This document shows, in pieces, positions 1 to 64,000 of a stretch of 64,000 bases of DNA. The DNA comes from Bacteroidales bacterium. GTDB taxonomy: Bacteria; Bacteroidota; Bacteroidia; Bacteroidales; UBA932. Within the stretch, counting starts at the first letter, position 1. Every line of letters begins with the position of its first letter. Below the pieces are notes generated by a model, which made no database searches, was not told where the DNA came from, and worked only from the letters and a program-made list of their open reading frames with translations. The stretch is taken from positions 238,499 to 302,498 of the forward strand of contig JAGBAO010000008.1 of the NCBI GenBank assembly GCA_017938925.1. The letters are read 5' to 3'. A program made the position numbers and the translations under genes.

Positions 1-530
1 TCACAAGAGACGCAATCATCGCTGTGATCATCGCCCTCATCGTGATCTTCGCATACATCGCAGTACGTTTCCGCGGATGGACATGGGGACTTGGTGGTGT
101 GACAGGTCTTGCACACACGGCCCTCATCGTGATCGGCTTCTTCTCACTCTTCTCAGGAATCCTTCCGTTCAGCCTTGATATCGACCAGACATTCATCGCT
201 GCGATCCTGACTATCATCGGTTACGCAATCAACGACACCGTGGTGATCTTCGACCGTATCCGTGAGTACAAGGAGCTTCATCCTAAGGCAGACTTCAAGC
301 TCAACGTGAACGAGGCCCTCAACAGCACGCTCTCACGTACCATGAACACCTCACTCACTACCCTCATCACAATGATTGCAATCGCAATCTTCGGTGGCGA
401 GGTGATCAGAGGTCTTGCAGTTGCCCTCATCCTCGGTATCGTTGTAGGTACCTACGCTTCAATCTTCATCGCCACACCGATCATGTTCGACGTGACAAAG
501 AAGGCTGACGCCAAGAAGGAGCAGAAGTAA
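1..530 (+). CDS. secDF: Protein translocase SecDF, C-terminal part (5' end outside window)
   Basis: The open frame runs in from the left edge (codons from base 3) and ends at a TAA at 528-530. The visible ~175 residues are a run of hydrophobic membrane segments with the SecF signature IGYAINDTVVIFDRIRE, followed by a basic cytoplasmic tail ending KKADAKKEQK. SecDF is an inner-membrane RND-family accessory of the Sec translocon that uses proton motive force to pull secreted proteins across the membrane. In Bacteroidota SecD and SecF are normally one fused chain, and I assume that here; the SecD half cannot be seen. A terminator follows directly. Confidence 0.93.
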   Translation, partial: TRDAIIAVIIALIVIFAYIAVRFRGWTWGLGGVTGLAHTALIVIGFFSLFSGILPFSLDIDQTFIAAILTIIGYAINDTVVIFDRIREYKELHPKADFKLNVNEALNSTLSRTMNTSLTTLITMIAIAIFGGEVIRGLAVALILGIVVGTYASIFIATPIMFDVTKKADAKKEQK

Positions 531-551
531 TTCTGACACATACATATATAG

Positions 552-583
552 ATAGAGCGGCCCTCGGGTCGCTCTATTTTATT
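552..583 (+). terminator. Rho-independent terminator after secDF
   Basis: An 8-bp perfect stem (ATAGAGCG at 552-559 with CGCTCTAT at 570-577) can be extended inward by CCC/GGG pairs. It is followed by a T-rich run starting about 20 bases after the secDF stop. Confidence 0.85.
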
Positions 584-610
584 ATATGGTTATGCTGTTA
601 TACGAGCGGC

Positions 611-723
611 ACCGACAGGCAGAGTTTGGGACTATTTAGCGCCTGATGGTAGTGAAAATGCATCAATTTGTATGGTTTTGGCGACCGACAGGCAGAGTTT
701 GTGGCGATTTGCTGCCTGATGGT
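611..723. repeat. Two tandem 40-bp palindromic repeats
   Basis: Two 40-bp copies (611-650 and 684-723) start with ACCGACAGGCAGAGTTTG and end with GCCTGATGGT, separated by 33 bp. Each copy is itself an imperfect inverted repeat. In the second, ACCGACAGGCAG can pair with CTGCCTGATGGT at 10 of 12 positions around a 16-base loop. The arrangement resembles REP or REPIN doublets. Apart from these copies and the 776-851 element, the 584-900 gap holds nothing gene-like that I can see. Confidence 0.7.
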
Positions 724-775
724 CAACGTGTCATGTCTGCACATCAAAATCGAAAAAATTCACTAATATTGCATA

Positions 776-851
776 CAAGTCTGGACGCCGTAGATCGGAA
801 GGAAGAGTTCTACAACGCGATATAGGTATAGTCGTACCTGTGTCGCGTTTT
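776..851 (+). repeat. Dispersed 76-bp element, copy 1, ending in a terminator-like hairpin
   Basis: This stretch matches 35364-35439 at all but five positions. All five differences are G here and A there. The 3' half forms a long hairpin: ACGCGATATAGGTA pairs with TACCTGTGTCGCGT, with wobble positions, around a 6-base loop, and is followed by TTTTGCTTTT. It may be a small RNA with its own terminator, or a mobile terminator element. It lies about 50 bp upstream of the ORF6N gene. Confidence 0.65.
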
Positions 852-900
852 GCTTTTATGGAACCGGACAAGAGTGTAACCATATAAATATTAACGCATT

Positions 901-1776
901 ATGGATTTAATTGAACGAGGCTTAAAGATTGACGAACGGATTTATTCCGTCAGGGGCAGGCAAGTTATGATCGACAGGGACCTGGCTTTGCTTTATGGGG
1001 TGGAAACAAAACAACTAAACAGGGCTGTCAAGAGAAATATTGAAAGATTCCCTGATGATTTTATGTTTCAATTGACAGCCATTGAGTGTTCAAGGTGCCA
1101 AATTGGCACCTTGAACATAACACAAGGCCAAAATTTGAAATATATGCCCTATGCGTTCACGGAATACGGGATTGCGATGCTCAGTGGTATTCTCAGATCT
1201 GAAACTGCAATTAAGGCAAATATCCGTATCATGAGAGTATTTGCCAATATGCGCAAGATAATTGCTGGCAAGGATATGTTCAAACGCATTGAAAACCTTG
1301 AATATCATCAGCTCGAAATGAGTCAGAGAATTGACAACACAAATGATAAAATTGAGCAGATACTCCAAAAACTTGAAAATGAGACACCCACTCAAGGCAT
1401 CTTCTTCGACGGGCAGATATATGATGCCTATTCATTTGTGGCGGAGCTGGTCAGGAAGGCTACGAAGAGGATCGTGCTGATTGACAATTATATAGATGAC
1501 ACTGTACTGACCCTGCTGTCCAAAAGAGCAGCAGGAGTGGAAGCCACCATATATACCGGCAAGATCTCGAAACATCTGCAGCTGGACATCGACAGGCATA
1601 ACGCGCAATACCCGGCAGTCGAGGTCAGGACATTCTCAAAAGCCCACGACAGGTTTCTGATAATAGACAACGAGGTCTATCTGATCGGAGCGTCCATAAA
1701 GGACCTCGGAAAGAAGTGGTTCGGATTCACCCTGATGGAGAACACGGACGCTCAGGAACTGATAGGAAGGATATGA
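901..1776 (+). CDS. ORF6N domain protein with C-terminal PLD-like region
   Basis: This 291-residue protein begins with an ORF6N (KilA-N related) DNA-binding domain at about residues 8-95, with the typical string IDRDLALLYGVETKQLNRAV. A charged, probably coiled segment follows (about 118-150). The last ~125 residues resemble a phospholipase D-like half-domain: HDRFLIIDN near residue 250 resembles HxKxxxxD with Lys replaced by Arg, and GASIKDLGKKWF follows. ORF6N domains come from phage antirepressors and are common in Bacteroidales chromosomes; what this fusion does is not known to me. It stands alone between the dispersed 76-bp element and dnaE. The start is the ATG at 901, the first in frame. 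Confidence 0.85.
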   Translation: MDLIERGLKIDERIYSVRGRQVMIDRDLALLYGVETKQLNRAVKRNIERFPDDFMFQLTAIECSRCQIGTLNITQGQNLKYMPYAFTEYGIAMLSGILRSETAIKANIRIMRVFANMRKIIAGKDMFKRIENLEYHQLEMSQRIDNTNDKIEQILQKLENETPTQGIFFDGQIYDAYSFVAELVRKATKRIVLIDNYIDDTVLTLLSKRAAGVEATIYTGKISKHLQLDIDRHNAQYPAVEVRTFSKAHDRFLIIDNEVYLIGASIKDLGKKWFGFTLMENTDAQELIGRI

Positions 1777-1800
1777 TGGCACAAACGAGATCTTAACACA

Positions 1801-1809
1801 TGTTGATAA
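1801..1809. promoter_or_regulatory. Single exact DnaA-box-like nonamer upstream of dnaE
   Basis: TGTTGATAA is the reverse complement of TTATCAACA, the nonamer found in the origin candidate at 24.7-25.0 kb. It lies 100 bp before the dnaE start. One copy may be chance. Confidence 0.3.
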
Positions 1810-1909
1810 CTTTTTGAGGTGAATATCAATGACTTGACTGCCGATAGAATTTTATTTTTGAAAGGTATTGGAAGATTATATATCTTTGTCTTCCTTAAAA
1901 AAATCAGCC

Positions 1910-4900
1910 ATGTCATTCGTCCATCTTCACGTACATACACAGTATTCAATCCTTGACGGCCAGGCATCCATCGGAGGCCTTTTCGAGCGTGCAAAAGAGC
2001 TCGGCATGCCGGCTTTAGCCATCACTGACCACGGAAACATGTATGGTGTGAAGGAGTTCCTGAAGGTAGCGAAGAAGTTCCCTGAGGTCAAGCCTATCAT
2101 CGGCTGCGAGGTGTATGTGACAAGGCACTATGACCACACCCTCAAGGACACGAACCACAGAAGCTATTACCACCTGATCCTGCTGGCCAAGAACTACACC
2201 GGCTACAAGAACCTCATGAAGATCTGCTCGACAGGACATATCGAGGGTATGTATTACGGAAAGCCAAGGGTGAGCCACGAGATCATCGAGAAGAATGCGG
2301 AAGGGCTGATCTGCTGCTCGGCCTGCATAGCCGGAGAGATTCCGAGAGCGATCATCGCGGGCGATATGGAAGCAGCGGAAAAGGCCATCGCATGGCACAA
2401 GAACATCTTCGGCGACGACTACTATCTGGAAGTCCAGCAGCACAAGACCGAGATCCCGGGACTGTCGCAGGAGGTATACGAGCACCAGATGGTAGCGAAT
2501 GAAGGCATATATGAGCTGGCGGCAAAGACAGGCACCAAGGTGGTGGCCACAAACGACGTCCACTTCGTCCGCAAGGAGGACGGCCCGGCACACGACAGGC
2601 TCATCTGCCTGACCACCAATTCATATCTGGACGACCCGGACCGAATGAGATACACCCAGCAGGAGTACCTCAAGAGCGAGGACGAGATGCTGGACATGTT
2701 CTACAAGCACCCGGAAGTCATCAGCAACACCATCGAGATTGCCGAGAAGATAGAAAGCTTCAAGATCGACAAGGACCCGATCCTTCCTAAGTTCGACCTT
2801 CCTGAGGAGTTCCTTGCCCAGATCGACACCTATCTGGAAAAATACAAGGAGATCATCGACGAGGGCCGATGCGACAAGAACGGAAACGAGCGTGGAGAGG
2901 AGTTCTGCCGCTCGGTGGCCTATCTGTGCCATCTTACATATCAGGGCGCACACTGGAGATACGGCGAGACCCTGAACGAGGTTCAGGCCGAGCGTATCGA
3001 GTTCGAGCTCAAGACAATATGCAAGATGGGATTCCCGGACTACTTCCTCATCGTCCAGGACTTCATCGCAGCAGCACGCCGCGAAGGCATATCAGTGGGC
3101 CCGGGCCGTGGATCAGCAGCCGGATCCGCCGTGGCTTACTGCTTGAAGATCACCAATATAGACCCTATCAAATATGACCTCCTCTTCGAGAGGTTCCTCA
3201 ACCCTGACCGAATCAACATGCCCGATGTCGATATCGACTTCGACGACGACGGACGCTACCGCGTGTTCCAGTATATCGAGGAGAAATATGGCAAGGACCA
3301 TATATCCCATGTGATCACCTATGGAACGATGGCAGCGAAATCCGCCATCAAGGACGTGGCCAGAGTCAGCAACCTGCCGATTCCAGAGTCCAACAGGCTC
3401 ACCAAGATGATTCCGGACAAACCCATCGTCCAGATGGAGGACACGGAAGAGCCATTCAACGACGGAGACACTCTGGAAGACGGACAGAAGGTGATCGAGA
3501 AGGAGGTGGAGATCGACGATCCTGACAACGCGGGACAGAAGATAAAGGTCAGGAAGAAGTTCAAGAAATACAAGAAGGAGGTTTCCTACAAGCCGAAGCT
3601 CAAGAACTGCTACAAGCTCATTCCGGAACTGAAGGAGGAGCTCGCAAACGGTACACCTGAAGTCAAGGATGTGCTGAACTATGCCGGCAAGCTCGAGGGC
3701 TGCATACGCCAGACCGGAGTGCATGCCTGCGCGATGATCATCGGCCGAGGCAACCTCACCGAATATATCCCCATCACCCTTGCAAACGACAAGCTCACAG
3801 GAGAAGAAGTGTGGGTGTCGCAGTACGACGGCCACTACATCGAGGAGGTGGGAATGCTCAAGATGGACTTCCTGGGCCTCAGGACCCTGTCCATCATCAA
3901 GGAATGCCAGGCGAACATCAAGAAGCGCCATGGCGTGGAGTTCGATATAGAGAAGATTCCGATCGACGACCCAGAGACATATGCCCTCTACAGCCGTGGA
4001 GACACCACGAGCGTCTTCCAGTTCGAATCCCCTGGCATGAAGGAGTGGCTCATCAAGCTCCAGCCGACCCGTTTCGAGGACCTCATCGCCATGAACGCCC
4101 TCTACCGTCCGGGTCCTATGGACTATATTCCGGACTTCGTGGACCGAAAGCAGGGACGCAAGCCTATCGAATATGACCTTCCTGCAATGGAGGAGATCCT
4201 TCAGGACACATACGGAATCACCGTATATCAGGAGCAGGTGATGCTTCTGTCGCGTAAGCTTGCCGACTTCACCCGAGGCGAGGCAGACACCCTGCGTAAG
4301 GCGATGGGAAAGAAGATCATCGACCTTCTTAACTCGCTTAAGGACAAATTCATCAACGGAGGTATAAAGAACGGCCACCCACAGGAGATTCTGGAGAAGA
4401 TCTGGAAAGACTGGGTGAAGTTCGCATCCTATGCCTTCAACAAGTCCCACGCAACCTGCTACGCATGGGTGAGCTACCAGACCGGCTGGCTCAAGGCCCA
4501 CTACCCTGCTGAATTCCAGGCAGCCAACCTGACCAAGAACCTCTCCAACATGGATGAGATCAAGAAGATCATGGATGACTGCAAGAAGAACGGAATCAAA
4601 GTGCTAAATCCGGACATCAACGAGTCGGATTCCAAGTTCACCGTCAACCAGAACGGAGAAATCCGCTTCGGACTCGGAGGAATCAAGGGATTCGGAGACA
4701 ACATCGTGCGCGCAATCCTCGCAGAACGCGAAGAAAACGGCCAATTTGCCGACATCTTCGACTTTGTGGAGAGGATGTCCGGAATAGTCAACAGGAAGGC
4801 TTTTGAGTCCCTTCTGCACGCCGGAGCGTTCGACAGTTTCGGAATATGCCGCAAGCAGTTCATGCTCCCTTGCAAGAACGGGGACGTCTTCATCGACACC

Positions 4901-5713
4901 CTGCTCAGATATGGAGAACTTTTCAAGAAGGACAGCATGGAAAGTGCGGTCTCACTCTTCGGAGAAGTCGAGGAAATGAAGCCTGAAAGACCGGAAATCC
5001 CGGCCATGGTAGGCGACGAAGACGTCCTCGACAGGCTTCACCATGAGAAGGAACTCGTGGGAATGTACCTGTCATCGCACCCGCTCGACCAGTATTCCTT
5101 CGAGATCGAAAACTTTACGACCTGTCCAGTGAGCGAACTCGATGCCCTCGTCGCAGAATGCGATGCCACAAAGACCAAGCAGAAGGCATATATAGCCGGG
5201 TTCGTCACATCGACACAGCTGATGACCACAAAGACCGGCCGTCCATGGTCCAAGACCGTCATCGAGGACTATAACGGAAGCTACGAGATCGCCCTCTTCG
5301 GCAAGGACCATGAGGCCTTCATGAGCTATATGCAGCTGCACAGCGCCATCTTCATCGAGGGAGACATCGAAGAGAAGTTCTATATCAAGCCGGAAGAACG
5401 TGCCCAGGGAAAGACATCCCCATACGCTTTCAGGGTGAAGAAGATCATGCTGCTGGGAAATGTGACCGACACCTTCGTCAAGGGCTTCTCCATCAGCATC
5501 TCCACCCCTATGCTCTCCCCTGAATTCAGGGAAAGGCTGGTGAAGATAATCAAGGCCAACAAAGGCAATGTGCCGCTCACGATGTACCTCTACGACCCTG
5601 AAAAGAAATGGAACATAGAATTCCTCTCACGCAAGTTCAGAGTGTCAGTGACAGCGCCGTTCATCGAGGAACTTAACGCCGCCGGCATCAAGTACAGCGT
5701 AGTAAAGAAATAG
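1910..5713 (+). CDS. dnaE: DNA polymerase III alpha subunit
   Basis: This is the replicative polymerase catalytic subunit, 1267 residues from the chosen start. The PHP domain opens with FVHLHVHTQYSILDG. The polymerase core has SVGPGRGSAAGSAVAYCL and the catalytic-Asp string PDVDIDFDDDGR, then FNKSHATCYAWVSYQTGWLKA. Tandem HhH and OB-fold regions follow. A lysine- and acid-rich insert (roughly nt 3430-3600) separates parts of the core. An upstream TTG at 1868 would add 14 residues, but the ATG at 1910 gives the family-typical N terminus MSFVHLHVHTQYS, so I use it. The gene is followed after 4 bp by a phosphotransferase gene and they are probably cotranscribed. Synonymous sites look C-rich compared with rightward genes beyond 25 kb. 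Confidence 0.97.
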   Translation: MSFVHLHVHTQYSILDGQASIGGLFERAKELGMPALAITDHGNMYGVKEFLKVAKKFPEVKPIIGCEVYVTRHYDHTLKDTNHRSYYHLILLAKNYTGYKNLMKICSTGHIEGMYYGKPRVSHEIIEKNAEGLICCSACIAGEIPRAIIAGDMEAAEKAIAWHKNIFGDDYYLEVQQHKTEIPGLSQEVYEHQMVANEGIYELAAKTGTKVVATNDVHFVRKEDGPAHDRLICLTTNSYLDDPDRMRYTQQEYLKSEDEMLDMFYKHPEVISNTIEIAEKIESFKIDKDPILPKFDLPEEFLAQIDTYLEKYKEIIDEGRCDKNGNERGEEFCRSVAYLCHLTYQGAHWRYGETLNEVQAERIEFELKTICKMGFPDYFLIVQDFIAAARREGISVGPGRGSAAGSAVAYCLKITNIDPIKYDLLFERFLNPDRINMPDVDIDFDDDGRYRVFQYIEEKYGKDHISHVITYGTMAAKSAIKDVARVSNLPIPESNRLTKMIPDKPIVQMEDTEEPFNDGDTLEDGQKVIEKEVEIDDPDNAGQKIKVRKKFKKYKKEVSYKPKLKNCYKLIPELKEELANGTPEVKDVLNYAGKLEGCIRQTGVHACAMIIGRGNLTEYIPITLANDKLTGEEVWVSQYDGHYIEEVGMLKMDFLGLRTLSIIKECQANIKKRHGVEFDIEKIPIDDPETYALYSRGDTTSVFQFESPGMKEWLIKLQPTRFEDLIAMNALYRPGPMDYIPDFVDRKQGRKPIEYDLPAMEEILQDTYGITVYQEQVMLLSRKLADFTRGEADTLRKAMGKKIIDLLNSLKDKFINGGIKNGHPQEILEKIWKDWVKFASYAFNKSHATCYAWVSYQTGWLKAHYPAEFQAANLTKNLSNMDEIKKIMDDCKKNGIKVLNPDINESDSKFTVNQNGEIRFGLGGIKGFGDNIVRAILAEREENGQFADIFDFVERMSGIVNRKAFESLLHAGAFDSFGICRKQFMLPCKNGDVFIDTLLRYGELFKKDSMESAVSLFGEVEEMKPERPEIPAMVGDEDVLDRLHHEKELVGMYLSSHPLDQYSFEIENFTTCPVSELDALVAECDATKTKQKAYIAGFVTSTQLMTTKTGRPWSKTVIEDYNGSYEIALFGKDHEAFMSYMQLHSAIFIEGDIEEKFYIKPEERAQGKTSPYAFRVKKIMLLGNVTDTFVKGFSISISTPMLSPEFRERLVKIIKANKGNVPLTMYLYDPEKKWNIEFLSRKFRVSVTAPFIEELNAAGIKYSVVKK

Positions 5714-5717
5714 TAAT

Positions 5718-6797
5718 ATGAACTCTGCACAACTTTCAGAAATCGTTTCAGCTTTCCAGATTGAGGGAAAAGTCGAGTCCATCGAATCTCTCGGAGCGGG
5801 ATTCATCAATGACACATTTGTCATCAGGACCTCGGAAGGGACGCCTGATTATATTCTTCAGAGGAAGAATCACCTTATATTTCCTGACGTTCCAGGCATG
5901 ATGGACAACATCAAGGCTGTCACTCATCATATAAAATCCAAGGTGCAGGACCCTCTGCGTGAGACTCTCACGGTCATTCCGGCAAAGGACGGAAAGCTCT
6001 ATGTGGAGAAGGACGGTAACTTCTGGGCTGTGTGCCTGTTCATTCCAGGCAGCATGAGCTATGAGCGTGCACAGACACCAGAGCTTGCATACCAGGGCGG
6101 AGTGGGAATAGGACAATTCCAGACCTTGCTTGCAGACTTTGATGAGTCTCTGAACGAGACTATAAAAGGATTCCATAATATAAGATGGCGTTTCTGCCAG
6201 TGGGACGAAACCATTAAGGCTGATCCTGTCGGACGAGTGGCGGAAGTACAGGAGGAAATCAGCTGGATAGAGTCCAGACGCGAACAGATGCTGGCATTCT
6301 GGTCCCTTGTTGAAGACGGAACCATTCCCACAAGAGTCACCCACAACGACACCAAGATCAGTAACATTCTCTTCGACAAGGAAAGCGGAAAGGTGCTCTG
6401 CGCAATCGACCTGGATACCGTCATGAGCTCCACTTCACTGAACGATTTTGGAGATGCGATCCGCTCATATGCCAATACGGGAGCGGAAGACGATAGGAAC
6501 CTTGACAACGTAGAACTTGATATCAATATGTTCCACGCATATACAAGCGGCTATCTTTCACAGCGTTATGACACACTGACTCCAAGCGAACTGGAGTGGC
6601 TTGCCTTCTCGGCAAGATACATAACATACGAGCAGGTCCTGCGCTTCCTGATGGACTACATCGACGGTGACAAGTACTACAAGACCGCCTATGCAGAGCA
6701 CAACCTCGTGAGAACACGTGCTCAGTACAAGCTGCTTACCAGTATGGAGCGCCAGTACGAGCACATGTGCAGAATAATCAGGGAATACCGGAAATAG
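5718..6797 (+). CDS. APH-fold phosphotransferase, N-acetylhexosamine kinase-like
   Basis: This 359-residue kinase of the aminoglycoside phosphotransferase/choline kinase fold shows the Brenner-type catalytic loop THNDTKISNILFD (about residues 210-222) and the metal-binding IDLDTV that replaces DFG. The N-terminal lobe has GAGFINDTFVI, matching the nucleotide-binding loop of NahK-like sugar kinases. In Bacteroidota such proteins are often called N-acetylhexosamine 1-kinases or simply aminoglycoside phosphotransferases; the substrate cannot be read from sequence, and a sugar is more likely than an antibiotic. It starts 4 bp after dnaE and ends 3 bp from the convergent EEP gene. Confidence 0.8.
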   Translation: MNSAQLSEIVSAFQIEGKVESIESLGAGFINDTFVIRTSEGTPDYILQRKNHLIFPDVPGMMDNIKAVTHHIKSKVQDPLRETLTVIPAKDGKLYVEKDGNFWAVCLFIPGSMSYERAQTPELAYQGGVGIGQFQTLLADFDESLNETIKGFHNIRWRFCQWDETIKADPVGRVAEVQEEISWIESRREQMLAFWSLVEDGTIPTRVTHNDTKISNILFDKESGKVLCAIDLDTVMSSTSLNDFGDAIRSYANTGAEDDRNLDNVELDINMFHAYTSGYLSQRYDTLTPSELEWLAFSARYITYEQVLRFLMDYIDGDKYYKTAYAEHNLVRTRAQYKLLTSMERQYEHMCRIIREYRK

Positions 6798-6800
6798 TCC

Positions 6801-7643
6801 TTAGAAAATAAGTCTTGCGTAAACAGGATAGTGGTCTGAGACAAATGGTTTGTCCGCATACTTCTCAGTTACTGTCTTATACTCAGGACATGCGCTGAAG
6901 CCGGACACATAGATGTAGTCTATGACTGCGTCAGTCTTTGCGGTGCTCCAGCCGTTGAAAGTGTTGTGATTATCGGTCTTTTCAGCAATCTTTCTGGTGC
7001 TCTGCATCCTTGAATCAAGATCCACAAGTGCAGGATTGTTCGGCTTGATGTTGAAATCACCAGTCAGTACCATCGGATATCCTTCCGGATTTATGCTGTC
7101 TATCCTGTCAACGATAAGTTTGAGACCATTTGCCTGAGCCTGTGTACCCTTGTGATCAAGATGAGTGTTGACAAAATAGAATTTCTTTCCTGTCTTCTTG
7201 TCCTTCATCAAAGCCCATGTTGCGGTTCTCCTGCAATGAGCATCCCAGCCCTTGGATGGAACATCAGGAGTCTCCGAGAGCCAGAAAGTGCCCCATTTGA
7301 GAAGCTTCACCCTCTTCTTGTTCCAGAATATGCTCATATATTCGCCTTTTGACTTTCCGTCGTCTCTTCCGACTCCGACAGACTTGTAATCTTCCGCAAA
7401 CTCTTCAATGAACGCTATCTGGAAGTCAAAGGCTTCCTGTACGCCAAACACATCAGGCTTCTGAGCATCAAGCATAGCGATTGTAGCAGGACACCTGTGC
7501 TGCCATGAATTCGTTCCGTCCTTGGCCACACCCATGCGGACATTATACGACATGACCTTAAGCTCGGTATTGTCATCATTCCCCGCATACATGGTAATGG
7601 AAAAAATAACAATTACAGATAATACGGATAACAACTTTTTCAT
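6801..7643 (-). CDS. Secreted endonuclease/exonuclease/phosphatase family protein
   Basis: This 280-residue protein has an N-terminal signal peptide (MKKLLSVLSVIVIFSITMYA). EEP-fold motifs appear in order: MSYNVRMG, GVQEA, NTHLDHKG, TGDFNIKPNN and SDHYPVYA. These carry the metal-binding Glu, Asp and Asn residues and the catalytic His. EEP enzymes cleave phosphodiesters or phosphomonoesters in nucleic acids, lipids or inositol phosphates; the substrate is unknown. It is clearly paralogous to the lipoprotein at 47067-48137, sharing GRDDGK, GTFWLSxTPD and SKGWDA. It is transcribed divergently from the ThiL-like gene. Confidence 0.88.
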   Translation of the reverse strand: MKKLLSVLSVIVIFSITMYAGNDDNTELKVMSYNVRMGVAKDGTNSWQHRCPATIAMLDAQKPDVFGVQEAFDFQIAFIEEFAEDYKSVGVGRDDGKSKGEYMSIFWNKKRVKLLKWGTFWLSETPDVPSKGWDAHCRRTATWALMKDKKTGKKFYFVNTHLDHKGTQAQANGLKLIVDRIDSINPEGYPMVLTGDFNIKPNNPALVDLDSRMQSTRKIAEKTDNHNTFNGWSTAKTDAVIDYIYVSGFSACPEYKTVTEKYADKPFVSDHYPVYARLIF

Positions 7644-7712
7644 ATATTCTAAATTTATTGAAATACCCTTTGGTACGTTTGATCAAGACTTACAAAATTA
7701 ACTAAAATATCG

Positions 7713-7720
7713 TACATTTG
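7713..7720 (+). promoter_or_regulatory. Bacteroidota -7 promoter box (TACATTTG)
   Basis: TACATTTG matches the TAnnTTTG -7 consensus of the Bacteroidota primary sigma factor and lies 18 bp before the ThiL-like ATG. A TTTG exists at 7678-7681, but 31 bp away, farther than the usual 19-23. Confidence 0.5.
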
Positions 7721-7738
7721 CGCAAATATGCTTTAGAT

Positions 7739-8749
7739 ATGACAGAAGAAACATTTGCAGACCTCGGACGCGTCGAGGCAATTTCAAGACTCTACGAAGG
7801 AACACCCTACAAGCCGTTCCGGAGCGCGTGGTTTGAGACGTCAGGAAAAGCATACGTCACTACGCACGTGCGCACGTATATAGAAGGTATAGACTTCGAC
7901 CTCACTTATTTCCCTCTCAAGCATCTTGGATACAAGTGCGTGGTGGGAACAACAGGTGAACTGTATGCGGAATTCTCGCATCCACAGACCATGGAAATAC
8001 GTCTGGGAGTCTCTTCCAAACTTGATTTCAGGCATATAAAGGAAGTCTGGGAAGGCATTGTCGCTGCAGCAAAGGAGCATGGATATAAACAGGTAGGACT
8101 TGACCTAACCCCTTCCCCTAACGGTCTTTTTGTCAGCGTTTCCGTTACAGGAGAGACATCGCTTCTGATGGGAAAGAGACGCCCCGCAGCCAAAAGCATG
8201 GACCTTATCTGTGTTTCGGACAATCTCGGAGCGGCATTCATGGGATTCCAGGTGCTGGAAAGGGAAAAGAGAGCATTCGAAAAGAGCGGAGATGCAAAGG
8301 CACAGCCTAAGCTGGACGACTACAAGAACCTTGTGGGAGCATATCTCAAGCCCCAGATCAACCCTCAGACAATCAAACTGATGGAAGATGCTGAAATCGT
8401 CCCTTCTTATGGCTACCTCGTGACCCGCGGACTTGCTGACGCCGTGAAACGACTTGTGCGGGACAGCGGACTGGGAGCAAAGATCTATGTGGACAAGCTT
8501 CCGTTTGCCGGAAAGACCTTCGAACTTGGCAAGGAGCTCAACATAGACCCTATGTCAGCCGCACTGAACGGCGGTGAGGACTACAGGCTTCTATTCACAA
8601 TCCCTATCGGAAAGCATGACAAGTTCCGCCACGACTTCCAGACCTTCGACATCATCGGCCATCTCGCCAAACCCGAAGTCGGAGCCTGCATAGTCACCCC
8701 GGACGGAGTGGAACTCCCGATCAAGGCCCAGGGCTGGAAAAACGAATAG
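7739..8749 (+). CDS. ThiL/AIR-synthase-fold protein lacking catalytic motifs (probable pseudoenzyme)
   Basis: The 336 residues follow thiamine-monophosphate kinase (ThiL) throughout: EGIDFDLTYFPLKHLGYK near the N terminus, LGAAFMGFQVLEREK in the middle and NGGEDYRLLFTIP near residue 280. The metal and phosphate-binding motifs are altered. GDDAA is absent, TTD reads TTH (His 43), N-x-SD reads TTGE (about 71-74), GGDTT reads GLDLT, and D-x-SDGL reads LVTRGL (about 227-232). These acids bind Mg-ATP and thiamine phosphates in ThiL, so kinase activity seems unlikely. The full length and intact frame argue against simple decay. An upstream TTG at 7718 is possible, but it overlaps the -7 promoter box, so I use the ATG at 7739. 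Confidence 0.8.
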   Translation: MTEETFADLGRVEAISRLYEGTPYKPFRSAWFETSGKAYVTTHVRTYIEGIDFDLTYFPLKHLGYKCVVGTTGELYAEFSHPQTMEIRLGVSSKLDFRHIKEVWEGIVAAAKEHGYKQVGLDLTPSPNGLFVSVSVTGETSLLMGKRRPAAKSMDLICVSDNLGAAFMGFQVLEREKRAFEKSGDAKAQPKLDDYKNLVGAYLKPQINPQTIKLMEDAEIVPSYGYLVTRGLADAVKRLVRDSGLGAKIYVDKLPFAGKTFELGKELNIDPMSAALNGGEDYRLLFTIPIGKHDKFRHDFQTFDIIGHLAKPEVGACIVTPDGVELPIKAQGWKNE

Positions 8750-8771
8750 ACTCCAAGCGCATATCAAATAT

Positions 8772-8812
8772 AAAAAGCAACTAAATTTTTACGATTTTAG
8801 TTGCTTTTTTAT
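8772..8812 (+). terminator. Rho-independent terminator after the ThiL-like gene
   Basis: A 14-bp perfect stem (8772-8785 with 8796-8809) has a 10-base loop and ends in a T run. The A-rich 5' arm means it could work in both directions. Confidence 0.85.
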
Positions 8813-8869
8813 TGTTTATCGTAAAAATATATCTATATTAGCACCACAAACCTATAAAACTACACAGAT

Positions 8870-9460
8870 ATGACTGAATGGTGGACTTCACTTGATCTTT
8901 TCATGAAGATTCTCTGGTGCATTGCCATAGCCTCTTCTCTTATCTTCATCGTTGAGACAATTCTTACATTCATCGGTGCGGATGTGGAAATGGATACGGA
9001 TATCGACGTCGCTGACGGAGGATTTGAAGGAGATCCTTCAATGAACCTGTACACATTCCGCAACCTTGTCAATTTTCTGCTCGGAATGAGCTGGACAGCC
9101 ATTATTCTCAATGATCAGATTGTTTCCAAGGCACTTCTGATGCTGATTGCATTTGCTGTCGGTGCACTGCTTGTCGCTGCCGTAATGTATATGTTCAAAT
9201 GGCTGAGCAAGATGCAGCAGAGCGGAAACATAAACATCTTCCAAAGTGCAGCAGGATGCAACGGTAAAGTCTATCTGACAATCCCTGCTGAAAGAAAAGG
9301 AACGGGCAAGGTGCAGATCAGCATCAACGAATCCATCAGGGAATACGATGCACTGACCGACTCGGAAACTGAACTGAAGACCGGAACAGCAATAAAAGTT
9401 GTGGAAGTCATCGACTCATCAACTCTCCTTGTAGAAGAAATCGACTCACTTATAATCTGA
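8870..9460 (+). CDS. NfeD-like membrane protein (flotillin partner)
   Basis: This 196-residue protein has membrane segments at about residues 10-35 and 65-110. An acidic loop with DVEMDTDIDVADGG lies between them. A small beta-rich C-terminal domain follows (about 120-190) that begins FQSAAGCNGKVYLTIPAERKGTGKVQI, as in the NfeD OB-fold. Such proteins anchor and scaffold flotillin-type SPFH proteins at the membrane. The next gene is a flotillin 7 bp downstream, which supports this assignment. It heads a three-gene operon with flotillin and a small Xre regulator. Confidence 0.78.
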   Translation: MTEWWTSLDLFMKILWCIAIASSLIFIVETILTFIGADVEMDTDIDVADGGFEGDPSMNLYTFRNLVNFLLGMSWTAIILNDQIVSKALLMLIAFAVGALLVAAVMYMFKWLSKMQQSGNINIFQSAAGCNGKVYLTIPAERKGTGKVQISINESIREYDALTDSETELKTGTAIKVVEVIDSSTLLVEEIDSLII

Positions 9461-9467
9461 TAGTATC

Positions 9468-10889
9468 ATGAACCCTATCTTCATCATCATCATCGGCGTG
9501 CTGGTTCTGATAGTCACACTGGCAGCCATCCTCAAACGCTACAAGCGTTGTCCTTCTGACAAGATCCTGGTCATCTACGGAAAGACGGGAAAGAACAGGC
9601 ATGGAGGCGTTTCTTCCGCTAAATGTATTCACGGAGGTGCTTCATTCATCTGGCCTGTGTTCCAGAGCTATGAATTCCTGGACCTGAAGCCCATTTCAAT
9701 AGAATGTAATCTGACCAATGCACTCAGCAAGCAGAACATCCGCGTTGATGTCCCTTGCCGATTCACAGTGGGTATATCCACTGAGCCGGAAAACATGACG
9801 AATGCAGCAGAAAGGCTCCTCGGACTCACCATCGAGAACATACAGAACATCGCAACGGATATCCTTTTCGGACAGCTTCGTCTGGTGATTGCAACGATGG
9901 ATATCGAGGAAATCAACTCTGACAGAGACAAGTTCCTTGCAAACGTCAGCATGAATGTGGAGGCGGAACTTAAAAAGATCGGTCTTAAACTTATCAACGT
10001 CAACGTGACCGACATTCGTGACGAATCCGGCTATATAGAAGCTCTCGGAAAGGAAGCGGCAGCAAAGGCTATCAATGACGCAAAGAAAAGCGTCGCTGAG
10101 CAGAACCGTTTTGGAGAAATCGGAAAGGCGGAAGCAGACAGAGACAAGGATATACGTATAGCAGAGACCCTCAGAGACACAAGAATAAGCACTGCAGACG
10201 CTAATGCAAAGGCAGTGGAGGGAGAAAACAACTCCAAGATAGCCATTGCTGCATCAGATGCCATCCGTCGTGAAAAAGAGGCGGAAGCGGCAAGAATAGC
10301 AATAGCAGCTGAAAAGGTTCAGGCGGCAAAGGCCCTGGAGGAGGCATATAAGTCAGAACGCGAGGCGGAGCTTGCCCGCGCGGAGAGAGAAAAGGCCACC
10401 CAGCATGCCAATATAGTGGTTCCTGCGCAGATTGAAAAGGAAAAAGCCATAATCGAAGCTGAAGCAGAGGCGGAAAAGGTAAGAAGAATGGCAAAGGGAG
10501 AAGCCGACGCCATCTATGCAAAGATGGATGCTCAGGCGCGAGGTATCCTTGAGATTCTGACAAAACAGGCGGAAGGATTCAATCAGCTCGTGAATGCAGC
10601 CGCAGGAGATCCTCAGAAGGCAGTACTTATGCTCATAGCAGACAAACTTCCTGAACTTGTCAAGACTCAGGTGGAAGCCGTCAAGGGCATAAAGATAGAC
10701 AAGGTGACCGTATGGGACGGAAATTCTCAGGCGGACGGAAAGACAGCCACCTCCGGTTTCATTTCAGGTATGATGAAGTCAGTTCCTCCTCTTGAAGAAC
10801 TCTTCAATATGGCGGGAATGAGTCTCCCTGCATATCTTAAAGGACAGGAGAAGTCATCTGAAGCAGACGAACAGACAAAGGAGGAATAA
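9468..10889 (+). CDS. Flotillin-like SPFH-domain protein
   Basis: The 473 residues start with a single membrane anchor (IFIIIIGVLVLIVTLAAIL). An SPFH/band-7 domain follows (about 30-210, containing IRVDVPCRFTVGISTEPE and NVNVTDIRDESGYIEALG). A long Ala/Glu-rich coiled coil (about 210-380) with repeated EAE-type heptads comes next. The C-terminal region is typical of YuaG/FloT. Flotillins assemble into membrane microdomain scaffolds and, in bacteria, affect membrane fluidity and signalling complexes. It is cotranscribed with the NfeD-like gene, and its stop overlaps the following Xre start by one base. Confidence 0.9.
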   Translation: MNPIFIIIIGVLVLIVTLAAILKRYKRCPSDKILVIYGKTGKNRHGGVSSAKCIHGGASFIWPVFQSYEFLDLKPISIECNLTNALSKQNIRVDVPCRFTVGISTEPENMTNAAERLLGLTIENIQNIATDILFGQLRLVIATMDIEEINSDRDKFLANVSMNVEAELKKIGLKLINVNVTDIRDESGYIEALGKEAAAKAINDAKKSVAEQNRFGEIGKAEADRDKDIRIAETLRDTRISTADANAKAVEGENNSKIAIAASDAIRREKEAEAARIAIAAEKVQAAKALEEAYKSEREAELARAEREKATQHANIVVPAQIEKEKAIIEAEAEAEKVRRMAKGEADAIYAKMDAQARGILEILTKQAEGFNQLVNAAAGDPQKAVLMLIADKLPELVKTQVEAVKGIKIDKVTVWDGNSQADGKTATSGFISGMMKSVPPLEELFNMAGMSLPAYLKGQEKSSEADEQTKEE

Positions 10890-11095
10890 TGCCTATTATT
10901 GTGAACATAGATGTAATGCTGGCGCGTAGAAAGATGTCGTCCGGAGAACTGGCGGAAAAGGTGGGAATATCAGCCACCAATCTGTCCATTCTCAAGACCG
11001 GCAAGGCCAAGGCGATCAGGTTTTCTACACTTACAGCATTATGCCGGGCTCTTGAATGCCAGCCAGGAGATATCCTGGAATATCAAGACGACTAG
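10889..11095 (+). CDS. Small Xre/Cro-type HTH regulator
   Basis: This 68-residue protein is almost entirely a helix-turn-helix domain of the short Cro/C1 type. It contains ARRKMSSGELAEKVGISATNLSILKTGKAKAIRFSTL and ends LECQPGDILEYQDD. Its ATG uses the last base of the flotillin TAA, so translation is probably coupled. Small HTH proteins of this type are often encoded beside membrane-protein genes, but their target is usually unknown. Autoregulation of the nfeD-flotillin operon is a guess. Confidence 0.85.
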   Translation: MPIIVNIDVMLARRKMSSGELAEKVGISATNLSILKTGKAKAIRFSTLTALCRALECQPGDILEYQDD

Positions 11096-11103
11096 TTTTT
11101 ACT

Positions 11104-11183
11104 TGTCATTCTAAGCGAGCGCAGCGGGTCGGAGAATCTTTAAACAGATATCTCGACCCGCTGCGCTCACTCTATATGACAGT
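11104..11183. repeat. Large palindromic repeat with TGTCAT ends
   Basis: A perfect 15-bp inverted repeat (11117-11131 and 11154-11168, core GAGCGCAGCGGGTCG) has a 22-base loop. It is framed by TGTCAT and ATGACA about 80 bp apart. The ends and core resemble the TGTCATTCTGAGCG REP-type palindromes seen in many bacterial genomes. It lies between the Xre gene and convergent glyS, where it could also act as a terminator. Confidence 0.7.
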
Positions 11184-11210
11184 ATTATTACTGCCTGCAG
11201 ATGATAGAAA

Positions 11211-12749
11211 TTAAAGCTTTCTGAGGAGATTGCTCAGGCTGACCTCCTTGGAGATGATGGCATGGAGATCCTCGATCTTCACACGCTGCTGCTCCATTGT
11301 GTCGCGGTGACGGATGGTCACGCAGCGGTCATTGAGTGAATCGTGGTCCACAGTGACGCAGAACGGAGTTCCGATGGCGTCCTGACGGCGGTATCTCTTA
11401 CCGATGGAATCCTTCTCGTCATACTGGCAGTTGAAATCGAACTTGAGAGAGTCCATGATCTCTCTTGCAAGCTCTGGAAGACCGTCCTTCTTGATCAGAG
11501 GAAGAACCGCCACCTTCACCGGTGCAAGAGGTGCAGGAATGCTCAGAACCACGCGGCTCTCGCCATTGTCGAGCTGCTCCTCCTTGTATGAGTGAGAAAG
11601 GACTGCAAGCACCATACGGTCCACTCCGATTGATGTCTCGACTACGTATGGAACATAGTTCTCACCAAGTTCAGGATCGAAATACTGGATCTTCTTTCCA
11701 GAGAACTTCTGGTGGTTTCCGAGGTCGAAATCTGTACGTGAGTGGATTCCCTCAAGCTCCTTGAAGCCGAACGGGAAGCGGAACTCGATGTCAGTTGCAG
11801 CATTTGCATAGTGAGCCAGCTTGTCGTGATCGTGGAAACGATAGTTATCATCACCCATTCCGAGAGCCTTGTGCCATGCCATACGGTTTTCCTTCCACTT
11901 TGCGAACCAGTCGAGCTCAGTGCCCGGCTTGATGAAGAACTGCATCTCCATCTGTTCGAACTCCCTCATACGGAAGATGAACTGACGTGCGACGATCTCG
12001 TTTCTGAATGCCTTACCGATCTGAGCGATACCGAAAGGAATCTTCATACGGCCGGTCTTCTGAACGTTAAGATAATTCACGAAGATACCCTGTGCAGTTT
12101 CCGGACGAAGATAGATCACGTTAGCTCCTTCTGTCACACTACCCATCTGGGTGCTGAACATAAGATTGAACTGACGCACTTCCGTCCAGTTCTTCGTTCC
12201 TGAAATAGGGCAGGCGATCTCGCAATCAATGATGATCTGGCGAAGCTCTGCAAGGTCATTAGCATTCAGAGCATCAGCCATTCTCTTGCGCACGGCGTCT
12301 ATCTTTGCCTGGTTGCGCAGAACGTTAGGGTTTGTAGCCCTGAACTGCTCCTCATTGAATGCATCCGCAAACTTCTTCTTTCCCTTCTCCACGTCCTTCT
12401 CGATCTTCTCCTCAAGCTTGCCGATATAATCCTCGATAAGGACGTCTGCGCGATATCTCTTCTTTGAATCCTTGTTGTCGATGAGAGGGTCGTTGAAGGC
12501 ACCTACGTGACCTGAAGCCTCCCATGTACGAGGATGCATGAAGATTGCAGCATCGATTCCCACGATATTCTCGTGAAGGCGGGTCATAGCCTCCCACCAG
12601 TATCTCTTGATATTGTTCTTGAGCTCCGAACCGAGCTGACCATAGTCATAAACGGCTCCGAGACCGTCGTAGATCTCACTTGAAGGGAAAATGAATCCGT
12701 ACTCTTTGCAGTGAGCTACGAGAATTTTGAAAAGTTCTTCCTGTGTCAT
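11211..12749 (-). CDS. glyS: Glycine--tRNA ligase (single-chain type)
   Basis: This 512-residue class II synthetase is of the homodimeric bacterial/eukaryotic type, not the alpha2beta2 form. The N terminus EYGFIFPSSEIYDGLGAVYDYGQLG and the strings FRNEIVARQFIFRMREFEQME (motif 2) and GVDRMVLAVL (motif 3) are diagnostic. A C-terminal anticodon-binding domain follows (PVKVAVLPLIKKDG onward). It charges tRNA-Gly. It is the last gene of a leftward run sufS-sufE-sufT-folK-glyS and begins 14 bp after folK. Confidence 0.96.
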   Translation of the reverse strand: MTQEELFKILVAHCKEYGFIFPSSEIYDGLGAVYDYGQLGSELKNNIKRYWWEAMTRLHENIVGIDAAIFMHPRTWEASGHVGAFNDPLIDNKDSKKRYRADVLIEDYIGKLEEKIEKDVEKGKKKFADAFNEEQFRATNPNVLRNQAKIDAVRKRMADALNANDLAELRQIIIDCEIACPISGTKNWTEVRQFNLMFSTQMGSVTEGANVIYLRPETAQGIFVNYLNVQKTGRMKIPFGIAQIGKAFRNEIVARQFIFRMREFEQMEMQFFIKPGTELDWFAKWKENRMAWHKALGMGDDNYRFHDHDKLAHYANAATDIEFRFPFGFKELEGIHSRTDFDLGNHQKFSGKKIQYFDPELGENYVPYVVETSIGVDRMVLAVLSHSYKEEQLDNGESRVVLSIPAPLAPVKVAVLPLIKKDGLPELAREIMDSLKFDFNCQYDEKDSIGKRYRRQDAIGTPFCVTVDHDSLNDRCVTIRHRDTMEQQRVKIEDLHAIISKEVSLSNLLRKL

Positions 12750-12763
12750 AATAGCTTATAGTT

Positions 12764-13219
12764 TTACAATTTAATTTCACTTAACGGCTTCATCACGAAA
12801 TCTCTCTCGTACATGAGTTTATGAGGCACCGTAAGTTCCTCACAATCAATAATATTATCTCCAAACAGAAGGATATCGATATCTATCGGTCTGTCATGAT
12901 AGACCCTCTCTCCCCTCTTGTCATACTCCGGACCTGAGGACCTTCCCAGCTTTCTCTCGATCTCCTTACATGTTTCCAATATAATAAGTCCTTCAGCCTC
13001 AGGATTATAACCCTTTGGAAGTTCGAGTTCATACAGGACTGCAACATTCAGGAACTTTGCGGCACTGTCAAACCCCCATGGCTCAGTCTCATGAATCGAA
13101 GAAACAGCCTTATAAGGCGTCTTCAGCTCTATATTGAGCAGTGACAAGGCTGTCTCAATATTCCACTCCCTGTCGCCCTGATTCGAGCCAAGAGACAGAT
13201 ACAGACTGACTTTTTCCAT
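12764..13219 (-). CDS. folK: 2-amino-4-hydroxy-6-hydroxymethyldihydropteridine diphosphokinase
   Basis: The 151 residues carry the HPPK signatures LGSNQGDRE near the N terminus, ETEPWGFDSAAKFLNVAV, and DRPIDIDILLFGD at about 111-123. The protein transfers pyrophosphate from ATP to the pterin in folate synthesis. Length is typical for a stand-alone FolK. It sits between sufT and glyS on the same strand with short gaps. Confidence 0.95.
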   Translation of the reverse strand: MEKVSLYLSLGSNQGDREWNIETALSLLNIELKTPYKAVSSIHETEPWGFDSAAKFLNVAVLYELELPKGYNPEAEGLIILETCKEIERKLGRSSGPEYDKRGERVYHDRPIDIDILLFGDNIIDCEELTVPHKLMYERDFVMKPLSEIKL

Positions 13220-13267
13220 GTCTTCCCTTGCAGGAGCACCCCTCTTATCACTCTCCCCGTCAGCCCT

Positions 13268-13642
13268 TCAGTCCTCGTCCAGTCCGAGCTCCACAAGAGC
13301 CTCTTCGGACATCCTGCTCTTGTCCCAGACCGGTTCCCACACCAGGTCCACCCTCACGCTCACAACCCCGGGAACATCGGCCACAGCAGCCCTAACCTGC
13401 TCCACGACATAATCCGCCATAGGACAGTTAGGAGCAGTCAATGTCATCTGGATATAGACATTATGATCGTCATCCACTTTAACCTCGTAGATAAGTCCCA
13501 GATCATACACGTTCACAGGTATCTCAGGGTCATAAACCTGCCTGAGAGCCATTATTATATCTCTTTCCAGTCTCATTTTTCTGTTATTTTCCTCTTCCGC
13601 GTTTTCCGCAGCCTTTCTGTTTATCCAATCCTTCAGTCCCAT
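13268..13642 (-). CDS. MIP18/DUF59 family iron-sulfur assembly protein (SufT-like)
   Basis: The 124 residues contain the MIP18/DUF59 fold: LRQVYDPEIPVNVYDLGLIYEV, then LTAPNCPMADYVVEQVRAAVADVPGV with the conserved Cys. A C-terminal WEPVWDKSRMSEEA completes the family pattern. These proteins help mature Fe-S proteins and often sit in suf operons. Location directly after sufE supports that role here. An N-terminal charged stretch of about 28 residues precedes the domain. Confidence 0.88.
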   Translation of the reverse strand: MGLKDWINRKAAENAEEENNRKMRLERDIIMALRQVYDPEIPVNVYDLGLIYEVKVDDDHNVYIQMTLTAPNCPMADYVVEQVRAAVADVPGVVSVRVDLVWEPVWDKSRMSEEALVELGLDED

Positions 13643-13690
13643 AATCAGATTCCTCCATTCTTGTCATCCCGAACTTTAAGAGGGATCCAT

Positions 13691-14101
13691 CTAAACATTC
13701 ATGGAAGCTATCTCCCTGATCTTAGCAATCATCGAGACAAGTCCGTTGGCCCTTGTAGGAGACAGATTCTCCTTGAGACCGATCTTCTCCACGACGGAAA
13801 AATCAGATGAGAGAATCTCCTGAGGAGTCCTTCCTGAATATAATCCGATCAGCAGAGAAATGATTCCCTTCGTAATGATTGCGTCACTGTCTGCATTGAA
13901 GACTACCTTTCCATCTTCCACCCTGTAATCAAGCCAGACCCTGGACTGACAGCCTTTTATGAGCCTGTCATCAGTCTTTGCGCTCTCCGGATAGTCATTC
14001 AGAGACTTTCCCAGTTCGATCAGATACTCATATTTATCCAGCCATTCCTCATACATCGAGAACTCCTCGACAATGGCGTTTTCTGCTTCCTGTAGTGTCA
14101 T
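13691..14101 (-). CDS. sufE: Sulfur acceptor protein SufE
   Basis: The 136-residue protein shows the SufE fold with the acceptor cysteine in DRLIKGCQSRVWLDY (about residue 50). SufE takes persulfide sulfur from SufS and passes it to the Fe-S scaffold. Its start overlaps the sufS stop by 4 bases, indicating translational coupling. Confidence 0.94.
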   Translation of the reverse strand: MTLQEAENAIVEEFSMYEEWLDKYEYLIELGKSLNDYPESAKTDDRLIKGCQSRVWLDYRVEDGKVVFNADSDAIITKGIISLLIGLYSGRTPQEILSSDFSVVEKIGLKENLSPTRANGLVSMIAKIREIASMNV

Positions 14102-15327
14102 ATCAACATATTTATCGCCCTATCAAGGCACTTTATGAAATATTCAGCTTCCTCCATGGTGTTGTAAGGTGCAAAAGATGCCCTGAGCATGCCGGTAACC
14201 CCCATCCTGTCCATCAACGGCTCAGCGCACATCTGTCCTGACCTCACTGCTATTCCCATCTTATCCAGAATCAAGGCCAGATCCTCATGATGAACACCTT
14301 CTACGATGAAGGAGAATAACGAAATCTTCTCCTGGTTTGTTCCACGAGGAACACCGAAGATCCTTATCCTTGAATCCTCAGACAAAGCCTTGAAAATGTA
14401 ATCTCTTATCGCGTCATTATAAGATATTAAATGATTATCATTCAATAACTTAATATATTCCAAAGCAGGCTTTAGAGTTGCAGCTGAAGCAAAGTTCTGA
14501 GTTCCCGCCTCGTACTTCATCGGAAGCGGCGCATAAGTGGTTTCAGCGAAACTTACAGTTCCGACCATCTCTCCTCCACCCATATATGGCGGCATTGCCT
14601 CAAGCCATTTCTTCTTTCCGTACAGCACCCCTGTTCCTGTAGCAGCATATAACTTATGACCTGAAAAGACATAGAAATCGCAGTCCAGATTCTGCACATC
14701 AACATTGCAATGAACTGCACCCTGAGCCCCATCTACAAGCACAGGAACATTCACGGAGTGGCATTTTTGAATGATTTCCCTGACAGGATTCACAAGTCCG
14801 AGGACATTTGAAATATGAGTAACTGCAACGATACGGGTCTTCTCATTCAGAATATCATCCAGTCTTTCAAGCATGAGATGACCGCTGTCATCAACCGGCA
14901 GAACCCTGAGAACAGCACCCTTGCGCCTGCACATCATCTGCCATGGAACTATGTTTGAATGATGCTCAGCCTCAGTTACAACCACCTCATCGCCCTCTTT
15001 CACAAATGCTTCACCGAAACAGAAGGCAACGAGATTTATCGCTGCAGTCGTACCGGAAGTAAAGACTATCTCTTCACGATATTCCGCATTCAGAAACTCT
15101 CTGACCGCATCACGAGCCTCCTCATAAGCCTGAGTAGCCTCATCAGCCATCCTATGCACTGCCCTATGGATATTGGCATTTGACTCAGAGGTGATCCTGT
15201 TCCACATATCAATGACAGACTGAGGTCTCTGACTGGTTGCAGCGTTGTCAAGATACACAAGATCCTTTCCGTACACCTTCCTGGAAAGTGCCGGAAACAT
15301 CCCTCGTATTTCTTTGATATCTGCCAT
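14098..15327 (-). CDS. sufS: Cysteine desulfurase SufS
   Basis: This PLP-dependent enzyme removes sulfur from cysteine to form a persulfide for Fe-S cluster building. Visible motifs are YLDNAATSQRPQSV, TEAEHHSNIVPWQ, the PLP-lysine string FSGHKLYAATGTGVLYG, and the catalytic-Cys loop RSGQMCAEPLMDRMG. I use the ATG at 15327 (MADIKEIRGMFPALS, 409 residues, the family norm). The frame is open upstream to 15393 with other possible starts. No sufB, sufC or sufD is adjacent; the upstream neighbour is divergent ruvA. Confidence 0.95.
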   Translation of the reverse strand: MADIKEIRGMFPALSRKVYGKDLVYLDNAATSQRPQSVIDMWNRITSESNANIHRAVHRMADEATQAYEEARDAVREFLNAEYREEIVFTSGTTAAINLVAFCFGEAFVKEGDEVVVTEAEHHSNIVPWQMMCRRKGAVLRVLPVDDSGHLMLERLDDILNEKTRIVAVTHISNVLGLVNPVREIIQKCHSVNVPVLVDGAQGAVHCNVDVQNLDCDFYVFSGHKLYAATGTGVLYGKKKWLEAMPPYMGGGEMVGTVSFAETTYAPLPMKYEAGTQNFASAATLKPALEYIKLLNDNHLISYNDAIRDYIFKALSEDSRIRIFGVPRGTNQEKISLFSFIVEGVHHEDLALILDKMGIAVRSGQMCAEPLMDRMGVTGMLRASFAPYNTMEEAEYFIKCLDRAINMLI

Positions 15328-15465
15328 AAGCCAATCATTCACGCGCATATACGCAACAATGCATGCGCGCGTATACACGCAATAAGCCTGCAAATTTAGT
15401 AATTTTACTCTTCCTTTTACAGGATTTTATCATAATTTTGCATACAGACAAAGAAACACAGGCTT

Positions 15466-16053
15466 ATGATAGACTACATCAAGGGAAAAATAGTGGAAAG
15501 AACACCCACTGACACAGTTCTGGAATGCTACGGAATAGGATATAAGATACTTATTTCGCTCCAGACTTACGAGGCGTTGAACGGAAAAGATGAGACCAAG
15601 ATCTACATCCATCACTACCTCCGTGAAGATGAAGAGTTGTACTATGGATTCGCAACAAAAGATGAAAGAGAACTGTTCAGACTGCTGATCGGAGTGTCCG
15701 GAGTGGGTGCAGCAACAGCCAGAATGATGTTGTCATCTCTCACCACTGACGAAATCAGGAATGCCATCCTTTCAGAAGACCTTAACAAGATAAAAAGCAT
15801 AAAGGGAATCGGAACAAAGAGTGCTCAGAGACTTATACTTGAACTCAAGGACAAGGTGGTAAAGGGAGAAGGAAGCGAGAGCACAGTCCTGTTCTCTTCT
15901 TCTTCAAATCCTGCGGTAGAAGAGGCTACAACGGCACTTGTAATGCTTGGATTCACCAAACCGAACGTAAGCAAAGCAATATCTGCCGTGCTCAAGGAAA
16001 CCCCTTCCGCCTCGCTCGAAGAACTCATCAAACTTTCCCTTAAGAAATTGTAA
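15466..16053 (+). CDS. ruvA: Holliday junction DNA helicase subunit RuvA
   Basis: The 195 residues comprise the N-terminal OB fold (MIDYIKGKIVERTPTDTVLECYGIGYKI) and two helix-hairpin-helix motifs (LLIGVSGVGAATARM and IKGIGTKSAQRLILELKDK). A C-terminal domain III follows (ALVMLGFTKPNVSKAI). RuvA binds four-way junctions and recruits RuvB, encoded at 23.7 kb here. A possible -7 box TAATTTTG is at 15433-15440. Its stop codon touches the parS palindrome. Confidence 0.96.
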   Translation: MIDYIKGKIVERTPTDTVLECYGIGYKILISLQTYEALNGKDETKIYIHHYLREDEELYYGFATKDERELFRLLIGVSGVGAATARMMLSSLTTDEIRNAILSEDLNKIKSIKGIGTKSAQRLILELKDKVVKGEGSESTVLFSSSSNPAVEEATTALVMLGFTKPNVSKAISAVLKETPSASLEELIKLSLKKL

Positions 16054-16089
16054 CAATAAAAGTGTTCCACGTGGAACACTTTTATTGTT
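16052..16089. promoter_or_regulatory. parS-like centromere site in a perfect 38-bp palindrome
   Basis: TGTTCCACGTGGAACA at 16063-16078 differs from the common bacterial ParB-binding consensus TGTTTCACGTGAAACA only by symmetrical changes. It sits at the centre of a perfect 38-bp palindrome (arms 16052-16070 and 16071-16089) between convergent ruvA and mnmG, so it could also stop transcription from both sides. Confidence 0.75.
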
Positions 16090-16119
16090 TTATAATTTAC
16101 TCTAAGGACAGGATAATAA

Positions 16120-18213
16120 TTATCTACCGAAATAAACCAGCAGTACAGAGATGTCAGAAGGTGACACACCTGAGATTCTCGAAGCCTGGGCTATAGTGCG
16201 AGGCGCATACTTCTTCAATTTCTGACGACACTCTATCGACAGGCTCTCCACCCTGTCAAAATCAAAGTTTTCCGGAATAGAAAGATTCTCAAGGCGCATT
16301 ATCTTATCCGCCAGCTGCCTCTCCCTCTCTATATATCCCTTGTACTTAAGAGCAATCTCAGAAGAATCCAAAATTTCCTTTCTATAATTGGAATCAACTT
16401 TCTGAGCCATAAACTCACTATCAAGATCAGCGGTCGGATACTCTGTATTATATTGGAGAACGAAAGCGGCATCTAAATATGATATCGAACTTGTCGCATT
16501 AAACTTCCCCTTAAGAGACTCCTTATTGCCATACATTAACAGGTCAGAGTACTCAACTCCATCAGACAACAAAGATGATAAAGGAGATGCAAATTCGTTA
16601 TCTATATTATTCTTTAAAAATGTTCCACGTGGAACTAAATCAAACAATTCAGACAATTTGACCTGCGGGCGGGAAATAAGAGCAGAAAGCCTGGTCCTGC
16701 ATGATATTTCAGAAGTAGAAACTGAAGAAAGATAATCATTGACAGATTCTGGTCTGACTGATACTTCTTCAAAGAATTGATTGAATTTTTCAACGGATTC
16801 ATACTTGCGACAAGTATAGTCATATCTGAACTTGTCAGCAAGACCTGCATTATATGAGAGTCCGGTGAGGCGTAGATCTGCATTATCCTGCCTTAAAAGA
16901 ATCCTGTACTCTGCTCTTGACGTGAACATTCTATACGGTTCATCCACACCCTTTGTAATAAGGTCATCAATGAGGACTCCGATGTAAGCCTGGTCTCTCT
17001 TAAGGATAAAAGGATCCTTTCCTGCAACCTTAAGATGAGCGTTCATTCCTGCTATAAGACCCTGGGCAGCTGCCTCTTCATATCCTGTCGTTCCATTGAC
17101 CTGACCAGCCAGGAAAAGTCCTTCTATATTCTTCAGTTCAAGGGTCGGCTTGAGCTGTGTCGGATCGAAATAATCATATTCAACAGCATAGGCAGGACGA
17201 TATACCTTAGCATTTTCGAGTCCTTTGATCGCATGCAGAGCATCCATCTGAACGTCCAACGGAAGCGATGAAGAAAATCCCTGAAGGTAATATTCATTTG
17301 TTCCCCTACCCTCGGGTTCAAGGAAAAGCTGGTGCTCTGTCTTGTCGGCAAAGGTCCTCAACTTGTCCTCAATGCTCGGGCAATAACGTGGTCCGATTCC
17401 TGTGATTAGTCCGGTAAATAACGGAGAATCATTGAAACCGGTCCTTAGTATATCATGCACCTTCTCATTCGTGTGGACTACAAAGCAAGGCATCTGAGGA
17501 GTACCGTTCTGCGCAGTGGACAGATATGGAAGGTAAGAGAACTTATCAGGATCTGAATCTCCGAACTGCTGGACAAGAGTTGAAGTATCGACAGACGAAA
17601 TATCGATTCGAGGCGGAGTGCCTGTTTTCATTCGGGCAGTAGAAATTCCCATATCCACCAGCTGGCGGGTCAGACCATGAGACGGGAGTTCTCCAATTCT
17701 TCCCCCTTCAAACATAGTGCGACCGATGAACATCCTGCCATCAAGGAAGGTTCCGGCAGTTAGAATAACTGTCTGAGAATTGAAAATTGCACCGGTAGTT
17801 GTACATACGCCCGAGATTTTTGATTCTCGGAAAAGAAAACTGGTCACAGTATCCTGGTAAATATCTAATTTACAGGCACTTTCAAGTATTTTTCGCCAGT
17901 ATAGTGAAAATTGTATTTTATCACACTGTGCACGAGGACTCCACATGGCAGGTCCCTTTGACCTGTTGAGCATTCGGAACTGGAGAGTGGAAGCATCCGT
18001 GACTATGCCGGTGTACCCGCCTAACGCATCTATCTCTCTGACAATCTGACCTTTAGCAATTCCACCAATAGCCGGATTGCATGACATCTGACCGAACTTG
18101 TTCATATCCATTGATATCAAAAGTACGGAAGATCCCATCCTTGAAGCGGCCATCGCAGCTTCACAGCCTGCATGACCACCTCCGACTACAATCACATCAT
18201 AAGTCTTCTGCAT
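16120..18213 (-). CDS. mnmG: tRNA uridine-5-carboxymethylaminomethyl modification enzyme MnmG
   Basis: This FAD protein works with MnmE to modify the wobble uridine of several tRNAs. It opens with the Rossmann motif [23 protein letters not shown]. It has [24 protein letters not shown], then [23 protein letters not shown], and ends in the MnmG C-terminal helical domain (YEGYIERE-like [11 protein letters not shown]). At 697 residues it is about 70 longer than usual. The extra part seems to be the Ser/Asn-rich region near residues 526-595, which begins at the internal parS-like site. An in-frame ATG 9 bp upstream is also possible; the start used sits just past the ybeY stop. Confidence 0.94.
16621..16636. 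promoter_or_regulatory. Second parS-like site, inside mnmG
   Basis: TGTTCCACGTGGAACT matches the first site at 15 of 16 positions. It encodes VPRGT (about residues 526-530) in mnmG on the minus strand. It lies 558 bp from the first site. Close pairs of parS sites near the origin are typical of chromosomal partition systems. Confidence 0.65.
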
Positions 18214-18214
18214 A

Positions 18215-18634
18215 CTAAACAAGTTCCCTTAATGAAAGATAGTAATTTTCCTTTGCCCTCATCTGAGCGATGTCTTCATCACAGTGATCATCATAACCTA
18301 TGAGATGAAGAAGACCATGGACAATGACTCTGTTAAGTTCATCCTTGAACTCAGTTCCATACTCATGTGCATTTTCACGAACAGAATCTACGCTGATGAA
18401 AAGGTCTCCGGAAAGCCTGTCACCTTCACAATAATCGAATGTTATTATATCCGTAAAGTAATCATGCTGAAGATAGCGCTGATTGACATCAAGAATATAG
18501 TTATCAGAGCAGAAGATGATCGAAATATCCCCTATCCTGCGGATTTCACTTTCCGCTACAAGACGGAGCCACTTATTGTTAATGGTTTTCCCTTTGAATA
18601 TGAAATCTGTGTCCTCGAAGTAGTATGAAATCAT
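18215..18634 (-). CDS. ybeY: Endoribonuclease YbeY
   Basis: The 139-residue metalloprotein carries the UPF0054 signature [19 protein letters not shown] (about residues 103-121), whose histidines bind zinc. YbeY matures 16S rRNA 3' ends and takes part in ribosome quality control. Its stop lies two bases before the mnmG start, so the two probably form an operon. A TAGATTTG box lies upstream on this strand. Confidence 0.95.
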
Positions 18635-18650
18635 GGAATAAAATTTTGTG

Positions 18651-18658
18651 CAAATCTA
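18651..18658 (-). promoter_or_regulatory. -7 promoter box for ybeY-mnmG
   Basis: On the minus strand this reads TAGATTTG, matching TAnnTTTG, 17 bp before the ybeY ATG. Confidence 0.45.
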
Positions 18659-18674
18659 CAAAATGTATAAAAAG

Positions 18675-18705
18675 TTTGAAATAAAAAATAAAGTTTCTAA
18701 CTTTA
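18675..18705 (+). promoter_or_regulatory. Promoter for tonB
   Basis: TTTG at 18675-18678 is followed after 19 bp by TAACTTTA at 18698-18705. This matches the Bacteroidota TTTG-N19-21-TAnnTTTG arrangement except for the final base, 34 bp before the start codon. Confidence 0.6.
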
Positions 18706-18739
18706 CCGGGAATTACGAGAATATAAAAAAGTAATCTAT

Positions 18740-19429
18740 ATGGAAATTAAAAAGTCAGAAAAAGCGAATCTTGAGAACAAGAAACTGCTTTTCTTGGAAC
18801 TCGGACTTATCGTATCACTTGGAATTACACTCATCGCCTTTGAGTGGACAAGCACAGAAACAAACGTTTCCACTCTTGAGGCAGAGGCAGAGGTAGTATT
18901 GGAAGAGGAAATTATTCCAATCACTCAGGAGACTCCTCCACCGCCACCAGCAGCACCTAAGATTCCTGTTCTTTCAGACCAGATAGACATTGTGGATGAC
19001 GAAATCGAGGTGGATGACGAGATGTTCATGAACCTTGAGGACGATGCAAGCCTCGGAGTTGAGATCATGGACTACGTGGAAGTAGAAGAGGAAGTCGTTG
19101 AAGAGGAAGCAATTCCATTCCAGCTCGTAGAGGAGAAGCCTTCATTCCAGGGTGGAGACGCAAACCAGTTCTCAAAGTGGGTGAACTCAAGACTCGAGTA
19201 TCCTGAGATTGCAAAGGAAAACGGTGTACAGGGTCGTGTGACCCTTCAGTTCACAGTTGAGAAGGACGGAACAGTGACTAAGGTAAGAGTTCTCCGTGGT
19301 GTTGACCCATCACTTGACAAGGAGGCTGTCAGAGTCGTTTCAATGTCTCCGAAGTGGAAGCCAGGAAAGCAGAGAGACCGTGCGGTTCCTGTAACCTACA
19401 CCTTCCCAGTAATTTTCCAGTTGAGATAA
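18740..19429 (+). CDS. tonB: Energy transducer TonB
   Basis: This 229-residue inner-membrane protein has one N-terminal membrane helix (LLFLELGLIVSLGITLIAF). A periplasmic linker begins with a PPPPPAAP stretch and is then very acidic (many E/D up to about residue 128). A C-terminal TonB domain follows (FSKWVNSRLEYPEIAKENGVQGRVTLQFTVEKDGTV to the end). It passes proton-motive energy to TonB-dependent outer membrane receptors such as the SusC protein at 39.5 kb. ExbB/ExbD are not adjacent. An acidic rather than Pro/Lys linker is a common variant in this phylum. Confidence 0.92.
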   Translation: MEIKKSEKANLENKKLLFLELGLIVSLGITLIAFEWTSTETNVSTLEAEAEVVLEEEIIPITQETPPPPPAAPKIPVLSDQIDIVDDEIEVDDEMFMNLEDDASLGVEIMDYVEVEEEVVEEEAIPFQLVEEKPSFQGGDANQFSKWVNSRLEYPEIAKENGVQGRVTLQFTVEKDGTVTKVRVLRGVDPSLDKEAVRVVSMSPKWKPGKQRDRAVPVTYTFPVIFQLR

Positions 19430-19450
19430 TTATTTAATATTCAAATATTT

Positions 19451-19489
19451 ATAAGGCCGACCAAAACCAATTGATCGGCCTTATTCTTT
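19451..19489 (+). terminator. Rho-independent terminator after tonB
   Basis: A perfect 10-bp stem (ATAAGGCCGA at 19451-19460 with TCGGCCTTAT at 19475-19484) can gain inner CAA/TTG pairs and is followed by T-rich sequence. Confidence 0.85.
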
Positions 19490-19501
19490 AAGTTGTCAAG
19501 C

Positions 19502-20692
19502 ATGGCAAAGATAACAGAAGCACAGCATAATGAAAGAGCGGTGTTCGTCGGTGTGATCAAGCAGGGAGACGAAGAACGCCAGGTGATGGAGTATCTGGAT
19601 GAACTTGAATTTCTCGCAGAAACAGCCGGCGCTATAGGCATCAAGAAATTCATACAGAAAGTTGACCGTCCTGATTCGAGAACATATATTAGAAGCGGAA
19701 AACTGCAGGAAATAAAGGACTATATAGAGGAAAACGAAATCGAAGTTGTTATCTTCGATGATGAACTGTCCCCTACCCAGCTCAGAAACATTGAGAGGGA
19801 ACTCAACATCAGAATCCTCGACAGGACAAATCTTATCCTGGACATCTTCGCTCAGAGGGCAAAGACAGCATATGCTAAGATGCAGGTGGAACTTGCTCAG
19901 TATCAATATCTTCTTCCACGACTCACCCGAATGTGGACCCACCTTGAAAGGCAGAAGGGAGGTATCGGAATGCGTGGTCCGGGTGAGACTCAGATCGAGA
20001 CTGACCGCCGAATCATCCAGGACAAGATCGCCAGACTGAAGGAGCAGCTGAAGAAGGTTGACAAACAGATGGCATCACAGCGCGGAAATCGCGGTTCTTT
20101 GGTGCGTATTTCGCTTGTCGGCTACACAAACGTAGGTAAGAGTACCTTGATGAATTTACTGGCTAAAAGCGACGTTTTTGCGGAAAACAAGCTGTTTGCG
20201 ACACTTGATACCACAGTGAGGAAAGTGGTTATCGAAAATGTGCCATTCCTGCTCAGCGACACAGTAGGTTTCATCAGAAAGCTGCCTCATCAGCTGGTGG
20301 AGGCTTTCAAGAGTACGCTTGATGAGGTCAGGGAGGCTGACATCCTGATGCATGTTGTGGATATCTCCCATCCAAACTTTGAGGAGCATATAAAGGTTGT
20401 GGAGGAGACATTAAAGGATATAAAGGCCATAGACAAGCCTATTTTCGTAGTATTCAACAAGATTGACGCCTACAGGTATGAAGAGTACGATGAGTTCTCT
20501 CTGGAGCCAAAGAAGCAGATAAACTACACCCTTGAGGAGTTCAAGAACAGCTGGATCGCGAAGGAAAACACTCCTTGCATCTTCATCTCTGCAAGGGAGA
20601 AGATCGGAATCGACAAACTCCGCGGCGACCTCTACAAAATGGTGGCGGAAATCCATGCAGGCCGCTATCCTTTCGACAATTTCCTCTGGTAA
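19502..20692 (+). CDS. hflX: GTPase HflX
   Basis: The 396-residue ribosome-associated GTPase has the HflX N-terminal domain (RPDSRTYIRSGKLQEI, FDDELSPTQLRNIE, VELAQYQYLLPRLTRMW). The glycine-rich linker GGIGMRGPGETQIETDRR follows. The G domain has P-loop GYTNVGKST, switch DTVGFIRKLPHQL and specificity motif NKIDA. HflX rescues or splits stalled 70S ribosomes under stress. The frame opens at a TTG (19493), but the ATG at 19502 is the more likely start. Confidence 0.95.
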   Translation: MAKITEAQHNERAVFVGVIKQGDEERQVMEYLDELEFLAETAGAIGIKKFIQKVDRPDSRTYIRSGKLQEIKDYIEENEIEVVIFDDELSPTQLRNIERELNIRILDRTNLILDIFAQRAKTAYAKMQVELAQYQYLLPRLTRMWTHLERQKGGIGMRGPGETQIETDRRIIQDKIARLKEQLKKVDKQMASQRGNRGSLVRISLVGYTNVGKSTLMNLLAKSDVFAENKLFATLDTTVRKVVIENVPFLLSDTVGFIRKLPHQLVEAFKSTLDEVREADILMHVVDISHPNFEEHIKVVEETLKDIKAIDKPIFVVFNKIDAYRYEEYDEFSLEPKKQINYTLEEFKNSWIAKENTPCIFISAREKIGIDKLRGDLYKMVAEIHAGRYPFDNFLW

Positions 20693-20708
20693 TACATCAT
20701 AAAATAAA

Positions 20709-20738
20709 AAGGGTTTGACTTTTAACGGTCAAACCCTT
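20709..20738. terminator. Bidirectional terminator between hflX and sdhB
   Basis: AAGGGTTTGAC at 20709-20719 pairs perfectly with GTCAAACCCTT at 20728-20738 around an 8-base loop. It is flanked by A-rich sequence on one side and T-containing sequence on the other, between convergent genes. Confidence 0.8.
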
Positions 20739-20766
20739 GATTTATATATCCTTACAGGATAAAATA

Positions 20767-21546
20767 TTAGTCGTGAAGCTTAGCTGAGAGGAACTCGCGG
20801 TTCAGACGGGCAATGTGAGTCACTGTAACGTGCTTAGGGCACTCCATCTCACAAGCCTTGGTGTTTGTACAAGCACCGAAGCCGAGTTCGTCCATCTTCG
20901 CAACCATCGCCTTAGCACGTCTTGCTGCCTCAACCTTACCCTGTGGGAGAAGTGCGAGAGAGCTTACACGAGCTGCAACGAAGAGCATTGCAGAACCGTT
21001 CTTACAAGTTGCAACACATGCACCGCAACCTACGCAGGCTGCTGCGTCCATGCTCTCCTCAGCGTCAGCCTGAGGGATTGGAATAGCGTTTCCATCAGGA
21101 ACTCCGCCTGTTCCGACTGATACATATCCACCTGCCTGGAGGATCTTGTCGAATGCCTGACGGTCCACAACGAGGTCCTTGATCACAGGGAAACCTGCAC
21201 TTCTCCAAGGCTCGATTGTGATTGTGTCGCCATCCTTGAACTTACGCATGTGGAGCTGGCATGTAGTAACCTCATCGTCCGGTCCGTGTGCACGGCCGTT
21301 GATGTAGAGTGAACATGCACCGCAGATACCCTCACGGCAGTCGTGGTCGAATGAAACCGGACCACTGCTCTGGCATCCCTTCTCGACAGCTACCGGATCT
21401 ACACCCTCAGCGATAAGCTGCTCATTGAGGATATCGAGCATCTCGAGGAAAGAGCTGTCAGAGGATATATTCTTGACCTGATAGGTCTCAAAATGTCCTT
21501 TTGCCTTGGCGTTTTTCTGACGCCATACTTTCAATGTCAAATCCAT
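20767..21546 (-). CDS. sdhB: Succinate dehydrogenase/fumarate reductase iron-sulfur subunit
   Basis: The 259 residues hold all three cluster ligand sets: the [2Fe-2S] loop [18 protein letters not shown] with a later TTCQLH, the [4Fe-4S] motif [11 protein letters not shown], and the second ferredoxin motif [12 protein letters not shown]. It passes electrons between the flavoprotein SdhA and quinone through a membrane anchor. It directly follows sdhA with a 5-bp gap. In anaerobic Bacteroidales the complex usually works as fumarate reductase (frdB). Confidence 0.95.
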
Positions 21547-21551
21547 GTCAA

Positions 21552-23498
21552 TTAGTCTTTATAGTTTCTGGTAGCTATCTTGATGTTCTCGTATACGAGT
21601 GGCTCCTTGTGGAGTTCAGGCTCAACGCCTTCACCCTTGTATTCCCAAGCCGCTACATACATGTAGTTCTCGTCGTCACGCTTGGTCTCACCCTCTTCTG
21701 TCTGCATTTCTTCACGGAAGTGACCTCCGCAAGACTCGTTACGGTTGAGTGCGTCGCGTGCCATGAGCTCGCCGATTTCGAAGAAGTCAACAAGGCGGAG
21801 AGCCTTCTCGAGCTCCTGGTTGAAGTGGCTGTTCTCACCTGCTACATATACGTTCTTCCAGAAGTCTGCCTTGAGAGCCTGGATAAGCTCGATAGCCTTC
21901 TTCAGACCAGCCTCGTTACGTGCCATACCTACATACTCCCACATGATGTGTCCGAGCTCCTTGTGGTATGAATCCACAGACCTCTTTCCCTTCACTGCGA
22001 AGAGCTTCTCGATCTTCTCGACAACTGCCTTCTCAGCCTCAGCGAATTCAGGTGCATTGACGTCTGTCTTAGGCTCCTTGAACTTGCCTGCGAGGTAGTC
22101 GCCGATAGTGTATGGGAGGATGAAGTAACCGTCTGCAAGACCCTGCATGAGGGCAGATGCACCGAGACGGTTTCCACCATGGTCAGAGAAATTGGCCTCA
22201 CCGATAGCGTAGAGACCTGGAACTGTTGTCTGGAGGTTGTAGTCAACCCAGATACCACCCATAGTGTAGTGGATAGCAGGGTAGATCATCATAGGCTCCT
22301 TGTATGGATCCACGTCTGTGATCTTCTCATACATCTGGAAGAGGTTACCATATCTTGCTGCGATAACATCCTTTCCGAGACGCTCGATGGCTGTCTTGAA
22401 GTCAAGGAACACTGCAAGTCCTGTGTTGTTCACACCGTAACCTGCATCGCAACGCTCCTTTGCTGCACGTGAAGCCACGTCACGAGGAACGAGGTTTCCG
22501 AATGCAGGGTAACGACGCTCGAGATAGTAGTCGCGATCCTCCTCAGCGATGTCAGAAGGCTTCTTTGTACCTGCGCGGAGAGCCTTTACATCCTCCATCT
22601 TCTTAGGTACCCAGATACGTCCGTCGTTACGCAGAGACTCTGACATAAGGGTTAGCTTGGACTGCTGGTCGCCGTGTACAGGGATACATGTAGGGTGGAT
22701 CTGTGCGAAGCAAGGGTTTGCGAAGAATGCTCCCTTCTTGTAGCACTGCCAAGCTGCTGAACCATTTGAGTTCATTGCGTTGGTAGAGAGGAAGTAAGCG
22801 TTTCCGTAACCACCTGTTGCGATAACGACAGCGTGTGCTCCGAATCTCTCGATCTTTCCTGTCACGAGGTTTCTTGCGATGATACCCTTTGCCTCACCGT
22901 TGATGAGGACTACATCGAGCATCTCGTAACGAGGATAGCTCTTCACTGTGCCGGCAGCGATCTGACGGTTCAGGGCTGCATATGCACCGAGAAGGAGCTG
23001 CTGTCCGGTTTGTCCGCGGGCGTAGAAGGTACGACTTACCTGCGCACCTCCGAAAGAGCGGTTGGCGAGAAGTCCGCCGTATTCCCTTGCAAAAGGAACA
23101 CCCTGTGCAACGCACTGGTCGATGATAAGGTTGCTGACCTCGGCAAGACGATAGACGTTTGCCTCGCGTGCACGATAGTCTCCTCCCTTGATTGTGTCGT
23201 AGAAGAGACGATAGACAGAGTCGTTGTCGTTCTGGTAGTTCTTAGCGGCATTGATACCACCCTGTGCTGCGATAGAGTGAGCACGACGAGGTGAGTCGCT
23301 GATGCAGAACACCTTCACATTGTAGCCAAGCTCTCCGAGTGAAGCAGCTGCAGACGCTCCACCGAGACCTGTTCCCACAACAATGACTTCGAGTTTTCTT
23401 TTGTTGCCAGGGCTGACAACACGGATCTGAGATTTGTGCTTTGTCCATTTCTCGGCCAAAGGACCCTCAGGAATCTTAGAAATAAGTTTTTCGGCCAT
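21552..23498 (-). CDS. sdhA: Succinate dehydrogenase/fumarate reductase flavoprotein subunit
   Basis: The 648-residue FAD subunit shows the dinucleotide fold [19 protein letters not shown]. It also has the FAD-linking histidine context [15 protein letters not shown], active-site sequence [11 protein letters not shown] and the C-terminal [21 protein letters not shown]. The in-frame sequence upstream of [12 protein letters not shown] (ATG at 23498) is unlike the family and is excluded. The cytochrome b anchor gene, normally just upstream in this phylum, is absent: only ~170 bp separates this start from ruvB. Confidence 0.95.
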
Positions 23499-23593
23499 TT
23501 TATAGTGATTAAATGAAATTTCGGGCACAATTATAATGAAAATCGGCCGATTTAGCAATTAAATCAGCCGATTACCTATTATTTATGATAGGG

Positions 23594-23670
23594 ATTCCCG
23601 ATCAGGTCGGGAATGACGCTAAAAATTTGTCGAAAATGATGCAGGAAATTTATCAGGAATGACGCTAAAA
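23594..23670. repeat. Small palindrome and 15-bp direct repeat between ruvB and sdhA
   Basis: ATTCCCGA (23594-23601) and TCGGGAAT (23607-23614) form a perfect 8-bp hairpin. GGAATGACGCTAAAA occurs twice, at 23610-23624 and 23656-23670. The second copy contains the ruvB stop codon (CTA on this strand). The GGAATGAC ends recall the TGTCATTC-type palindrome at 11.1 kb. Confidence 0.55.
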
Positions 23671-24693
23671 CAGTGTAGGATCGTCGAGATTGATATTTCC
23701 CTTTTCCAGGCCGAGATGCCTGTAGGCAAGTTCGGTCACTTCCCTGCCCCGCGGCGTCCTCATGATGAATCCCTCCTTGATCAGGAACGGTTCATACACC
23801 TCTTCAAGAGTACCCTGGTCCTCACCCACTGCCGTTGCAATGGTATTCGCCCCCACAGGACCTCCCTTGAACTTCGTGATTATTGTCTTAAGTATCTTAT
23901 TATCAATTGCATCCAGTCCCCTCTTGTCTATATTCAGGGCATCAAGGGCATAGCGTGCTATCTCCAGATCGATGACACCGTTGCCCATGACCTGAGCAAA
24001 GTCACGCACACGACGCAGAAGCGAGTTGGCGATACGAGGCGTGCCACGGCTTCTAAGAGCTATTTCATACGCTGCATTCTGGTCTATTTCTACCTTTAAT
24101 ATATTTGCGCTTCTCTTGACAATGTTCACAAGGGTCATGGTGTCGTAATATTCCATGGCGCATGTTATACCGAACCTGGCCCTAAGAGGTGAAGTCAGCA
24201 GACCGCTTCGCGTGGTTGCTCCGACCAAAGTGAACGGATTTAGTGAAATACGCACTGAACGTGCTCCCGGCCCCTTGTCTATCATTATATCTATTACAAA
24301 ATCCTCCATCGCGGAGTACAGATACTCCTCCACAACCGGAGAAAGCCTGTGGATTTCGTCGATGAACAGCACGTCCCCCTCCTCCAGCGAGGTCAGAAGT
24401 CCGGCAAGATCACCCGGCTTGTCAAGAATAGGTCCGGATGTTACCTTCATATTCACTCCCAACTCATTTGCTATGATGTGCGCGAGAGTGGTCTTTCCAA
24501 GTCCCGGAGGGCCGTGAAACAGGACATGATCAAGAGACTCCCCTCTCATCCTGGCCGCCGCCACGAAAATCTTGAGGTTCGCCACTATCTTGTCCTGACC
24601 GGTAAAGTCTTTAAGGTCCTGCGGACGTATTATTCCGTCCAAATCCTTATCTTTGCCATCGTTGATGTTATGGGGATCGAAATCAGTCGTCAT
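23665..24693 (-). CDS. ruvB: Holliday junction DNA helicase ATPase RuvB
   Basis: This 342-residue AAA+ motor has [11 protein letters not shown], Walker A in [15 protein letters not shown], Walker B in [20 protein letters not shown], sensor/arginine-finger region [19 protein letters not shown] and a C-terminal winged helix ([12 protein letters not shown]). It drives branch migration with RuvA. The ATG at 24693 ([11 protein letters not shown]) gives the standard length; nine in-frame codons lie upstream. The gene faces away from mfd across the AT-rich origin candidate. Confidence 0.96.
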
Positions 24694-24700
24694 GCTCAGC

Positions 24701-24992
24701 TCAAAAATAATTATATACAAATATATATTATATTTTTAAATTTTAATGATGATTATATCGCTGTTGATATGTTGATAACTCAAAAATACATCTGATTATC
24801 AATATGTTGTATGTGCGATATCTGTTGAAAAGGCTGGTGTGAATTTCTTTGAAAAATGTTGATTGAAAATTTTGAAGATATTTATCTCTGCCGTAATATA
24901 CGGACTTGCGGATTTTGCCAATTTAGTTTTCATTTGATTTCAACAGGGTTTTCAACCGGTTATCAACAGAAAAATTGTTGATATGTTAATAA
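24701..24992. other. oriC: Candidate chromosomal replication origin (oriC)
   Basis: An almost purely A/T stretch (about 24701-24757) could be the unwinding element. Next to it are exact TTATCAACA/TGTTGATAA nonamers at 24770-24778 and 24960-24968. One-mismatch versions occur at 24762-24770, 24796-24804, 24823-24831, 24976-24984 and 24984-24992. TTATCAACA differs by one base from the E. coli DnaA box TTATCCACA. The region lies between divergent ruvB and mfd. Genes to the right are almost all rightward to 56 kb, genes to the left are mixed, and two parS-like sites lie 8 kb away. dnaA itself is not in the window, so this is inference. Confidence 0.6.
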
Positions 24993-27900
24993 GTTCGAAA
25001 TCCATAAACCTTCTATCGGAAAAACTGGATTCCTGTGATGAGGTATTCTGCAGCGGACTCTTTCTGTCCGCCCGCTGGTTTGTCGTGTCCCAGTTGGATT
25101 ATGACGGAATCCAGCTGATTGTCCTTCCTGACAAGGAGTCTGCGGAGTATTGTGCGGCGGATCTTTACAATCTTGTTGAAGGTGACTGCGTGTTCTTCCT
25201 TCCTGACTCGGGAAAGAAGTTGGAAAGAAGCAATTACAAGTCAACTCTCGGGGTGCAGAGGACATCCGCAATCGGAAAGATTCTTGATTACAAGGAGGGG
25301 AGACTGATAGTGGTAACTTATCCTTCCGCTATCGAGGAGGGAATTCCGTCGGAGGTCAAGATCAGGGAATCTCTTCTTAAACTGACTATAGGGGATGAGA
25401 TAAGCCGTGACGAGATGGTTGATAAACTTTTCGGAAGCGGATTCGAAAGGGTGGATTTCGTGTCGGAACCGGGACAGTTTGCTGTCAGAGGAGCCTTGGT
25501 TGACATATTTTCATATTCCTATAGCGATCCGTTCCGAATATCCTTCTTCGGAGATGAAATAGAGACCATCAACATATTCGACTGCAACACCCAGCTGTCC
25601 AGGGAGAAGGTCATCACAGCTGAAATATACCCCGACCTTATAGCATCAGAGCAGGAGGATGCAACTGCGAACATCGCCGATATTCTTCCGGATGAAGCCC
25701 TCATATGGCTGGATTCGTCCGATATGTACAGGAACATGGAGTTCTTCAGGACCTTCGAAAGATTCAGAAGGGTCTATATGGAACTTCCTCTTTCCCGTCA
25801 GAATGAGGAATCAGTACGTTTCAACATATCTCCACAGCCCGTATTCAACAAGAATTTCGAACTCCTGACAGAGGATATTCGCAAGCGTCTGGAAGAGGGA
25901 TACAGGGTGAGAATCTATGGTGAAAAGCAGTCGCAGCTGGAGAGGCTCAGTTCCATTCTTTCGCAGAACGGAGCCATCCTGCCAGAATTTGTCCAGGGAA
26001 GGAACCTTCACAACGGATTCATTGACCATGACGACAAGGTCTGCTGCTACAGCGACCATGAGATATTCGACCGTTTCCACCGCGTAAGCATAAGAAGGAC
26101 AGTAGATAAGAGCGAACAGCTTACCATCAATGACCTGACTTCGTTTGCGATAGGAGATTACATTGTCCATATAGACTATGGAGTGGGAATCTTCGGAGGA
26201 CTTGTCAGAATGAAGGACGACAAGGGAAGGATGCATGAGGTGGTCAAGCTTACATACAAGGACAACGACGTCGTGTTTGTGTCCGTGCATGCACTTCATA
26301 AGATATCACGTTATAAATCAAAGGATTCCGAGCCTCCTAAGATCCATAAGCTGGGATCGAAGGCATGGCAGAACCTGAAGTCAAGCACAAAATCCAAGGT
26401 CAAGGACATAGCGAAGGATCTCATTCAGCTGTACGCAAAGAGAAAGAGTGCGAGAGGATTTGCCTTTTCTGCTGACACCTATCTCCAGCAGGAGCTTGAG
26501 TCTTCGTTCATGTATGAGGACACTCCGGATCAGGAGAAGGCCGTATATGCCGTAAAGCGGGATATGGAGGATGATTGTCCTATGGACAGGCTTGTGTGCG
26601 GAGATGTGGGATTCGGAAAGACGGAAGTGGCAGTCAGGGCTGCGTTCAAGGCAGTTGCCGACAGCAAGCAGGTGGCCGTTCTTGTTCCTACCACCATTCT
26701 TGCCCTTCAGCATTTCAAGACGTTCCAGAACCGTCTCAAGGACCTTCCCTGCAATGTGGACTATGTCAGCCGTCTGAGGACAGCAAAGGAGATATCCGAC
26801 ATTCAGAAACGTCTGAAGGCCGGAACCCTTGATATTGTCATCGGCACTCATAAACTTATAGGTAAGGGATTCGAGTTCAAGGATCTGGGACTTCTCATCA
26901 TTGATGAGGAGCAGAAGTTCGGAGTGAGTGCAAAAGAGAAGCTCCGTCAGCTCAAGGCTTCAGTGGACACTCTTACCCTGACAGCTACCCCGATACCGCG
27001 AACCCTCCAGTTCTCTCTTCTGGGAGCACGCGACCTCTCGATAATAAATACGCCTCCGCCTAACAGGATTCCGGTACAGACCGAGATTATGCTTTTCGAT
27101 CATGATGAACTCAAGAACATCATAAAGTATGAACTGAGCAGGGGAGGACAGATATTCTTCGTCCATAACAGGGTGGAGGAACTCCAGTCCATCCATGATA
27201 TCCTTCACAGGCTTGTTCCTGACATGAAGATATGTGTGGCTCACGGCCAGATGGAGGCGAAAGTGCTGGAAAACAAGATTCTGGACTTTATGGCAGGGGA
27301 TTATGACATGCTGCTCTGCACCACGATCATCGAGAACGGACTTGATATTCCAAATGCGAACACTATAATCATCAACCAGGCTCAGAACATAGGTCTCAGC
27401 GATCTTCATCAGCTTCGCGGCCGAGTGGGACGCTCGAACAAGCGTGCATTCTGCTATCTGATGGTTCCCCCTCTTGTGTCCATAACAGATGATGCCCGCC
27501 GCAGGCTTAAAGCCATAGAGTCGTTCTCCGATCTTGGCAGCGGATTCAACATAGCAATGCAGGACCTCGATATCCGTGGAGCCGGAAACCTCCTTGGAGC
27601 CGAGCAGAGCGGATTCATAACCGACATGGGATTCGAGACATATCAGAAGATCCTTGCGGAGGCCATGGAGGAACTGGGAATGGAAACAGGAATATCCACA
27701 AAGAGGTCGGATGAATCGTTTGTGCCTGACTGTACCATAGAGACCGATCAGCTGGCCCTGATACCGGACACATATATAGACATGACCGCGGAGAAGATAA
27801 GGATATACAAGGAACTTGATTCCCTCACTTCCGACAAGGATATGGACCAGTTGAAAAAGAAGCTTGAGGACAGGTTCGGTCCTATGCCTGAGGAACTCAA

Positions 27901-28168
27901 GAGGCTCTTTGATATAGTAAGGATCAGGCAGCTGGGACAGAAGCTGGGATTTGAGAAGATCATAATAAAGAACGGAGTGATGATAGCGTTCTTCATTTCC
28001 AATCCGCTTTCACAGTATTACAAGACAGACCGCTTTGCAAAGATCCTTGAAAATGTGAGTGTCAATCCTAAACTGTTTGAACTCAAGCAGAACGACAGCA
28101 AGCTGAGGATATTCTCAAGAAATGTGGACGGTATAGCCAAAGCATACGAGGTTTTGAAGAGGTTATAG
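24983..28168 (+). CDS. mfd: Transcription-repair coupling factor Mfd
   Basis: The 1061-residue translocase removes RNA polymerase stalled at DNA lesions and recruits UvrA. N-terminal UvrB-like domains are followed by the RNA-polymerase interaction domain (GDYIVHIDYGVGIFGG). Next comes the helicase core with Walker A GDVGFGKTEVAVRAAF, Walker B DEEQKFG, and TATPIPRTLQFSLLGARDLS. HQLRGRVGRSNKRAFCYL and a C-terminal TRCF domain complete it. It is slightly shorter than E. coli Mfd (1148). Its start lies inside the DnaA-box cluster. Confidence 0.96.
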   Translation: MLISSKSINLLSEKLDSCDEVFCSGLFLSARWFVVSQLDYDGIQLIVLPDKESAEYCAADLYNLVEGDCVFFLPDSGKKLERSNYKSTLGVQRTSAIGKILDYKEGRLIVVTYPSAIEEGIPSEVKIRESLLKLTIGDEISRDEMVDKLFGSGFERVDFVSEPGQFAVRGALVDIFSYSYSDPFRISFFGDEIETINIFDCNTQLSREKVITAEIYPDLIASEQEDATANIADILPDEALIWLDSSDMYRNMEFFRTFERFRRVYMELPLSRQNEESVRFNISPQPVFNKNFELLTEDIRKRLEEGYRVRIYGEKQSQLERLSSILSQNGAILPEFVQGRNLHNGFIDHDDKVCCYSDHEIFDRFHRVSIRRTVDKSEQLTINDLTSFAIGDYIVHIDYGVGIFGGLVRMKDDKGRMHEVVKLTYKDNDVVFVSVHALHKISRYKSKDSEPPKIHKLGSKAWQNLKSSTKSKVKDIAKDLIQLYAKRKSARGFAFSADTYLQQELESSFMYEDTPDQEKAVYAVKRDMEDDCPMDRLVCGDVGFGKTEVAVRAAFKAVADSKQVAVLVPTTILALQHFKTFQNRLKDLPCNVDYVSRLRTAKEISDIQKRLKAGTLDIVIGTHKLIGKGFEFKDLGLLIIDEEQKFGVSAKEKLRQLKASVDTLTLTATPIPRTLQFSLLGARDLSIINTPPPNRIPVQTEIMLFDHDELKNIIKYELSRGGQIFFVHNRVEELQSIHDILHRLVPDMKICVAHGQMEAKVLENKILDFMAGDYDMLLCTTIIENGLDIPNANTIIINQAQNIGLSDLHQLRGRVGRSNKRAFCYLMVPPLVSITDDARRRLKAIESFSDLGSGFNIAMQDLDIRGAGNLLGAEQSGFITDMGFETYQKILAEAMEELGMETGISTKRSDESFVPDCTIETDQLALIPDTYIDMTAEKIRIYKELDSLTSDKDMDQLKKKLEDRFGPMPEELKRLFDIVRIRQLGQKLGFEKIIIKNGVMIAFFISNPLSQYYKTDRFAKILENVSVNPKLFELKQNDSKLRIFSRNVDGIAKAYEVLKRL

Positions 28169-28186
28169 ATAAATTTTGTACATTTG
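28153..28186 (+). promoter_or_regulatory. Promoter for coaX inside the mfd 3' end
   Basis: TTTG at 28153-28156, 22 bp, then TACATTTG at 28179-28186, a full match to TAnnTTTG, ending 17 bp before the coaX start. Confidence 0.55.
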
Positions 28187-28203
28187 CCTGATTTTAAAGC
28201 GGC

Positions 28204-28923
28204 TTGGAAGTGGCTAATCTTATAGTTGACATAGGAAATACAGCCTTGAAGGCTTCATGGTGTGACGGTATCACGCTTGGAAAGACATACAGATATCAGG
28301 GTGAGAGGATGCTGGACTACATCCTTTCCATGACTGAAAAGGAAAGACCTGAGATTCTGGTTCTGAGCAGTGTCAGACATTTCTCTCCTCAGAATATCCA
28401 TAAGTTGGAAGAAGTCTGTGACAGGCTTCTGGTTGTGGATGAGTCTGTTCTTGAATCGTACGGGCTTCCGTTATGGATGACTCCGGACAGAGCAGCGTCC
28501 ATAGTGGCTTCAAGATATCTTTTCAAGGGCAGAGGATGCACTGTCTTCGATTTCGGTACCACTCTTACTGTCGATTTTCTTGATCCTCAGGGGCAGTTCA
28601 GGGGAGGAAACATATCTCCCGGATGCAAGACCAGATTCAAGTCCCTTAACAGATATTCCAAGTCGCTTCCATTGCTTGATGCTCCGGAAGAAATATCCTC
28701 TGAAGGACACGATATTTCCTCTTCGATAGAGTCTGGAGTCATTTCAGGCATAATGTTTGAAATCGAGGGTTACATTTTGCGCAACCCCGAAAATATCAAT
28801 GTTTTCACAGGTGGAGATGCGATTTATTTTGCAAAAAGAATGAAAAACTCCATCTTTGTAGTTTGTAACCTTGTTTTGATGGGGTTGGCTTTAATAGCTG
28901 TAGAATATGATAAGAAGGATTGA
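28204..28923 (+). CDS. coaX: Type III pantothenate kinase
   Basis: The 239 residues show the ASKHA-fold phosphate loop LIVDIGNTALKASW at the N terminus, FDFGTTLTVDFLD in the middle and FRGGNISPGCKTRFKSL. CoaX starts coenzyme A synthesis by phosphorylating pantothenate, without feedback inhibition by CoA. The start is a TTG at 28204 or a GTG two codons later; no ATG is suitable. It overlaps the next gene by 17 bp. Confidence 0.93.
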   Translation: MEVANLIVDIGNTALKASWCDGITLGKTYRYQGERMLDYILSMTEKERPEILVLSSVRHFSPQNIHKLEEVCDRLLVVDESVLESYGLPLWMTPDRAASIVASRYLFKGRGCTVFDFGTTLTVDFLDPQGQFRGGNISPGCKTRFKSLNRYSKSLPLLDAPEEISSEGHDISSSIESGVISGIMFEIEGYILRNPENINVFTGGDAIYFAKRMKNSIFVVCNLVLMGLALIAVEYDKKD

Positions 28924-30220
28924 AAAAGCGCTTTTGCTGGCAGTGTTTCTCATCATAGGTGTTTCTGTGTCGGCACAGGAAGGAGCCTATGGTGCGTATA
29001 CTCCGTATTCGGTATTCGGCATCGGAGAGATTGCAAAAGAGGGTTCTGCATATAACAAGAGCATGGGAGGAATCGGAATAGCCACCCGTAACAGAAGGTT
29101 TATCAACTATACCAATCCTGCTGCCGTGACTGCAAGGGACTCGCTTTCCTTCATGGCTGATTTCGGACTTGAGCAGAGCAATTCCATCTACAGGCAGGGC
29201 AATCTGAGATCAGGAAACAATACTTTCAATATCCATAATTTCGTATTGAGTTTTCCTATTTACAGGTCGTCGGCATTCATGGTCGGAATCACGCCTTTCA
29301 GTAACGTGGGTTATGATTTTTCTTCAGTTGAGACCAATCAGGATATCATAGGAAACACTGGAAACATCACATATGATTCCTACGGAACGGGAGATATATA
29401 TCAGGTGTTTGTCGGTGCAGGAGCCACATTCTGGAAAAGATTCTCAGTGGGTGCTGAGTTCATATATTATTTCGGTAACATCGACAAGATAACCCATATG
29501 GATTATGCCGACAATTCATACAGGTCGGTGAATACGGGAAGCGAGATTTCAGTGAACGGTGCGACTGGAAAATTCGGACTTCAGTATGAGCAGAAGCTTG
29601 CAGGTGATGTTTCCTTGACTCTAGGAGCAACATACAGGATGTCCACAAGACTTAAGGGATATTCCACTAACTACAGATATGCTACCCAGTCAAGCGTTGT
29701 GGATACCTTGAGACACAGTGTTGACACTCTTGCTCATGGAAATGTGAGGTTCGGAGATGAAATAGGAGTGGGAATAGCACTCAAAGGTGGAGAAAAGTGG
29801 CATGTGGAGTTTGATTATCTCAGAAGCGGATGGGGAAAGTCCGGAATGGACACTGCACCGGGATTCTCTGCGATAGGTGATTCAAAGTTCACTGCAACGA
29901 CATCACAGTCATTCAGACTTGGATTTGAGATTGTTCCGAACAGGAACGACATCAGATATTACATGAGACGATGTGCCTACCGTGCCGGAGTATATTATGA
30001 CCAGGCTTATTACAAGCTGGATGGAAACAATGTGAACTCCATGGGTATCACCTTCGGAATAACGCTGCCGGTGTTCAGATGGTATAACGGTCTGACTCTG
30101 GGAGTGGATCTTGGTCAGAAGGCCAGCACAAGACACGATATGATACGTGAAAGATATGCCAGGATAGTCGTAGGATTCAATATCCATGACATCTGGTTCC
30201 AGAAACCGAGATATAATTAA
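28907..30220 (+). CDS. Predicted outer membrane beta-barrel protein
   Basis: This 437-residue protein has a signal peptide (LLLAVFLIIGVSVSAQ). Its body alternates aromatic and polar residues typical of a barrel (GVGIALKGGEKWHVEFDYLRSGW, FRLGFEIVPN) and ends with aromatic-rich IVVGFNIHDIWFQKPRYN. It resembles the FadL/PorQ-like proteins encoded after coaX in many Bacteroidales genomes; no enzymatic motif is seen. Conserved position before a TPR protein and lptC suggests a role in envelope assembly (inference). The start overlaps coaX. Confidence 0.78.
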   Translation: MIRRIEKALLLAVFLIIGVSVSAQEGAYGAYTPYSVFGIGEIAKEGSAYNKSMGGIGIATRNRRFINYTNPAAVTARDSLSFMADFGLEQSNSIYRQGNLRSGNNTFNIHNFVLSFPIYRSSAFMVGITPFSNVGYDFSSVETNQDIIGNTGNITYDSYGTGDIYQVFVGAGATFWKRFSVGAEFIYYFGNIDKITHMDYADNSYRSVNTGSEISVNGATGKFGLQYEQKLAGDVSLTLGATYRMSTRLKGYSTNYRYATQSSVVDTLRHSVDTLAHGNVRFGDEIGVGIALKGGEKWHVEFDYLRSGWGKSGMDTAPGFSAIGDSKFTATTSQSFRLGFEIVPNRNDIRYYMRRCAYRAGVYYDQAYYKLDGNNVNSMGITFGITLPVFRWYNGLTLGVDLGQKASTRHDMIRERYARIVVGFNIHDIWFQKPRYN

Positions 30221-30234
30221 AACAAATAACATTT

Positions 30235-31563
30235 ATGAAAAGGTTTATACTGCTTATTTCAGTGGCTGCAACTGCTTTGATCTGCAGCACAAGTCTTTCC
30301 GCACAGGGAAAATTCGGTCCGGACAGTGCCGAATGTATCAAGTATCTGTCTTATTATACAGAATATTACAAGCAGAAGAACTATGATTCTGCGCTTCCTA
30401 ACTGGAGAAAGGCATATCAGATCTGTCCTCCGACAGCAAGATATTCTCTCCTTTCAAACGGAACCACACTCGTGAAGAGGCTCATTCAGAAGAATCAGAA
30501 GAATCCTACCTATAGGGCAGCGCTCGTGGACTCGCTCATGACTCTTTACAACCAGAGAGTGGAGTTCTGGCCTAAATATGCCACTTCATCTCTTAACAAC
30601 AAGGCTCTCGACATCTATAACTATATGAAGAACGAGCCTATGAAGATGTATGAGGGACTCACAGAGGTAGTTTCCTTGAACGGAAATAAAACTACTCCTA
30701 ACGTGTTCCTTTTCCAGATGAACACTGCAATCGATCTTTACAAGGACGGTCTTCTGGATCCTGAGGCTGTGATCAACGTATATGAGACAGCTGTGAAGTA
30801 TCTTGCAGAGGCTGCTCCGAAGAACGACACAGAGAAGGCTGCCATCGAGAAGACTGTAGGTGACGTGGAGAGCCTGTTCATCACCAGCCAGGTGGCAAGC
30901 TGTGAGAATCTCATAGCTCTCTTCGGACCTCGTTATGAGGCTGATCCTCAGAACCTTGATCTTGCAAAGAACATCGTGAAGATGATGAGCGTGACAGAGG
31001 GATGTACTGACAACGACCTCTTCCTTAATGCCGTTACCACAATGTACACCCTTGAGCCATCTCACACTTCTGCATACTTCCTCTACAAGCTTTATTCTTC
31101 AAGAGGAGATGTGGATAATGCAATCAAGTATATGGAAGAGGCTATCGCGGCAGAGGAGTCAGATGCAGAGACTGATGCAAACTATAACTTCGAACTTGCT
31201 GCATTCTGCTACAAGAACGCAAAGAATGCAATGGCAATAGAGAAGGCTCAGAAGGCAATCGAACTCTCAGATGCTCTTGACGGCAAGGCATATATGCTTA
31301 TCGGAACAATCTGGGGTAGCGTGGTTTGCCCTGGTAACGATATCGAGCAGAGAGCCAAGTATTGGGTAGCTGTTGATTATATGGTGAAGGCAAAGAACGC
31401 AGATCCATCTCTTGCAGAGGATGCGAACAACTATATCGGCCAGTACAGCACATATTACCCGCAGACTGCAGAGGCCTTCATGTATGATGTTACAGACGGT
31501 CAGTCATACACTGTATCATGTGCAGGTATGAGGGCTGTGACAACTGTCAGAACTCAGAAATAG
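30235..31563 (+). CDS. Periplasmic TPR-repeat protein
   Basis: The 442-residue protein has a signal peptide ending LICSTSLSAQ. Helical TPR-type repeats run through it, clearest near AYFLYKLYSSRGDVDNAIKYMEEAIA and YNFELAAFCYKNAKNAMAIEKAQKAIEL. Such proteins usually scaffold protein complexes. It is 14 bp after the barrel protein and just before lptC, a gene order kept in Bacteroidales. Specific function is unknown. Confidence 0.82.
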   Translation: MKRFILLISVAATALICSTSLSAQGKFGPDSAECIKYLSYYTEYYKQKNYDSALPNWRKAYQICPPTARYSLLSNGTTLVKRLIQKNQKNPTYRAALVDSLMTLYNQRVEFWPKYATSSLNNKALDIYNYMKNEPMKMYEGLTEVVSLNGNKTTPNVFLFQMNTAIDLYKDGLLDPEAVINVYETAVKYLAEAAPKNDTEKAAIEKTVGDVESLFITSQVASCENLIALFGPRYEADPQNLDLAKNIVKMMSVTEGCTDNDLFLNAVTTMYTLEPSHTSAYFLYKLYSSRGDVDNAIKYMEEAIAAEESDAETDANYNFELAAFCYKNAKNAMAIEKAQKAIELSDALDGKAYMLIGTIWGSVVCPGNDIEQRAKYWVAVDYMVKAKNADPSLAEDANNYIGQYSTYYPQTAEAFMYDVTDGQSYTVSCAGMRAVTTVRTQK

Positions 31564-31565
31564 TA

Positions 31566-32192
31566 TTGGATAATATCCTTCATACGGTCAGGATGATTGC
31601 AACCGCTTCGGCGGTTGCTTTCGTCGTTTTTTCATGTAAGGGAAAACTGGGTGAGGCGGCTGCTCTGGACCTTTCCGAAACCCCTGTACAGGTGGTTGAG
31701 AACATGTTTGTGGTCCAGACGGAGAACAGTGGTCTTCAGATGAGGGCAGAGGCTCCTCTGATGGAGAAATATGAAAAGGATACCGTGTCTTACGAACTGT
31801 TTCCGAAGGGATTTTTTGTGTACGGATACACCGAAGAAGGTCTTCTTGAGACCAAGATAACGTCAGACAATGCCCGTCACCTGAAATATAAGGATGGCCG
31901 TGAGAGCTGGGAAGCCTTCGGTAATGTCGTGGTCCGGAATCTCATAAAGCAGGAGACGATGGAGACCGACACCCTGTACTGGGATCAGAAGAACGAGAAG
32001 ATATTCACTGACTGCTACGTCAAGATGTATTCTCCACAGGGCTTCATGCAGGGTTATGGAATGGAGTCCGACCAGCGTGCAAGAGACTCAAGGATATTCA
32101 ATCCTTTCAACAGTTATGGCATTGTGGTACAGGATAGTACGGAAGTCGTGATAGATTCAGTCAATTTTATAGGACCATTGCAAAAAAAATAG
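31566..32192 (+). CDS. lptC: LPS export periplasmic protein LptC (lipoprotein)
   Basis: About 208 residues with a lipobox-like AFVVFSC and an LptC/YrbK-type beta-jellyroll: FPKGFFVYGYTEEGLLETKITSDNARH, then ESWEAFGNVVVRNL, then ETDTLYWDQKNEKIFTD. LptC links the LptBFG transporter to LptA and passes lipopolysaccharide outward. The start is uncertain: the TTG at 31566 gives a signal peptide with a basic residue before the hydrophobic core, while the ATG at 31593 leaves a very short one. It is tightly spaced after the TPR gene. Confidence 0.85.
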   Translation: MDNILHTVRMIATASAVAFVVFSCKGKLGEAAALDLSETPVQVVENMFVVQTENSGLQMRAEAPLMEKYEKDTVSYELFPKGFFVYGYTEEGLLETKITSDNARHLKYKDGRESWEAFGNVVVRNLIKQETMETDTLYWDQKNEKIFTDCYVKMYSPQGFMQGYGMESDQRARDSRIFNPFNSYGIVVQDSTEVVIDSVNFIGPLQKK

Positions 32193-32271
32193 CGTCAGAT
32201 TGCCGGAAAATTGCTATCTTCGCACCCCAATAGCGTAATTTATACGATAATAATCTAAAACAAACAATAAA

Positions 32272-34254
32272 ATGGCAGTACTTGAAACAATCCGTGTCAA
32301 GTTCGGAATTCTGATAACAGTGCTCATCGCTGTAGCGCTGTTGTCTTTCATCATTGATCCGAGCACACTTCAGTCTGTGTCATCTTCAATGTCATCAAAG
32401 TATGATGTTGGAGAAATTGATGGAAAATCTGTTTCCTATATGGATTTCCAGGCTGACATAGACAAATTTACAGCAATCAACGAAATCGTGACAGGATCTT
32501 CTGTTCAGAATGAGCAGCAGCAGATCCAGGTGAGAAATGCGGCATGGCAGTCACTCGTGGACAAGTATCTCTTCGTTAAGAACGCGAAGAAGGCAGGTCT
32601 CAACGTGGGTGAGGAGGAAATGCTTGCAATCATCTCCGGTGAGATGGATTCACCTGTATTCACTCAGAACCCTGCATTCTGCGATGAGAACGGAAATTTC
32701 TCCAAGGAGATGCTTCTCGATTTCATCAGCTATCTCAACTCAGATGAGACAGGCCGTCTCAAGCTTTACTGGGACTATCTTCAGGAGTCAGCTATGACAC
32801 AGCAGTTCTATGCGAAGTATATGTCTCTCTTCACTCAGAGCAATATCACAAATCCTTTGATGCTCACTGAGAAGATCGCTGAGAACAACAATACTTTCGA
32901 CGTTGAGTTCGTAATGGTTCCTTACAGCTATCCTAAGGACACCACAATCGTTGTTTCTGACAAGGAGATCAAGGCTTACTACGACGCTCACAAGAAGTTC
33001 TACAAGCAGCAGGCAAGCAGGGATATCGAGTATGTTGTGTTCGAGGTTGTTCCTTCAACAGAGGATATTGCAGCTGCAAATCAGGCTATTATCGACGTAT
33101 ATGATGAGTTCAAGGCTGCTGAGAACATGAAGAGCTTCCTTCTTGCAAACTCAGACAGGCAGTTTGACAACCACTGGTACAAGGCTGGTGAACTCAACAC
33201 TGTTGCCAAGGTTGTAAATGACTATGTATTCGGCAAGAATGCTTCTGTTTCCGAGGTTCTTTCCGAGGACAACAAGTTCTATGCAGTCCGCGTGCTTGAG
33301 ACAGCCAAGGTTCCTGAGCAGGTTTACGTGAAGTATGCTCCTGCGGCTTCTGAGAATGTTGACAGCCTTCTCAATGTGGCTGAGGCTCAGTGGATTCCTC
33401 AGACTCCTGGTTTCGAGGATGTAATGGTGGCCAAGAAGGGTTCAAAGGTAACCGTGAACGGTCTTGTGTTCCAGGTTCTTGATACAAAGGATCCGGTTGA
33501 GAGAAAGAAGGTTGCAATTCTTGAAAAGGATGCTGTTGCCGGCAAGGAGACCGTGAACGGATTCTATGCAAGGGCTAACACTCTCGCAACAAAGTCAGCA
33601 GGCAAGTATGAGAACTTCCAGAAGGCTCTTACTGAGGAAGGACTCTACGCTCACCCTGTGAACAAGATGCTTGAGAGCGCTGACAGGCTCGGATCAGTCG
33701 AGAACACCAAGGAGGTTACAAGATGGGCGTTCGAGGCTAAGGAGGGCCAGGTTTCAAACATCATCACTGTAAACAACAACTACTTCATCATAGCTGCTCT
33801 CAAGGGAATCCACAAGGAAGGATACACTCCTGTAGCTGAGGTTTCTTCGCAGATCAGCAACCTTCTCTACAACCAGAAGGCAGGAGAGAAGAAGGCAGTT
33901 GAGGTGGCTGATAAGATAGCAGGTCTTGAGGATCTCGCAGCAGTTGCCGAGGCACTCGGAAAGACTGTAAGCACCAAGGAAGGAGTTGCTTTCTCTTCAC
34001 TCACTTCTCAGGGTCTCGATCCTAAGTTCATCGGTGCAGCTTCTGTTGCTGAGGATGGCAAGGTATGCGGTCCGGTTGTAGGTAACGTAGGAGTTTACGT
34101 CTACAAGGTTACAGGTCGCGACACAGGTGCGTTCTTCACAGAGGATGACGCAAAGAACCGTGACGCTCAGATGACTCAGTACGCTACCCAGATGGTGGTT
34201 CCTACCATGATGGATGACGCTGACGTCAAGGATAACCGCGCACGTTTCTTCTAG
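32272..34254 (+). CDS. PpiD-like periplasmic folding factor with a truncated parvulin domain
   Basis: The 660 residues begin with the PpiD layout: MAVLETIRVKFGILITVLIAVALLSFII, one inner-membrane anchor, then a SurA_N_3-type chaperone domain (VGEIDGKSVSYMDFQADID). The second half aligns by order with Bacteroidales PpiD (KKVAILEKDAVAG, GQVSNIITVNNNYFIIAAL). Where a parvulin prolyl isomerase with a GGDLGW-type core is expected, only about 60 residues remain (KYAPAASENVDSLL to QVLDTKDPVERKK). I infer a chaperone without isomerase activity. It abuts ychF by 3 bp. Confidence 0.82.
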   Translation: MAVLETIRVKFGILITVLIAVALLSFIIDPSTLQSVSSSMSSKYDVGEIDGKSVSYMDFQADIDKFTAINEIVTGSSVQNEQQQIQVRNAAWQSLVDKYLFVKNAKKAGLNVGEEEMLAIISGEMDSPVFTQNPAFCDENGNFSKEMLLDFISYLNSDETGRLKLYWDYLQESAMTQQFYAKYMSLFTQSNITNPLMLTEKIAENNNTFDVEFVMVPYSYPKDTTIVVSDKEIKAYYDAHKKFYKQQASRDIEYVVFEVVPSTEDIAAANQAIIDVYDEFKAAENMKSFLLANSDRQFDNHWYKAGELNTVAKVVNDYVFGKNASVSEVLSEDNKFYAVRVLETAKVPEQVYVKYAPAASENVDSLLNVAEAQWIPQTPGFEDVMVAKKGSKVTVNGLVFQVLDTKDPVERKKVAILEKDAVAGKETVNGFYARANTLATKSAGKYENFQKALTEEGLYAHPVNKMLESADRLGSVENTKEVTRWAFEAKEGQVSNIITVNNNYFIIAALKGIHKEGYTPVAEVSSQISNLLYNQKAGEKKAVEVADKIAGLEDLAAVAEALGKTVSTKEGVAFSSLTSQGLDPKFIGAASVAEDGKVCGPVVGNVGVYVYKVTGRDTGAFFTEDDAKNRDAQMTQYATQMVVPTMMDDADVKDNRARFF

Positions 34255-34257
34255 GCT

Positions 34258-35361
34258 ATGGCACTTAAGTGTGGTATAGTAGGACTTCCTAATGTCGGAA
34301 AATCGACATTATTCAATTGTGTAAGTTCCGGTAAGGCTCAAAGTGCAAACTTTCCGTTTTGCACTATTGAGCCTAATATCGGTTCAACTATAGTTCCTGA
34401 TAAGAGGCTTGAGGTTCTTGAAAGCCTCTGCAACCCTAAGAGAGTGGTTCCTGCCACTGTTGAAATAGTGGATATTGCGGGCCTTGTCAAAGGTGCAAGC
34501 AAGGGAGAAGGCCTCGGCAACCAGTTCCTCGCCAATATCAGGGAGACAGATGCGATTCTTCACGTTCTCCGTTGTTTTGACGATCCTAATATCGTGCATG
34601 TTGATGGAACCGTCGATCCTGTACGTGACAAGGAGGTCATAGACCTTGAACTTCAGCTCAAGGATCTTGAGACTGTGGAAAACCGTCTTGCAAAGGTTCA
34701 GAAGCAGGCTCAGACAGGCGGAGACAAGAACGCAAAGAAACTTTTCGATCTTCTTGTAAGGTACAAGGCAGCTCTTGAACAGGGTAAGTCCTGCCGTACG
34801 GTGAAGCCTGAAAATGCCGATGAGGAGCAGCTTGCAAAGGAGCTTTTCCTTCTTACAAACAAACCTGTGATGTATGTCTGCAATGTCGATGAGGCATCTG
34901 CAAAGACAGGTAACGAATATGTGGAAAAAGTTCGTGAGGCAGTCAAGGATGAGGATGCTGAGATTCTTGTCATTGCAGCCAAGATCGAATCTGATATAGC
35001 GGAATTGGAAAGCTATGAGGAGCGTCAGATGTTCCTCGAAGAAATGGGGCTTGAAGAATCAGGAGTCGTAAGACTTATCCAGAGCGCATACTCTCTCCTT
35101 AACCTCCGTACATATTTTACGGCCGGAGCTGATGAGTGCCGTGCATGGACTATCAACAAGGGAGATAAGGCGCCAAAGGCAGCCGGAGTTATCCATACGG
35201 ACTTCGAAAAAGGCTTCATACGCGCCGAAGTCATCAAGTATGAGGACTTCGTACAGCTCAAGTCGGAATCGGCCTGCAGAGCGGCAGGAAAGCTCGGCGT
35301 TGAGGGTAAGGAGTATGTTGTTCAGGATGGAGACATCATGCACTTCCTCTTTAACGTATAA
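34258..35361 (+). CDS. ychF: Ribosome-binding ATPase YchF
   Basis: The 367-residue Obg-family P-loop protein has GLPNVGKSTLFNCVSSG, DIAGLVKGASKGEGLGNQFLANIRE and a C-terminal TGS domain (RTYFTAGADECRAWTINKGDKAPKAAGVIHTDFEKGFIRAEV). It prefers ATP over GTP and takes part in stress responses. It is followed 2 bp after its stop by the second copy of the dispersed hairpin element. Confidence 0.97.
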   Translation: MALKCGIVGLPNVGKSTLFNCVSSGKAQSANFPFCTIEPNIGSTIVPDKRLEVLESLCNPKRVVPATVEIVDIAGLVKGASKGEGLGNQFLANIRETDAILHVLRCFDDPNIVHVDGTVDPVRDKEVIDLELQLKDLETVENRLAKVQKQAQTGGDKNAKKLFDLLVRYKAALEQGKSCRTVKPENADEEQLAKELFLLTNKPVMYVCNVDEASAKTGNEYVEKVREAVKDEDAEILVIAAKIESDIAELESYEERQMFLEEMGLEESGVVRLIQSAYSLLNLRTYFTAGADECRAWTINKGDKAPKAAGVIHTDFEKGFIRAEVIKYEDFVQLKSESACRAAGKLGVEGKEYVVQDGDIMHFLFNV

Positions 35362-35363
35362 TT

Positions 35364-35440
35364 CAAGTCTGAACACCGTAGATCGAAAGAAAGAGTTCTA
35401 CAACGCGATATAGGTATAGTCGTACCTGTATCGCGTTTTT
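35364..35440 (+). repeat. Dispersed 76-bp element, copy 2, acting as ychF terminator
   Basis: Matches 776-851 with five G-to-A differences. The hairpin ACGCGATATAGGTA with TACCTGTATCGCGT is followed by eight T residues and so makes a good intrinsic terminator. The leading ~38 bases (TCTGAACACCGTAGATCG...) are also conserved between copies although they are not part of the hairpin. Confidence 0.7.
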
Positions 35441-35507
35441 TTTGATATATAATAAAAGATAAAATTATATAAATATAAGATAATTATTATATTGTAAATA
35501 TTTGATA

Positions 35508-36488
35508 ATGAGAGTGCTGTTGGTTTTGTTGTTTTTAGGCCTGAATGTGTGTCCATCCAGTGCCGATGAGGGGAAAGAAAATGTAATTATGTTCTGGAAT
35601 CTCGAGAATTTTTATGACTATACCGATGCTGGGACAGGGGAGTCTGACACGGAATTTTCTCCGGATGGAAAGCGACGCTGGACCTCAAGGAGATTTTATG
35701 ATAAATGTCGTCTGATAGCAAAAGCTATATTTTGGGTAGGGGACCGGTGCGGGAGGATTCCGGATGTGATAGGGGTGGCGGAAGTGGAAAACAGGTCTGT
35801 TCTCAGCCGTCTTCTTTCTTCGACAGGCCTTCGTAAGTATGATTATAAGGTGGTTCATCAGGAATCCGGGGACAGAAGAGGAATAGATGTGGCTCTGATG
35901 TACCGTTCGGATGTTTTCGAAATTGTCTCCAGCTCGCATGTAACACCTTTCTATGATGGAATCAGAATGCCTACGAGAGACATTCTCTGTGTGAAATTAC
36001 GAAGAAAGCCTGATGGACGAGTCTTTGATTATGTGGTGAATCATCATCCGTCCAAGTTCGGGGGTTCGAAAGGATCTGATCTGCGTCGCGAGGTCGTGAT
36101 GCGTACCTTACGTTCTGTATGTGATTCTCTCTGCGAGGCATCGTCATCCTTGCCTGGATATGGTGGCATCATTGCTATGGGGGATTTCAATGACACTCCC
36201 GATGCAGCTCAGTTTTCTCTTCTGGATGGAGCGCTGGAGAATGCTTGCTATGAACTCTACCGAAAAGGGGAAGGGACCATCAGATATGAGGGAAAGTGGG
36301 ATCTCATAGACATGTTCTGGGTGAGTCCTGCTGTTGCAGGTGATTGTAGAGCTGAAATACTTCAGATTCCTTTTCTGATGACCCGTGAGAGAAAGCATCC
36401 TGGTGAAAAACCTCTCAGAACGTATTCCGGACCTCGCTATCTTGGTGGTGTCAGCGACCACTGCCCCATAATCCTGAAACTACGGTAG
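35508..36488 (+). CDS. Secreted endonuclease/exonuclease/phosphatase family protein
   Basis: The 326 residues start with a signal peptide (MRVLLVLLFLGLNVCPSSA) and carry EEP motifs MFWNLENFYDY, GVAEVENRSVL, RRGIDVALMYR, NHHPSK, MGDFNDTPD, WDLIDMFW and VSDHCPIILKL. The order and residues fit a phosphodiesterase or nuclease. It differs clearly from the EEP proteins at 6.8 and 47.1 kb (closer to the endonuclease-I-like subgroup). A TTG in frame at 35502 is disfavoured in favour of the ATG at 35508. The region before it (35441-35507) is nearly all A/T. Confidence 0.87.
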   Translation: MRVLLVLLFLGLNVCPSSADEGKENVIMFWNLENFYDYTDAGTGESDTEFSPDGKRRWTSRRFYDKCRLIAKAIFWVGDRCGRIPDVIGVAEVENRSVLSRLLSSTGLRKYDYKVVHQESGDRRGIDVALMYRSDVFEIVSSSHVTPFYDGIRMPTRDILCVKLRRKPDGRVFDYVVNHHPSKFGGSKGSDLRREVVMRTLRSVCDSLCEASSSLPGYGGIIAMGDFNDTPDAAQFSLLDGALENACYELYRKGEGTIRYEGKWDLIDMFWVSPAVAGDCRAEILQIPFLMTRERKHPGEKPLRTYSGPRYLGGVSDHCPIILKLR

Positions 36489-36589
36489 ACATGCGGCCGA
36501 TCGAGCAGGTCTATAAATGTAATTGGTTGATATTCAGTTTAATTGATGATTAGAATTATTTTATATATTGCAATATCGGCAGTTATTGT

Positions 36590-36597
36590 TAACTTTG
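36590..36597 (+). promoter_or_regulatory. -7 promoter box for galK
   Basis: TAACTTTG matches TAnnTTTG 41 bp before the galK start. An ATTG at 36567-36570 lies 19 bp upstream at the -33 position. Confidence 0.5.
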
Positions 36598-36638
36598 AAG
36601 GATTTTTGAACGAAATAATAACACTAAAATAATAGACA

Positions 36639-37775
36639 ATGAAACAGAGAATCGCTGAAAAATTCCAGACCCTCTTCCACACTGAGGGTGAATTCTTTGC
36701 GTCTGCAGGACGTATCAACCTTATCGGTGAGCACACTGATTACAACGGTGGATTCGTATTCCCGGGTGCAATCGACAAGGGCATGATAGCAGAAATCAAG
36801 CTCAACGGTACAGAGACAGTACGTGCTTTCGCACTTGACCTCGACGAGTACTGCGAGTTCGGTCTGAAAGAGGAGGATGCTCCTACACAGAGCTGGGCAC
36901 GCTATATCTTCGGAGTATGCCGCGAAATTCAGAAGAGAGGCGGAAAGATCGCTGGTTTCGACACTGTATTCGCAGGTGATGTTCCTCTTGGAGCAGGTAT
37001 GTCTTCATCAGCAGCTCTCGAGAGCACATTCGCTTTCGCTCTCAACTATCTCTTCGACCTCGGAATCGACAAGTTCGAGCTTGCGCGCATCGGTCAGAGC
37101 ACTGAGCACAACTACTGCGGCGTGAAGTGCGGTATCATGGACCAGTTCGCTTCAGTATTCGGAAAGGCCGGCAATCTCATGCGTCTTGACTGCCGCTCGA
37201 TGGAGTTTGCATATTTCCCATTTGATCCTGAGCAGTACGGCTACAAGCTTGTTCTCCTTAACTCACGTGTAAAGCACGAACTCGTGGGATCACCATACAA
37301 CGACCGCCGCGCATCATGCGAGCGTGTTGCAAAGGTTCTCGGCCAGGAATTCCTTCGCGGAGCCACTATGGACCAGCTTGAGGCTATCAAGGATCAGATT
37401 TCTGAGGAAGACTATCTCCGCGCACGCTATGTGATCGGTGAGGAAAAGAGAGTCCTTGACGTGTGCGACGCTCTCGAAAAGGGTGACTATGAGACAGTGG
37501 GTGCACGTATGTATGAGACTCACTGGGGAATGTCAAAGGACTACGAAGTGTCTTGTGAGGAGCTTGACTTCCTGGCTACAGTGGCTCAGGAGTGCGGCGT
37601 GACAGGATCACGCATCATGGGTGGTGGCTTCGGCGGCTGCACCATCAACCTTGTGAAGGCGGAGCTCTATGATGCATTCATCGCCAAGGCAAAGGCATCA
37701 TTCGCGGAGAAATACGGTCACGAGCCTATCGAAATCCCGGTAGTGATCAGCGACGGCGCACGCAAGCTGGCATAA
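36639..37775 (+). CDS. galK: Galactokinase
   Basis: The 378-residue GHMP kinase has the galactokinase signature GRINLIGEHTDYNGGFVFP, ATP-binding PLGAGMSSSAALES and C-terminal GSRIMGGGFGGCTINL. It phosphorylates galactose at C1, the first step of the Leloir pathway. No other gal genes are adjacent. It has its own promoter and a strong terminator, so it looks monocistronic. Confidence 0.97.
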   Translation: MKQRIAEKFQTLFHTEGEFFASAGRINLIGEHTDYNGGFVFPGAIDKGMIAEIKLNGTETVRAFALDLDEYCEFGLKEEDAPTQSWARYIFGVCREIQKRGGKIAGFDTVFAGDVPLGAGMSSSAALESTFAFALNYLFDLGIDKFELARIGQSTEHNYCGVKCGIMDQFASVFGKAGNLMRLDCRSMEFAYFPFDPEQYGYKLVLLNSRVKHELVGSPYNDRRASCERVAKVLGQEFLRGATMDQLEAIKDQISEEDYLRARYVIGEEKRVLDVCDALEKGDYETVGARMYETHWGMSKDYEVSCEELDFLATVAQECGVTGSRIMGGGFGGCTINLVKAELYDAFIAKAKASFAEKYGHEPIEIPVVISDGARKLA

Positions 37776-37799
37776 TCAATCGCAACTTAATATAATCTA

Positions 37800-37846
37800 A
37801 ATCCTTGGTATAGGCCCTTTTTGAGGATATACCAAGGATTTTTTCT
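37800..37846 (+). terminator. Rho-independent terminator after galK
   Basis: A perfect 13-bp stem (AATCCTTGGTATA at 37800-37812 with TATACCAAGGATT at 37828-37840) has a 15-base loop and is followed by TTTTTTC. Confidence 0.9.
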
Positions 37847-37851
37847 TTTAT

Positions 37852-37913
37852 ATCCTCAAAACAATCCCATTTTGAGGATTTGAATTGTTTTGTAAAAAAT
37901 AATAATATCTTTG
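37852..37913 (+). promoter_or_regulatory. Inverted repeat and promoter upstream of the ECF sigma factor
   Basis: ATCCTCAAAA (37852-37861) and TTTTGAGGAT (37870-37879) form a perfect inverted repeat with an 8-base spacer. The same TTTTGAGGAT occurs again at 37819-37828 in the preceding terminator. A TTTG (37879-37882) overlapping the right arm and TATCTTTG (37906-37913) 23 bp later make a promoter. A protein bound at the repeat would cover the -33 element. Confidence 0.6.
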
Positions 37914-37931
37914 CAGGACAGAAGAGCAAAG

Positions 37932-38483
37932 ATGGACACCAATAGAGAGAATATATTATGGAATAATTTCAGGGGGGGGCAGCCTAACTCCTTCCGTATT
38001 CTTTTTGATCATTTTTATCCTTCTCTCTGTGAGTACGCATTCCAGATATTGAAAGACAAGATGGATGCGGAAGACATCGTTCTGGACCTTTTCATCTTCG
38101 TTTGGAAGAATTCAGACCGCATAAACATAGGAAAGTCAATCCGTTCCTACCTTTTCATTTCTGTTAAAAACCGTGCACTGAATCGTTTGAGAAGTGTCAG
38201 ACCTCAGATCATGGAGGACGTTTTTGATGTACCTGTCCTTGATTCCGCTCTGGAAGATATCGACATCAGGGATATCTCTGCTGTCATCAGTGCTGCGCTT
38301 GAGACCGTCTCTTATAGAGCGCAATCCATCTGGAAGATGAAACGGGAGGAAGGCAAGACAAACATACAGATTGCAGAGGAACTGAGCATCTCGGAAAAGA
38401 CAGTCGAGGCGGATGTCACAAGAATCCGCAAACTGCTTCATCTGATAATCAAACGAAACTTCATACTTACCTTATTTTTATGA
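37932..38483 (+). CDS. ECF RNA polymerase sigma factor (FecI-like)
   Basis: The 183 residues comprise sigma region 2 (FDHFYPSLCEYAFQILKDKMDAEDIVLDLFIFVW) and region 4 (KTNIQIAEELSISEKTVEADVTRIRKLL). It is followed by a FecR-type anti-sigma gene and a SusC receptor with an STN domain, the classic trans-envelope signalling trio. It presumably drives the downstream uptake genes when ligand binds. A run of eight G at 37972-37979 encodes part of FRGGQPN, 40 bp after the start; gain or loss of one G would break the frame. A TTG upstream at 37911 lies within the -7 box, so the ATG at 37932 is chosen. Confidence 0.9.
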   Translation: MDTNRENILWNNFRGGQPNSFRILFDHFYPSLCEYAFQILKDKMDAEDIVLDLFIFVWKNSDRINIGKSIRSYLFISVKNRALNRLRSVRPQIMEDVFDVPVLDSALEDIDIRDISAVISAALETVSYRAQSIWKMKREEGKTNIQIAEELSISEKTVEADVTRIRKLLHLIIKRNFILTLFL

Positions 38484-38547
38484 TTTTTCACTTTTTCGTA
38501 GGGTATAGCACTTTTGAGTGTGTCGTATGTGAAAACGATATATCAAA

Positions 38548-39510
38548 ATGGATACTAACCCTAAAGCGAAGAATCTTCCTATTAATCTAATAATAGCCTC
38601 GTTCAGAGGTTCCATATCTCAACAACAGGAAACCGATCTCCAGGAGTGGCTTTCAGCCGAAGGCAACAGAAAAAAATATGATGCTCTGAAAAGAGTCTGG
38701 AATCATACTGTGGCAAACGCCGATGAATTTGATTCCAGGAAAGCATATCGGACTTTTCGCCGCCGGATTTCCAATGTGTGGAAGAATGTTGCCATATCTG
38801 CATCAGTTGCTGCCGTCGCTGCATTATTCCTTTTATTATATGGTGTAGGCATCCGGCAGTCGGAACCTGTCCTTACCCAGACCTATGTCTGCATGACAGG
38901 AAAGTCGTTCGTTGTTCTTCCTGACGGTTCCAATGTGGTGCTTCATAAGGGGGCGTCTATTTCTTATGACAATTCCTTTTCAAGGACAAACAGGGCTGTA
39001 ACGCTTGAAGGTGAGGCTTACTTTGATGTAGCCAAGGATCCTGAAAACACATTCACCGTGTGTATAGATGATGTTGACGTCACTGTTCACGGAACATCGT
39101 TCAATGTGTTGGAAAACAACGAATCTGTCATTGTCAGCCTTGTTGAAGGCTCCGTGGATGTTACTACGGAAGCCGGCACAAGATGCGTCCTTGAACCAGG
39201 GCATGCGGCTGTATATGACAAGGGGACAGGCAGTCTTGTTGACAAAAGGTATGATGTTGATTTTGCATCATGCTGGGCACGTGACCGCCTTACCTTCACT
39301 CAGGCCTCTCTGGGCGAGGTGTGCAGATATCTGTCTAAATGGTACGATGTCGAGATCGTTGTTCCTGCAGCCCTTGAATCATCCTGCTCCTATACCTTCA
39401 CGATCCGTGAGGAACCGATTGACCAGATTCTTGACATCATGAGCAGGCTAAATCCTATGAAATATCTCTATACCAACGATCATAGGATAATAATCTCTGA
39501 AATACTTTAA
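38548..39510 (+). CDS. FecR-family anti-sigma factor
   Basis: The 320-residue inner-membrane protein has a cytoplasmic N-terminal region binding the sigma factor. One membrane helix follows (NVAISASVAAVAALFLLLYGVG, about residues 79-100), then a FecR periplasmic domain (PDGSNVVLHKGASISYDNSF, LEGEAYFDVAKDPENTFTV, VHGTSFNVLENN). The C-terminal DUF4974-type domain (LTFTQASLGEVCRYLSKWYDVEI) contacts the STN domain of the receptor. It relays the receptor state to the sigma factor. It lies 64 bp after the sigma gene and 8 bp before susC. Confidence 0.93.
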   Translation: MDTNPKAKNLPINLIIASFRGSISQQQETDLQEWLSAEGNRKKYDALKRVWNHTVANADEFDSRKAYRTFRRRISNVWKNVAISASVAAVAALFLLLYGVGIRQSEPVLTQTYVCMTGKSFVVLPDGSNVVLHKGASISYDNSFSRTNRAVTLEGEAYFDVAKDPENTFTVCIDDVDVTVHGTSFNVLENNESVIVSLVEGSVDVTTEAGTRCVLEPGHAAVYDKGTGSLVDKRYDVDFASCWARDRLTFTQASLGEVCRYLSKWYDVEIVVPAALESSCSYTFTIREEPIDQILDIMSRLNPMKYLYTNDHRIIISEIL

Positions 39511-39518
39511 CCCTTAAT

Positions 39519-42500
39519 ATGAAACATAACAAACTGATACTGACCATAGTTGCTGTGTTTCTGTCTTTGTCGTCCTTCGCGCAGACCGGACGCATTACAG
39601 CAAACTTCAGCAATGTGCCGCTGTCCAAGGCGATAGAAGTCATAGAAGGAGCGAGTTCCTATACCTTCTTCTATGATTCAGGCAAAGTTGACCTGTCGGC
39701 AAAAGTTTCTCTGGATGCTTCGGATCTTTCCGTTAAAGAGGCTATTGATCAGATGTTGTCACACCTTGATGTGAGTTTTGAAATCAAAGGCGATCAGATC
39801 GTACTGATGCCCGTTTCTTCACAGACATCTCAGGTGCCACCAACTCTTACATTGACAATCCTCGACATGACTGGTCTGCCTGTCATCGGTGCAGCTGTGA
39901 TGAAGGCTGACGGTTCGGGAGAAATCACTGACATCGACGGAATCTGTGTCGTTCCGCTTTCCGCTCCTGACAAGAGTCTCACAATCACTTGTCTTGGCTA
40001 TCAGACAAAGACACTGAATGTAGGAACAACTTCCAAAATGACGGTTTATCTTGAAGAGGACACACAGCTTCTGACGGAATCCGTAGTAGTAGGTTACGGT
40101 GTCCAGAAGAAGGTGAATCTCACCGGTGCTGTGGCTGCGGTGGATTCTGATGAACTTCAGGACAGGCCGGTTGCAAGTGTAGGACAGGCCCTCCAGGGTG
40201 TGGTGCCTAACCTGAACATCACCAACAGCTCAGGACGTCCGGGAGCCTCTTCCAATTTCAATATCCGAGGAAACACCTCTCCCAACGGAGGAAGTCCTCT
40301 GATTCTGGTCGATGGAGTGGAGACTGACCTCGGAAGAATCAATGCCAACGACATTGCGTCCATTTCCGTGTTGAAGGATGCATCTTCTGCAGCGATCTAT
40401 GGTGCCAGAGGAGCATTCGGAGTCATTCTCGTCACCACAAAGAGCGGCGATTTTGACAAGGCGCCGACTGTTACGGCAGATGCACGTTTCTCCGTTTCTG
40501 CTCCTACCACATCGACAGACTACGAGACACGAGGCTACTATCATGCAAAGATCGCCGACCTGTTCATGGAAACCTATTCAGGTGTTCCTTACACGAATTA
40601 CACAAGCTATGACTACCAGCGCATGTGGGAGCGCAGGAATGACGTCACTGAGCACCCAGACCGCCCTTGGGTGGTAACTGAGATGCGCAACGGACGTCTG
40701 GAATATGTGTATCTGGCCAACTTTGACTGGTATAACTACATGTATGACGACAGCCGTCCGACCCAGGACTATAATGTGTCCGTACGAGGAGGTTCGAAGA
40801 ATGTCTCATATATGGTCAGCGGACGATACTATCATCAGGACGGTATATTCCGTATCGGCCCTGACGACTTTGACTCGTTCAACACACGTGCAAAGGTGGA
40901 TGTGCAGATATGTCCTTGGCTCAAGCTTACAAGCAACACAAGATTCTTCCACAGCAAGTATCACTATGCCGGCAATGAATACCGTCGTCCGACGCTTCAT
41001 GCCCTTGCCAGCTTTGTGCCGGTCAATCCGGACGGTACTTTCGTATCTCATACGACCTTGACCCAGAGTGCCGCACATTATATAATGGACGGATACAGCG
41101 CCATGCTGCACAAAGGTGTTCAGTTCGGAACTCAGAAGATCACGGAACTCACCAGTTCATGGATCCTCACTGCGGACATAACTGACAAACTGAAGTTCAA
41201 TGTGGATTTCTCCTATAAGTTCGGTTACCAGCGTTCTCCATACAGGGACGCAACAGTCCAGTATTCGCAGTATCCTGGCGAAATAGAGACCGAATCCACA
41301 CTGTATATAGACAGATATTCCGATACCGTCAATGAGCGCAATGACTATGTAGCCAATGCCTTTATATCCTATGCAGACACCTGGAATGAGGATCATGACT
41401 TCACGGGAACAGTCGGAGTCAATTACGAGGCCCGCAACTACAACGACGTGTCAGTCCGTCGTCAGGATATGCTCACAGAGGAACTCAGTGACTTCAATCT
41501 TGCATTCGGAAATGTGGACAATCTTACCGGAGGTGTGAAGGAATATGCCCTTGCCGGTCTGTTCTACCGTTTCACATATGCATGGAAATCACGTTACCTT
41601 TTCGAGACCAACGGACGTCTGGACGGATCTTCCCGTTTCCCGAAAGGCAATCAGTGGGGATTCTTCCCGTCTGTTTCCGCAGCATGGCGTCTTAGCGAGG
41701 AACCGTGGATGGCTGATGTGAAGTCTGTAATGAACAATGCGAAGCTCAGGGTTTCATACGGATCTCTCGGAAACCAGAACATAGGTTACTATGATTACTA
41801 CCAGACGGTGGATACCAATGGTCTTCTTTCATACTCCTTCAACGGAAGCAACAAGAGCCAGTATGCCTACGTCAGCGATCCTGTATCCACCGGAACATGG
41901 GAGACTGTGACTACCTTCGACGTGGGAGCAGACCTGGGATTCCTCAAGGACAAGCTCACATTCTCTGGTGACTTCTATATAAGGAACACCAAAGGAATCC
42001 TTGCAGTGGGCAAACAGCTTCCTTCGATTTATGGAGCTGGAGAGCCTAAGGTGAATGCAAACGACATGAGGACCACCGGTTGGGAAATCCAGCTGGAGTG
42101 GCGTGACAGCTTCAATATCGGCTCGGAGAGGTTTGACTACAGCATAGGAGGATCGCTTGCCGACTATACTGCGGTATATACGAAGGCCGATAACCCGGAT
42201 GGTATCATCGGGGCTCCATATGTGGGCATGAGACTGGGTGAGATATGGGGATATCGTACCGGAGGTCTCTTTGCCACCGATGAGGAGGCTGCACAGTACA
42301 TAAGCGAAGTCGACTGCAGCAAGATATATACCGAGTACATGAACTGTACTTCGGAGTATGGAAAGGGAGTCAGAGCAGGAGACCTCAAGATCCTTGACAT
42401 TGACGGCGACGGTGAACTCGCATGGGGAAACAATACCATCAACAATCACGGCGACGCCGAAATCATAGGAAACAGCCAGCCGCGTTTCTCATACGGCTTC

Positions 42501-42986
42501 AATGCAGGCTTCAACATCTCTGGCTTTGACTTCTCCATCTTCTTCCAGGGCATAGGGCATATGGACTGGTACCCAGGAGAAGACAACCAGAGGTTCTGGG
42601 GTGCATATTCTCGCCCATATTCGACATTCATCGGCCGAGACTTCATGGCTGATGTGTGGAGTGAGACCAATCCGGATGCATATTTCCCACGTCCTCGCGG
42701 CTATACCGCCAACTGGGGAATGCTTCGCGGAAAGAATGACCGGTACCTGCAGAATCTGGCCTATCTGCGACTTAAGAATCTTTCCATCGGCTACACATTC
42801 CCGGAAAAATGGATGTCAAAAGCCAAGATTTCCAGGTTGAGAGTGTATTTCAGCGGAGAAAACCTGTGGCATTGGACAGCCCTGCATTCCAAGTATCTGG
42901 ATCCGGAGATGGCCATAGCCAACTCTCAGTCCACCACATATTCGTTCTGCAAGACATTCGCTTTTGGTCTCACCTTGGAATTCTAA
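39519..42986 (+). CDS. SusC/RagA-type TonB-dependent outer membrane receptor
   Basis: The 1155-residue receptor has a signal peptide (LILTIVAVFLSLSSFAQ). A signalling STN domain follows (about 25-100, FSNVPLSKAIEVIEGASSYTFFY), then a carboxypeptidase-regulatory-like domain. The plug carries the SusC signature (ESVVVGYGVQKKVNLTGAV, LILVDGVETDLGRINANDIASISVLKDASSAAIYGARG). A 22-strand barrel ending FAFGLTLEF completes it. It imports ligands captured by its SusD partner using TonB energy. The STN domain means ligand occupancy is signalled to FecR and the sigma factor. Confidence 0.96.
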   Translation: MKHNKLILTIVAVFLSLSSFAQTGRITANFSNVPLSKAIEVIEGASSYTFFYDSGKVDLSAKVSLDASDLSVKEAIDQMLSHLDVSFEIKGDQIVLMPVSSQTSQVPPTLTLTILDMTGLPVIGAAVMKADGSGEITDIDGICVVPLSAPDKSLTITCLGYQTKTLNVGTTSKMTVYLEEDTQLLTESVVVGYGVQKKVNLTGAVAAVDSDELQDRPVASVGQALQGVVPNLNITNSSGRPGASSNFNIRGNTSPNGGSPLILVDGVETDLGRINANDIASISVLKDASSAAIYGARGAFGVILVTTKSGDFDKAPTVTADARFSVSAPTTSTDYETRGYYHAKIADLFMETYSGVPYTNYTSYDYQRMWERRNDVTEHPDRPWVVTEMRNGRLEYVYLANFDWYNYMYDDSRPTQDYNVSVRGGSKNVSYMVSGRYYHQDGIFRIGPDDFDSFNTRAKVDVQICPWLKLTSNTRFFHSKYHYAGNEYRRPTLHALASFVPVNPDGTFVSHTTLTQSAAHYIMDGYSAMLHKGVQFGTQKITELTSSWILTADITDKLKFNVDFSYKFGYQRSPYRDATVQYSQYPGEIETESTLYIDRYSDTVNERNDYVANAFISYADTWNEDHDFTGTVGVNYEARNYNDVSVRRQDMLTEELSDFNLAFGNVDNLTGGVKEYALAGLFYRFTYAWKSRYLFETNGRLDGSSRFPKGNQWGFFPSVSAAWRLSEEPWMADVKSVMNNAKLRVSYGSLGNQNIGYYDYYQTVDTNGLLSYSFNGSNKSQYAYVSDPVSTGTWETVTTFDVGADLGFLKDKLTFSGDFYIRNTKGILAVGKQLPSIYGAGEPKVNANDMRTTGWEIQLEWRDSFNIGSERFDYSIGGSLADYTAVYTKADNPDGIIGAPYVGMRLGEIWGYRTGGLFATDEEAAQYISEVDCSKIYTEYMNCTSEYGKGVRAGDLKILDIDGDGELAWGNNTINNHGDAEIIGNSQPRFSYGFNAGFNISGFDFSIFFQGIGHMDWYPGEDNQRFWGAYSRPYSTFIGRDFMADVWSETNPDAYFPRPRGYTANWGMLRGKNDRYLQNLAYLRLKNLSIGYTFPEKWMSKAKISRLRVYFSGENLWHWTALHSKYLDPEMAIANSQSTTYSFCKTFAFGLTLEF

Positions 42987-43000
42987 GGAGGAAATGATGT

Positions 43001-44773
43001 ATGAAAAAGAATATTAACATGAAATTCAGCCATATAATGCTTGTGGTCATACTGTTTACGATGACTGCATGCGAAGATTTCCTTGTACGGAAGCCAAAGG
43101 ATCAGCTTAGCCCAGACACCTATTTCAGGACAGAGATGGAGTGCCAGCTGTTTACCAATAATTTCTATACTATACTGCCGGCTGCAAGTGACTTCTATCA
43201 GGAGGACGATGACTACGTGATTCCGAAGTCCCTGTCAGACAAGGTGAAGGGAACCAGAGTCGTGCCTGCTACGGCAGGTACATGGAACTGGAACATGCTC
43301 AGGCAGATAAACTTCTTCCTTGCCCATTCTCATCAATGTGAAGATAATGAGGTCAGGGAAAGATATGAGGCTCTGGCAAGATTCTTCCGCGCATATTTCT
43401 ATTTCGAGAAGGTCAAGAGATACGGTGATGTCGCATGGGTGGACGAGCCTATCGATGCCAACGACGAGACCCTTTATCGCGGACGCGATCCACGCGCCAT
43501 GGTCATGGAGCACGTTCTTGAGGATATAGATTTCGCAATCGAGAACCTTCCGTCGGGAAAGGATGTCTATCGTGCTACAAAATGGACGGCTCTGGCTCTG
43601 AAATCGAGGATTTTCCTGTTTGAAGGCACCTTCCGCAAGTATCATGGTCTTGAGGGATGGGAGACATGTCTTCAGGAGGCGGCAAATGCCGCTTCAAGGT
43701 TCATCAAGGAGTCAGGATATGGCATATACAAGTCAACCACGACTCCTTATCAGAGTCTCTTCACTCTGGCGGAGTCTGACAGGAGCGAGGTGATCCTGAC
43801 AAGAGCATACAAGCAGTCGCTTTCACTTGTACATAGTGCCAACGAAGCATTCACCTCCTCATCCTCGTCACATAGTGGTCTGGCCAAGGATGTAGTCGAT
43901 ATGTATCTTATGTCTGACGGCAGCCGCTTCACAGACAGACCTCAGTACGGCATGCTGGACTTCCATGACGAGACTCAGGATCGTGATCCGCGTCTGTCTC
44001 AGACCATCCGTACTCCGGGCTATACGAGAATCGGTGAAACAGACCTCCTTGCTCCGGACATGGCAGCGGTTACCACCGGTTATCAACCGATCAAATATGT
44101 CTGTGAATCGAAATATGACTCCTTCCAGTCTTCGGAAAATGATATGCCGATATTCCGTACGGCTGAGGTCTATCTGAACTATGCCGAAGCGAAGGCCGAG
44201 CTCGAACAGCTCACTCAGGCGGATCTGGACATGTCTGTGAACAAGGTCAGGGCAAGGGTGTCTATGCCGGCAATCAACATGGATGAGGCTAATGCCAATC
44301 CGGATCCTTATCTCCTGGATGCTGTCACAGGATATCCTAATGTGACCAGGAGTGCATTCACTGGAGTCATTCTCGAAATACGTCGTGAAAGGACAGTGGA
44401 ACTGATTCTCGAAGGCTTCAGATACTGGGATCTGATGAGATGGAAGGAAGGAAAGAGGTTTGAGAGACCTTTCAAGGGAATGCGTCTGGACGGAGTCGGC
44501 GAATATGACCTTGACGAGAACGGAAGTGTGGATCTGGTTGTATATGAGGGTGATGCTCCGGCAACGAGTGAGGGAGTGGTCTATAAGAAACTCTCTGAAC
44601 TGAATCTGACTGGTGAAACGGAAGGAAATATCGTTCTTCATGAGGATATAGTCAGGACATTTGACGAATCAAAGGATTATCTCTACCCGATCCCGACAGA
44701 GGATATAGTCCTGACCCAGGGCGTTGTCAAGCAGAATCCTGGCTGGGATGAGATGGACGGACTTGACTTCTAA
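43001..44773 (+). CDS. SusD/RagB-family surface lipoprotein
   Basis: This 590-residue lipoprotein has the lipobox FTMTAC (Cys at about residue 24) followed by EDFLVRKPKDQLSPDTYFRTE, typical of SusD. TPR-like helices and the C-terminal string RRERTVELILEGFRYWDLMRWKEGKRF are present. It acts as the lid that binds ligand over the SusC barrel. Ligand identity cannot be read from the sequence. Confidence 0.95.
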   Translation: MKKNINMKFSHIMLVVILFTMTACEDFLVRKPKDQLSPDTYFRTEMECQLFTNNFYTILPAASDFYQEDDDYVIPKSLSDKVKGTRVVPATAGTWNWNMLRQINFFLAHSHQCEDNEVRERYEALARFFRAYFYFEKVKRYGDVAWVDEPIDANDETLYRGRDPRAMVMEHVLEDIDFAIENLPSGKDVYRATKWTALALKSRIFLFEGTFRKYHGLEGWETCLQEAANAASRFIKESGYGIYKSTTTPYQSLFTLAESDRSEVILTRAYKQSLSLVHSANEAFTSSSSSHSGLAKDVVDMYLMSDGSRFTDRPQYGMLDFHDETQDRDPRLSQTIRTPGYTRIGETDLLAPDMAAVTTGYQPIKYVCESKYDSFQSSENDMPIFRTAEVYLNYAEAKAELEQLTQADLDMSVNKVRARVSMPAINMDEANANPDPYLLDAVTGYPNVTRSAFTGVILEIRRERTVELILEGFRYWDLMRWKEGKRFERPFKGMRLDGVGEYDLDENGSVDLVVYEGDAPATSEGVVYKKLSELNLTGETEGNIVLHEDIVRTFDESKDYLYPIPTEDIVLTQGVVKQNPGWDEMDGLDF

Positions 44774-44784
44774 CACAGATTGAT

Positions 44785-47070
44785 ATGAAAAGAACACTTA
44801 TATATATATTAATGGCCTTGAGTCTGTCTCTTGTCAGCTGCGAGAGCGAGATTTTCGCTCCTATTCAGACTCTTGAGGTGGACAGGGCTGAGCTTGTGGC
44901 GCCGGGAATCGGTGCAAGCTATTCGGTGTCTGTAAGCAGCAACACCTCCTGGCAGGCTGAACTGACAGCAGAAGAATGGATTTCATGCGATGTGGAGAAT
45001 TTTGTAGGTTCCGCAACCGTGAATATTGTCTTCGGCGCAAATGAAGGAGAGTCACGCAGCTGCGAGCTTGTGCTTTCTTCGGAAGACGGAAGCATCACCC
45101 GTCGTGTGACTCTCCGTCAGGGAGCCGTGATGGAGGACGGACAGATCACCATCGCAGAACTGCGCTCTCATGAAGCGGAAGGGGAGTATGTGTTTTCGGG
45201 CTCTTCCAGAATAAAGGGTTTTGTCACGACGGATCTGGAAGCTAGCAATTTCTATCCCAACTCGTTTGCAATCCAGGACGGATTCGCGGATGGAGCGGAT
45301 GGTATTACGGTTTCCCTTGCAGAACAGCCAGATTTCCTTCGCGGAGAGGAGGTTGAGGTGGACCTTGACGGTGCCGTGCTCAAGCGTAACGAGGATGGAA
45401 TGCTTGTGCTTGCCCCAGCAAAAAAACCAGCAAGGACTCAGGCAACAAGAATAGGCATAGAGCCGATGGTGGCAAAGATGCATGATCTGGCAGCCGGTGA
45501 ATATGAATCGATGCTGGTTTCCGTGTATAATCTCCAGCCTTCAGAGGAATCGATAGGAGCGACTCTCAATGATGGAGTCTTCATGGAAAACAGCAGGGGT
45601 GCACGTGCCTTCGTCAAGATATTCAAGACCTCTCTTCTTTCGGAAGTCACATGTCCTGACGGAAGCGGAAGCGTCACCGGCATAGCCGGAGCGGCAGCAC
45701 CGGAGGATGGTCATTCCTTCATCATCCCGATGGCTGTTTCTGATCTTGTGTTCGAAACAGAACGCTTCAAGATCCTGACAGGCGGCGTGTCATCGTTCCC
45801 TTATGTCCTGTCTCTGTACTCGGACAACGGAACCAACGAAAGCAACGAGCCGAAATATATTGATTATGAGGTGATTCCGTATGATCCATCGACGAAGTTC
45901 ATAGATGCCTTCTATTACGATAAGGATCGCTCAACGGATGTATCCCTGTATGTTCATGCGTCCGGAAGAACGGAAGAAGAAGTCAGAAGCAGCCTCTATT
46001 GGGGAAACAATATGGGATTTGACTGCATACCTGCCAAGTCCTTCGTCACAAGGATGAGTGCTGCCGGAGAATATCCCGGAGAGTCATATTACCTGCTTAC
46101 TATGCCGATGAAGAATGATTTCGTTCCAGCAGGCGGAACATTCAGTGTGGCTTTCTATATCTACAACACCAATTGGGCAATCAGGGACTGGAAACTGGAG
46201 TACTCTCTCGATATGAACAACTGGCATGGATATGATGAAGCTTCGGGAACGGGAGAAGGAGTGCTGGAATTCATGCCGGGAGGAAACTACACCCTGTATA
46301 ATGTCAGGTTCACGGCGCAGACAGCCATAGAGGCGACTGATATACTCTATATAAGGCTCTCGCCGTTCGGAAAGAGGGCCTGCATAAATCCGGGCTCCAT
46401 TGCAACCGGCTGGGGAAGTGATGTCAGACTTTCTGTGGGAATGCTTGTCTGCCCTCATGTTCCAAGACCTTCCGAGGCTCCTCAGAACACGATATGGCAC
46501 CACACCTTCGATTCCCTTACGGAAGGAGCGGATTATCTGATGGGAGACAGACTGGGTCTGTTTGACAACCTGAACGGACCATTGATGGGTGCATGGAATG
46601 CGGAGCAGAGAAACGGAATGTCCGGCAGCAATGTCGCCATGCGGCCTGGATATGCCCAGGTGGGATATGCTGAATATGCGACAGACGGTATCAAAGCCAC
46701 CTCATACAAAGGAAGTCTGCAGACGCCGGCCCTCGGTGTGACAGGCGACGTTACCCTCACCTTCAAGGCCATGGCATTCCAGAGTTCACGCTCAAGGAGG
46801 ACAAATATGCATAATGAGGTGCCTGAAAAGGGACCGGATGCAACTGAAATAGAGATAGAGATCACGGACGGAGGACATGTGGCGGAGCTGGATGGCGAAG
46901 CCACAGGAGATGTGCCTGAACTCATTGTGTCGGGGTTGCCGGTATCGGAGTTCAAGACGTTCACTCTCAGAATCAAGGATGTGACGGAAAACACGCGCAT
47001 CGTATTCAGAAGTGCCGAGGAAAAGGAATTTGCACGCTGGTTTATCGATGATATCATAGTTACAGAATGA
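44785..47070 (+). CDS. Surface lipoprotein with BACON, DUF5689-like and C-terminal shared module
   Basis: This 761-residue protein has a lipobox (LSLVSC), a BACON-type domain (about 28-113, VSSNTSWQAELTAEEWISC and RRVTLRQGA), and a DUF5689-like OB-type region (about 115-330, ELRSHEAEGEYVFSGSSRIKGFVTTDL). The last ~420 residues share order and motifs with the proteins at 48157 and 50447. These are a start like FPYVLSLYSDNG, an IRDWKLEYSLDMNNW motif, MSGSNVAMRPGYAQVGYA, LTFKAMAFQ and the ending RWFIDDIIVTE. BACON and DUF5689 domains occur in ligand-binding SusCD-locus lipoproteins. No catalytic motif is seen. Its stop overlaps the next start by 4 bases. Confidence 0.82.
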   Translation: MKRTLIYILMALSLSLVSCESEIFAPIQTLEVDRAELVAPGIGASYSVSVSSNTSWQAELTAEEWISCDVENFVGSATVNIVFGANEGESRSCELVLSSEDGSITRRVTLRQGAVMEDGQITIAELRSHEAEGEYVFSGSSRIKGFVTTDLEASNFYPNSFAIQDGFADGADGITVSLAEQPDFLRGEEVEVDLDGAVLKRNEDGMLVLAPAKKPARTQATRIGIEPMVAKMHDLAAGEYESMLVSVYNLQPSEESIGATLNDGVFMENSRGARAFVKIFKTSLLSEVTCPDGSGSVTGIAGAAAPEDGHSFIIPMAVSDLVFETERFKILTGGVSSFPYVLSLYSDNGTNESNEPKYIDYEVIPYDPSTKFIDAFYYDKDRSTDVSLYVHASGRTEEEVRSSLYWGNNMGFDCIPAKSFVTRMSAAGEYPGESYYLLTMPMKNDFVPAGGTFSVAFYIYNTNWAIRDWKLEYSLDMNNWHGYDEASGTGEGVLEFMPGGNYTLYNVRFTAQTAIEATDILYIRLSPFGKRACINPGSIATGWGSDVRLSVGMLVCPHVPRPSEAPQNTIWHHTFDSLTEGADYLMGDRLGLFDNLNGPLMGAWNAEQRNGMSGSNVAMRPGYAQVGYAEYATDGIKATSYKGSLQTPALGVTGDVTLTFKAMAFQSSRSRRTNMHNEVPEKGPDATEIEIEITDGGHVAELDGEATGDVPELIVSGLPVSEFKTFTLRIKDVTENTRIVFRSAEEKEFARWFIDDIIVTE

Positions 47071-48137
47071 ATATGAAAAGATTAATATACATATTGTCAT
47101 GTCTTCTGACCGTTGTTTCCTGCGCTCAGAAGCTGGATAATTCGGATTTCATTCCAGGAATGGATGAGGGAGACCTGAATCCAGACCAGAATATTTCCGG
47201 ACCCGCCGCGCCCGATACGGTTCTCGCGAACCAGGTTAAGGTCATGTCATTCAATGTCAGAGTAGGAACAGAAGACGGAACAGATCCTAAGGACTGGCCT
47301 GCACGCCGCAAGTCCGTGAAACCCCTGCTGACCAAGGAGAATCCGACTGTCATCGGACTTCAGGAGGCCCTCAAGCATCAGCTGGATTATATCAGTCTTG
47401 AAATGGAAGGATATTCCTCATATGGACTTGGACGTGATGACGGAAAGACTTCCGGAGAGATTATGGCCATATTATGGAATGACTCCCAGGTTGAATGCGT
47501 TAATAAAGGAACTTTCTGGCTGTCAGCGACCCCTGACGAGGTCTCGAAGGGCTGGGATGCCGGATACATGAGGACCGCGACCTGGGGAGAGTTCACTATC
47601 AAGGCCACAAAACAGAAGTTCTTCTATCTGAATACGCATGTGGACAACACAGGAAAACTGGCACAAGTACAGTCCATGCATCTCATAAAGGAAAAGGTGA
47701 AGGAACTCAATCCATACGGCTTCCCTGTCATCATCACCGGTGACTTCAATGCGGAGCTCTCGCATGCCATGTTCGAGCCGTTCAATGAATGGCTCTATGA
47801 TGCACGATCGACAGCTCCGGTCACTGACACCAGGGCCACATATCACGGATTCGGACTGTATAGCACCAAGATCGACCATATATTCTACACGGGACTTATT
47901 CCGTTGGAATACAAGACAATCAACAAGACATACGAAGGCGTGACCTATATCTCGGACCACTATCCGATTGCGGCTCTTTTTGAACTGACCGGTTCCGCCG
48001 ATCCGGATGCCCCTCAGGCACCTGGAAACTATGGCGATCTCACTGAGGAGAACTTCCCATGCGATGACTACAACGAGCCGCCTCAGACGGGTGCAGGATA
48101 TGAGGATATGACGGAGGAGGACTACCTTCTTCAGTAA
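47067..48137 (+). CDS. EEP-family phosphoesterase lipoprotein
   Basis: The 356 residues carry a lipobox (LLTVVSC) and a low-complexity linker, then a full EEP domain: VMSFNVRVG, GLQEALKHQ, NTHVDNTG, TGDFNAELS, KIDHIFYTG and SDHYPIAALFEL. An acidic tail (EDMTEEDYLLQ) follows the domain. It is a paralogue of the secreted enzyme at 6.8 kb with a lipid anchor and tail added. It is the only recognisable enzyme in the SusCD locus, so its substrate is probably related to the imported ligand: nucleic acid, phospholipid or another phosphodiester (inference). Confidence 0.88.
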   Translation: MNMKRLIYILSCLLTVVSCAQKLDNSDFIPGMDEGDLNPDQNISGPAAPDTVLANQVKVMSFNVRVGTEDGTDPKDWPARRKSVKPLLTKENPTVIGLQEALKHQLDYISLEMEGYSSYGLGRDDGKTSGEIMAILWNDSQVECVNKGTFWLSATPDEVSKGWDAGYMRTATWGEFTIKATKQKFFYLNTHVDNTGKLAQVQSMHLIKEKVKELNPYGFPVIITGDFNAELSHAMFEPFNEWLYDARSTAPVTDTRATYHGFGLYSTKIDHIFYTGLIPLEYKTINKTYEGVTYISDHYPIAALFELTGSADPDAPQAPGNYGDLTEENFPCDDYNEPPQTGAGYEDMTEEDYLLQ

Positions 48138-48156
48138 CAAAAATCTGGAAAAATCA

Positions 48157-50283
48157 ATGAATATGAAGAATATAAGGATTTCAATTTATGCAATGATGCT
48201 TCTGATGGGAGTGTCATGCGTCAAGGAGGAGCAGGAGACCGTCATACCTCCTGTGACAGAAAATTCGGATGTCCCTTCCTTTGTTGCCCTTGGCAGCCAG
48301 GTGGGAGGATCTGCTGCAAGCAAGGTGTCACTCATGGAGAACGGCACCTCCGTTAATTGGGCTATAGGTGATCTGGTGGCAGTCGCTGACGGAAGTTCGG
48401 ACATATATAAGTTCGCTTCGGAAGGAGACGGCACCAGCGCCATCTTCCGCTACCAGTCTCAGGGCGAGGAAGAATGCATGTTCAACAAATCGGCTGAGAA
48501 GTACCTGATGACCTATCCGTGGACCTCGGAGGTAACGATAGATGTGGCAAAGAACACCGTTACGTCAAGTCTGTCAGCAGTCCAGAACGCAGTCAAAGGA
48601 AACTTTGAGGGAGTCAATGCCGTTGCAGTTGCAGCCGGCAATGATATGGAGACTCCTTTTGCCTTCAAGTGTGCAGTTTCCATGCTGAAGGTGGAGATCC
48701 CTGAAGATCTGGCCGGAAAGATTGCCGAACTTGCCGTGAGAGGCAACAACGAGGGTGAGGACCTGGCAGGTGATCTTGTGATTTCGTGCACGGATGAAGG
48801 ACCTGTGACTGCTCTTGGAACCATAAAGCATTCCGAGGTGAGGCTTATCTCTGAGACAGGTATTCTCGAGCCCGGAACATATTATATTGCAATTGCTCCT
48901 GTGACCGTATCAAAGGGAATCAGCGTGGTTGCGGTTTCTGCTGACAATTACACCGAGTTTGAGATCAGTACCGCGAAGGAGGCAAAGACCTTCGAACCGG
49001 GATACATATATAATCTTGGTGCACTGAATGCAGAGAAGATAGAGTTTCCGGCGGCGGTTGGAAGGCTTCCTTATGTGTTCTCGTTGTTTGCGGAAGCAGG
49101 AAGTGGTAATAGGCCTAAATATATAGAAACGCCAAAAGTAGAAAGCGGTGGAGCAAAACTTCCATTGACAGATGCAACAACTGGGGTTGTGTTTGACGCA
49201 AAGGTAAACGGAACAGTTGCAATTTACTGGTCTAATGGTTGGGCAGGCTATGATAACGTATGTGGTTCGTATTTTACAACCCAAGAGTCTGCCGGTGCCA
49301 ATCATAAAGACTCATATTTCATATTCACCATGCCTCTGCATACATCTTTGCCTCAAACCTTCAGGGTATCTTTCGGTGCTATGGCAGATAAAAACGATGC
49401 GATAAAAGACTGGAAGGTTCAGTATTCGGATGACTTGGTAAATTGGTATGATGGCGCAACATATGAAATAGCCCTAAAGGCTAAATATTATTCTGTTGAA
49501 ATCACCACGGATCCTGAAGTTGCTACTTTCAGTGCTGGTGATGTCCTTTATCTGAGATGGATTCCGGTAGGAAAGACTGGCTGCAGCGGTAATGAGACCA
49601 CTGGTATGCTGTCCGAAACACGAGTACATATTTTAAGCGGAGTTGTGATAACGGATGTTGAGTCTCCGGATTCTTATGCATCCGGCAATGTCTATGCCGA
49701 GGACTTTGACCGCATCAGCGGTGGTGTGGATTATCGTCATGCCGGTCTTGCAAACGGTATAGAAAAGCTTGGTCTTCTCACAGAAATATCAGGAGAAAAG
49801 ATTGAAAATTGGACTGATGAGCAGAAAAAAGGTCTGAGTGGCTCTAATGTCGTTGAACGCCCGGGATATGTGCAGATTGGTTTTGCTACCTATAAGGATG
49901 ATAATAGAAACTGTAGTGTTGCTAATACAACTAATCATGTAGGCTCGCTTGTGACTCCGAAGTTAACAGCAGCTTCCGGAACTCTAAATCTTTCATTCAA
50001 GGCGATGTGTTTCCTTTCTCCACTTACAGGAAGAACAAGTACAAGCTGGGCTCCCGCAGCCGATGTTACAGACATCGTCGTGAATATCAAAGGAGCAGGA
50101 TCATTCAATCCTTCCGCACCTGTGACTTCAATGACCCTCAGCGGCATTTCCACAAGCGGGTTCGACACTCAGAATCTGACCATATATAACTCTGATGCAA
50201 CCACTCAGATCGAGTTTACCAGCACAGCTGTTTCCGGCAAGGGTACCCGCTGGTTCCTGGATGATATCAGTATATCTAAATAA
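48157..50283 (+). CDS. Fimbrillin-like lipoprotein with C-terminal shared module, copy 1
   Basis: The 708-residue protein has a lipobox (LLMGVSC). A fimbrillin/Mfa-like N-terminal region follows (about 30-295: SLMENGTSVNWAIGDLVAVADGS, YYIAIAPVTVSKG, FEPGYIYNLGAL). Then comes the ~410-residue module shared with its neighbours (RLPYVFSLFAEAG, FRVSFGAMADKNDAIKDWKVQYS, LSGSNVVERPGYVQIGFA, RWFLDDISISK). Such proteins are exposed at the cell surface and may bind ligand or form short fibres. Nearly all of 49080-49960 looks more AT-rich than the flanking parts of the same gene. Confidence 0.78.
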   Translation: MNMKNIRISIYAMMLLMGVSCVKEEQETVIPPVTENSDVPSFVALGSQVGGSAASKVSLMENGTSVNWAIGDLVAVADGSSDIYKFASEGDGTSAIFRYQSQGEEECMFNKSAEKYLMTYPWTSEVTIDVAKNTVTSSLSAVQNAVKGNFEGVNAVAVAAGNDMETPFAFKCAVSMLKVEIPEDLAGKIAELAVRGNNEGEDLAGDLVISCTDEGPVTALGTIKHSEVRLISETGILEPGTYYIAIAPVTVSKGISVVAVSADNYTEFEISTAKEAKTFEPGYIYNLGALNAEKIEFPAAVGRLPYVFSLFAEAGSGNRPKYIETPKVESGGAKLPLTDATTGVVFDAKVNGTVAIYWSNGWAGYDNVCGSYFTTQESAGANHKDSYFIFTMPLHTSLPQTFRVSFGAMADKNDAIKDWKVQYSDDLVNWYDGATYEIALKAKYYSVEITTDPEVATFSAGDVLYLRWIPVGKTGCSGNETTGMLSETRVHILSGVVITDVESPDSYASGNVYAEDFDRISGGVDYRHAGLANGIEKLGLLTEISGEKIENWTDEQKKGLSGSNVVERPGYVQIGFATYKDDNRNCSVANTTNHVGSLVTPKLTAASGTLNLSFKAMCFLSPLTGRTSTSWAPAADVTDIVVNIKGAGSFNPSAPVTSMTLSGISTSGFDTQNLTIYNSDATTQIEFTSTAVSGKGTRWFLDDISISK

Positions 50284-50304
50284 AATCACTAACCATCAAT
50301 TAAT

Positions 50305-50433
50305 ATGAAAACAAAAAATGTTTATGAAACTCCGGTTTCGAAAATCGTGACGGTGTCCGCAGAAGGTGTATTATGCACCAGTCTGACAGAGACCACAGTG
50401 GAAAATTACACTTATGAAGAATTTAAATGGTAA
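50305..50433 (+). CDS. 42-residue peptide between the fimbrillin-like genes
   Basis: A complete small ORF (ATG 50305, TAA 50431-50433) starts MKTKNVYETPVSKIVTVSA, continues with EGVLCTS and ends TYEEFKW. The pattern of an MK-x-Y-x-x-P start, a short beta-like stretch, E-G-x-L-C and an aromatic end resembles the tiny ORFs found near fimbrillin and SusCD genes in Bacteroidales, whose role I do not know. It lies 21 bp after one lipoprotein gene and 13 bp before the next, in the same direction, with an AT-rich leader before the ATG. Confidence 0.6.
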   Translation: MKTKNVYETPVSKIVTVSAEGVLCTSLTETTVENYTYEEFKW

Positions 50434-50446
50434 AGGAGGAAAAGTC

Positions 50447-52663
50447 ATGAAGAAATTTGGAATATTCGCAGCTGCCTTTGCAATTCTGGCATCGGCATCA
50501 TGCATGGAGGAGACTATCGCTCCTGAAACAGTGACAGGCGACGGTGCATCATTCACCGCAACACGCGCAGACTACAATGGCGCCACCAAGACTGTCCTTG
50601 TGGACGGCTGCAAGGTGGAGTGGAAGGCTGGAAACCAGGTCCTGGTGTTTAATGAAAGTTTAGGAATTAATCCGGAAGATGATAAAAATCTAGGCAAAGA
50701 TAATAACCAAGTGTTTGATGATGAAGCATGGAAAACAGGAAAGTGGTTCAAATCCGAATTAGGTGGTTCTTCTGTTGTGTTTAAAACAGATGACAAGAAT
50801 TTCAGCTTTGCTGAAGGACAGGATTATATCATGCTTCATCCTGCCGGAGGTAATTACTATGGTCTTTGTACTGATGGCGCCAGGTATATGCGTTTCTGGC
50901 TGAGTGATCAGACTGCGACACCTGGAACCTACAATGAGACATATGGTTATTGTGCGGCAAAGGCTTCTGATTTCTCAAAGCCGGTAGTGTTCAAGAACCT
51001 TCTCCCTCTGTTGAAATTCACTGTCCCAGCTTCATTGGACGGAAGAATAAAAACTATTACCGTCACAAGCAATAATCCTGACGAAGATGGATTTGTAGCA
51101 GGAAACATGCTTTGCGACTATAGAGGATCCGAACCTAAGGTGTATGTCTTCTCGGAATTTGATAATGGACGCTATAGCTACAAGGGAGGTAGGACAAGTG
51201 TTTCACTTAATTTGGATGCGGGAATGGCAGCAGGTGAGTACTACCTCGCGATCGCTCCTAAGACTTATTCACAGGGCCTCAAGGTGACTGTGACATACAA
51301 GGATGGAACGACATCCACCCGTTCATCTTCAAACCCTGTGGAACTTGAGAGCAGCGTAATCTACAACATGGGTAATGTCGGTGCCGAGAACTATTCGGGA
51401 CCTGGTATTACAGGGCTTCCTTATGTATTCTCGTTGACTGCAACAAAAGGAACTGATAATGTGGCGAAATATTTGGACAAGATTACATTAGGCGAATATA
51501 CTACAGTATCTGAAAATATTGGTTACCGTGACTGTTTCTTATATGAAAATACAGGGGCAGTTCTGCAGTGCAGACAAGCCGGTCGTTCCGCTTCTGATAC
51601 ACAGGCAGCAGCTTATTGGTCTGATAAAAAGGGCCTTGACAATATTCCTGCCATATCAATGGTTTCCAGTGAGTATAAACCTGGCTATGAGTCTTACTAC
51701 AAACTCACTGTTCCGCTCCGTTTTCAGATGCCAAATAAATTTAGGGTATCCTTTGGTTTACGTATTGTTACAGGTTCTTCCACTAATTGGTCCCTTAAAT
51801 ATTCCATAGATGATGAGACATGGTATGATGGCGGAAGCATAAATCGTACGAATATAAACGATGCGCGCATGCATAGCATTGTAGTGGATTCAAAGTTGAC
51901 GATCAATGAAGTCCTTTATCTGAAATTAGTGCCAACAGGGACAGCGACATTGTATAATGGCAATGATCCATGGGGCAAGGACAAGTTCTCTCAGTTGTGG
52001 GGCGGTATTCTTATCACGGATATGTCTGAGCAGCCTGCCACTCCAAAGCCAGATGGTGCAGTGTATTTCGAAGCATTCGACAAGATGGTCGGCGGTGTTG
52101 ACTATCTTATGGGCGGACAGAGCGAAGGAACAAATAGACTTGGATTCTTATCTGAAATTTACGGACAGACCATTGGGTCAAATTCAGATACAGATCCTAC
52201 AGCTAAGCCGACAGTGTGGAACGGTCTTACATGTTCGACAGTAGCGATGAGGCCAGGCTACGCTCAGATCGGGCGTACGCAGACAAATCAGGGATATCGC
52301 GATTGGGCAACATACAATAATAAGATCGGTAAAATGGTGACTCCAACACTGGCTGCAGGCAATCTTACATTGTCGTTTAAAGCGATGATGTACAGATGTC
52401 CATTGATTGGGCGTACCGACACAACCCCTATTGACAATGTTGTGGCAGACAAGATAGTTGTAAACATCCTCGGTGGCGGTACTTTCGAAGATGGTACTAC
52501 TACATCAAAGACCATTTCCGGAGTACCATACTCAGCGTTCCAGACCCAGACATTGACCATAAAGAACGCAACTGCTGATACTCAGATAGAGTTCACCAGC
52601 CCGACAGAAGTGCCTTCTACCCGCTGGTTCATCGACGACATCTGCGTGAACAAAGCAGAATAG
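50447..52663 (+). CDS. Fimbrillin-like lipoprotein with C-terminal shared module, copy 2
   Basis: The 738 residues from the ATG at 50447 begin MKKFGIFAAAFAILASASC (lipobox ASASC). An in-frame ATG 33 bp upstream gives a poor signal peptide and overlaps the small ORF. A fimbrillin-like domain (ADYNGATKTVLVDGCKVEWKAGNQVLVF, YYLAIAPKTYSQGLKVTV) is followed by the shared module (GLPYVFSLTATKG, FRVSFGLRI, FEAFDKMVGGVDYLMGGQ, TVAMRPGYAQIGRT, RWFIDDICVNKAE). Composition is patchy: a hand count gives 20 G+C of 60 at 50641-50700 against 36 of 60 at 50581-50640. This suggests mosaic origin. Confidence 0.78.
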   Translation: MKKFGIFAAAFAILASASCMEETIAPETVTGDGASFTATRADYNGATKTVLVDGCKVEWKAGNQVLVFNESLGINPEDDKNLGKDNNQVFDDEAWKTGKWFKSELGGSSVVFKTDDKNFSFAEGQDYIMLHPAGGNYYGLCTDGARYMRFWLSDQTATPGTYNETYGYCAAKASDFSKPVVFKNLLPLLKFTVPASLDGRIKTITVTSNNPDEDGFVAGNMLCDYRGSEPKVYVFSEFDNGRYSYKGGRTSVSLNLDAGMAAGEYYLAIAPKTYSQGLKVTVTYKDGTTSTRSSSNPVELESSVIYNMGNVGAENYSGPGITGLPYVFSLTATKGTDNVAKYLDKITLGEYTTVSENIGYRDCFLYENTGAVLQCRQAGRSASDTQAAAYWSDKKGLDNIPAISMVSSEYKPGYESYYKLTVPLRFQMPNKFRVSFGLRIVTGSSTNWSLKYSIDDETWYDGGSINRTNINDARMHSIVVDSKLTINEVLYLKLVPTGTATLYNGNDPWGKDKFSQLWGGILITDMSEQPATPKPDGAVYFEAFDKMVGGVDYLMGGQSEGTNRLGFLSEIYGQTIGSNSDTDPTAKPTVWNGLTCSTVAMRPGYAQIGRTQTNQGYRDWATYNNKIGKMVTPTLAAGNLTLSFKAMMYRCPLIGRTDTTPIDNVVADKIVVNILGGGTFEDGTTTSKTISGVPYSAFQTQTLTIKNATADTQIEFTSPTEVPSTRWFIDDICVNKAE

Positions 52664-52665
52664 TC

Positions 52666-52792
52666 CGGGTAGCATCCCGAACTAAAACATACTGAAACTG
52701 CCCGCGATACCATCTTTTTCTGGGGGTCGCGGGCAGTTTTCCTGTAAAAGTGCGCGGGATGGGATGCCTCAGGCGGGACTGAGGAGAGCCAG
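52666..52792. repeat. 127-bp direct repeat, left copy, with strong terminator hairpin
   Basis: About 97 % identical to 56469-56594 (one substitution, one 2-base and one 1-base gap). It holds a 13-bp perfect hairpin (52695-52707 with 52727-52739, AAACTGCCCGCGA arm) with T-run ends on both strands, so it can end transcription of the lipoprotein operon. Its right end contains a copy of the last ~23 bases of the CpXC gene coding end, frameshifted by one base, so this copy looks derived from the right one. Confidence 0.85.
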
Positions 52793-52892
52793 CCGCTTGA
52801 AAAGGTTTAGAGTATCTTATAATCACCTTTTTATAAAAAAAGTTAAAAACATATAAAAAAAAGAAAAATCTGCATGGCGGCGTGTCGAAAAT

Positions 52893-52924
52893 TTTGACAG
52901 ACTGCCTGCTTTTTCGCAACTTTG
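52893..52924 (+). promoter_or_regulatory. Promoter for the KilA-N gene
   Basis: TTTG at 52893-52896, 20 bp, then CAACTTTG at 52917-52924. This is one base from TAnnTTTG with ideal spacing, 56 bp before the ATG. Confidence 0.6.
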
Positions 52925-52979
52925 CGGGGATTGAAGGGGCCATGAACAAATTTTTATTAACCCTTAAAAGGATTTGTTT

Positions 52980-53786
52980 ATGGCTAAGATTTTTGTAAAA
53001 GAGTCTGAGATCACAGTTCTCAGCATGAATGAAAATGATTACATTTCATTGACCGACATCGCCAAGCATAAGAGCGATGAATCTTTTATTGTAATCTGCA
53101 ATTGGATGCGCAATCGTAATACGATTGAATACCTCGGAATCTGGGAAACATTGTTCAATCCGGATTTTAAACCTATCGAATTCGATAGGTTTAAAAAAGA
53201 GGCAGGACTGAATGCCTTTACTCTTTCTCCTCAGAAATGGATAAACTCTACTAATGCGAAAGGTATAGTCACTCGTTCCGGGCGTTATGGTGGCACCTTT
53301 GCCCATAAGGACATAGCATTTAAGTTCGCTAGCTGGATTTCTGTCGAATTTGAACTTTATATGGTCAAGGAGTTCCAACGCCTGAAGGAGCATGAGGCAG
53401 AGAAACTGGGCTGGAACGCCAGGCGAGAACTCGCGAAGATCAATTACCATATCCATACCAGCGCAGTCGGCCGGCATCTTGTTCCGCCAAAGGTCACTGC
53501 TGATCAGATACGGTATGTCTATGCTTCTGAGGCCGACATGCTGAATGTCGCGCTGTTCGGTGTGACTGCCAGACAATGGCGGGAAGCCAATCCTGACCTT
53601 GACGGCAATATCCGTGACTATGCCTCGATCAATGAACTGATCTGCCTCTCGAATATGGAAAGCATGAACTCCGTGCTGATAGAGGAAGGCCTGTCTCAGT
53701 CGGATCGTCTTGTACGGCTGAATGAAATGGCTATCCGTCAGATGGAGATATTGTCCGGATCTGGCAGTCGCGACCTCCTTAAATGA
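52980..53786 (+). CDS. KilA-N domain protein
   Basis: The 268 residues open with a KilA-N DNA-binding domain (about 15-130): MNENDYISLTDIAKHK, WMRNRNTIEYLGIWE and GRYGGTFAHKDIAFKFASWISVEFELYMVKEFQRLK. A C-terminal helical region follows (LNVALFGVTARQWREANPDLDGNIRDYASINELICLSNMESMN). KilA-N proteins derive from phage antirepressors and are also common in Bacteroidales chromosomes, often without a prophage. Here no phage genes are near. A TTG two codons earlier is possible; the ATG is preferred. The coding sequence contains a perfect 32-bp palindrome, and related half-sites cluster just downstream. Confidence 0.88.
   Translation: MAKIFVKESEITVLSMNENDYISLTDIAKHKSDESFIVICNWMRNRNTIEYLGIWETLFNPDFKPIEFDRFKKEAGLNAFTLSPQKWINSTNAKGIVTRSGRYGGTFAHKDIAFKFASWISVEFELYMVKEFQRLKEHEAEKLGWNARRELAKINYHIHTSAVGRHLVPPKVTADQIRYVYASEADMLNVALFGVTARQWREANPDLDGNIRDYASINELICLSNMESMNSVLIEEGLSQSDRLVRLNEMAIRQMEILSGSGSRDLLK
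53165..53196. promoter_or_regulatory. Perfect 32-bp palindrome inside the KilA-N gene
   Basis: The 16-base arm TTTTAAACCTATCGAA is followed directly by its exact reverse complement. It encodes FKPIEFDRFK in the sense strand, and the same peptide would be read on the antisense strand. CCTATCG half-sites recur at 53954-54043. It is a possible autoregulatory operator. Confidence 0.5.
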
Positions 53787-53800
53787 CTTATTAATAAAAA

Positions 53801-53871
53801 GAAAGCGGAACCTTAATGTGTTGCCTTCGCAGGCTGTTGAATCAAAATCTATTATGAAAGGTACCGCTTTC
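53801..53871 (+). other. Structured leader hairpin around a small ORF start
   Basis: GAAAGCGGAACCTT (53801-53814) pairs with AAGGTACCGCTTTC (53858-53871) at 13 of 14 positions. The 43-base loop contains a small GCCT-TTCG-C-AGGC-type hairpin. The ATG of the 27-codon ORF lies just before the right arm. The leader may control that ORF. Confidence 0.45.
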
Positions 53872-53937
53872 CATGTATGTATATTCCCGGAAGACGACAC
53901 CAATAAAATGGCGCAGGACTTCCCGCACAACCCATAG
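53854..53937 (+). CDS. Possible 27-residue peptide ORF, perhaps a broken longer gene
   Basis: ATG at 53854 reads MKGTAFHVCIFPEDDTNKMA onward and stops at TAG 53935-53937. Reading through that TAG, the same frame stays open for 32 more codons (ASDGLPIDRQPCAKTQN onward) to a TGA at 54034-54036. This could be a short peptide, an amber-interrupted ~60-residue protein, or chance in a structured RNA. The leader AATCTATTATG also occurs before the barrel gene at 55997. Confidence 0.35.
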   Translation: MKGTAFHVCIFPEDDTNKMAQDFPHNP

Positions 53938-53953
53938 GCTTCCGACGGCCTAC

Positions 53954-54043
53954 CGATAGACAGGCAGCCCTGCGCCAAGACGCAGAACCACCTATCGCCC
54001 TATCGGTCTATAATTTGTCGGAATTCTGGGTTGTGACGATAGG
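53954..54043. repeat. Cluster of CTATCG/CGATAG motifs with alternative pairings
   Basis: CGATAG at 53954-53959, CCTATCG at 53991-53997 and 53999-54005, and CGATAGG at 54037-54043 can pair with each other in several exclusive ways. One example is ACCGATAG with CTATCGGT; another is CCCTATCG with CGATAGGG. A further stem, TGGCGCAGG (53909-53917) with CCTGCGCCA (53969-53977), encloses part of it. The half-site equals the core of the 32-bp palindrome at 53165-53196. Together with the small ORF this fills the 53787-54144 gap. Confidence 0.5.
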
Positions 54044-54144
54044 GAACAGTATGTATTTTATAATGAATGCAATATCACTGACGCAAAGATAATAATAATC
54101 AGAAAATAATCAGTACCTTGCATTATATTTCAGAACTGTACTTT

Positions 54145-55782
54145 ATGAAGAGACTGTTTGCCTTCGCTGTCACCATTATTCTTTTCGTTTCATGCAATTC
54201 AAGTCATGTCGAGAATCTGCTCAATGATGTGGAAACATATATCTCAGAGCGTCCAGACAGCGCTCTTGCCGTTCTGGATTCGATCGATAGAGATCTGCTG
54301 ACCGCTAGAAAGCTCCGCTCTCACCATGCCCTCCTCCATGCAATGGCATTGGATAAAAACTACATTGATGTATCGGATGACTCTCTTGCCTTGACAGCAC
54401 TTGATTATTATGACAGTCGTGGAGACAGGAAGTACAAAGCCAGATCCCTCTACTATCTCGGCCTTTCTTACTACTATAGTCAGGAATATGACAAGGCCAT
54501 AATAGAATTCACAAAGGCAGAAGAAGTAGCCCAGAAACACGACAGTCTCTATTGGGGAATGACCAAAGTTGCTCAGGCAGATACTTATGGAAAAACATAT
54601 AATGATATTGAAGAATTAAAGAGTCTGCAGGAAGCATATGAGATTTTTGATAAGTTAAAAAGTGAATATTATATACAAGTAGCAAAATTAAGACTGGCAG
54701 TAGTATTGTGTGATGTGGGTAATATTTTTGAAGCAGATACTCTACTGGATGCATTGATTGATTCGGATATGACAAATAAAATAGTCAAACAGAGAGCATT
54801 GTTCGCATCAGCGTATATAAAAACAGTTTCTCATAAAGATTATTACGCTTCAGCTGAAAAATATGATCGTATATGTGAGGAGTATGATGAGTACTCGTTC
54901 GAGATTAGAGATTACTGGGCATGGGCATATTCCTTAAACAATATTGGACGTCATGAAGAATCAAAACAAATGGTCAGTCAATTACAGGAGATTGATACTT
55001 CAATTATTTCGTCATACTGGATGTATGTCTTTGCAAAAGATAGGTCTGATTATGAATCAGCTCTCTATTATCTTGAAAAAACCTCAGAACAGAACGAAAA
55101 GGAGGTTATAAGTGCGTTAAGAAATGAATTATCTGTGCGTCAGAGTGAATATTATGAAACAAAATCAGAACTTGTCTCCTATATGGTGCGCAACAGAACA
55201 ATGACATTGGTGGGTGTAATAGTTTTTTCAATAATAATAATTGGATATATAATTAATGACTATAAAAGGTATACGAAAAAGCAGCAACACGAAAAGGAAC
55301 GATACATGGAATATATTGCGGAAATAACACGTCAATTAGATGACATTAAGAAAGAAGGAGGTTATTCTCTGAAACGTAAATACATTGAACTTTATAAATC
55401 TAAATTTGAAGTGTTGAGGTCTTTGTCAGATCAGTATTTACAGATAGAAAATAGAATGGATGCAGATAAATTGATGTATAGAAAGGTTACTTCATTAGTG
55501 GACGAAATCCGTAGTGATGAGGAACATCGTGTGAGATTTGAAGCAGTGCTTAATAACGACCTGGATGATATTATGACCAAACTTCGTACTGAACTGCCAA
55601 AGTTAAAAGAAATAGATTATGCAATATTCAGTTATTGGATAGCAGGTTTTGATGCTACAACTATCTCCCGACTTCTTGATACGTCTCTCAATGTTGTGTA
55701 CATCAGGAAGACCCGTATAAAGCAGCATATTAAAGACAAGATTCCGGAACATATGGATCAATTCCTTGAGATGATTTCCTAA
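54145..55782 (+). CDS. TPR / transmembrane / coiled-coil / LuxR-like HTH regulator
   Basis: The 545-residue protein begins with a lipobox-like signal (MKRLFAFAVTIILFVSC). Periplasmic TPR repeats follow (about 20-345, ARSLYYLGLSYYYSQEYDKAIIEFTKA). A membrane helix (TLVGVIVFSIIIIGYIIND, about 362-380), a charged coiled coil and a C-terminal helical region with an HTH-like end (YWIAGFDATTISRLLDTSLNVVYIRKTRIKQHI) complete it. This layout is a known Bacteroidales regulator type in which sensing and DNA binding are on opposite sides of the membrane. It is AT-rich: 16 of 60 bases are G+C at 54601-54660 by hand count. The ATG at 54145 is chosen for its signal peptide. Confidence 0.82.
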   Translation: MKRLFAFAVTIILFVSCNSSHVENLLNDVETYISERPDSALAVLDSIDRDLLTARKLRSHHALLHAMALDKNYIDVSDDSLALTALDYYDSRGDRKYKARSLYYLGLSYYYSQEYDKAIIEFTKAEEVAQKHDSLYWGMTKVAQADTYGKTYNDIEELKSLQEAYEIFDKLKSEYYIQVAKLRLAVVLCDVGNIFEADTLLDALIDSDMTNKIVKQRALFASAYIKTVSHKDYYASAEKYDRICEEYDEYSFEIRDYWAWAYSLNNIGRHEESKQMVSQLQEIDTSIISSYWMYVFAKDRSDYESALYYLEKTSEQNEKEVISALRNELSVRQSEYYETKSELVSYMVRNRTMTLVGVIVFSIIIIGYIINDYKRYTKKQQHEKERYMEYIAEITRQLDDIKKEGGYSLKRKYIELYKSKFEVLRSLSDQYLQIENRMDADKLMYRKVTSLVDEIRSDEEHRVRFEAVLNNDLDDIMTKLRTELPKLKEIDYAIFSYWIAGFDATTISRLLDTSLNVVYIRKTRIKQHIKDKIPEHMDQFLEMIS

Positions 55783-55829
55783 AAAGGTCTCTTTCTAGCA
55801 TCATAAAAATACCTTTGATTATCAAATAG

Positions 55830-55870
55830 TTACAAAAAGTGAAAGAAATATTTTCTTTCACTTTTTGTAA
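55830..55870 (+). terminator. Long inverted repeat after the TPR regulator
   Basis: A perfect 19-bp stem (55830-55848 with 55852-55870, arm TTACAAAAAGTGAAAGAAA) has a 3-base loop. It probably acts as a terminator, though T residues after it are interrupted. Confidence 0.7.
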
Positions 55871-55962
55871 TTTGTTGAATATTAATAGATTATATTTACA
55901 AAAATTCTTTTTTTGAAAGACGAAATATTGTCGGTTTTAACAACGTTTCGTTATACTCATAA

Positions 55963-55970
55963 TACCTTTG
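55963..55970 (+). promoter_or_regulatory. -7 promoter box for the small barrel protein
   Basis: TACCTTTG matches TAnnTTTG, 26 bp before the start codon. No clear -33 TTTG is at the right distance, which may mean an activator is needed. Confidence 0.5.
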
Positions 55971-55996
55971 CGTCGAATCATTAAACCAAATCTATT

Positions 55997-56464
55997 ATGA
56001 GAAATTTTATTGCAATTGTTGCTGTGATAGTATTTTCTGTAGTCACTGCTACGGGGGTGTCTGCTGAGGAGAAGGGAAATGCTTTAGCGGAGAAGGGATA
56101 TGTCGGTAATGTGGGAATGAGTGTTACACCATGTCTTGGACTGGGGGCAGATATCACAACGTCTCATGGATATAGTTTTGGTAATGGTCTATGGATGGGT
56201 GGCGGACTTGGAATATCATTTACTTCTGATTATGGCATTTTCGTACCGGTATTTACAGAGGTTAAATATACATTCATGAAGAATGATAAGGTTTCTCCGT
56301 TTTTAGATTGCAGACTCGGATGTATGACAGACCTGGATAAAACATTTATGACATGCACTCCTGGATTTGGAGTTGATATAAATCGTTTTTCAATATTTAC
56401 TTCTGCGAGTCTTTGGACAGGGGGAATGAAGACATTCAATATAGGATTCAACTGGAATTTTTGA
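55997..56464 (+). CDS. Small predicted outer membrane beta-barrel protein
   Basis: The 155 residues have a signal peptide (FIAIVAVIVFSVVTATGVSA) and about eight short amphipathic strands rich in Gly and aromatics (SFGNGLWMGGGLGISFTSDYGIFVPVFTEVKYTF). It ends in the aromatic NIGFNWNF expected of a barrel C terminus. No enzyme motif is seen. It follows the TPR regulator and ends 4 bp before the right 127-bp repeat. It may be a target of that regulator (inference). Confidence 0.72.
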   Translation: MRNFIAIVAVIVFSVVTATGVSAEEKGNALAEKGYVGNVGMSVTPCLGLGADITTSHGYSFGNGLWMGGGLGISFTSDYGIFVPVFTEVKYTFMKNDKVSPFLDCRLGCMTDLDKTFMTCTPGFGVDINRFSIFTSASLWTGGMKTFNIGFNWNF

Positions 56465-56468
56465 TAAA

Positions 56469-56594
56469 CGGGTAGCATCCCGAACAAAAACATACTGAAA
56501 CTGCCCGCGATACCATCTTTCTGGGGGTCGCGGGCAGTTTTCCTGTAAAAGTGCGCGGGATGGGATGCCTCAGGCGAGGACTGAGGAGAGCCAG
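56469..56594. repeat. 127-bp direct repeat, right copy, overlapping the CpXC gene end
   Basis: Contains the same 13-bp terminator hairpin (56498-56510 with 56528-56540) as 52666-52792. It extends across the CpXC stop (56570-56572) into its last codons. As the gene is intact here, this is probably the original copy. The hairpin can end both the barrel gene and the convergent CpXC gene. Confidence 0.85.
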
Positions 56595-57232
56595 TCGGCG
56601 TCCACTTTGGCGAAACCTTCTTCTGGGCGGACCTGCGGGTTGCGCTCAAGGATTCCGGCGCAGTCCTGATAGACGTTCCAGCCTATGTTAACTCCCAGCA
56701 TCTGGCCGTCCAGGGCATACATGAAGGTCAGGATGCGCTCGTCACCTTCGCCTTCCGAGCGGTAGAAATGGAAGTTGCTTGCCAGAAATTCCTCCTTCTG
56801 CTCTGCTGCCACGCTCTTCTGAACCATTTCCAGCTTAGTGACATATTTACACATTTCCAGCACCACGTCGTCCAGTCCGGCATCGCTGATCAGAACCTTC
56901 TCCATCAGGGATCCCATGTCGTTCACACGGCGCAGGGTATAGCCTCCCATCGCCTTTGTGTGCATGGTTATGGCCTTCATCTGACTTTCTGAGATTTCTC
57001 CTGCCGGAATCAGCCACACCATCAGTCTGGCAGCCGGGTCGTGGTATAGGGTTTCATATTTTGCAAGGTTCATCTGGCCGCAGTGAGGGCATTCCCACAG
57101 GAACAGCGACCCGTCTTTCACCTTTGGCTTGAGTTCGGGATTTTCGGATATGTTGATGCTGCGGTACACGATGACTTTGTGCTGCTGTCCGCATTTGCTG
57201 CATGGTGCAAGGGCTTCGTTGATTATTGACAT
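56570..57232 (-). CDS. CpXC domain protein
   Basis: The 220 residues open with zinc-ribbon-like pairs CSKCGQQH (residues 11-18) and CPHCGQMN (about 51-58), the CpXC arrangement. They end with a small acidic C-terminal region. No signal peptide or membrane segment is seen, so it should be cytoplasmic. The biochemical role of CpXC proteins is not known to me. It starts 10 bp after the stop of the large surface-protein gene and is probably cotranscribed with it. Its last codons lie in the right 127-bp repeat. Confidence 0.8.
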   Translation of the reverse strand: MSIINEALAPCSKCGQQHKVIVYRSINISENPELKPKVKDGSLFLWECPHCGQMNLAKYETLYHDPAARLMVWLIPAGEISESQMKAITMHTKAMGGYTLRRVNDMGSLMEKVLISDAGLDDVVLEMCKYVTKLEMVQKSVAAEQKEEFLASNFHFYRSEGEGDERILTFMYALDGQMLGVNIGWNVYQDCAGILERNPQVRPEEGFAKVDADWLSSVLA

Positions 57233-57242
57233 ATTATGGATT

Positions 57243-60200
57243 CTAGAATGTTACGTTGAAGGTAGGACCGACGAAATGGTGGTCCAGGTTGAGGCCGGCT
57301 GCATTCAGGGAGTCGAATGAGCGTCCTCCGTTGTATGAGTATGTCACTCCGACCGAGCATGGCCAGCCGAGCCACAGGATGCTGTTCAGGTCTATCGTGA
57401 GGTCACATCCGGCAGAGTAGAGCTGGTGGGTTCCGGAGAACGGTCTGCTTCCGGCGAACATGTAGTCGAAATGAGGTGTGACCACAAGTCTCTTTACATA
57501 GAAGAATCCTCCCAGGATGCCCCAGTCACCGACATAGACCGGGATTCCATAGTCGGCGGTCAGCTTTGTCATCGAATTGCTTCTGACCGAAAGCCAGCTG
57601 AGAAGTTCCACGTTTTCACTCAGTCCTCGTGGCAGTGTGTTGACCAAGGCCTGGTTGAAATATGCCCTGTTGCTGAGCGACTGCTGGAGCATGGCTGTGA
57701 GTTTCAGTCCCTGCACAGAAACCACTCCCGGTACATATCCGTAGAGGTATGCATACCCCATAGGCGAAAGGATGTTCGAACTTTCAAGGCTTCCGGATGC
57801 CCCCACCTCAAGTCCGACTCCCCACTTAGGATATACGGCAGAGTTAGGTGTTCCCAGCATCGTATATGCCCTTACGGATCCTGTCAAACTGTGTCTGAAC
57901 CTGTTCTTTCCGTCGATGTAGTGCGAGAACACGGGATTTCCGGCAAAACTTCCTTTGGCAGAATCGTAGCTTAACACCGTGATTCCGGTGTTGAACATGT
58001 CGTTGCTGATGCGGTAGCCAAGCTGAGGAATGACCCCTTTGAACCATCCTCCGCTCGAGAAGTTGAAAGGTATATAAGCCTTTATGTTTCCTTCCACATA
58101 CGGACAATCAAGTTCCATGCTGGACAGTCCGATGCTGGCGCTTCCATCCTGCTCGTATGCCTTCAGGAAATACTGACGTGCTCCCCTGTCATTTATGTCG
58201 AAAGAGAATTCAAACACGGGATAAAGTCCTGAATACGTGAATTTTGCATGTCCGGAATGCCTCCATTTCGAGCGGTTGTAAGGGTCCTTGTGTGCAGAAT
58301 ATCCGAATTCTCCCACTCCTGTGGAGAGTCTGTTCTGCATGATGCCGCTGACTCCGAGCGATGCAGCCTGATATATCCTGTCGAAGGACATGTTCATGAT
58401 GTTGTTGACGCTGACATATACCGGAGCCCATGAGTGCAGGTTGAACATATGTGCAGCCTTGCGGTATCTCTTCGGGGCAGAAATATATATGCTGTCCTGC
58501 TGCGGAACAGCGCACTCATATCCTTCCAGGCGTGCGATCCTGCTCTCCTGTTCCGCCAGTCTGTCTGCGAGTTCATAGCTGTGGATATCCTCGAACTTAA
58601 CTTCACGGTTCAGAAGTGAATCCGCGCAGACGCGGCTCAGCTGCAGTCCCTTGAGTGTGGGTGCGGAAAAATAAAGATATTCTCCGTCGGTGCTGTATGC
58701 AAAATCCGAGGCACCGTATCTTGTGCTGGTCTTTTGGACAAGGCGTGAATCTGATGGAGAGAAATGATATAGTTCGTTTACCCCTGTCCTGTCACAGGTG
58801 AACATGAGCTGGTCTGCTATGCTCTGGAAATCCTTGATCTTCACTGGCTGAGGAGCGAGCGTCTCCGTCCATCCTCCCTCAGCGAGACCTTCAGGTGCAT
58901 TGATGGAATATATTCCGAATCCCCCTTCGGAAACGGCGGTTGCATAGAGCCTGCTGCCAATCCATGCGGTCTCCACGATCTGAAGGCTGTCGGGAGCATC
59001 GACGGAAGACAGGACCTTTCCGTTATGGCCGGCCAGTATGCTCAGAGCCGTCTTTCCGTCCACTCTGTACTCGGAGACTGCGATGTATGAATCTCCGGAG
59101 GCAGGTGCCGGGTTGTTAAGGAGCCCCGTATTTTTGAGTGTCCTCTTGCGACGCTGCCCGCTCTCCATATATCTGATCTTCGAATCCGTCTTCATTGACC
59201 ATCTTTCGTCCGGGATGTCTTCACTCCAGTAGATGCGGCCGAAATAGTCTGACCACTGGAGCCTGCCGGTGCCGTGTGAGAAACGTGAGACGAAATGCTC
59301 CCGGCCCTCTTTGTCTATCCGCACGAGAACCGGGGTGTTGAGGTATCCGCTCTTCACGGAATAGATGTCATCCCCGACGACAAGATTGTCCTTGTAGTCC
59401 GTGTAGAGGCGAGGCTCCGGCAGGACAGACTCGAATGTCATGAACGGTGCACGAAGACTGTCCTCCTTCTGCCACTGCTCGTTCATGTCGTGGCAGATTT
59501 CAGTGAACATCTTGCTGAGGCTTTTTCCGCTTTTCTGCTTTGATACAGTCTGGAATGCAGTCAGATCCCATATCTTGCGAGAAGCCCTGTCGTAGCTCTC
59601 GTACATGTACATCGGACAGTTGTACTTGGTACGCAGATTTCCGACCGTCATATATCCAAGGGCATAGTGGTTGGGATAGTAGTTCCTCTGGGATCCGTAG
59701 AGCCATTTGTTCCAGTTCCTGAAATCCCCGTTATCGAAGGCAATCCGGTAGTAGTTCAGGAAGTCTGCAGTCCTTCCGCGACCCGACCTTGTCAGTGCTG
59801 TTTCGGCCACAACTGCGTCACCTTCAATGAAATACATTCCGGGATATACCAGAGACACAAGGATGTTCCACATCTGCCCGAACACATACCCGAAAGGCCT
59901 CTGGGCCCTGGTCATTCCGAACTGCATCTGGGTCACATGACGGGATTCATGGACTGCAAGCATAGTGGACCATGGCATAGGGTCAACGTCGTGTGCGGAA
60001 GGCAGGGTGAAGAGGTCCATCCTCTTCGGGGCCCATGCCACAGAGCCGTTGGAGCCGTTGTATGTGTGAAGGACCACAGGCATGAGCCTGCCGTCACCTT
60101 CTCCTGTCACATAACCGGTCGTGCGGGATACGGGAATCTTGAACTTTTCAAGTTTTCTGGCATAGACATGGGCCAGCGAATCGCTCTCGGCGGGATATAT

Positions 60201-60335
60201 GACCCTGTAACTGTCCGTGTCTATGTAGTTCCATCTCAGCTTTCCCGGATCGTCGCCGGTCACATAGAACTGTGCCGAGGCAACTACGGGGAGAATAAGG
60301 AAAGTAAATATGAATATGAGTTGCTTGAATTTCAT
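57243..60335 (-). CDS. Large surface protein with HExxH metallopeptidase-like domain, beta-propeller-like region and barrel
   Basis: This 1030-residue protein has a signal peptide (FTFLILPVVASAQ). Residues 129-133 read HESRH, an HExxH zinc motif, and a possible third ligand is Glu171 in YFIEGDAVVAET, as in gluzincin-type peptidases. The middle (about 300-620) contains repeated WD/TolB-like strands (GRLQWSDYFGRIYWSE, DFAYSTDGEYLYFSAP). The last ~400 residues look like an outer membrane barrel ending DHHFVGPTFNVTF. Such TolB-like/M48-like chimeras occur in Bacteroidota, but a tested function is not known to me. Confidence 0.78.
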   Translation of the reverse strand: MKFKQLIFIFTFLILPVVASAQFYVTGDDPGKLRWNYIDTDSYRVIYPAESDSLAHVYARKLEKFKIPVSRTTGYVTGEGDGRLMPVVLHTYNGSNGSVAWAPKRMDLFTLPSAHDVDPMPWSTMLAVHESRHVTQMQFGMTRAQRPFGYVFGQMWNILVSLVYPGMYFIEGDAVVAETALTRSGRGRTADFLNYYRIAFDNGDFRNWNKWLYGSQRNYYPNHYALGYMTVGNLRTKYNCPMYMYESYDRASRKIWDLTAFQTVSKQKSGKSLSKMFTEICHDMNEQWQKEDSLRAPFMTFESVLPEPRLYTDYKDNLVVGDDIYSVKSGYLNTPVLVRIDKEGREHFVSRFSHGTGRLQWSDYFGRIYWSEDIPDERWSMKTDSKIRYMESGQRRKRTLKNTGLLNNPAPASGDSYIAVSEYRVDGKTALSILAGHNGKVLSSVDAPDSLQIVETAWIGSRLYATAVSEGGFGIYSINAPEGLAEGGWTETLAPQPVKIKDFQSIADQLMFTCDRTGVNELYHFSPSDSRLVQKTSTRYGASDFAYSTDGEYLYFSAPTLKGLQLSRVCADSLLNREVKFEDIHSYELADRLAEQESRIARLEGYECAVPQQDSIYISAPKRYRKAAHMFNLHSWAPVYVSVNNIMNMSFDRIYQAASLGVSGIMQNRLSTGVGEFGYSAHKDPYNRSKWRHSGHAKFTYSGLYPVFEFSFDINDRGARQYFLKAYEQDGSASIGLSSMELDCPYVEGNIKAYIPFNFSSGGWFKGVIPQLGYRISNDMFNTGITVLSYDSAKGSFAGNPVFSHYIDGKNRFRHSLTGSVRAYTMLGTPNSAVYPKWGVGLEVGASGSLESSNILSPMGYAYLYGYVPGVVSVQGLKLTAMLQQSLSNRAYFNQALVNTLPRGLSENVELLSWLSVRSNSMTKLTADYGIPVYVGDWGILGGFFYVKRLVVTPHFDYMFAGSRPFSGTHQLYSAGCDLTIDLNSILWLGWPCSVGVTYSYNGGRSFDSLNAAGLNLDHHFVGPTFNVTF

Positions 60336-60357
60336 TTTAAATATGCTATAGCGGTCG

Positions 60358-60384
60358 CAAATCTAATATTTTTTTATATTTTTG
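60358..60384. promoter_or_regulatory. Divergent -7 boxes for the surface-protein and Na/Pi genes
   Basis: Minus strand: TAGATTTG at 60358-60365, 23 bp before the surface-protein start. Plus strand: TATTTTTG at 60377-60384, 52 bp before the transporter start. The two boxes are 11 bp apart. Confidence 0.45.
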
Positions 60385-60435
60385 CGACTTATTCGCCTGA
60401 TTTATTATCCAGTCAGACTAACATTTCAGAACTTT

Positions 60436-62199
60436 ATGACAACTATCCTTAACGTCCTTTCCGTTCTTGGTGGACTCGCAATGTTCCTCTACGGAATGGC
60501 GCTCATGAGTGAAGGTCTTCAGAAATCTGCAGGAGACCGTCTTAGGGCCTTCATGGCAAAAATGACTTCCAATGCATTCAAGCGTGTGTGCACCGGAACC
60601 CTGGTGACCTGTCTCGTGCAGTCGTCTTCAGCGACTACCATCATGGTAGTGAGCTTCGTGAATGCCGGACTCCTTACTCTCGGAAACGCCATAGGCGTGA
60701 TCATGGGAGCGAACATCGGAACCACCCTCACTGCATGGATCACTTCGCTCGGATTCTCGGTCAACATCGCTCTCTTCGCGGTGCCTATGATGGCCTTCGG
60801 CTATCTCATGCACTGCTCCAAGAAGGCTTCGCTCAAGAACATCGGCCAGTTCCTCATGGGATTTGCAGTCATGTATGTGGGTCTGACATTCATGAAGGAT
60901 TGCTCTAACGCCATCCTCGGGGACTACCAGACAGGAATGATGAACTTCTTCGGAAGCATCAACGGTTTCGGATTCGGTTCAGTCATTCTCTTCCTGATCG
61001 CAGGTGCGGTGCTCACTATCGTCCTCCAGGCTTCAAGTGCGACAATGGCCATCACCATGCTCCTTGCGGCTTCCGGCCTGATAGACTTCAAGCTTGCCGT
61101 TGCGATGGTGCTCGGAGAGAACATAGGAACAACGATCACAGCGAACATAGCAGCTGCGGTAGCCAACACATCAGCAAAGAGGGCGGCGCGTGCACACACC
61201 ATATTCAATGTCATCGGAGTAATCTGGGTTCTTGCGCTGTTCGGACCGATCGTCAAGCTTATCTGCATCGTCATGGAGTCCATCAACTTCTACAACCCGA
61301 TGGAAGCCAGCTCGCAGCTTGCTGCAATAGCAAACGGAAAAGTTGAGGCCGATGCAGCGATGATCGAGATGTACAAGAATTCCCTGCTTTACGGAATCGC
61401 AATGCTTCACACCCTCTTCAACGTGACCAACACCCTCGTTCTGATCTGGTTCACGCCTCTCATCGAGAAGGCCGTTGTCTGGCTGGTGAAGGAGCCGAAG
61501 GGCGAGACAGAGGTGTTCAGACTCAAGTATATCTCAGGTGGTCCTCTTTCTACGGCAGAGCTCTCAATTGCAGAGGCGCAGCAGGAAATCGTGCACTTTG
61601 CCGAGATCTGCAACAAGGGATTCGGTTATGTGCGTGCGGCAATAAATGAGACAAATCCGGAGAATTTCGATAAGATCAATGACAACCTCATCAAGTACGA
61701 GGAGATCACAGACAGGATAGAATATGAGATTGCAACATATCTTAACGAAGTGTCGAAGGGTCACCTCAGCGAGGAATCAAAGGCTACTATCAAGTCTCTG
61801 TACAAGATCATCGGCGAAATGGAGTCGCTCGGAGACTCAGGCGAGGCGATAGGACGCATCCTCAAGAGAAGGAATGTCCATGGAAAGGTATTCGACAAGT
61901 CGCTCCTTGACCGTCTCAACAGGATGGCTGATCTCGTTCAGAGGGGATATGACGTGATGATCGAGAATCTCAAGACCGAGCATCTCAAGGACATCTCCAA
62001 TGCTCAGAACTGCGAGTACAACATCAACGAGTGCCGCAATCACCTCAGGGAGGAGCATATAGTGAATATCGAGAGCGACAGCTACAACTACCTTACAGGT
62101 GTGTACTATATGGACGTTCTCTCTGAAATGGAGAAGATCGGAGACTTCCTTATCAACATATCTCAGGCAGCAGCCGGAAAATATGAGTATGAGAATTAG
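60436..62199 (+). CDS. Na+/phosphate cotransporter family protein with PhoU-like tail
   Basis: The 587-residue inner-membrane protein has two inverted repeats of the NptA/PNaS family: LVQSSSATTIMVVSFVNAGLL (first QSSS motif) and IVLQASSATMAITMLLAASG (second). Both come with GANIGTTLTAWI and GENIGTTITANI. A C-terminal ~190-residue PhoU-like helical domain follows. It imports phosphate with sodium. Eighteen in-frame codons before the ATG lack family character and are excluded. Its 3' end overlaps the start of the next lipoprotein gene. Confidence 0.93.
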   Translation: MTTILNVLSVLGGLAMFLYGMALMSEGLQKSAGDRLRAFMAKMTSNAFKRVCTGTLVTCLVQSSSATTIMVVSFVNAGLLTLGNAIGVIMGANIGTTLTAWITSLGFSVNIALFAVPMMAFGYLMHCSKKASLKNIGQFLMGFAVMYVGLTFMKDCSNAILGDYQTGMMNFFGSINGFGFGSVILFLIAGAVLTIVLQASSATMAITMLLAASGLIDFKLAVAMVLGENIGTTITANIAAAVANTSAKRAARAHTIFNVIGVIWVLALFGPIVKLICIVMESINFYNPMEASSQLAAIANGKVEADAAMIEMYKNSLLYGIAMLHTLFNVTNTLVLIWFTPLIEKAVVWLVKEPKGETEVFRLKYISGGPLSTAELSIAEAQQEIVHFAEICNKGFGYVRAAINETNPENFDKINDNLIKYEEITDRIEYEIATYLNEVSKGHLSEESKATIKSLYKIIGEMESLGDSGEAIGRILKRRNVHGKVFDKSLLDRLNRMADLVQRGYDVMIENLKTEHLKDISNAQNCEYNINECRNHLREEHIVNIESDSYNYLTGVYYMDVLSEMEKIGDFLINISQAAAGKYEYEN

Positions 62200-63142
62200 T
62201 TCATTAATGGCAGCAGTTTCAGCGGTGCTTATAGTCGCTGGATGCGGACAGAGAAAGGCAGAGCAGTTTCAGGCTCTGCCTTTTCCTGATGTGCTGCCTC
62301 CTGCAATGATGGAGGACCCTCAGGACAGGGCGGAATACATGGCTCAGAACATGTGGAACAGCCTGACGGACCCTTCGCGGACTTATCCTTGCGACAGCCT
62401 TCTGGTAAGCGGTGTCAGAAGGACAGATGTGGAGCAGAAGTTTGCGAACTGGACACAGGTGCTCGGAATGTCATCAAGACCTGTTGCAGAGAAGTCAGTG
62501 AGCAGGCTTTACGACAGGGCCCTGGCCTGCGAGAAGAAGGACACATCATCCAATGTGTTCGAAACCTTTGCATCCCTGGTGGATAAATATCTCTTTGACC
62601 CGAACTCTCCTCTGCGTGACGAGGACCTCTATGGAGCATATGCCTCACGCCTTGCCGCCTATGAGGGATATACGGAAGTTCAAAAGGAAAAATATGCCCG
62701 TGACGCGCGCCTGTGTGCCTTGAACAAGGTGGGAACGAAGGCTGCCGATTTCCGTTTTGCAGACCGCAGAGGCAAGATAAGGACTCTTTATGGGGTAGAG
62801 GCTCCATATACGCTTCTGTTCTTCAGCAACCCCGGATGCGAGGCCTGCATGAGCATCATCAATGTCCTTAAGGAAGATCCGCAGATCTCATCAATGATCT
62901 CTTCCGGCAGGCTGAAGGTGCTTAACATATACATCGACGAGGATCTGGATGCCTGGCGTTCATATATGCCTGTATATCCCGATGAGTGGTACAACGGCTT
63001 CGATCCGGACTTCGTGATCAGGAACGAGACGCTCTATAATGTCCGGGCCATTCCTTCGCTGTATCTGCTTGACAGTGATAAGACTGTGCTTTTGAAGGAT
63101 GCTCCGGAAAATCGGATGTTCGAATATTTATATGGTTTATAG
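62183..63142 (+). CDS. Thioredoxin-fold lipoprotein with DUF5106-like N-terminal part
   Basis: About 319 residues from the ATG at 62183 (a second ATG is two codons later), with a lipobox (AVLIVAGC). An alpha-helical N-terminal region of about 170 residues is followed by a thioredoxin fold (VGTKAADFRFADRRGKIRTLYG, YTLLFFSNPGCEACMSII with CxxC = CEAC, IPSLYLLDSDKTVLLKDA). It is probably a periplasmic TlpA-like thiol-disulfide protein. Its start overlaps the transporter gene by 17 bp and another thioredoxin-fold gene follows after 3 bp, so the three form an operon. Confidence 0.85.
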   Translation: MSMRISSLMAAVSAVLIVAGCGQRKAEQFQALPFPDVLPPAMMEDPQDRAEYMAQNMWNSLTDPSRTYPCDSLLVSGVRRTDVEQKFANWTQVLGMSSRPVAEKSVSRLYDRALACEKKDTSSNVFETFASLVDKYLFDPNSPLRDEDLYGAYASRLAAYEGYTEVQKEKYARDARLCALNKVGTKAADFRFADRRGKIRTLYGVEAPYTLLFFSNPGCEACMSIINVLKEDPQISSMISSGRLKVLNIYIDEDLDAWRSYMPVYPDEWYNGFDPDFVIRNETLYNVRAIPSLYLLDSDKTVLLKDAPENRMFEYLYGL

Positions 63143-63145
63143 AAT

Positions 63146-63664
63146 ATGAAAAGGAGTCTGGTATATATCATATCTGTCGTGCTGGCAACCGTATCCTGCA
63201 TAAATGAGAAGACAGAGGGGGCGGACCTCGCTGCCGGTGATCTCATACCTGATTTTACGGTGACCATGAATGATGGAACAGAACTCACGGGGGCCATGAT
63301 TCGTGAGGCTCCTTCGTGCATCATGTTCTTCCACACCTCGTGTCCGGACTGCAGGCAGGCACTGCCGGTGATGCAGAAGATCTATGATGAATATGAATCC
63401 AAAGGCGTCCGCTTTGCCCTGATCAGCAGGGAGGAAGAAGGAGATACCATAGCCGCATTCTGGAAGGAGCACGGTCTTACGATGCCGTATTCCGCCCAGA
63501 AGACCCGTAAGATATACAATCTTTTTGCTCAGACCCGAGTGCCGAGAATATATGTCTGTGAAAAAGGCGGAACAATACGTTTTATTCACACCGACGCCCC
63601 GGTTCCTGAATTCGAGGACCTGGACAAGGAAATCAGCTGTATTTGCGGAACTTGTAAGGAGTAG
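63146..63664 (+). CDS. TlpA/ResA-like thioredoxin-fold lipoprotein
   Basis: The 172 residues have a lipobox (VVLATVSC) and a redoxin fold: DLIPDFTVTMNDGTELTG, IMFFHTSCPDCRQALPVMQKIYDEY with CxxC = CPDC, and a cis-Pro loop TRVPRIYVCEKGG. The C terminus has two further cysteines (CICGTC). It probably reduces or resolves disulfides in the periplasm. Its last 32 bases overlap the convergent AraC-type gene. Confidence 0.87.
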   Translation: MKRSLVYIISVVLATVSCINEKTEGADLAAGDLIPDFTVTMNDGTELTGAMIREAPSCIMFFHTSCPDCRQALPVMQKIYDEYESKGVRFALISREEEGDTIAAFWKEHGLTMPYSAQKTRKIYNLFAQTRVPRIYVCEKGGTIRFIHTDAPVPEFEDLDKEISCICGTCKE

Positions 63665-64000
63665 TGCCTGTCACTGTTCTGAACCACTTTGAAAAATTGT
63701 AGCTCTGTGGAATTCCCACCATGGCTCCTACCTCTTCGATGGAGAGTTTCTCTCCATTTTTCAGAATCTGTTTTGCTTCTTCAATTCTAAGGGTGTTCAG
63801 CCACACCTGGAATGTGGTGTCAAGGTAATTGTTTATGTATTGTGACAGGTAGTTCTGGTTTGTTCCAATTTCAGCGGCAACACTCTTGATGTTGAGCTCG
63901 GGGGTACAGTATCCTCTGTCTTTTATCCAGGATTCTACAAGAGGGCGGATCTTATCACCTAAGTCGCTGTTTTTTTTCTTCTCCTTCTCCTCCTTCTTCT
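63633..64000 (-). CDS. AraC-family HTH regulator, C-terminal part (5' end outside window)
   Basis: The minus strand is open from the right edge to a TGA whose complement is 63633-63635. Its translation contains the two HTH units of an AraC DNA-binding domain: LNIKSVAAEIGTNQNYLSQY and LSIEEVGAMVGIPQSYNFSK, followed by WFRTVTGTTPYKFRKYS, a typical end. A Lys/Glu-rich linker lies at the window edge. Any sensor part is beyond the window. It overlaps the thioredoxin-like gene tail to tail by 32 bp. Confidence 0.88.
   Translation of the reverse strand, partial: KKEEKEKKKNSDLGDKIRPLVESWIKDRGYCTPELNIKSVAAEIGTNQNYLSQYINNYLDTTFQVWLNTLRIEEAKQILKNGEKLSIEEVGAMVGIPQSYNFSKWFRTVTGTTPYKFRKYS

Follow-up and report, generated by a model that had tools for sequence, protein, structure and literature searches.

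The intergenic region between the divergent ruvB and mfd genes is predicted, with high confidence, to be the chromosomal origin of replication (oriC) of an uncultured Bacteroidales bacterium related to Candidatus Cryptobacteroides. Judged from sequence, the site is very probably an ordinary DnaA-type oriC, and its place is new for the lineage as far as we have seen. The original prediction had named the same intergenic region, and this reading is supported by features computed here: the conservation of an array of DnaA boxes in 72 relatives and nine other genera, a break in T over A asymmetry, a parS site nearby, and a dnaA gene without a box cluster.

The window analysed in this study, a stretch of 64,000 nucleotides, is the last 64 kb of the 302-kb contig C5 in a draft assembly of 34 contigs (2.67 Mb, 92% complete). 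The Mfd that it encodes shares 91% identity with Mfd of a Bacteroidales metagenome-assembled genome (MAG) from sheep colon and 68-77% identity with Mfd of six records named Candidatus Cryptobacteroides. We take the host family to be UBA932 of GTDB. The known source of its relatives is animal-gut metagenomes, and these relatives seem to be mostly uncultured. The true start of ruvB is likely the ATG ending at 24693, residue 10 of the 351-aa open reading frame (ORF), and the alignments of relatives to this ORF start at its residues 1-13. As predicted, gene direction switches at the intergenic region and stays rightward for more than 30 kb; the rightward run of ORFs taken as genes extends over 31.5 kb (24983-56464) and depends on our choice among overlapping ORFs. 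At about 53 kb, a rightward ORF with a KilA-N domain (52974-53786; PF04383, 4.2e-21) lies amid housekeeping and outer-membrane genes and is overlapped by a leftward ORF without a Pfam match.

Table 1 Features of the proposed origin and its surroundings (positions in the window)
Feature	Position	Strand	Basis or remark
Proposed oriC	24694..24992	.	From likely ruvB start codon to first mfd codons
ruvB	23665..24720	-	NF000868, 2.7e-152; ORF opens with TTG
mfd	24983..28168	+	TIGR00580, 1.4e-283
A/T-rich stretch, proposed DNA unwinding element	24707..24757	.	Composition and nearest-neighbour energy
DnaA-trio-like element	24740..24757	-	Six A-centred trinucleotides, separated from left box pair by 4 bases
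Left DnaA box pair, 8 bp apart	24762..24778	-	ATATCAACA (one mismatch) at 24762-24770 and exact TTATCAACA at 24770-24778
DnaA-box-like TTATCAATA, one mismatch	24796..24804	+	Few relatives keep box
DnaA box TTTTCAACA, one mismatch	24823..24831	-	About -160 from mfd; retained in 35/73
Weak box ATTTCAACA, two mismatches	24937..24945	+	Rightward site 1 of 3, spacing 11-12 bp
Weak box TTTTCAACC, two mismatches	24949..24957	+	Second of three rightward sites
Exact DnaA box TTATCAACA	24960..24968	+	Third of three rightward sites
Right DnaA boxes	24976..24992	-	ATATCAACA at 24976-24984 and TTATTAACA at 24984-24992, one mismatch each
Perfect parS TGTTCCACGTGGAACA	16063..16078	.	Between ruvA and mnmG; sole exact copy in assembly
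parS-like, one mismatch	16621..16636	.	Within mnmG
parS-like, one mismatch	14338..14353	.	Within SufS-family cysteine desulfurase gene
mnmG (gidA)	16120..18222	-	TIGR00136, 6.3e-238

We counted two exact and five one-mismatch copies of the DnaA box TTATCAACA within the 231 bp from 24762 to 24992, in agreement with the two exact and at least five one-mismatch copies predicted in about 230 bp (Table 1). None of 5000 dinucleotide shuffles of 24721-24992 reached seven boxes (shuffled mean, 0.34), and the ruvB-mfd gap was the densest place for boxes in the 64-kb window. The box count of the whole window (24 versus 17.6 expected) was matched by 11 of 100 shuffles, so it is the clustering of the boxes rather than their number that is unusual. 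Out of 31 exact boxes in the 2.67-Mb assembly, the only pair less than 1 kb apart was that of the ruvB-mfd gap, together with its copy on contig C13. The window thus has the non-coding box cluster of a DnaA-dependent oriC, with its last box extending into the first mfd codons.

The first 20 kb of C13 (56 kb) matched the window, from position 22000 onward, at 99.45% identity, and 411 bp around the proposed origin were 100% identical. Judged by its 56-kb size, C13 continues past the end of C5, and it is probably a second strain in the bin. A contig edge 1.46-2.67 kb upstream of mfd, equivalent to about 22300-23530 of the window, was found in 21 of 77 named loci. It falls in a flavoprotein gene of the sdhA/frdA type (21552-23558; succinate dehydrogenase/fumarate reductase), in which C13 starts too, and these edges are probably assembly breaks in a gene common to strains.

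The array was conserved among relatives. Out of the 77 named loci fetched, 74 contained the mfd start and were analysed (three lacked it), and ruvB was missing from the contig in two of these. The contigs of the other 72 named relatives reach ruvB, and in all of them the gene is divergent from mfd across a gap of 203-324 bp (ruvB start extrapolated), and every gap contained three to seven boxes, with a mean of 4.8 versus a shuffled mean of 0.29. The observed numbers were reached by 2 of 2880 shuffles. Among control windows of 280 bp elsewhere in the loci of the relatives, one of 4451 had three boxes, and none of the 100 with at least 66% A+T did. The box places also recurred. With at most one mismatch and the window included, boxes were found near -23 from mfd in 47 of 73 sequences, near -160 in 35, near -214 and -222 (the two places of the left pair, within 2 bp) in 42 and 22, and near -34 and -46 (the places of the second and first weak boxes) in 33 and 20, although the sequences share ancestry and these counts are hence not independent.

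Beyond the named relatives, we collected 30 further loci of the family from 19 other genera, of which 17 were left uncounted (ruvB absent, cut, or starting at the locus edge). All 13 loci showing the region upstream of ruvB (nine genera) had four to seven boxes. In locus L264, ruvB and mfd read in the same direction, and in L269 they are convergent; the array stood at the 5' end of ruvB in both. L264 (genus g95) also carries a long inverted repeat (ACTACCTTCAGGAAC ... GTTCCTGAAGGTAGT; 5880-6000) just past the last boxes upstream of ruvB, and its mfd match (G252:C44:100102-103137) has a TGA and a TAA inside. Among other families of the order, no array of at least four boxes was found at mfd (28 loci; 77 genomes searched) or within 600 bp of the 5' end of ruvB on its upstream side (28 loci). 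We therefore rejected order-wide conservation, and the ruvB-mfd place looks family-specific as far as sampled. A looser group was present some 1.2 kb upstream of ruvB in one locus of another family (L224, genome G104): three one-mismatch boxes occupy 37 bp there, and another two lie within 290 bp. These five boxes sit in an A/T-rich stretch (L224:3677-3963) and are possibly the origin of that family, again on the ruvB side.

The rightmost box (24984-24992) overlaps codons 1-4 of mfd and was the most widely kept: 64 of 73 sequences carry it with no more than one mismatch, and it reads TTATTAACA in 39 and TTATCAACA in 22. Codon usage beneath it was constrained: the leucine at codon 2 was TTA or TTG in 64 of 65 cases (8.3 expected from the remainder of the gene), and the isoleucine at codon 3 was ATA in 69 of 72 (37.7 expected). 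Since unrelated causes often make the codons at the N terminus A/T-rich, we regard this test as supporting only.

Such a box would also suit a promoter region at which DnaA serves as a transcription factor for these repair genes (mfd and/or ruvB), in a chromosome that begins replication elsewhere, an explanation to which its place over the mfd start, the constrained start codons, and the divergent promoters that the ruvB-mfd gap must contain all lend something. We nevertheless regard it as unlikely. The array stays at the 5' end of ruvB even in L264 and L269, in which ruvB and mfd are not divergent neighbours, the mfd and ruvB loci sampled from other families do without four or more boxes, and the promoter explanation leaves unexplained the T/A break, parS, and the trio-like element beside the A/T stretch that are described below. 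DnaA may control the mfd and ruvB promoters in addition to a role of the region as oriC.

The region contains an easily melted A/T stretch adjacent to the boxes, as expected of an oriC. The original prediction had placed a nearly pure A/T stretch beside the boxes, and we found 91% A+T at 24707-24760. By nearest-neighbour energy, only one other 50-bp stretch of the window is less stable than that at 24708. On the minus strand, the stretch next to the left box pair carries A in the middle of successive trinucleotides. The pattern of a basal unwinding system (BUS), three or more NAN trinucleotides no farther than 16 bp from a box, was present, with six trinucleotides after a spacer of 4 in the window; they read 5'-AAT/CAT/CAA-3', not the canonical 3'-GAT-5'.

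Runs of this kind arise easily in A/T-rich DNA, and the run length in the window was equalled by 26% of shuffles. Since that test is weak, we used the phase of the A's across relatives instead. With one of the 73 sequences dropped by the pair criterion, 72 remained (the window plus 71 relatives). In these, minus-strand A occurred at positions 6, 9, 12, 15, and 18 past the box with frequencies of 0.82-0.97, compared to mean frequencies of 0.36 and 0.38 in the other two phases. All five phased A's were present in 47 of 72 sequences versus 3.3 expected, and in 0 and 3 sequences for the neighbouring phases. The fixed phase among relatives is a stronger sign of a trio-like element than the run length. 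We also consider, as a speculative and rather doubtful extension, an origin whose variant trios (3'-TAA/TAC-5' versus 3'-GAT-5') are conserved in constant phase beside the tandem pair, and whose rightmost box within the mfd codons would let DnaA assembly directly gate expression of Mfd, the transcription-repair coupling factor, in step with initiation.

Strand asymmetry was analysed by scoring T/A and G/C at fourfold sites per ORF, including a gene-strand term, and scanning for the best break. ORFs were chosen mechanically, breaks were set between ORF midpoints, and the permutation tests ignore the correlation among neighbouring genes. The genomes comprised that of the window (G000), the relatives G013, G016, and G150, and two single-contig relatives (G204 and G210). 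T over A on the plus strand was negative in 18 of 20 genes left of the ruvB-mfd boundary and positive in 16 of 23 genes to the right. The best T/A break fell exactly at this boundary in the own contig (C5:263875; window interval 23379-27555; 0/200 permutations) and in G013 (417398; interval 417398-419132; 0/200). In G016, the best break (196603; 3/200) lay 5 kb from the boundary, and its interval (178660-201465) has the boundary, 201465, as its upper limit. In the 2,229,011-bp genome of G204, sampled in 40 stretches, a one-origin model fits, with its best origin at the boundary (671625; profile interval 646864-671625; 0/100) and its best terminus at 1934063, the return switch lying near 1.93 Mb. 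No T/A signal was found in G150 (185/200), whose best break at 251543 adjoins its cluster near 250100, and T/A was not significant in G210 (45/100), where the best fit was opposite in sense.

The original prediction had expected a switch at silent sites in both T/A and G/C; the T/A part stands, and the G/C part does not. Fourfold G/C breaks were not significant in the own contig (101/200), G150 (103/200), G016 (17/200, best 375853), or G013 (8/200, best 50275), and with the best breaks of G013 and G016 elsewhere, we rejected fourfold G/C skew as evidence in the own contig. In G204, the fourfold G/C break was significant (3/100), with the best origin at 662948 and a wide interval of 644-1126 kb. 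In G210, it was significant too (1/100), with a break at 8.9 kb (7.3-9.9 kb) that lies about 7 kb from the cluster at about 16.3-16.6 kb, the interval stopping 6 kb short of the cluster; the sampled raw GC-skew sum of this genome had its minimum at the stretch ending at 16500, adjoining the cluster. Raw GC skew in the window rises past about 24 kb, but it is confounded by gene direction. Two reductase genes at 20767-23558 have fourfold G over C of 0.49 and 0.58 on the plus strand and are C-rich in gene orientation, so that G/C skew beside the proposed origin is distorted. A skew minimum elsewhere in the chromosome had been named in advance as evidence against the site. With the own chromosome in 34 contigs, we looked for one in relatives: the T/A switch agreed with the site in G013 and G204 and came near it in G016, and G150 and G210 gave none.

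Dense good boxes without dnaA nearby would also be expected of a DnaA titration site of the type named datA, which merely sequesters DnaA. We consider this very improbable for the ruvB-mfd cluster, as a titration site would not switch strand asymmetry here and has no need for an A/T stretch with periodic A beside a tandem box pair.

A parS palindrome near the origin is characteristic of ParABS systems, and mnmG (gidA), next to the perfect parS of the window, is often found near bacterial origins. Where two parS-like sites had been predicted about 8 kb to the left of the boxes, we found one perfect and two one-mismatch sites (Table 1), the exact parS lying 8.9 kb from mfd. Exact parS sites were present in 107 of 198 genomes of the family and absent from 91, including G013, G016, G150, G204, and G210. 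Among the matches listed, which covered 55 of the 107 genomes, parS was on the mfd contig in 45, always upstream of mfd, and on another contig in ten; one genome with two sites, one of them on another contig (G110), was counted within the 45. The distance from parS to the edge of the mfd match in these 45 genomes was 6.6-42.6 kb, with a median over sites of 11.2 kb.

All 101 genomes of the genus searched encode DnaA. As predicted, dnaA is not near the boxes: the single dnaA of the own genome is on another contig (C1:138284), and in G204 and G210 the gene lies about 595 kb and 1.04 Mb from the cluster. No cluster was found in the surroundings of dnaA (about 3.5 kb) in 20 relatives, where the densest 300 bp had at most two boxes; the 16.5 kb surrounding the gene in the own genome lacked one as well, with a single box in the densest 300 bp. 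We therefore rejected dnaA as the origin. On contig C1 of G210, six additional open frames (249-263 aa) match the DnaA domain and are presumably of the IstB-like ATPase kind.

These data also bear on the idea that replication begins near dnaA or elsewhere, with the cluster being a chance product or a relic in an A/T-rich gap. T/A was uninformative in two of six genomes, and dnaA of G210, at 1.63 Mb, is close to the non-significant best T/A break of that genome at 1.66-1.70 Mb. We nevertheless find this idea extremely improbable, given the shuffles and the A/T-rich control windows, the box positions recurring in 72 relatives, the dnaA regions without a cluster, and, in G204, a dnaA at 76.6 kb that is far from the fitted rising switch.

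For the preferred reading, an oriC at ruvB-mfd, we infer the following course of initiation from the layout of the sites. The exact boxes would be bound first by DnaA, and the weaker boxes would be filled next, those at the mfd start and the rightward series with its 11-12 bp spacing among them. A DnaA filament starting at the left tandem pair would then reach the minus-strand trio-like element and open the A/T-rich stretch at 24707-24757. Helicase loading would be followed by two forks, one leaving through ruvB towards the parS/mnmG side and the other through mfd, and ParB at parS, about 9 kb away, would segregate the new origins.

Knowing the oriC would allow growth rate to be read from coverage peaks and MAGs to be oriented and checked, and an oriC far from dnaA is a caution against using dnaA as an origin marker. 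The conserved trio-like element offers a simple test of how far the Bacillus unwinding mechanism reaches into Bacteroidota. Among the titles and abstract openings of the papers listed, we found no origin at ruvB-mfd or in Cryptobacteroides, and DoriC or subscription papers may already list the site.

In oriC of E. coli, an A/T-rich unwinding element adjoins a box, and weak sites of the same direction are about 11 bp apart. The window likewise has an A/T-rich element by a box and weak same-direction sites 11-12 bp apart, and it differs in its consensus (TTATCAACA versus TTATCCACA in E. coli) and its flanking genes. The BUS of B. subtilis is described as two DnaA boxes plus DnaA-trios (PMC6669920, PMC8287927); the window resembles it in the tandem pair, the 4-base spacer, and the A-centred trinucleotides on the strand bearing TTATCAACA, whereas its putative trios are 5'-AAT/CAT/CAA-3' instead of 3'-GAT-5'. 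A Hi-C study of 12 mouse-gut bacteria, two of them Bacteroidetes, placed origins by parS clusters and GC skew and reported that the origin was not systematically together with dnaA (PMC10197239). In the family of the window, parS likewise marks the side of the chromosome with the proposed origin. The mouse-gut work relied on Hi-C, read coverage, and a parS consensus with two mismatches (PMC10197239); we counted exact sites only and found one or two of them per mfd contig in our 45 genomes. According to a Prevotella paper citing DoriC, oriC is commonly far from dnaA in Bacteroidetes, and the predicted oriC of Prevotella intermedia OMA14 has multiple DnaA boxes at one of two chromosome transition points, away from dnaA (PMC4755523). 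The multi-box locus of the window is likewise at a strand transition and not near dnaA. It differs from that of OMA14 in being the ruvB-mfd locus of an uncultured family.
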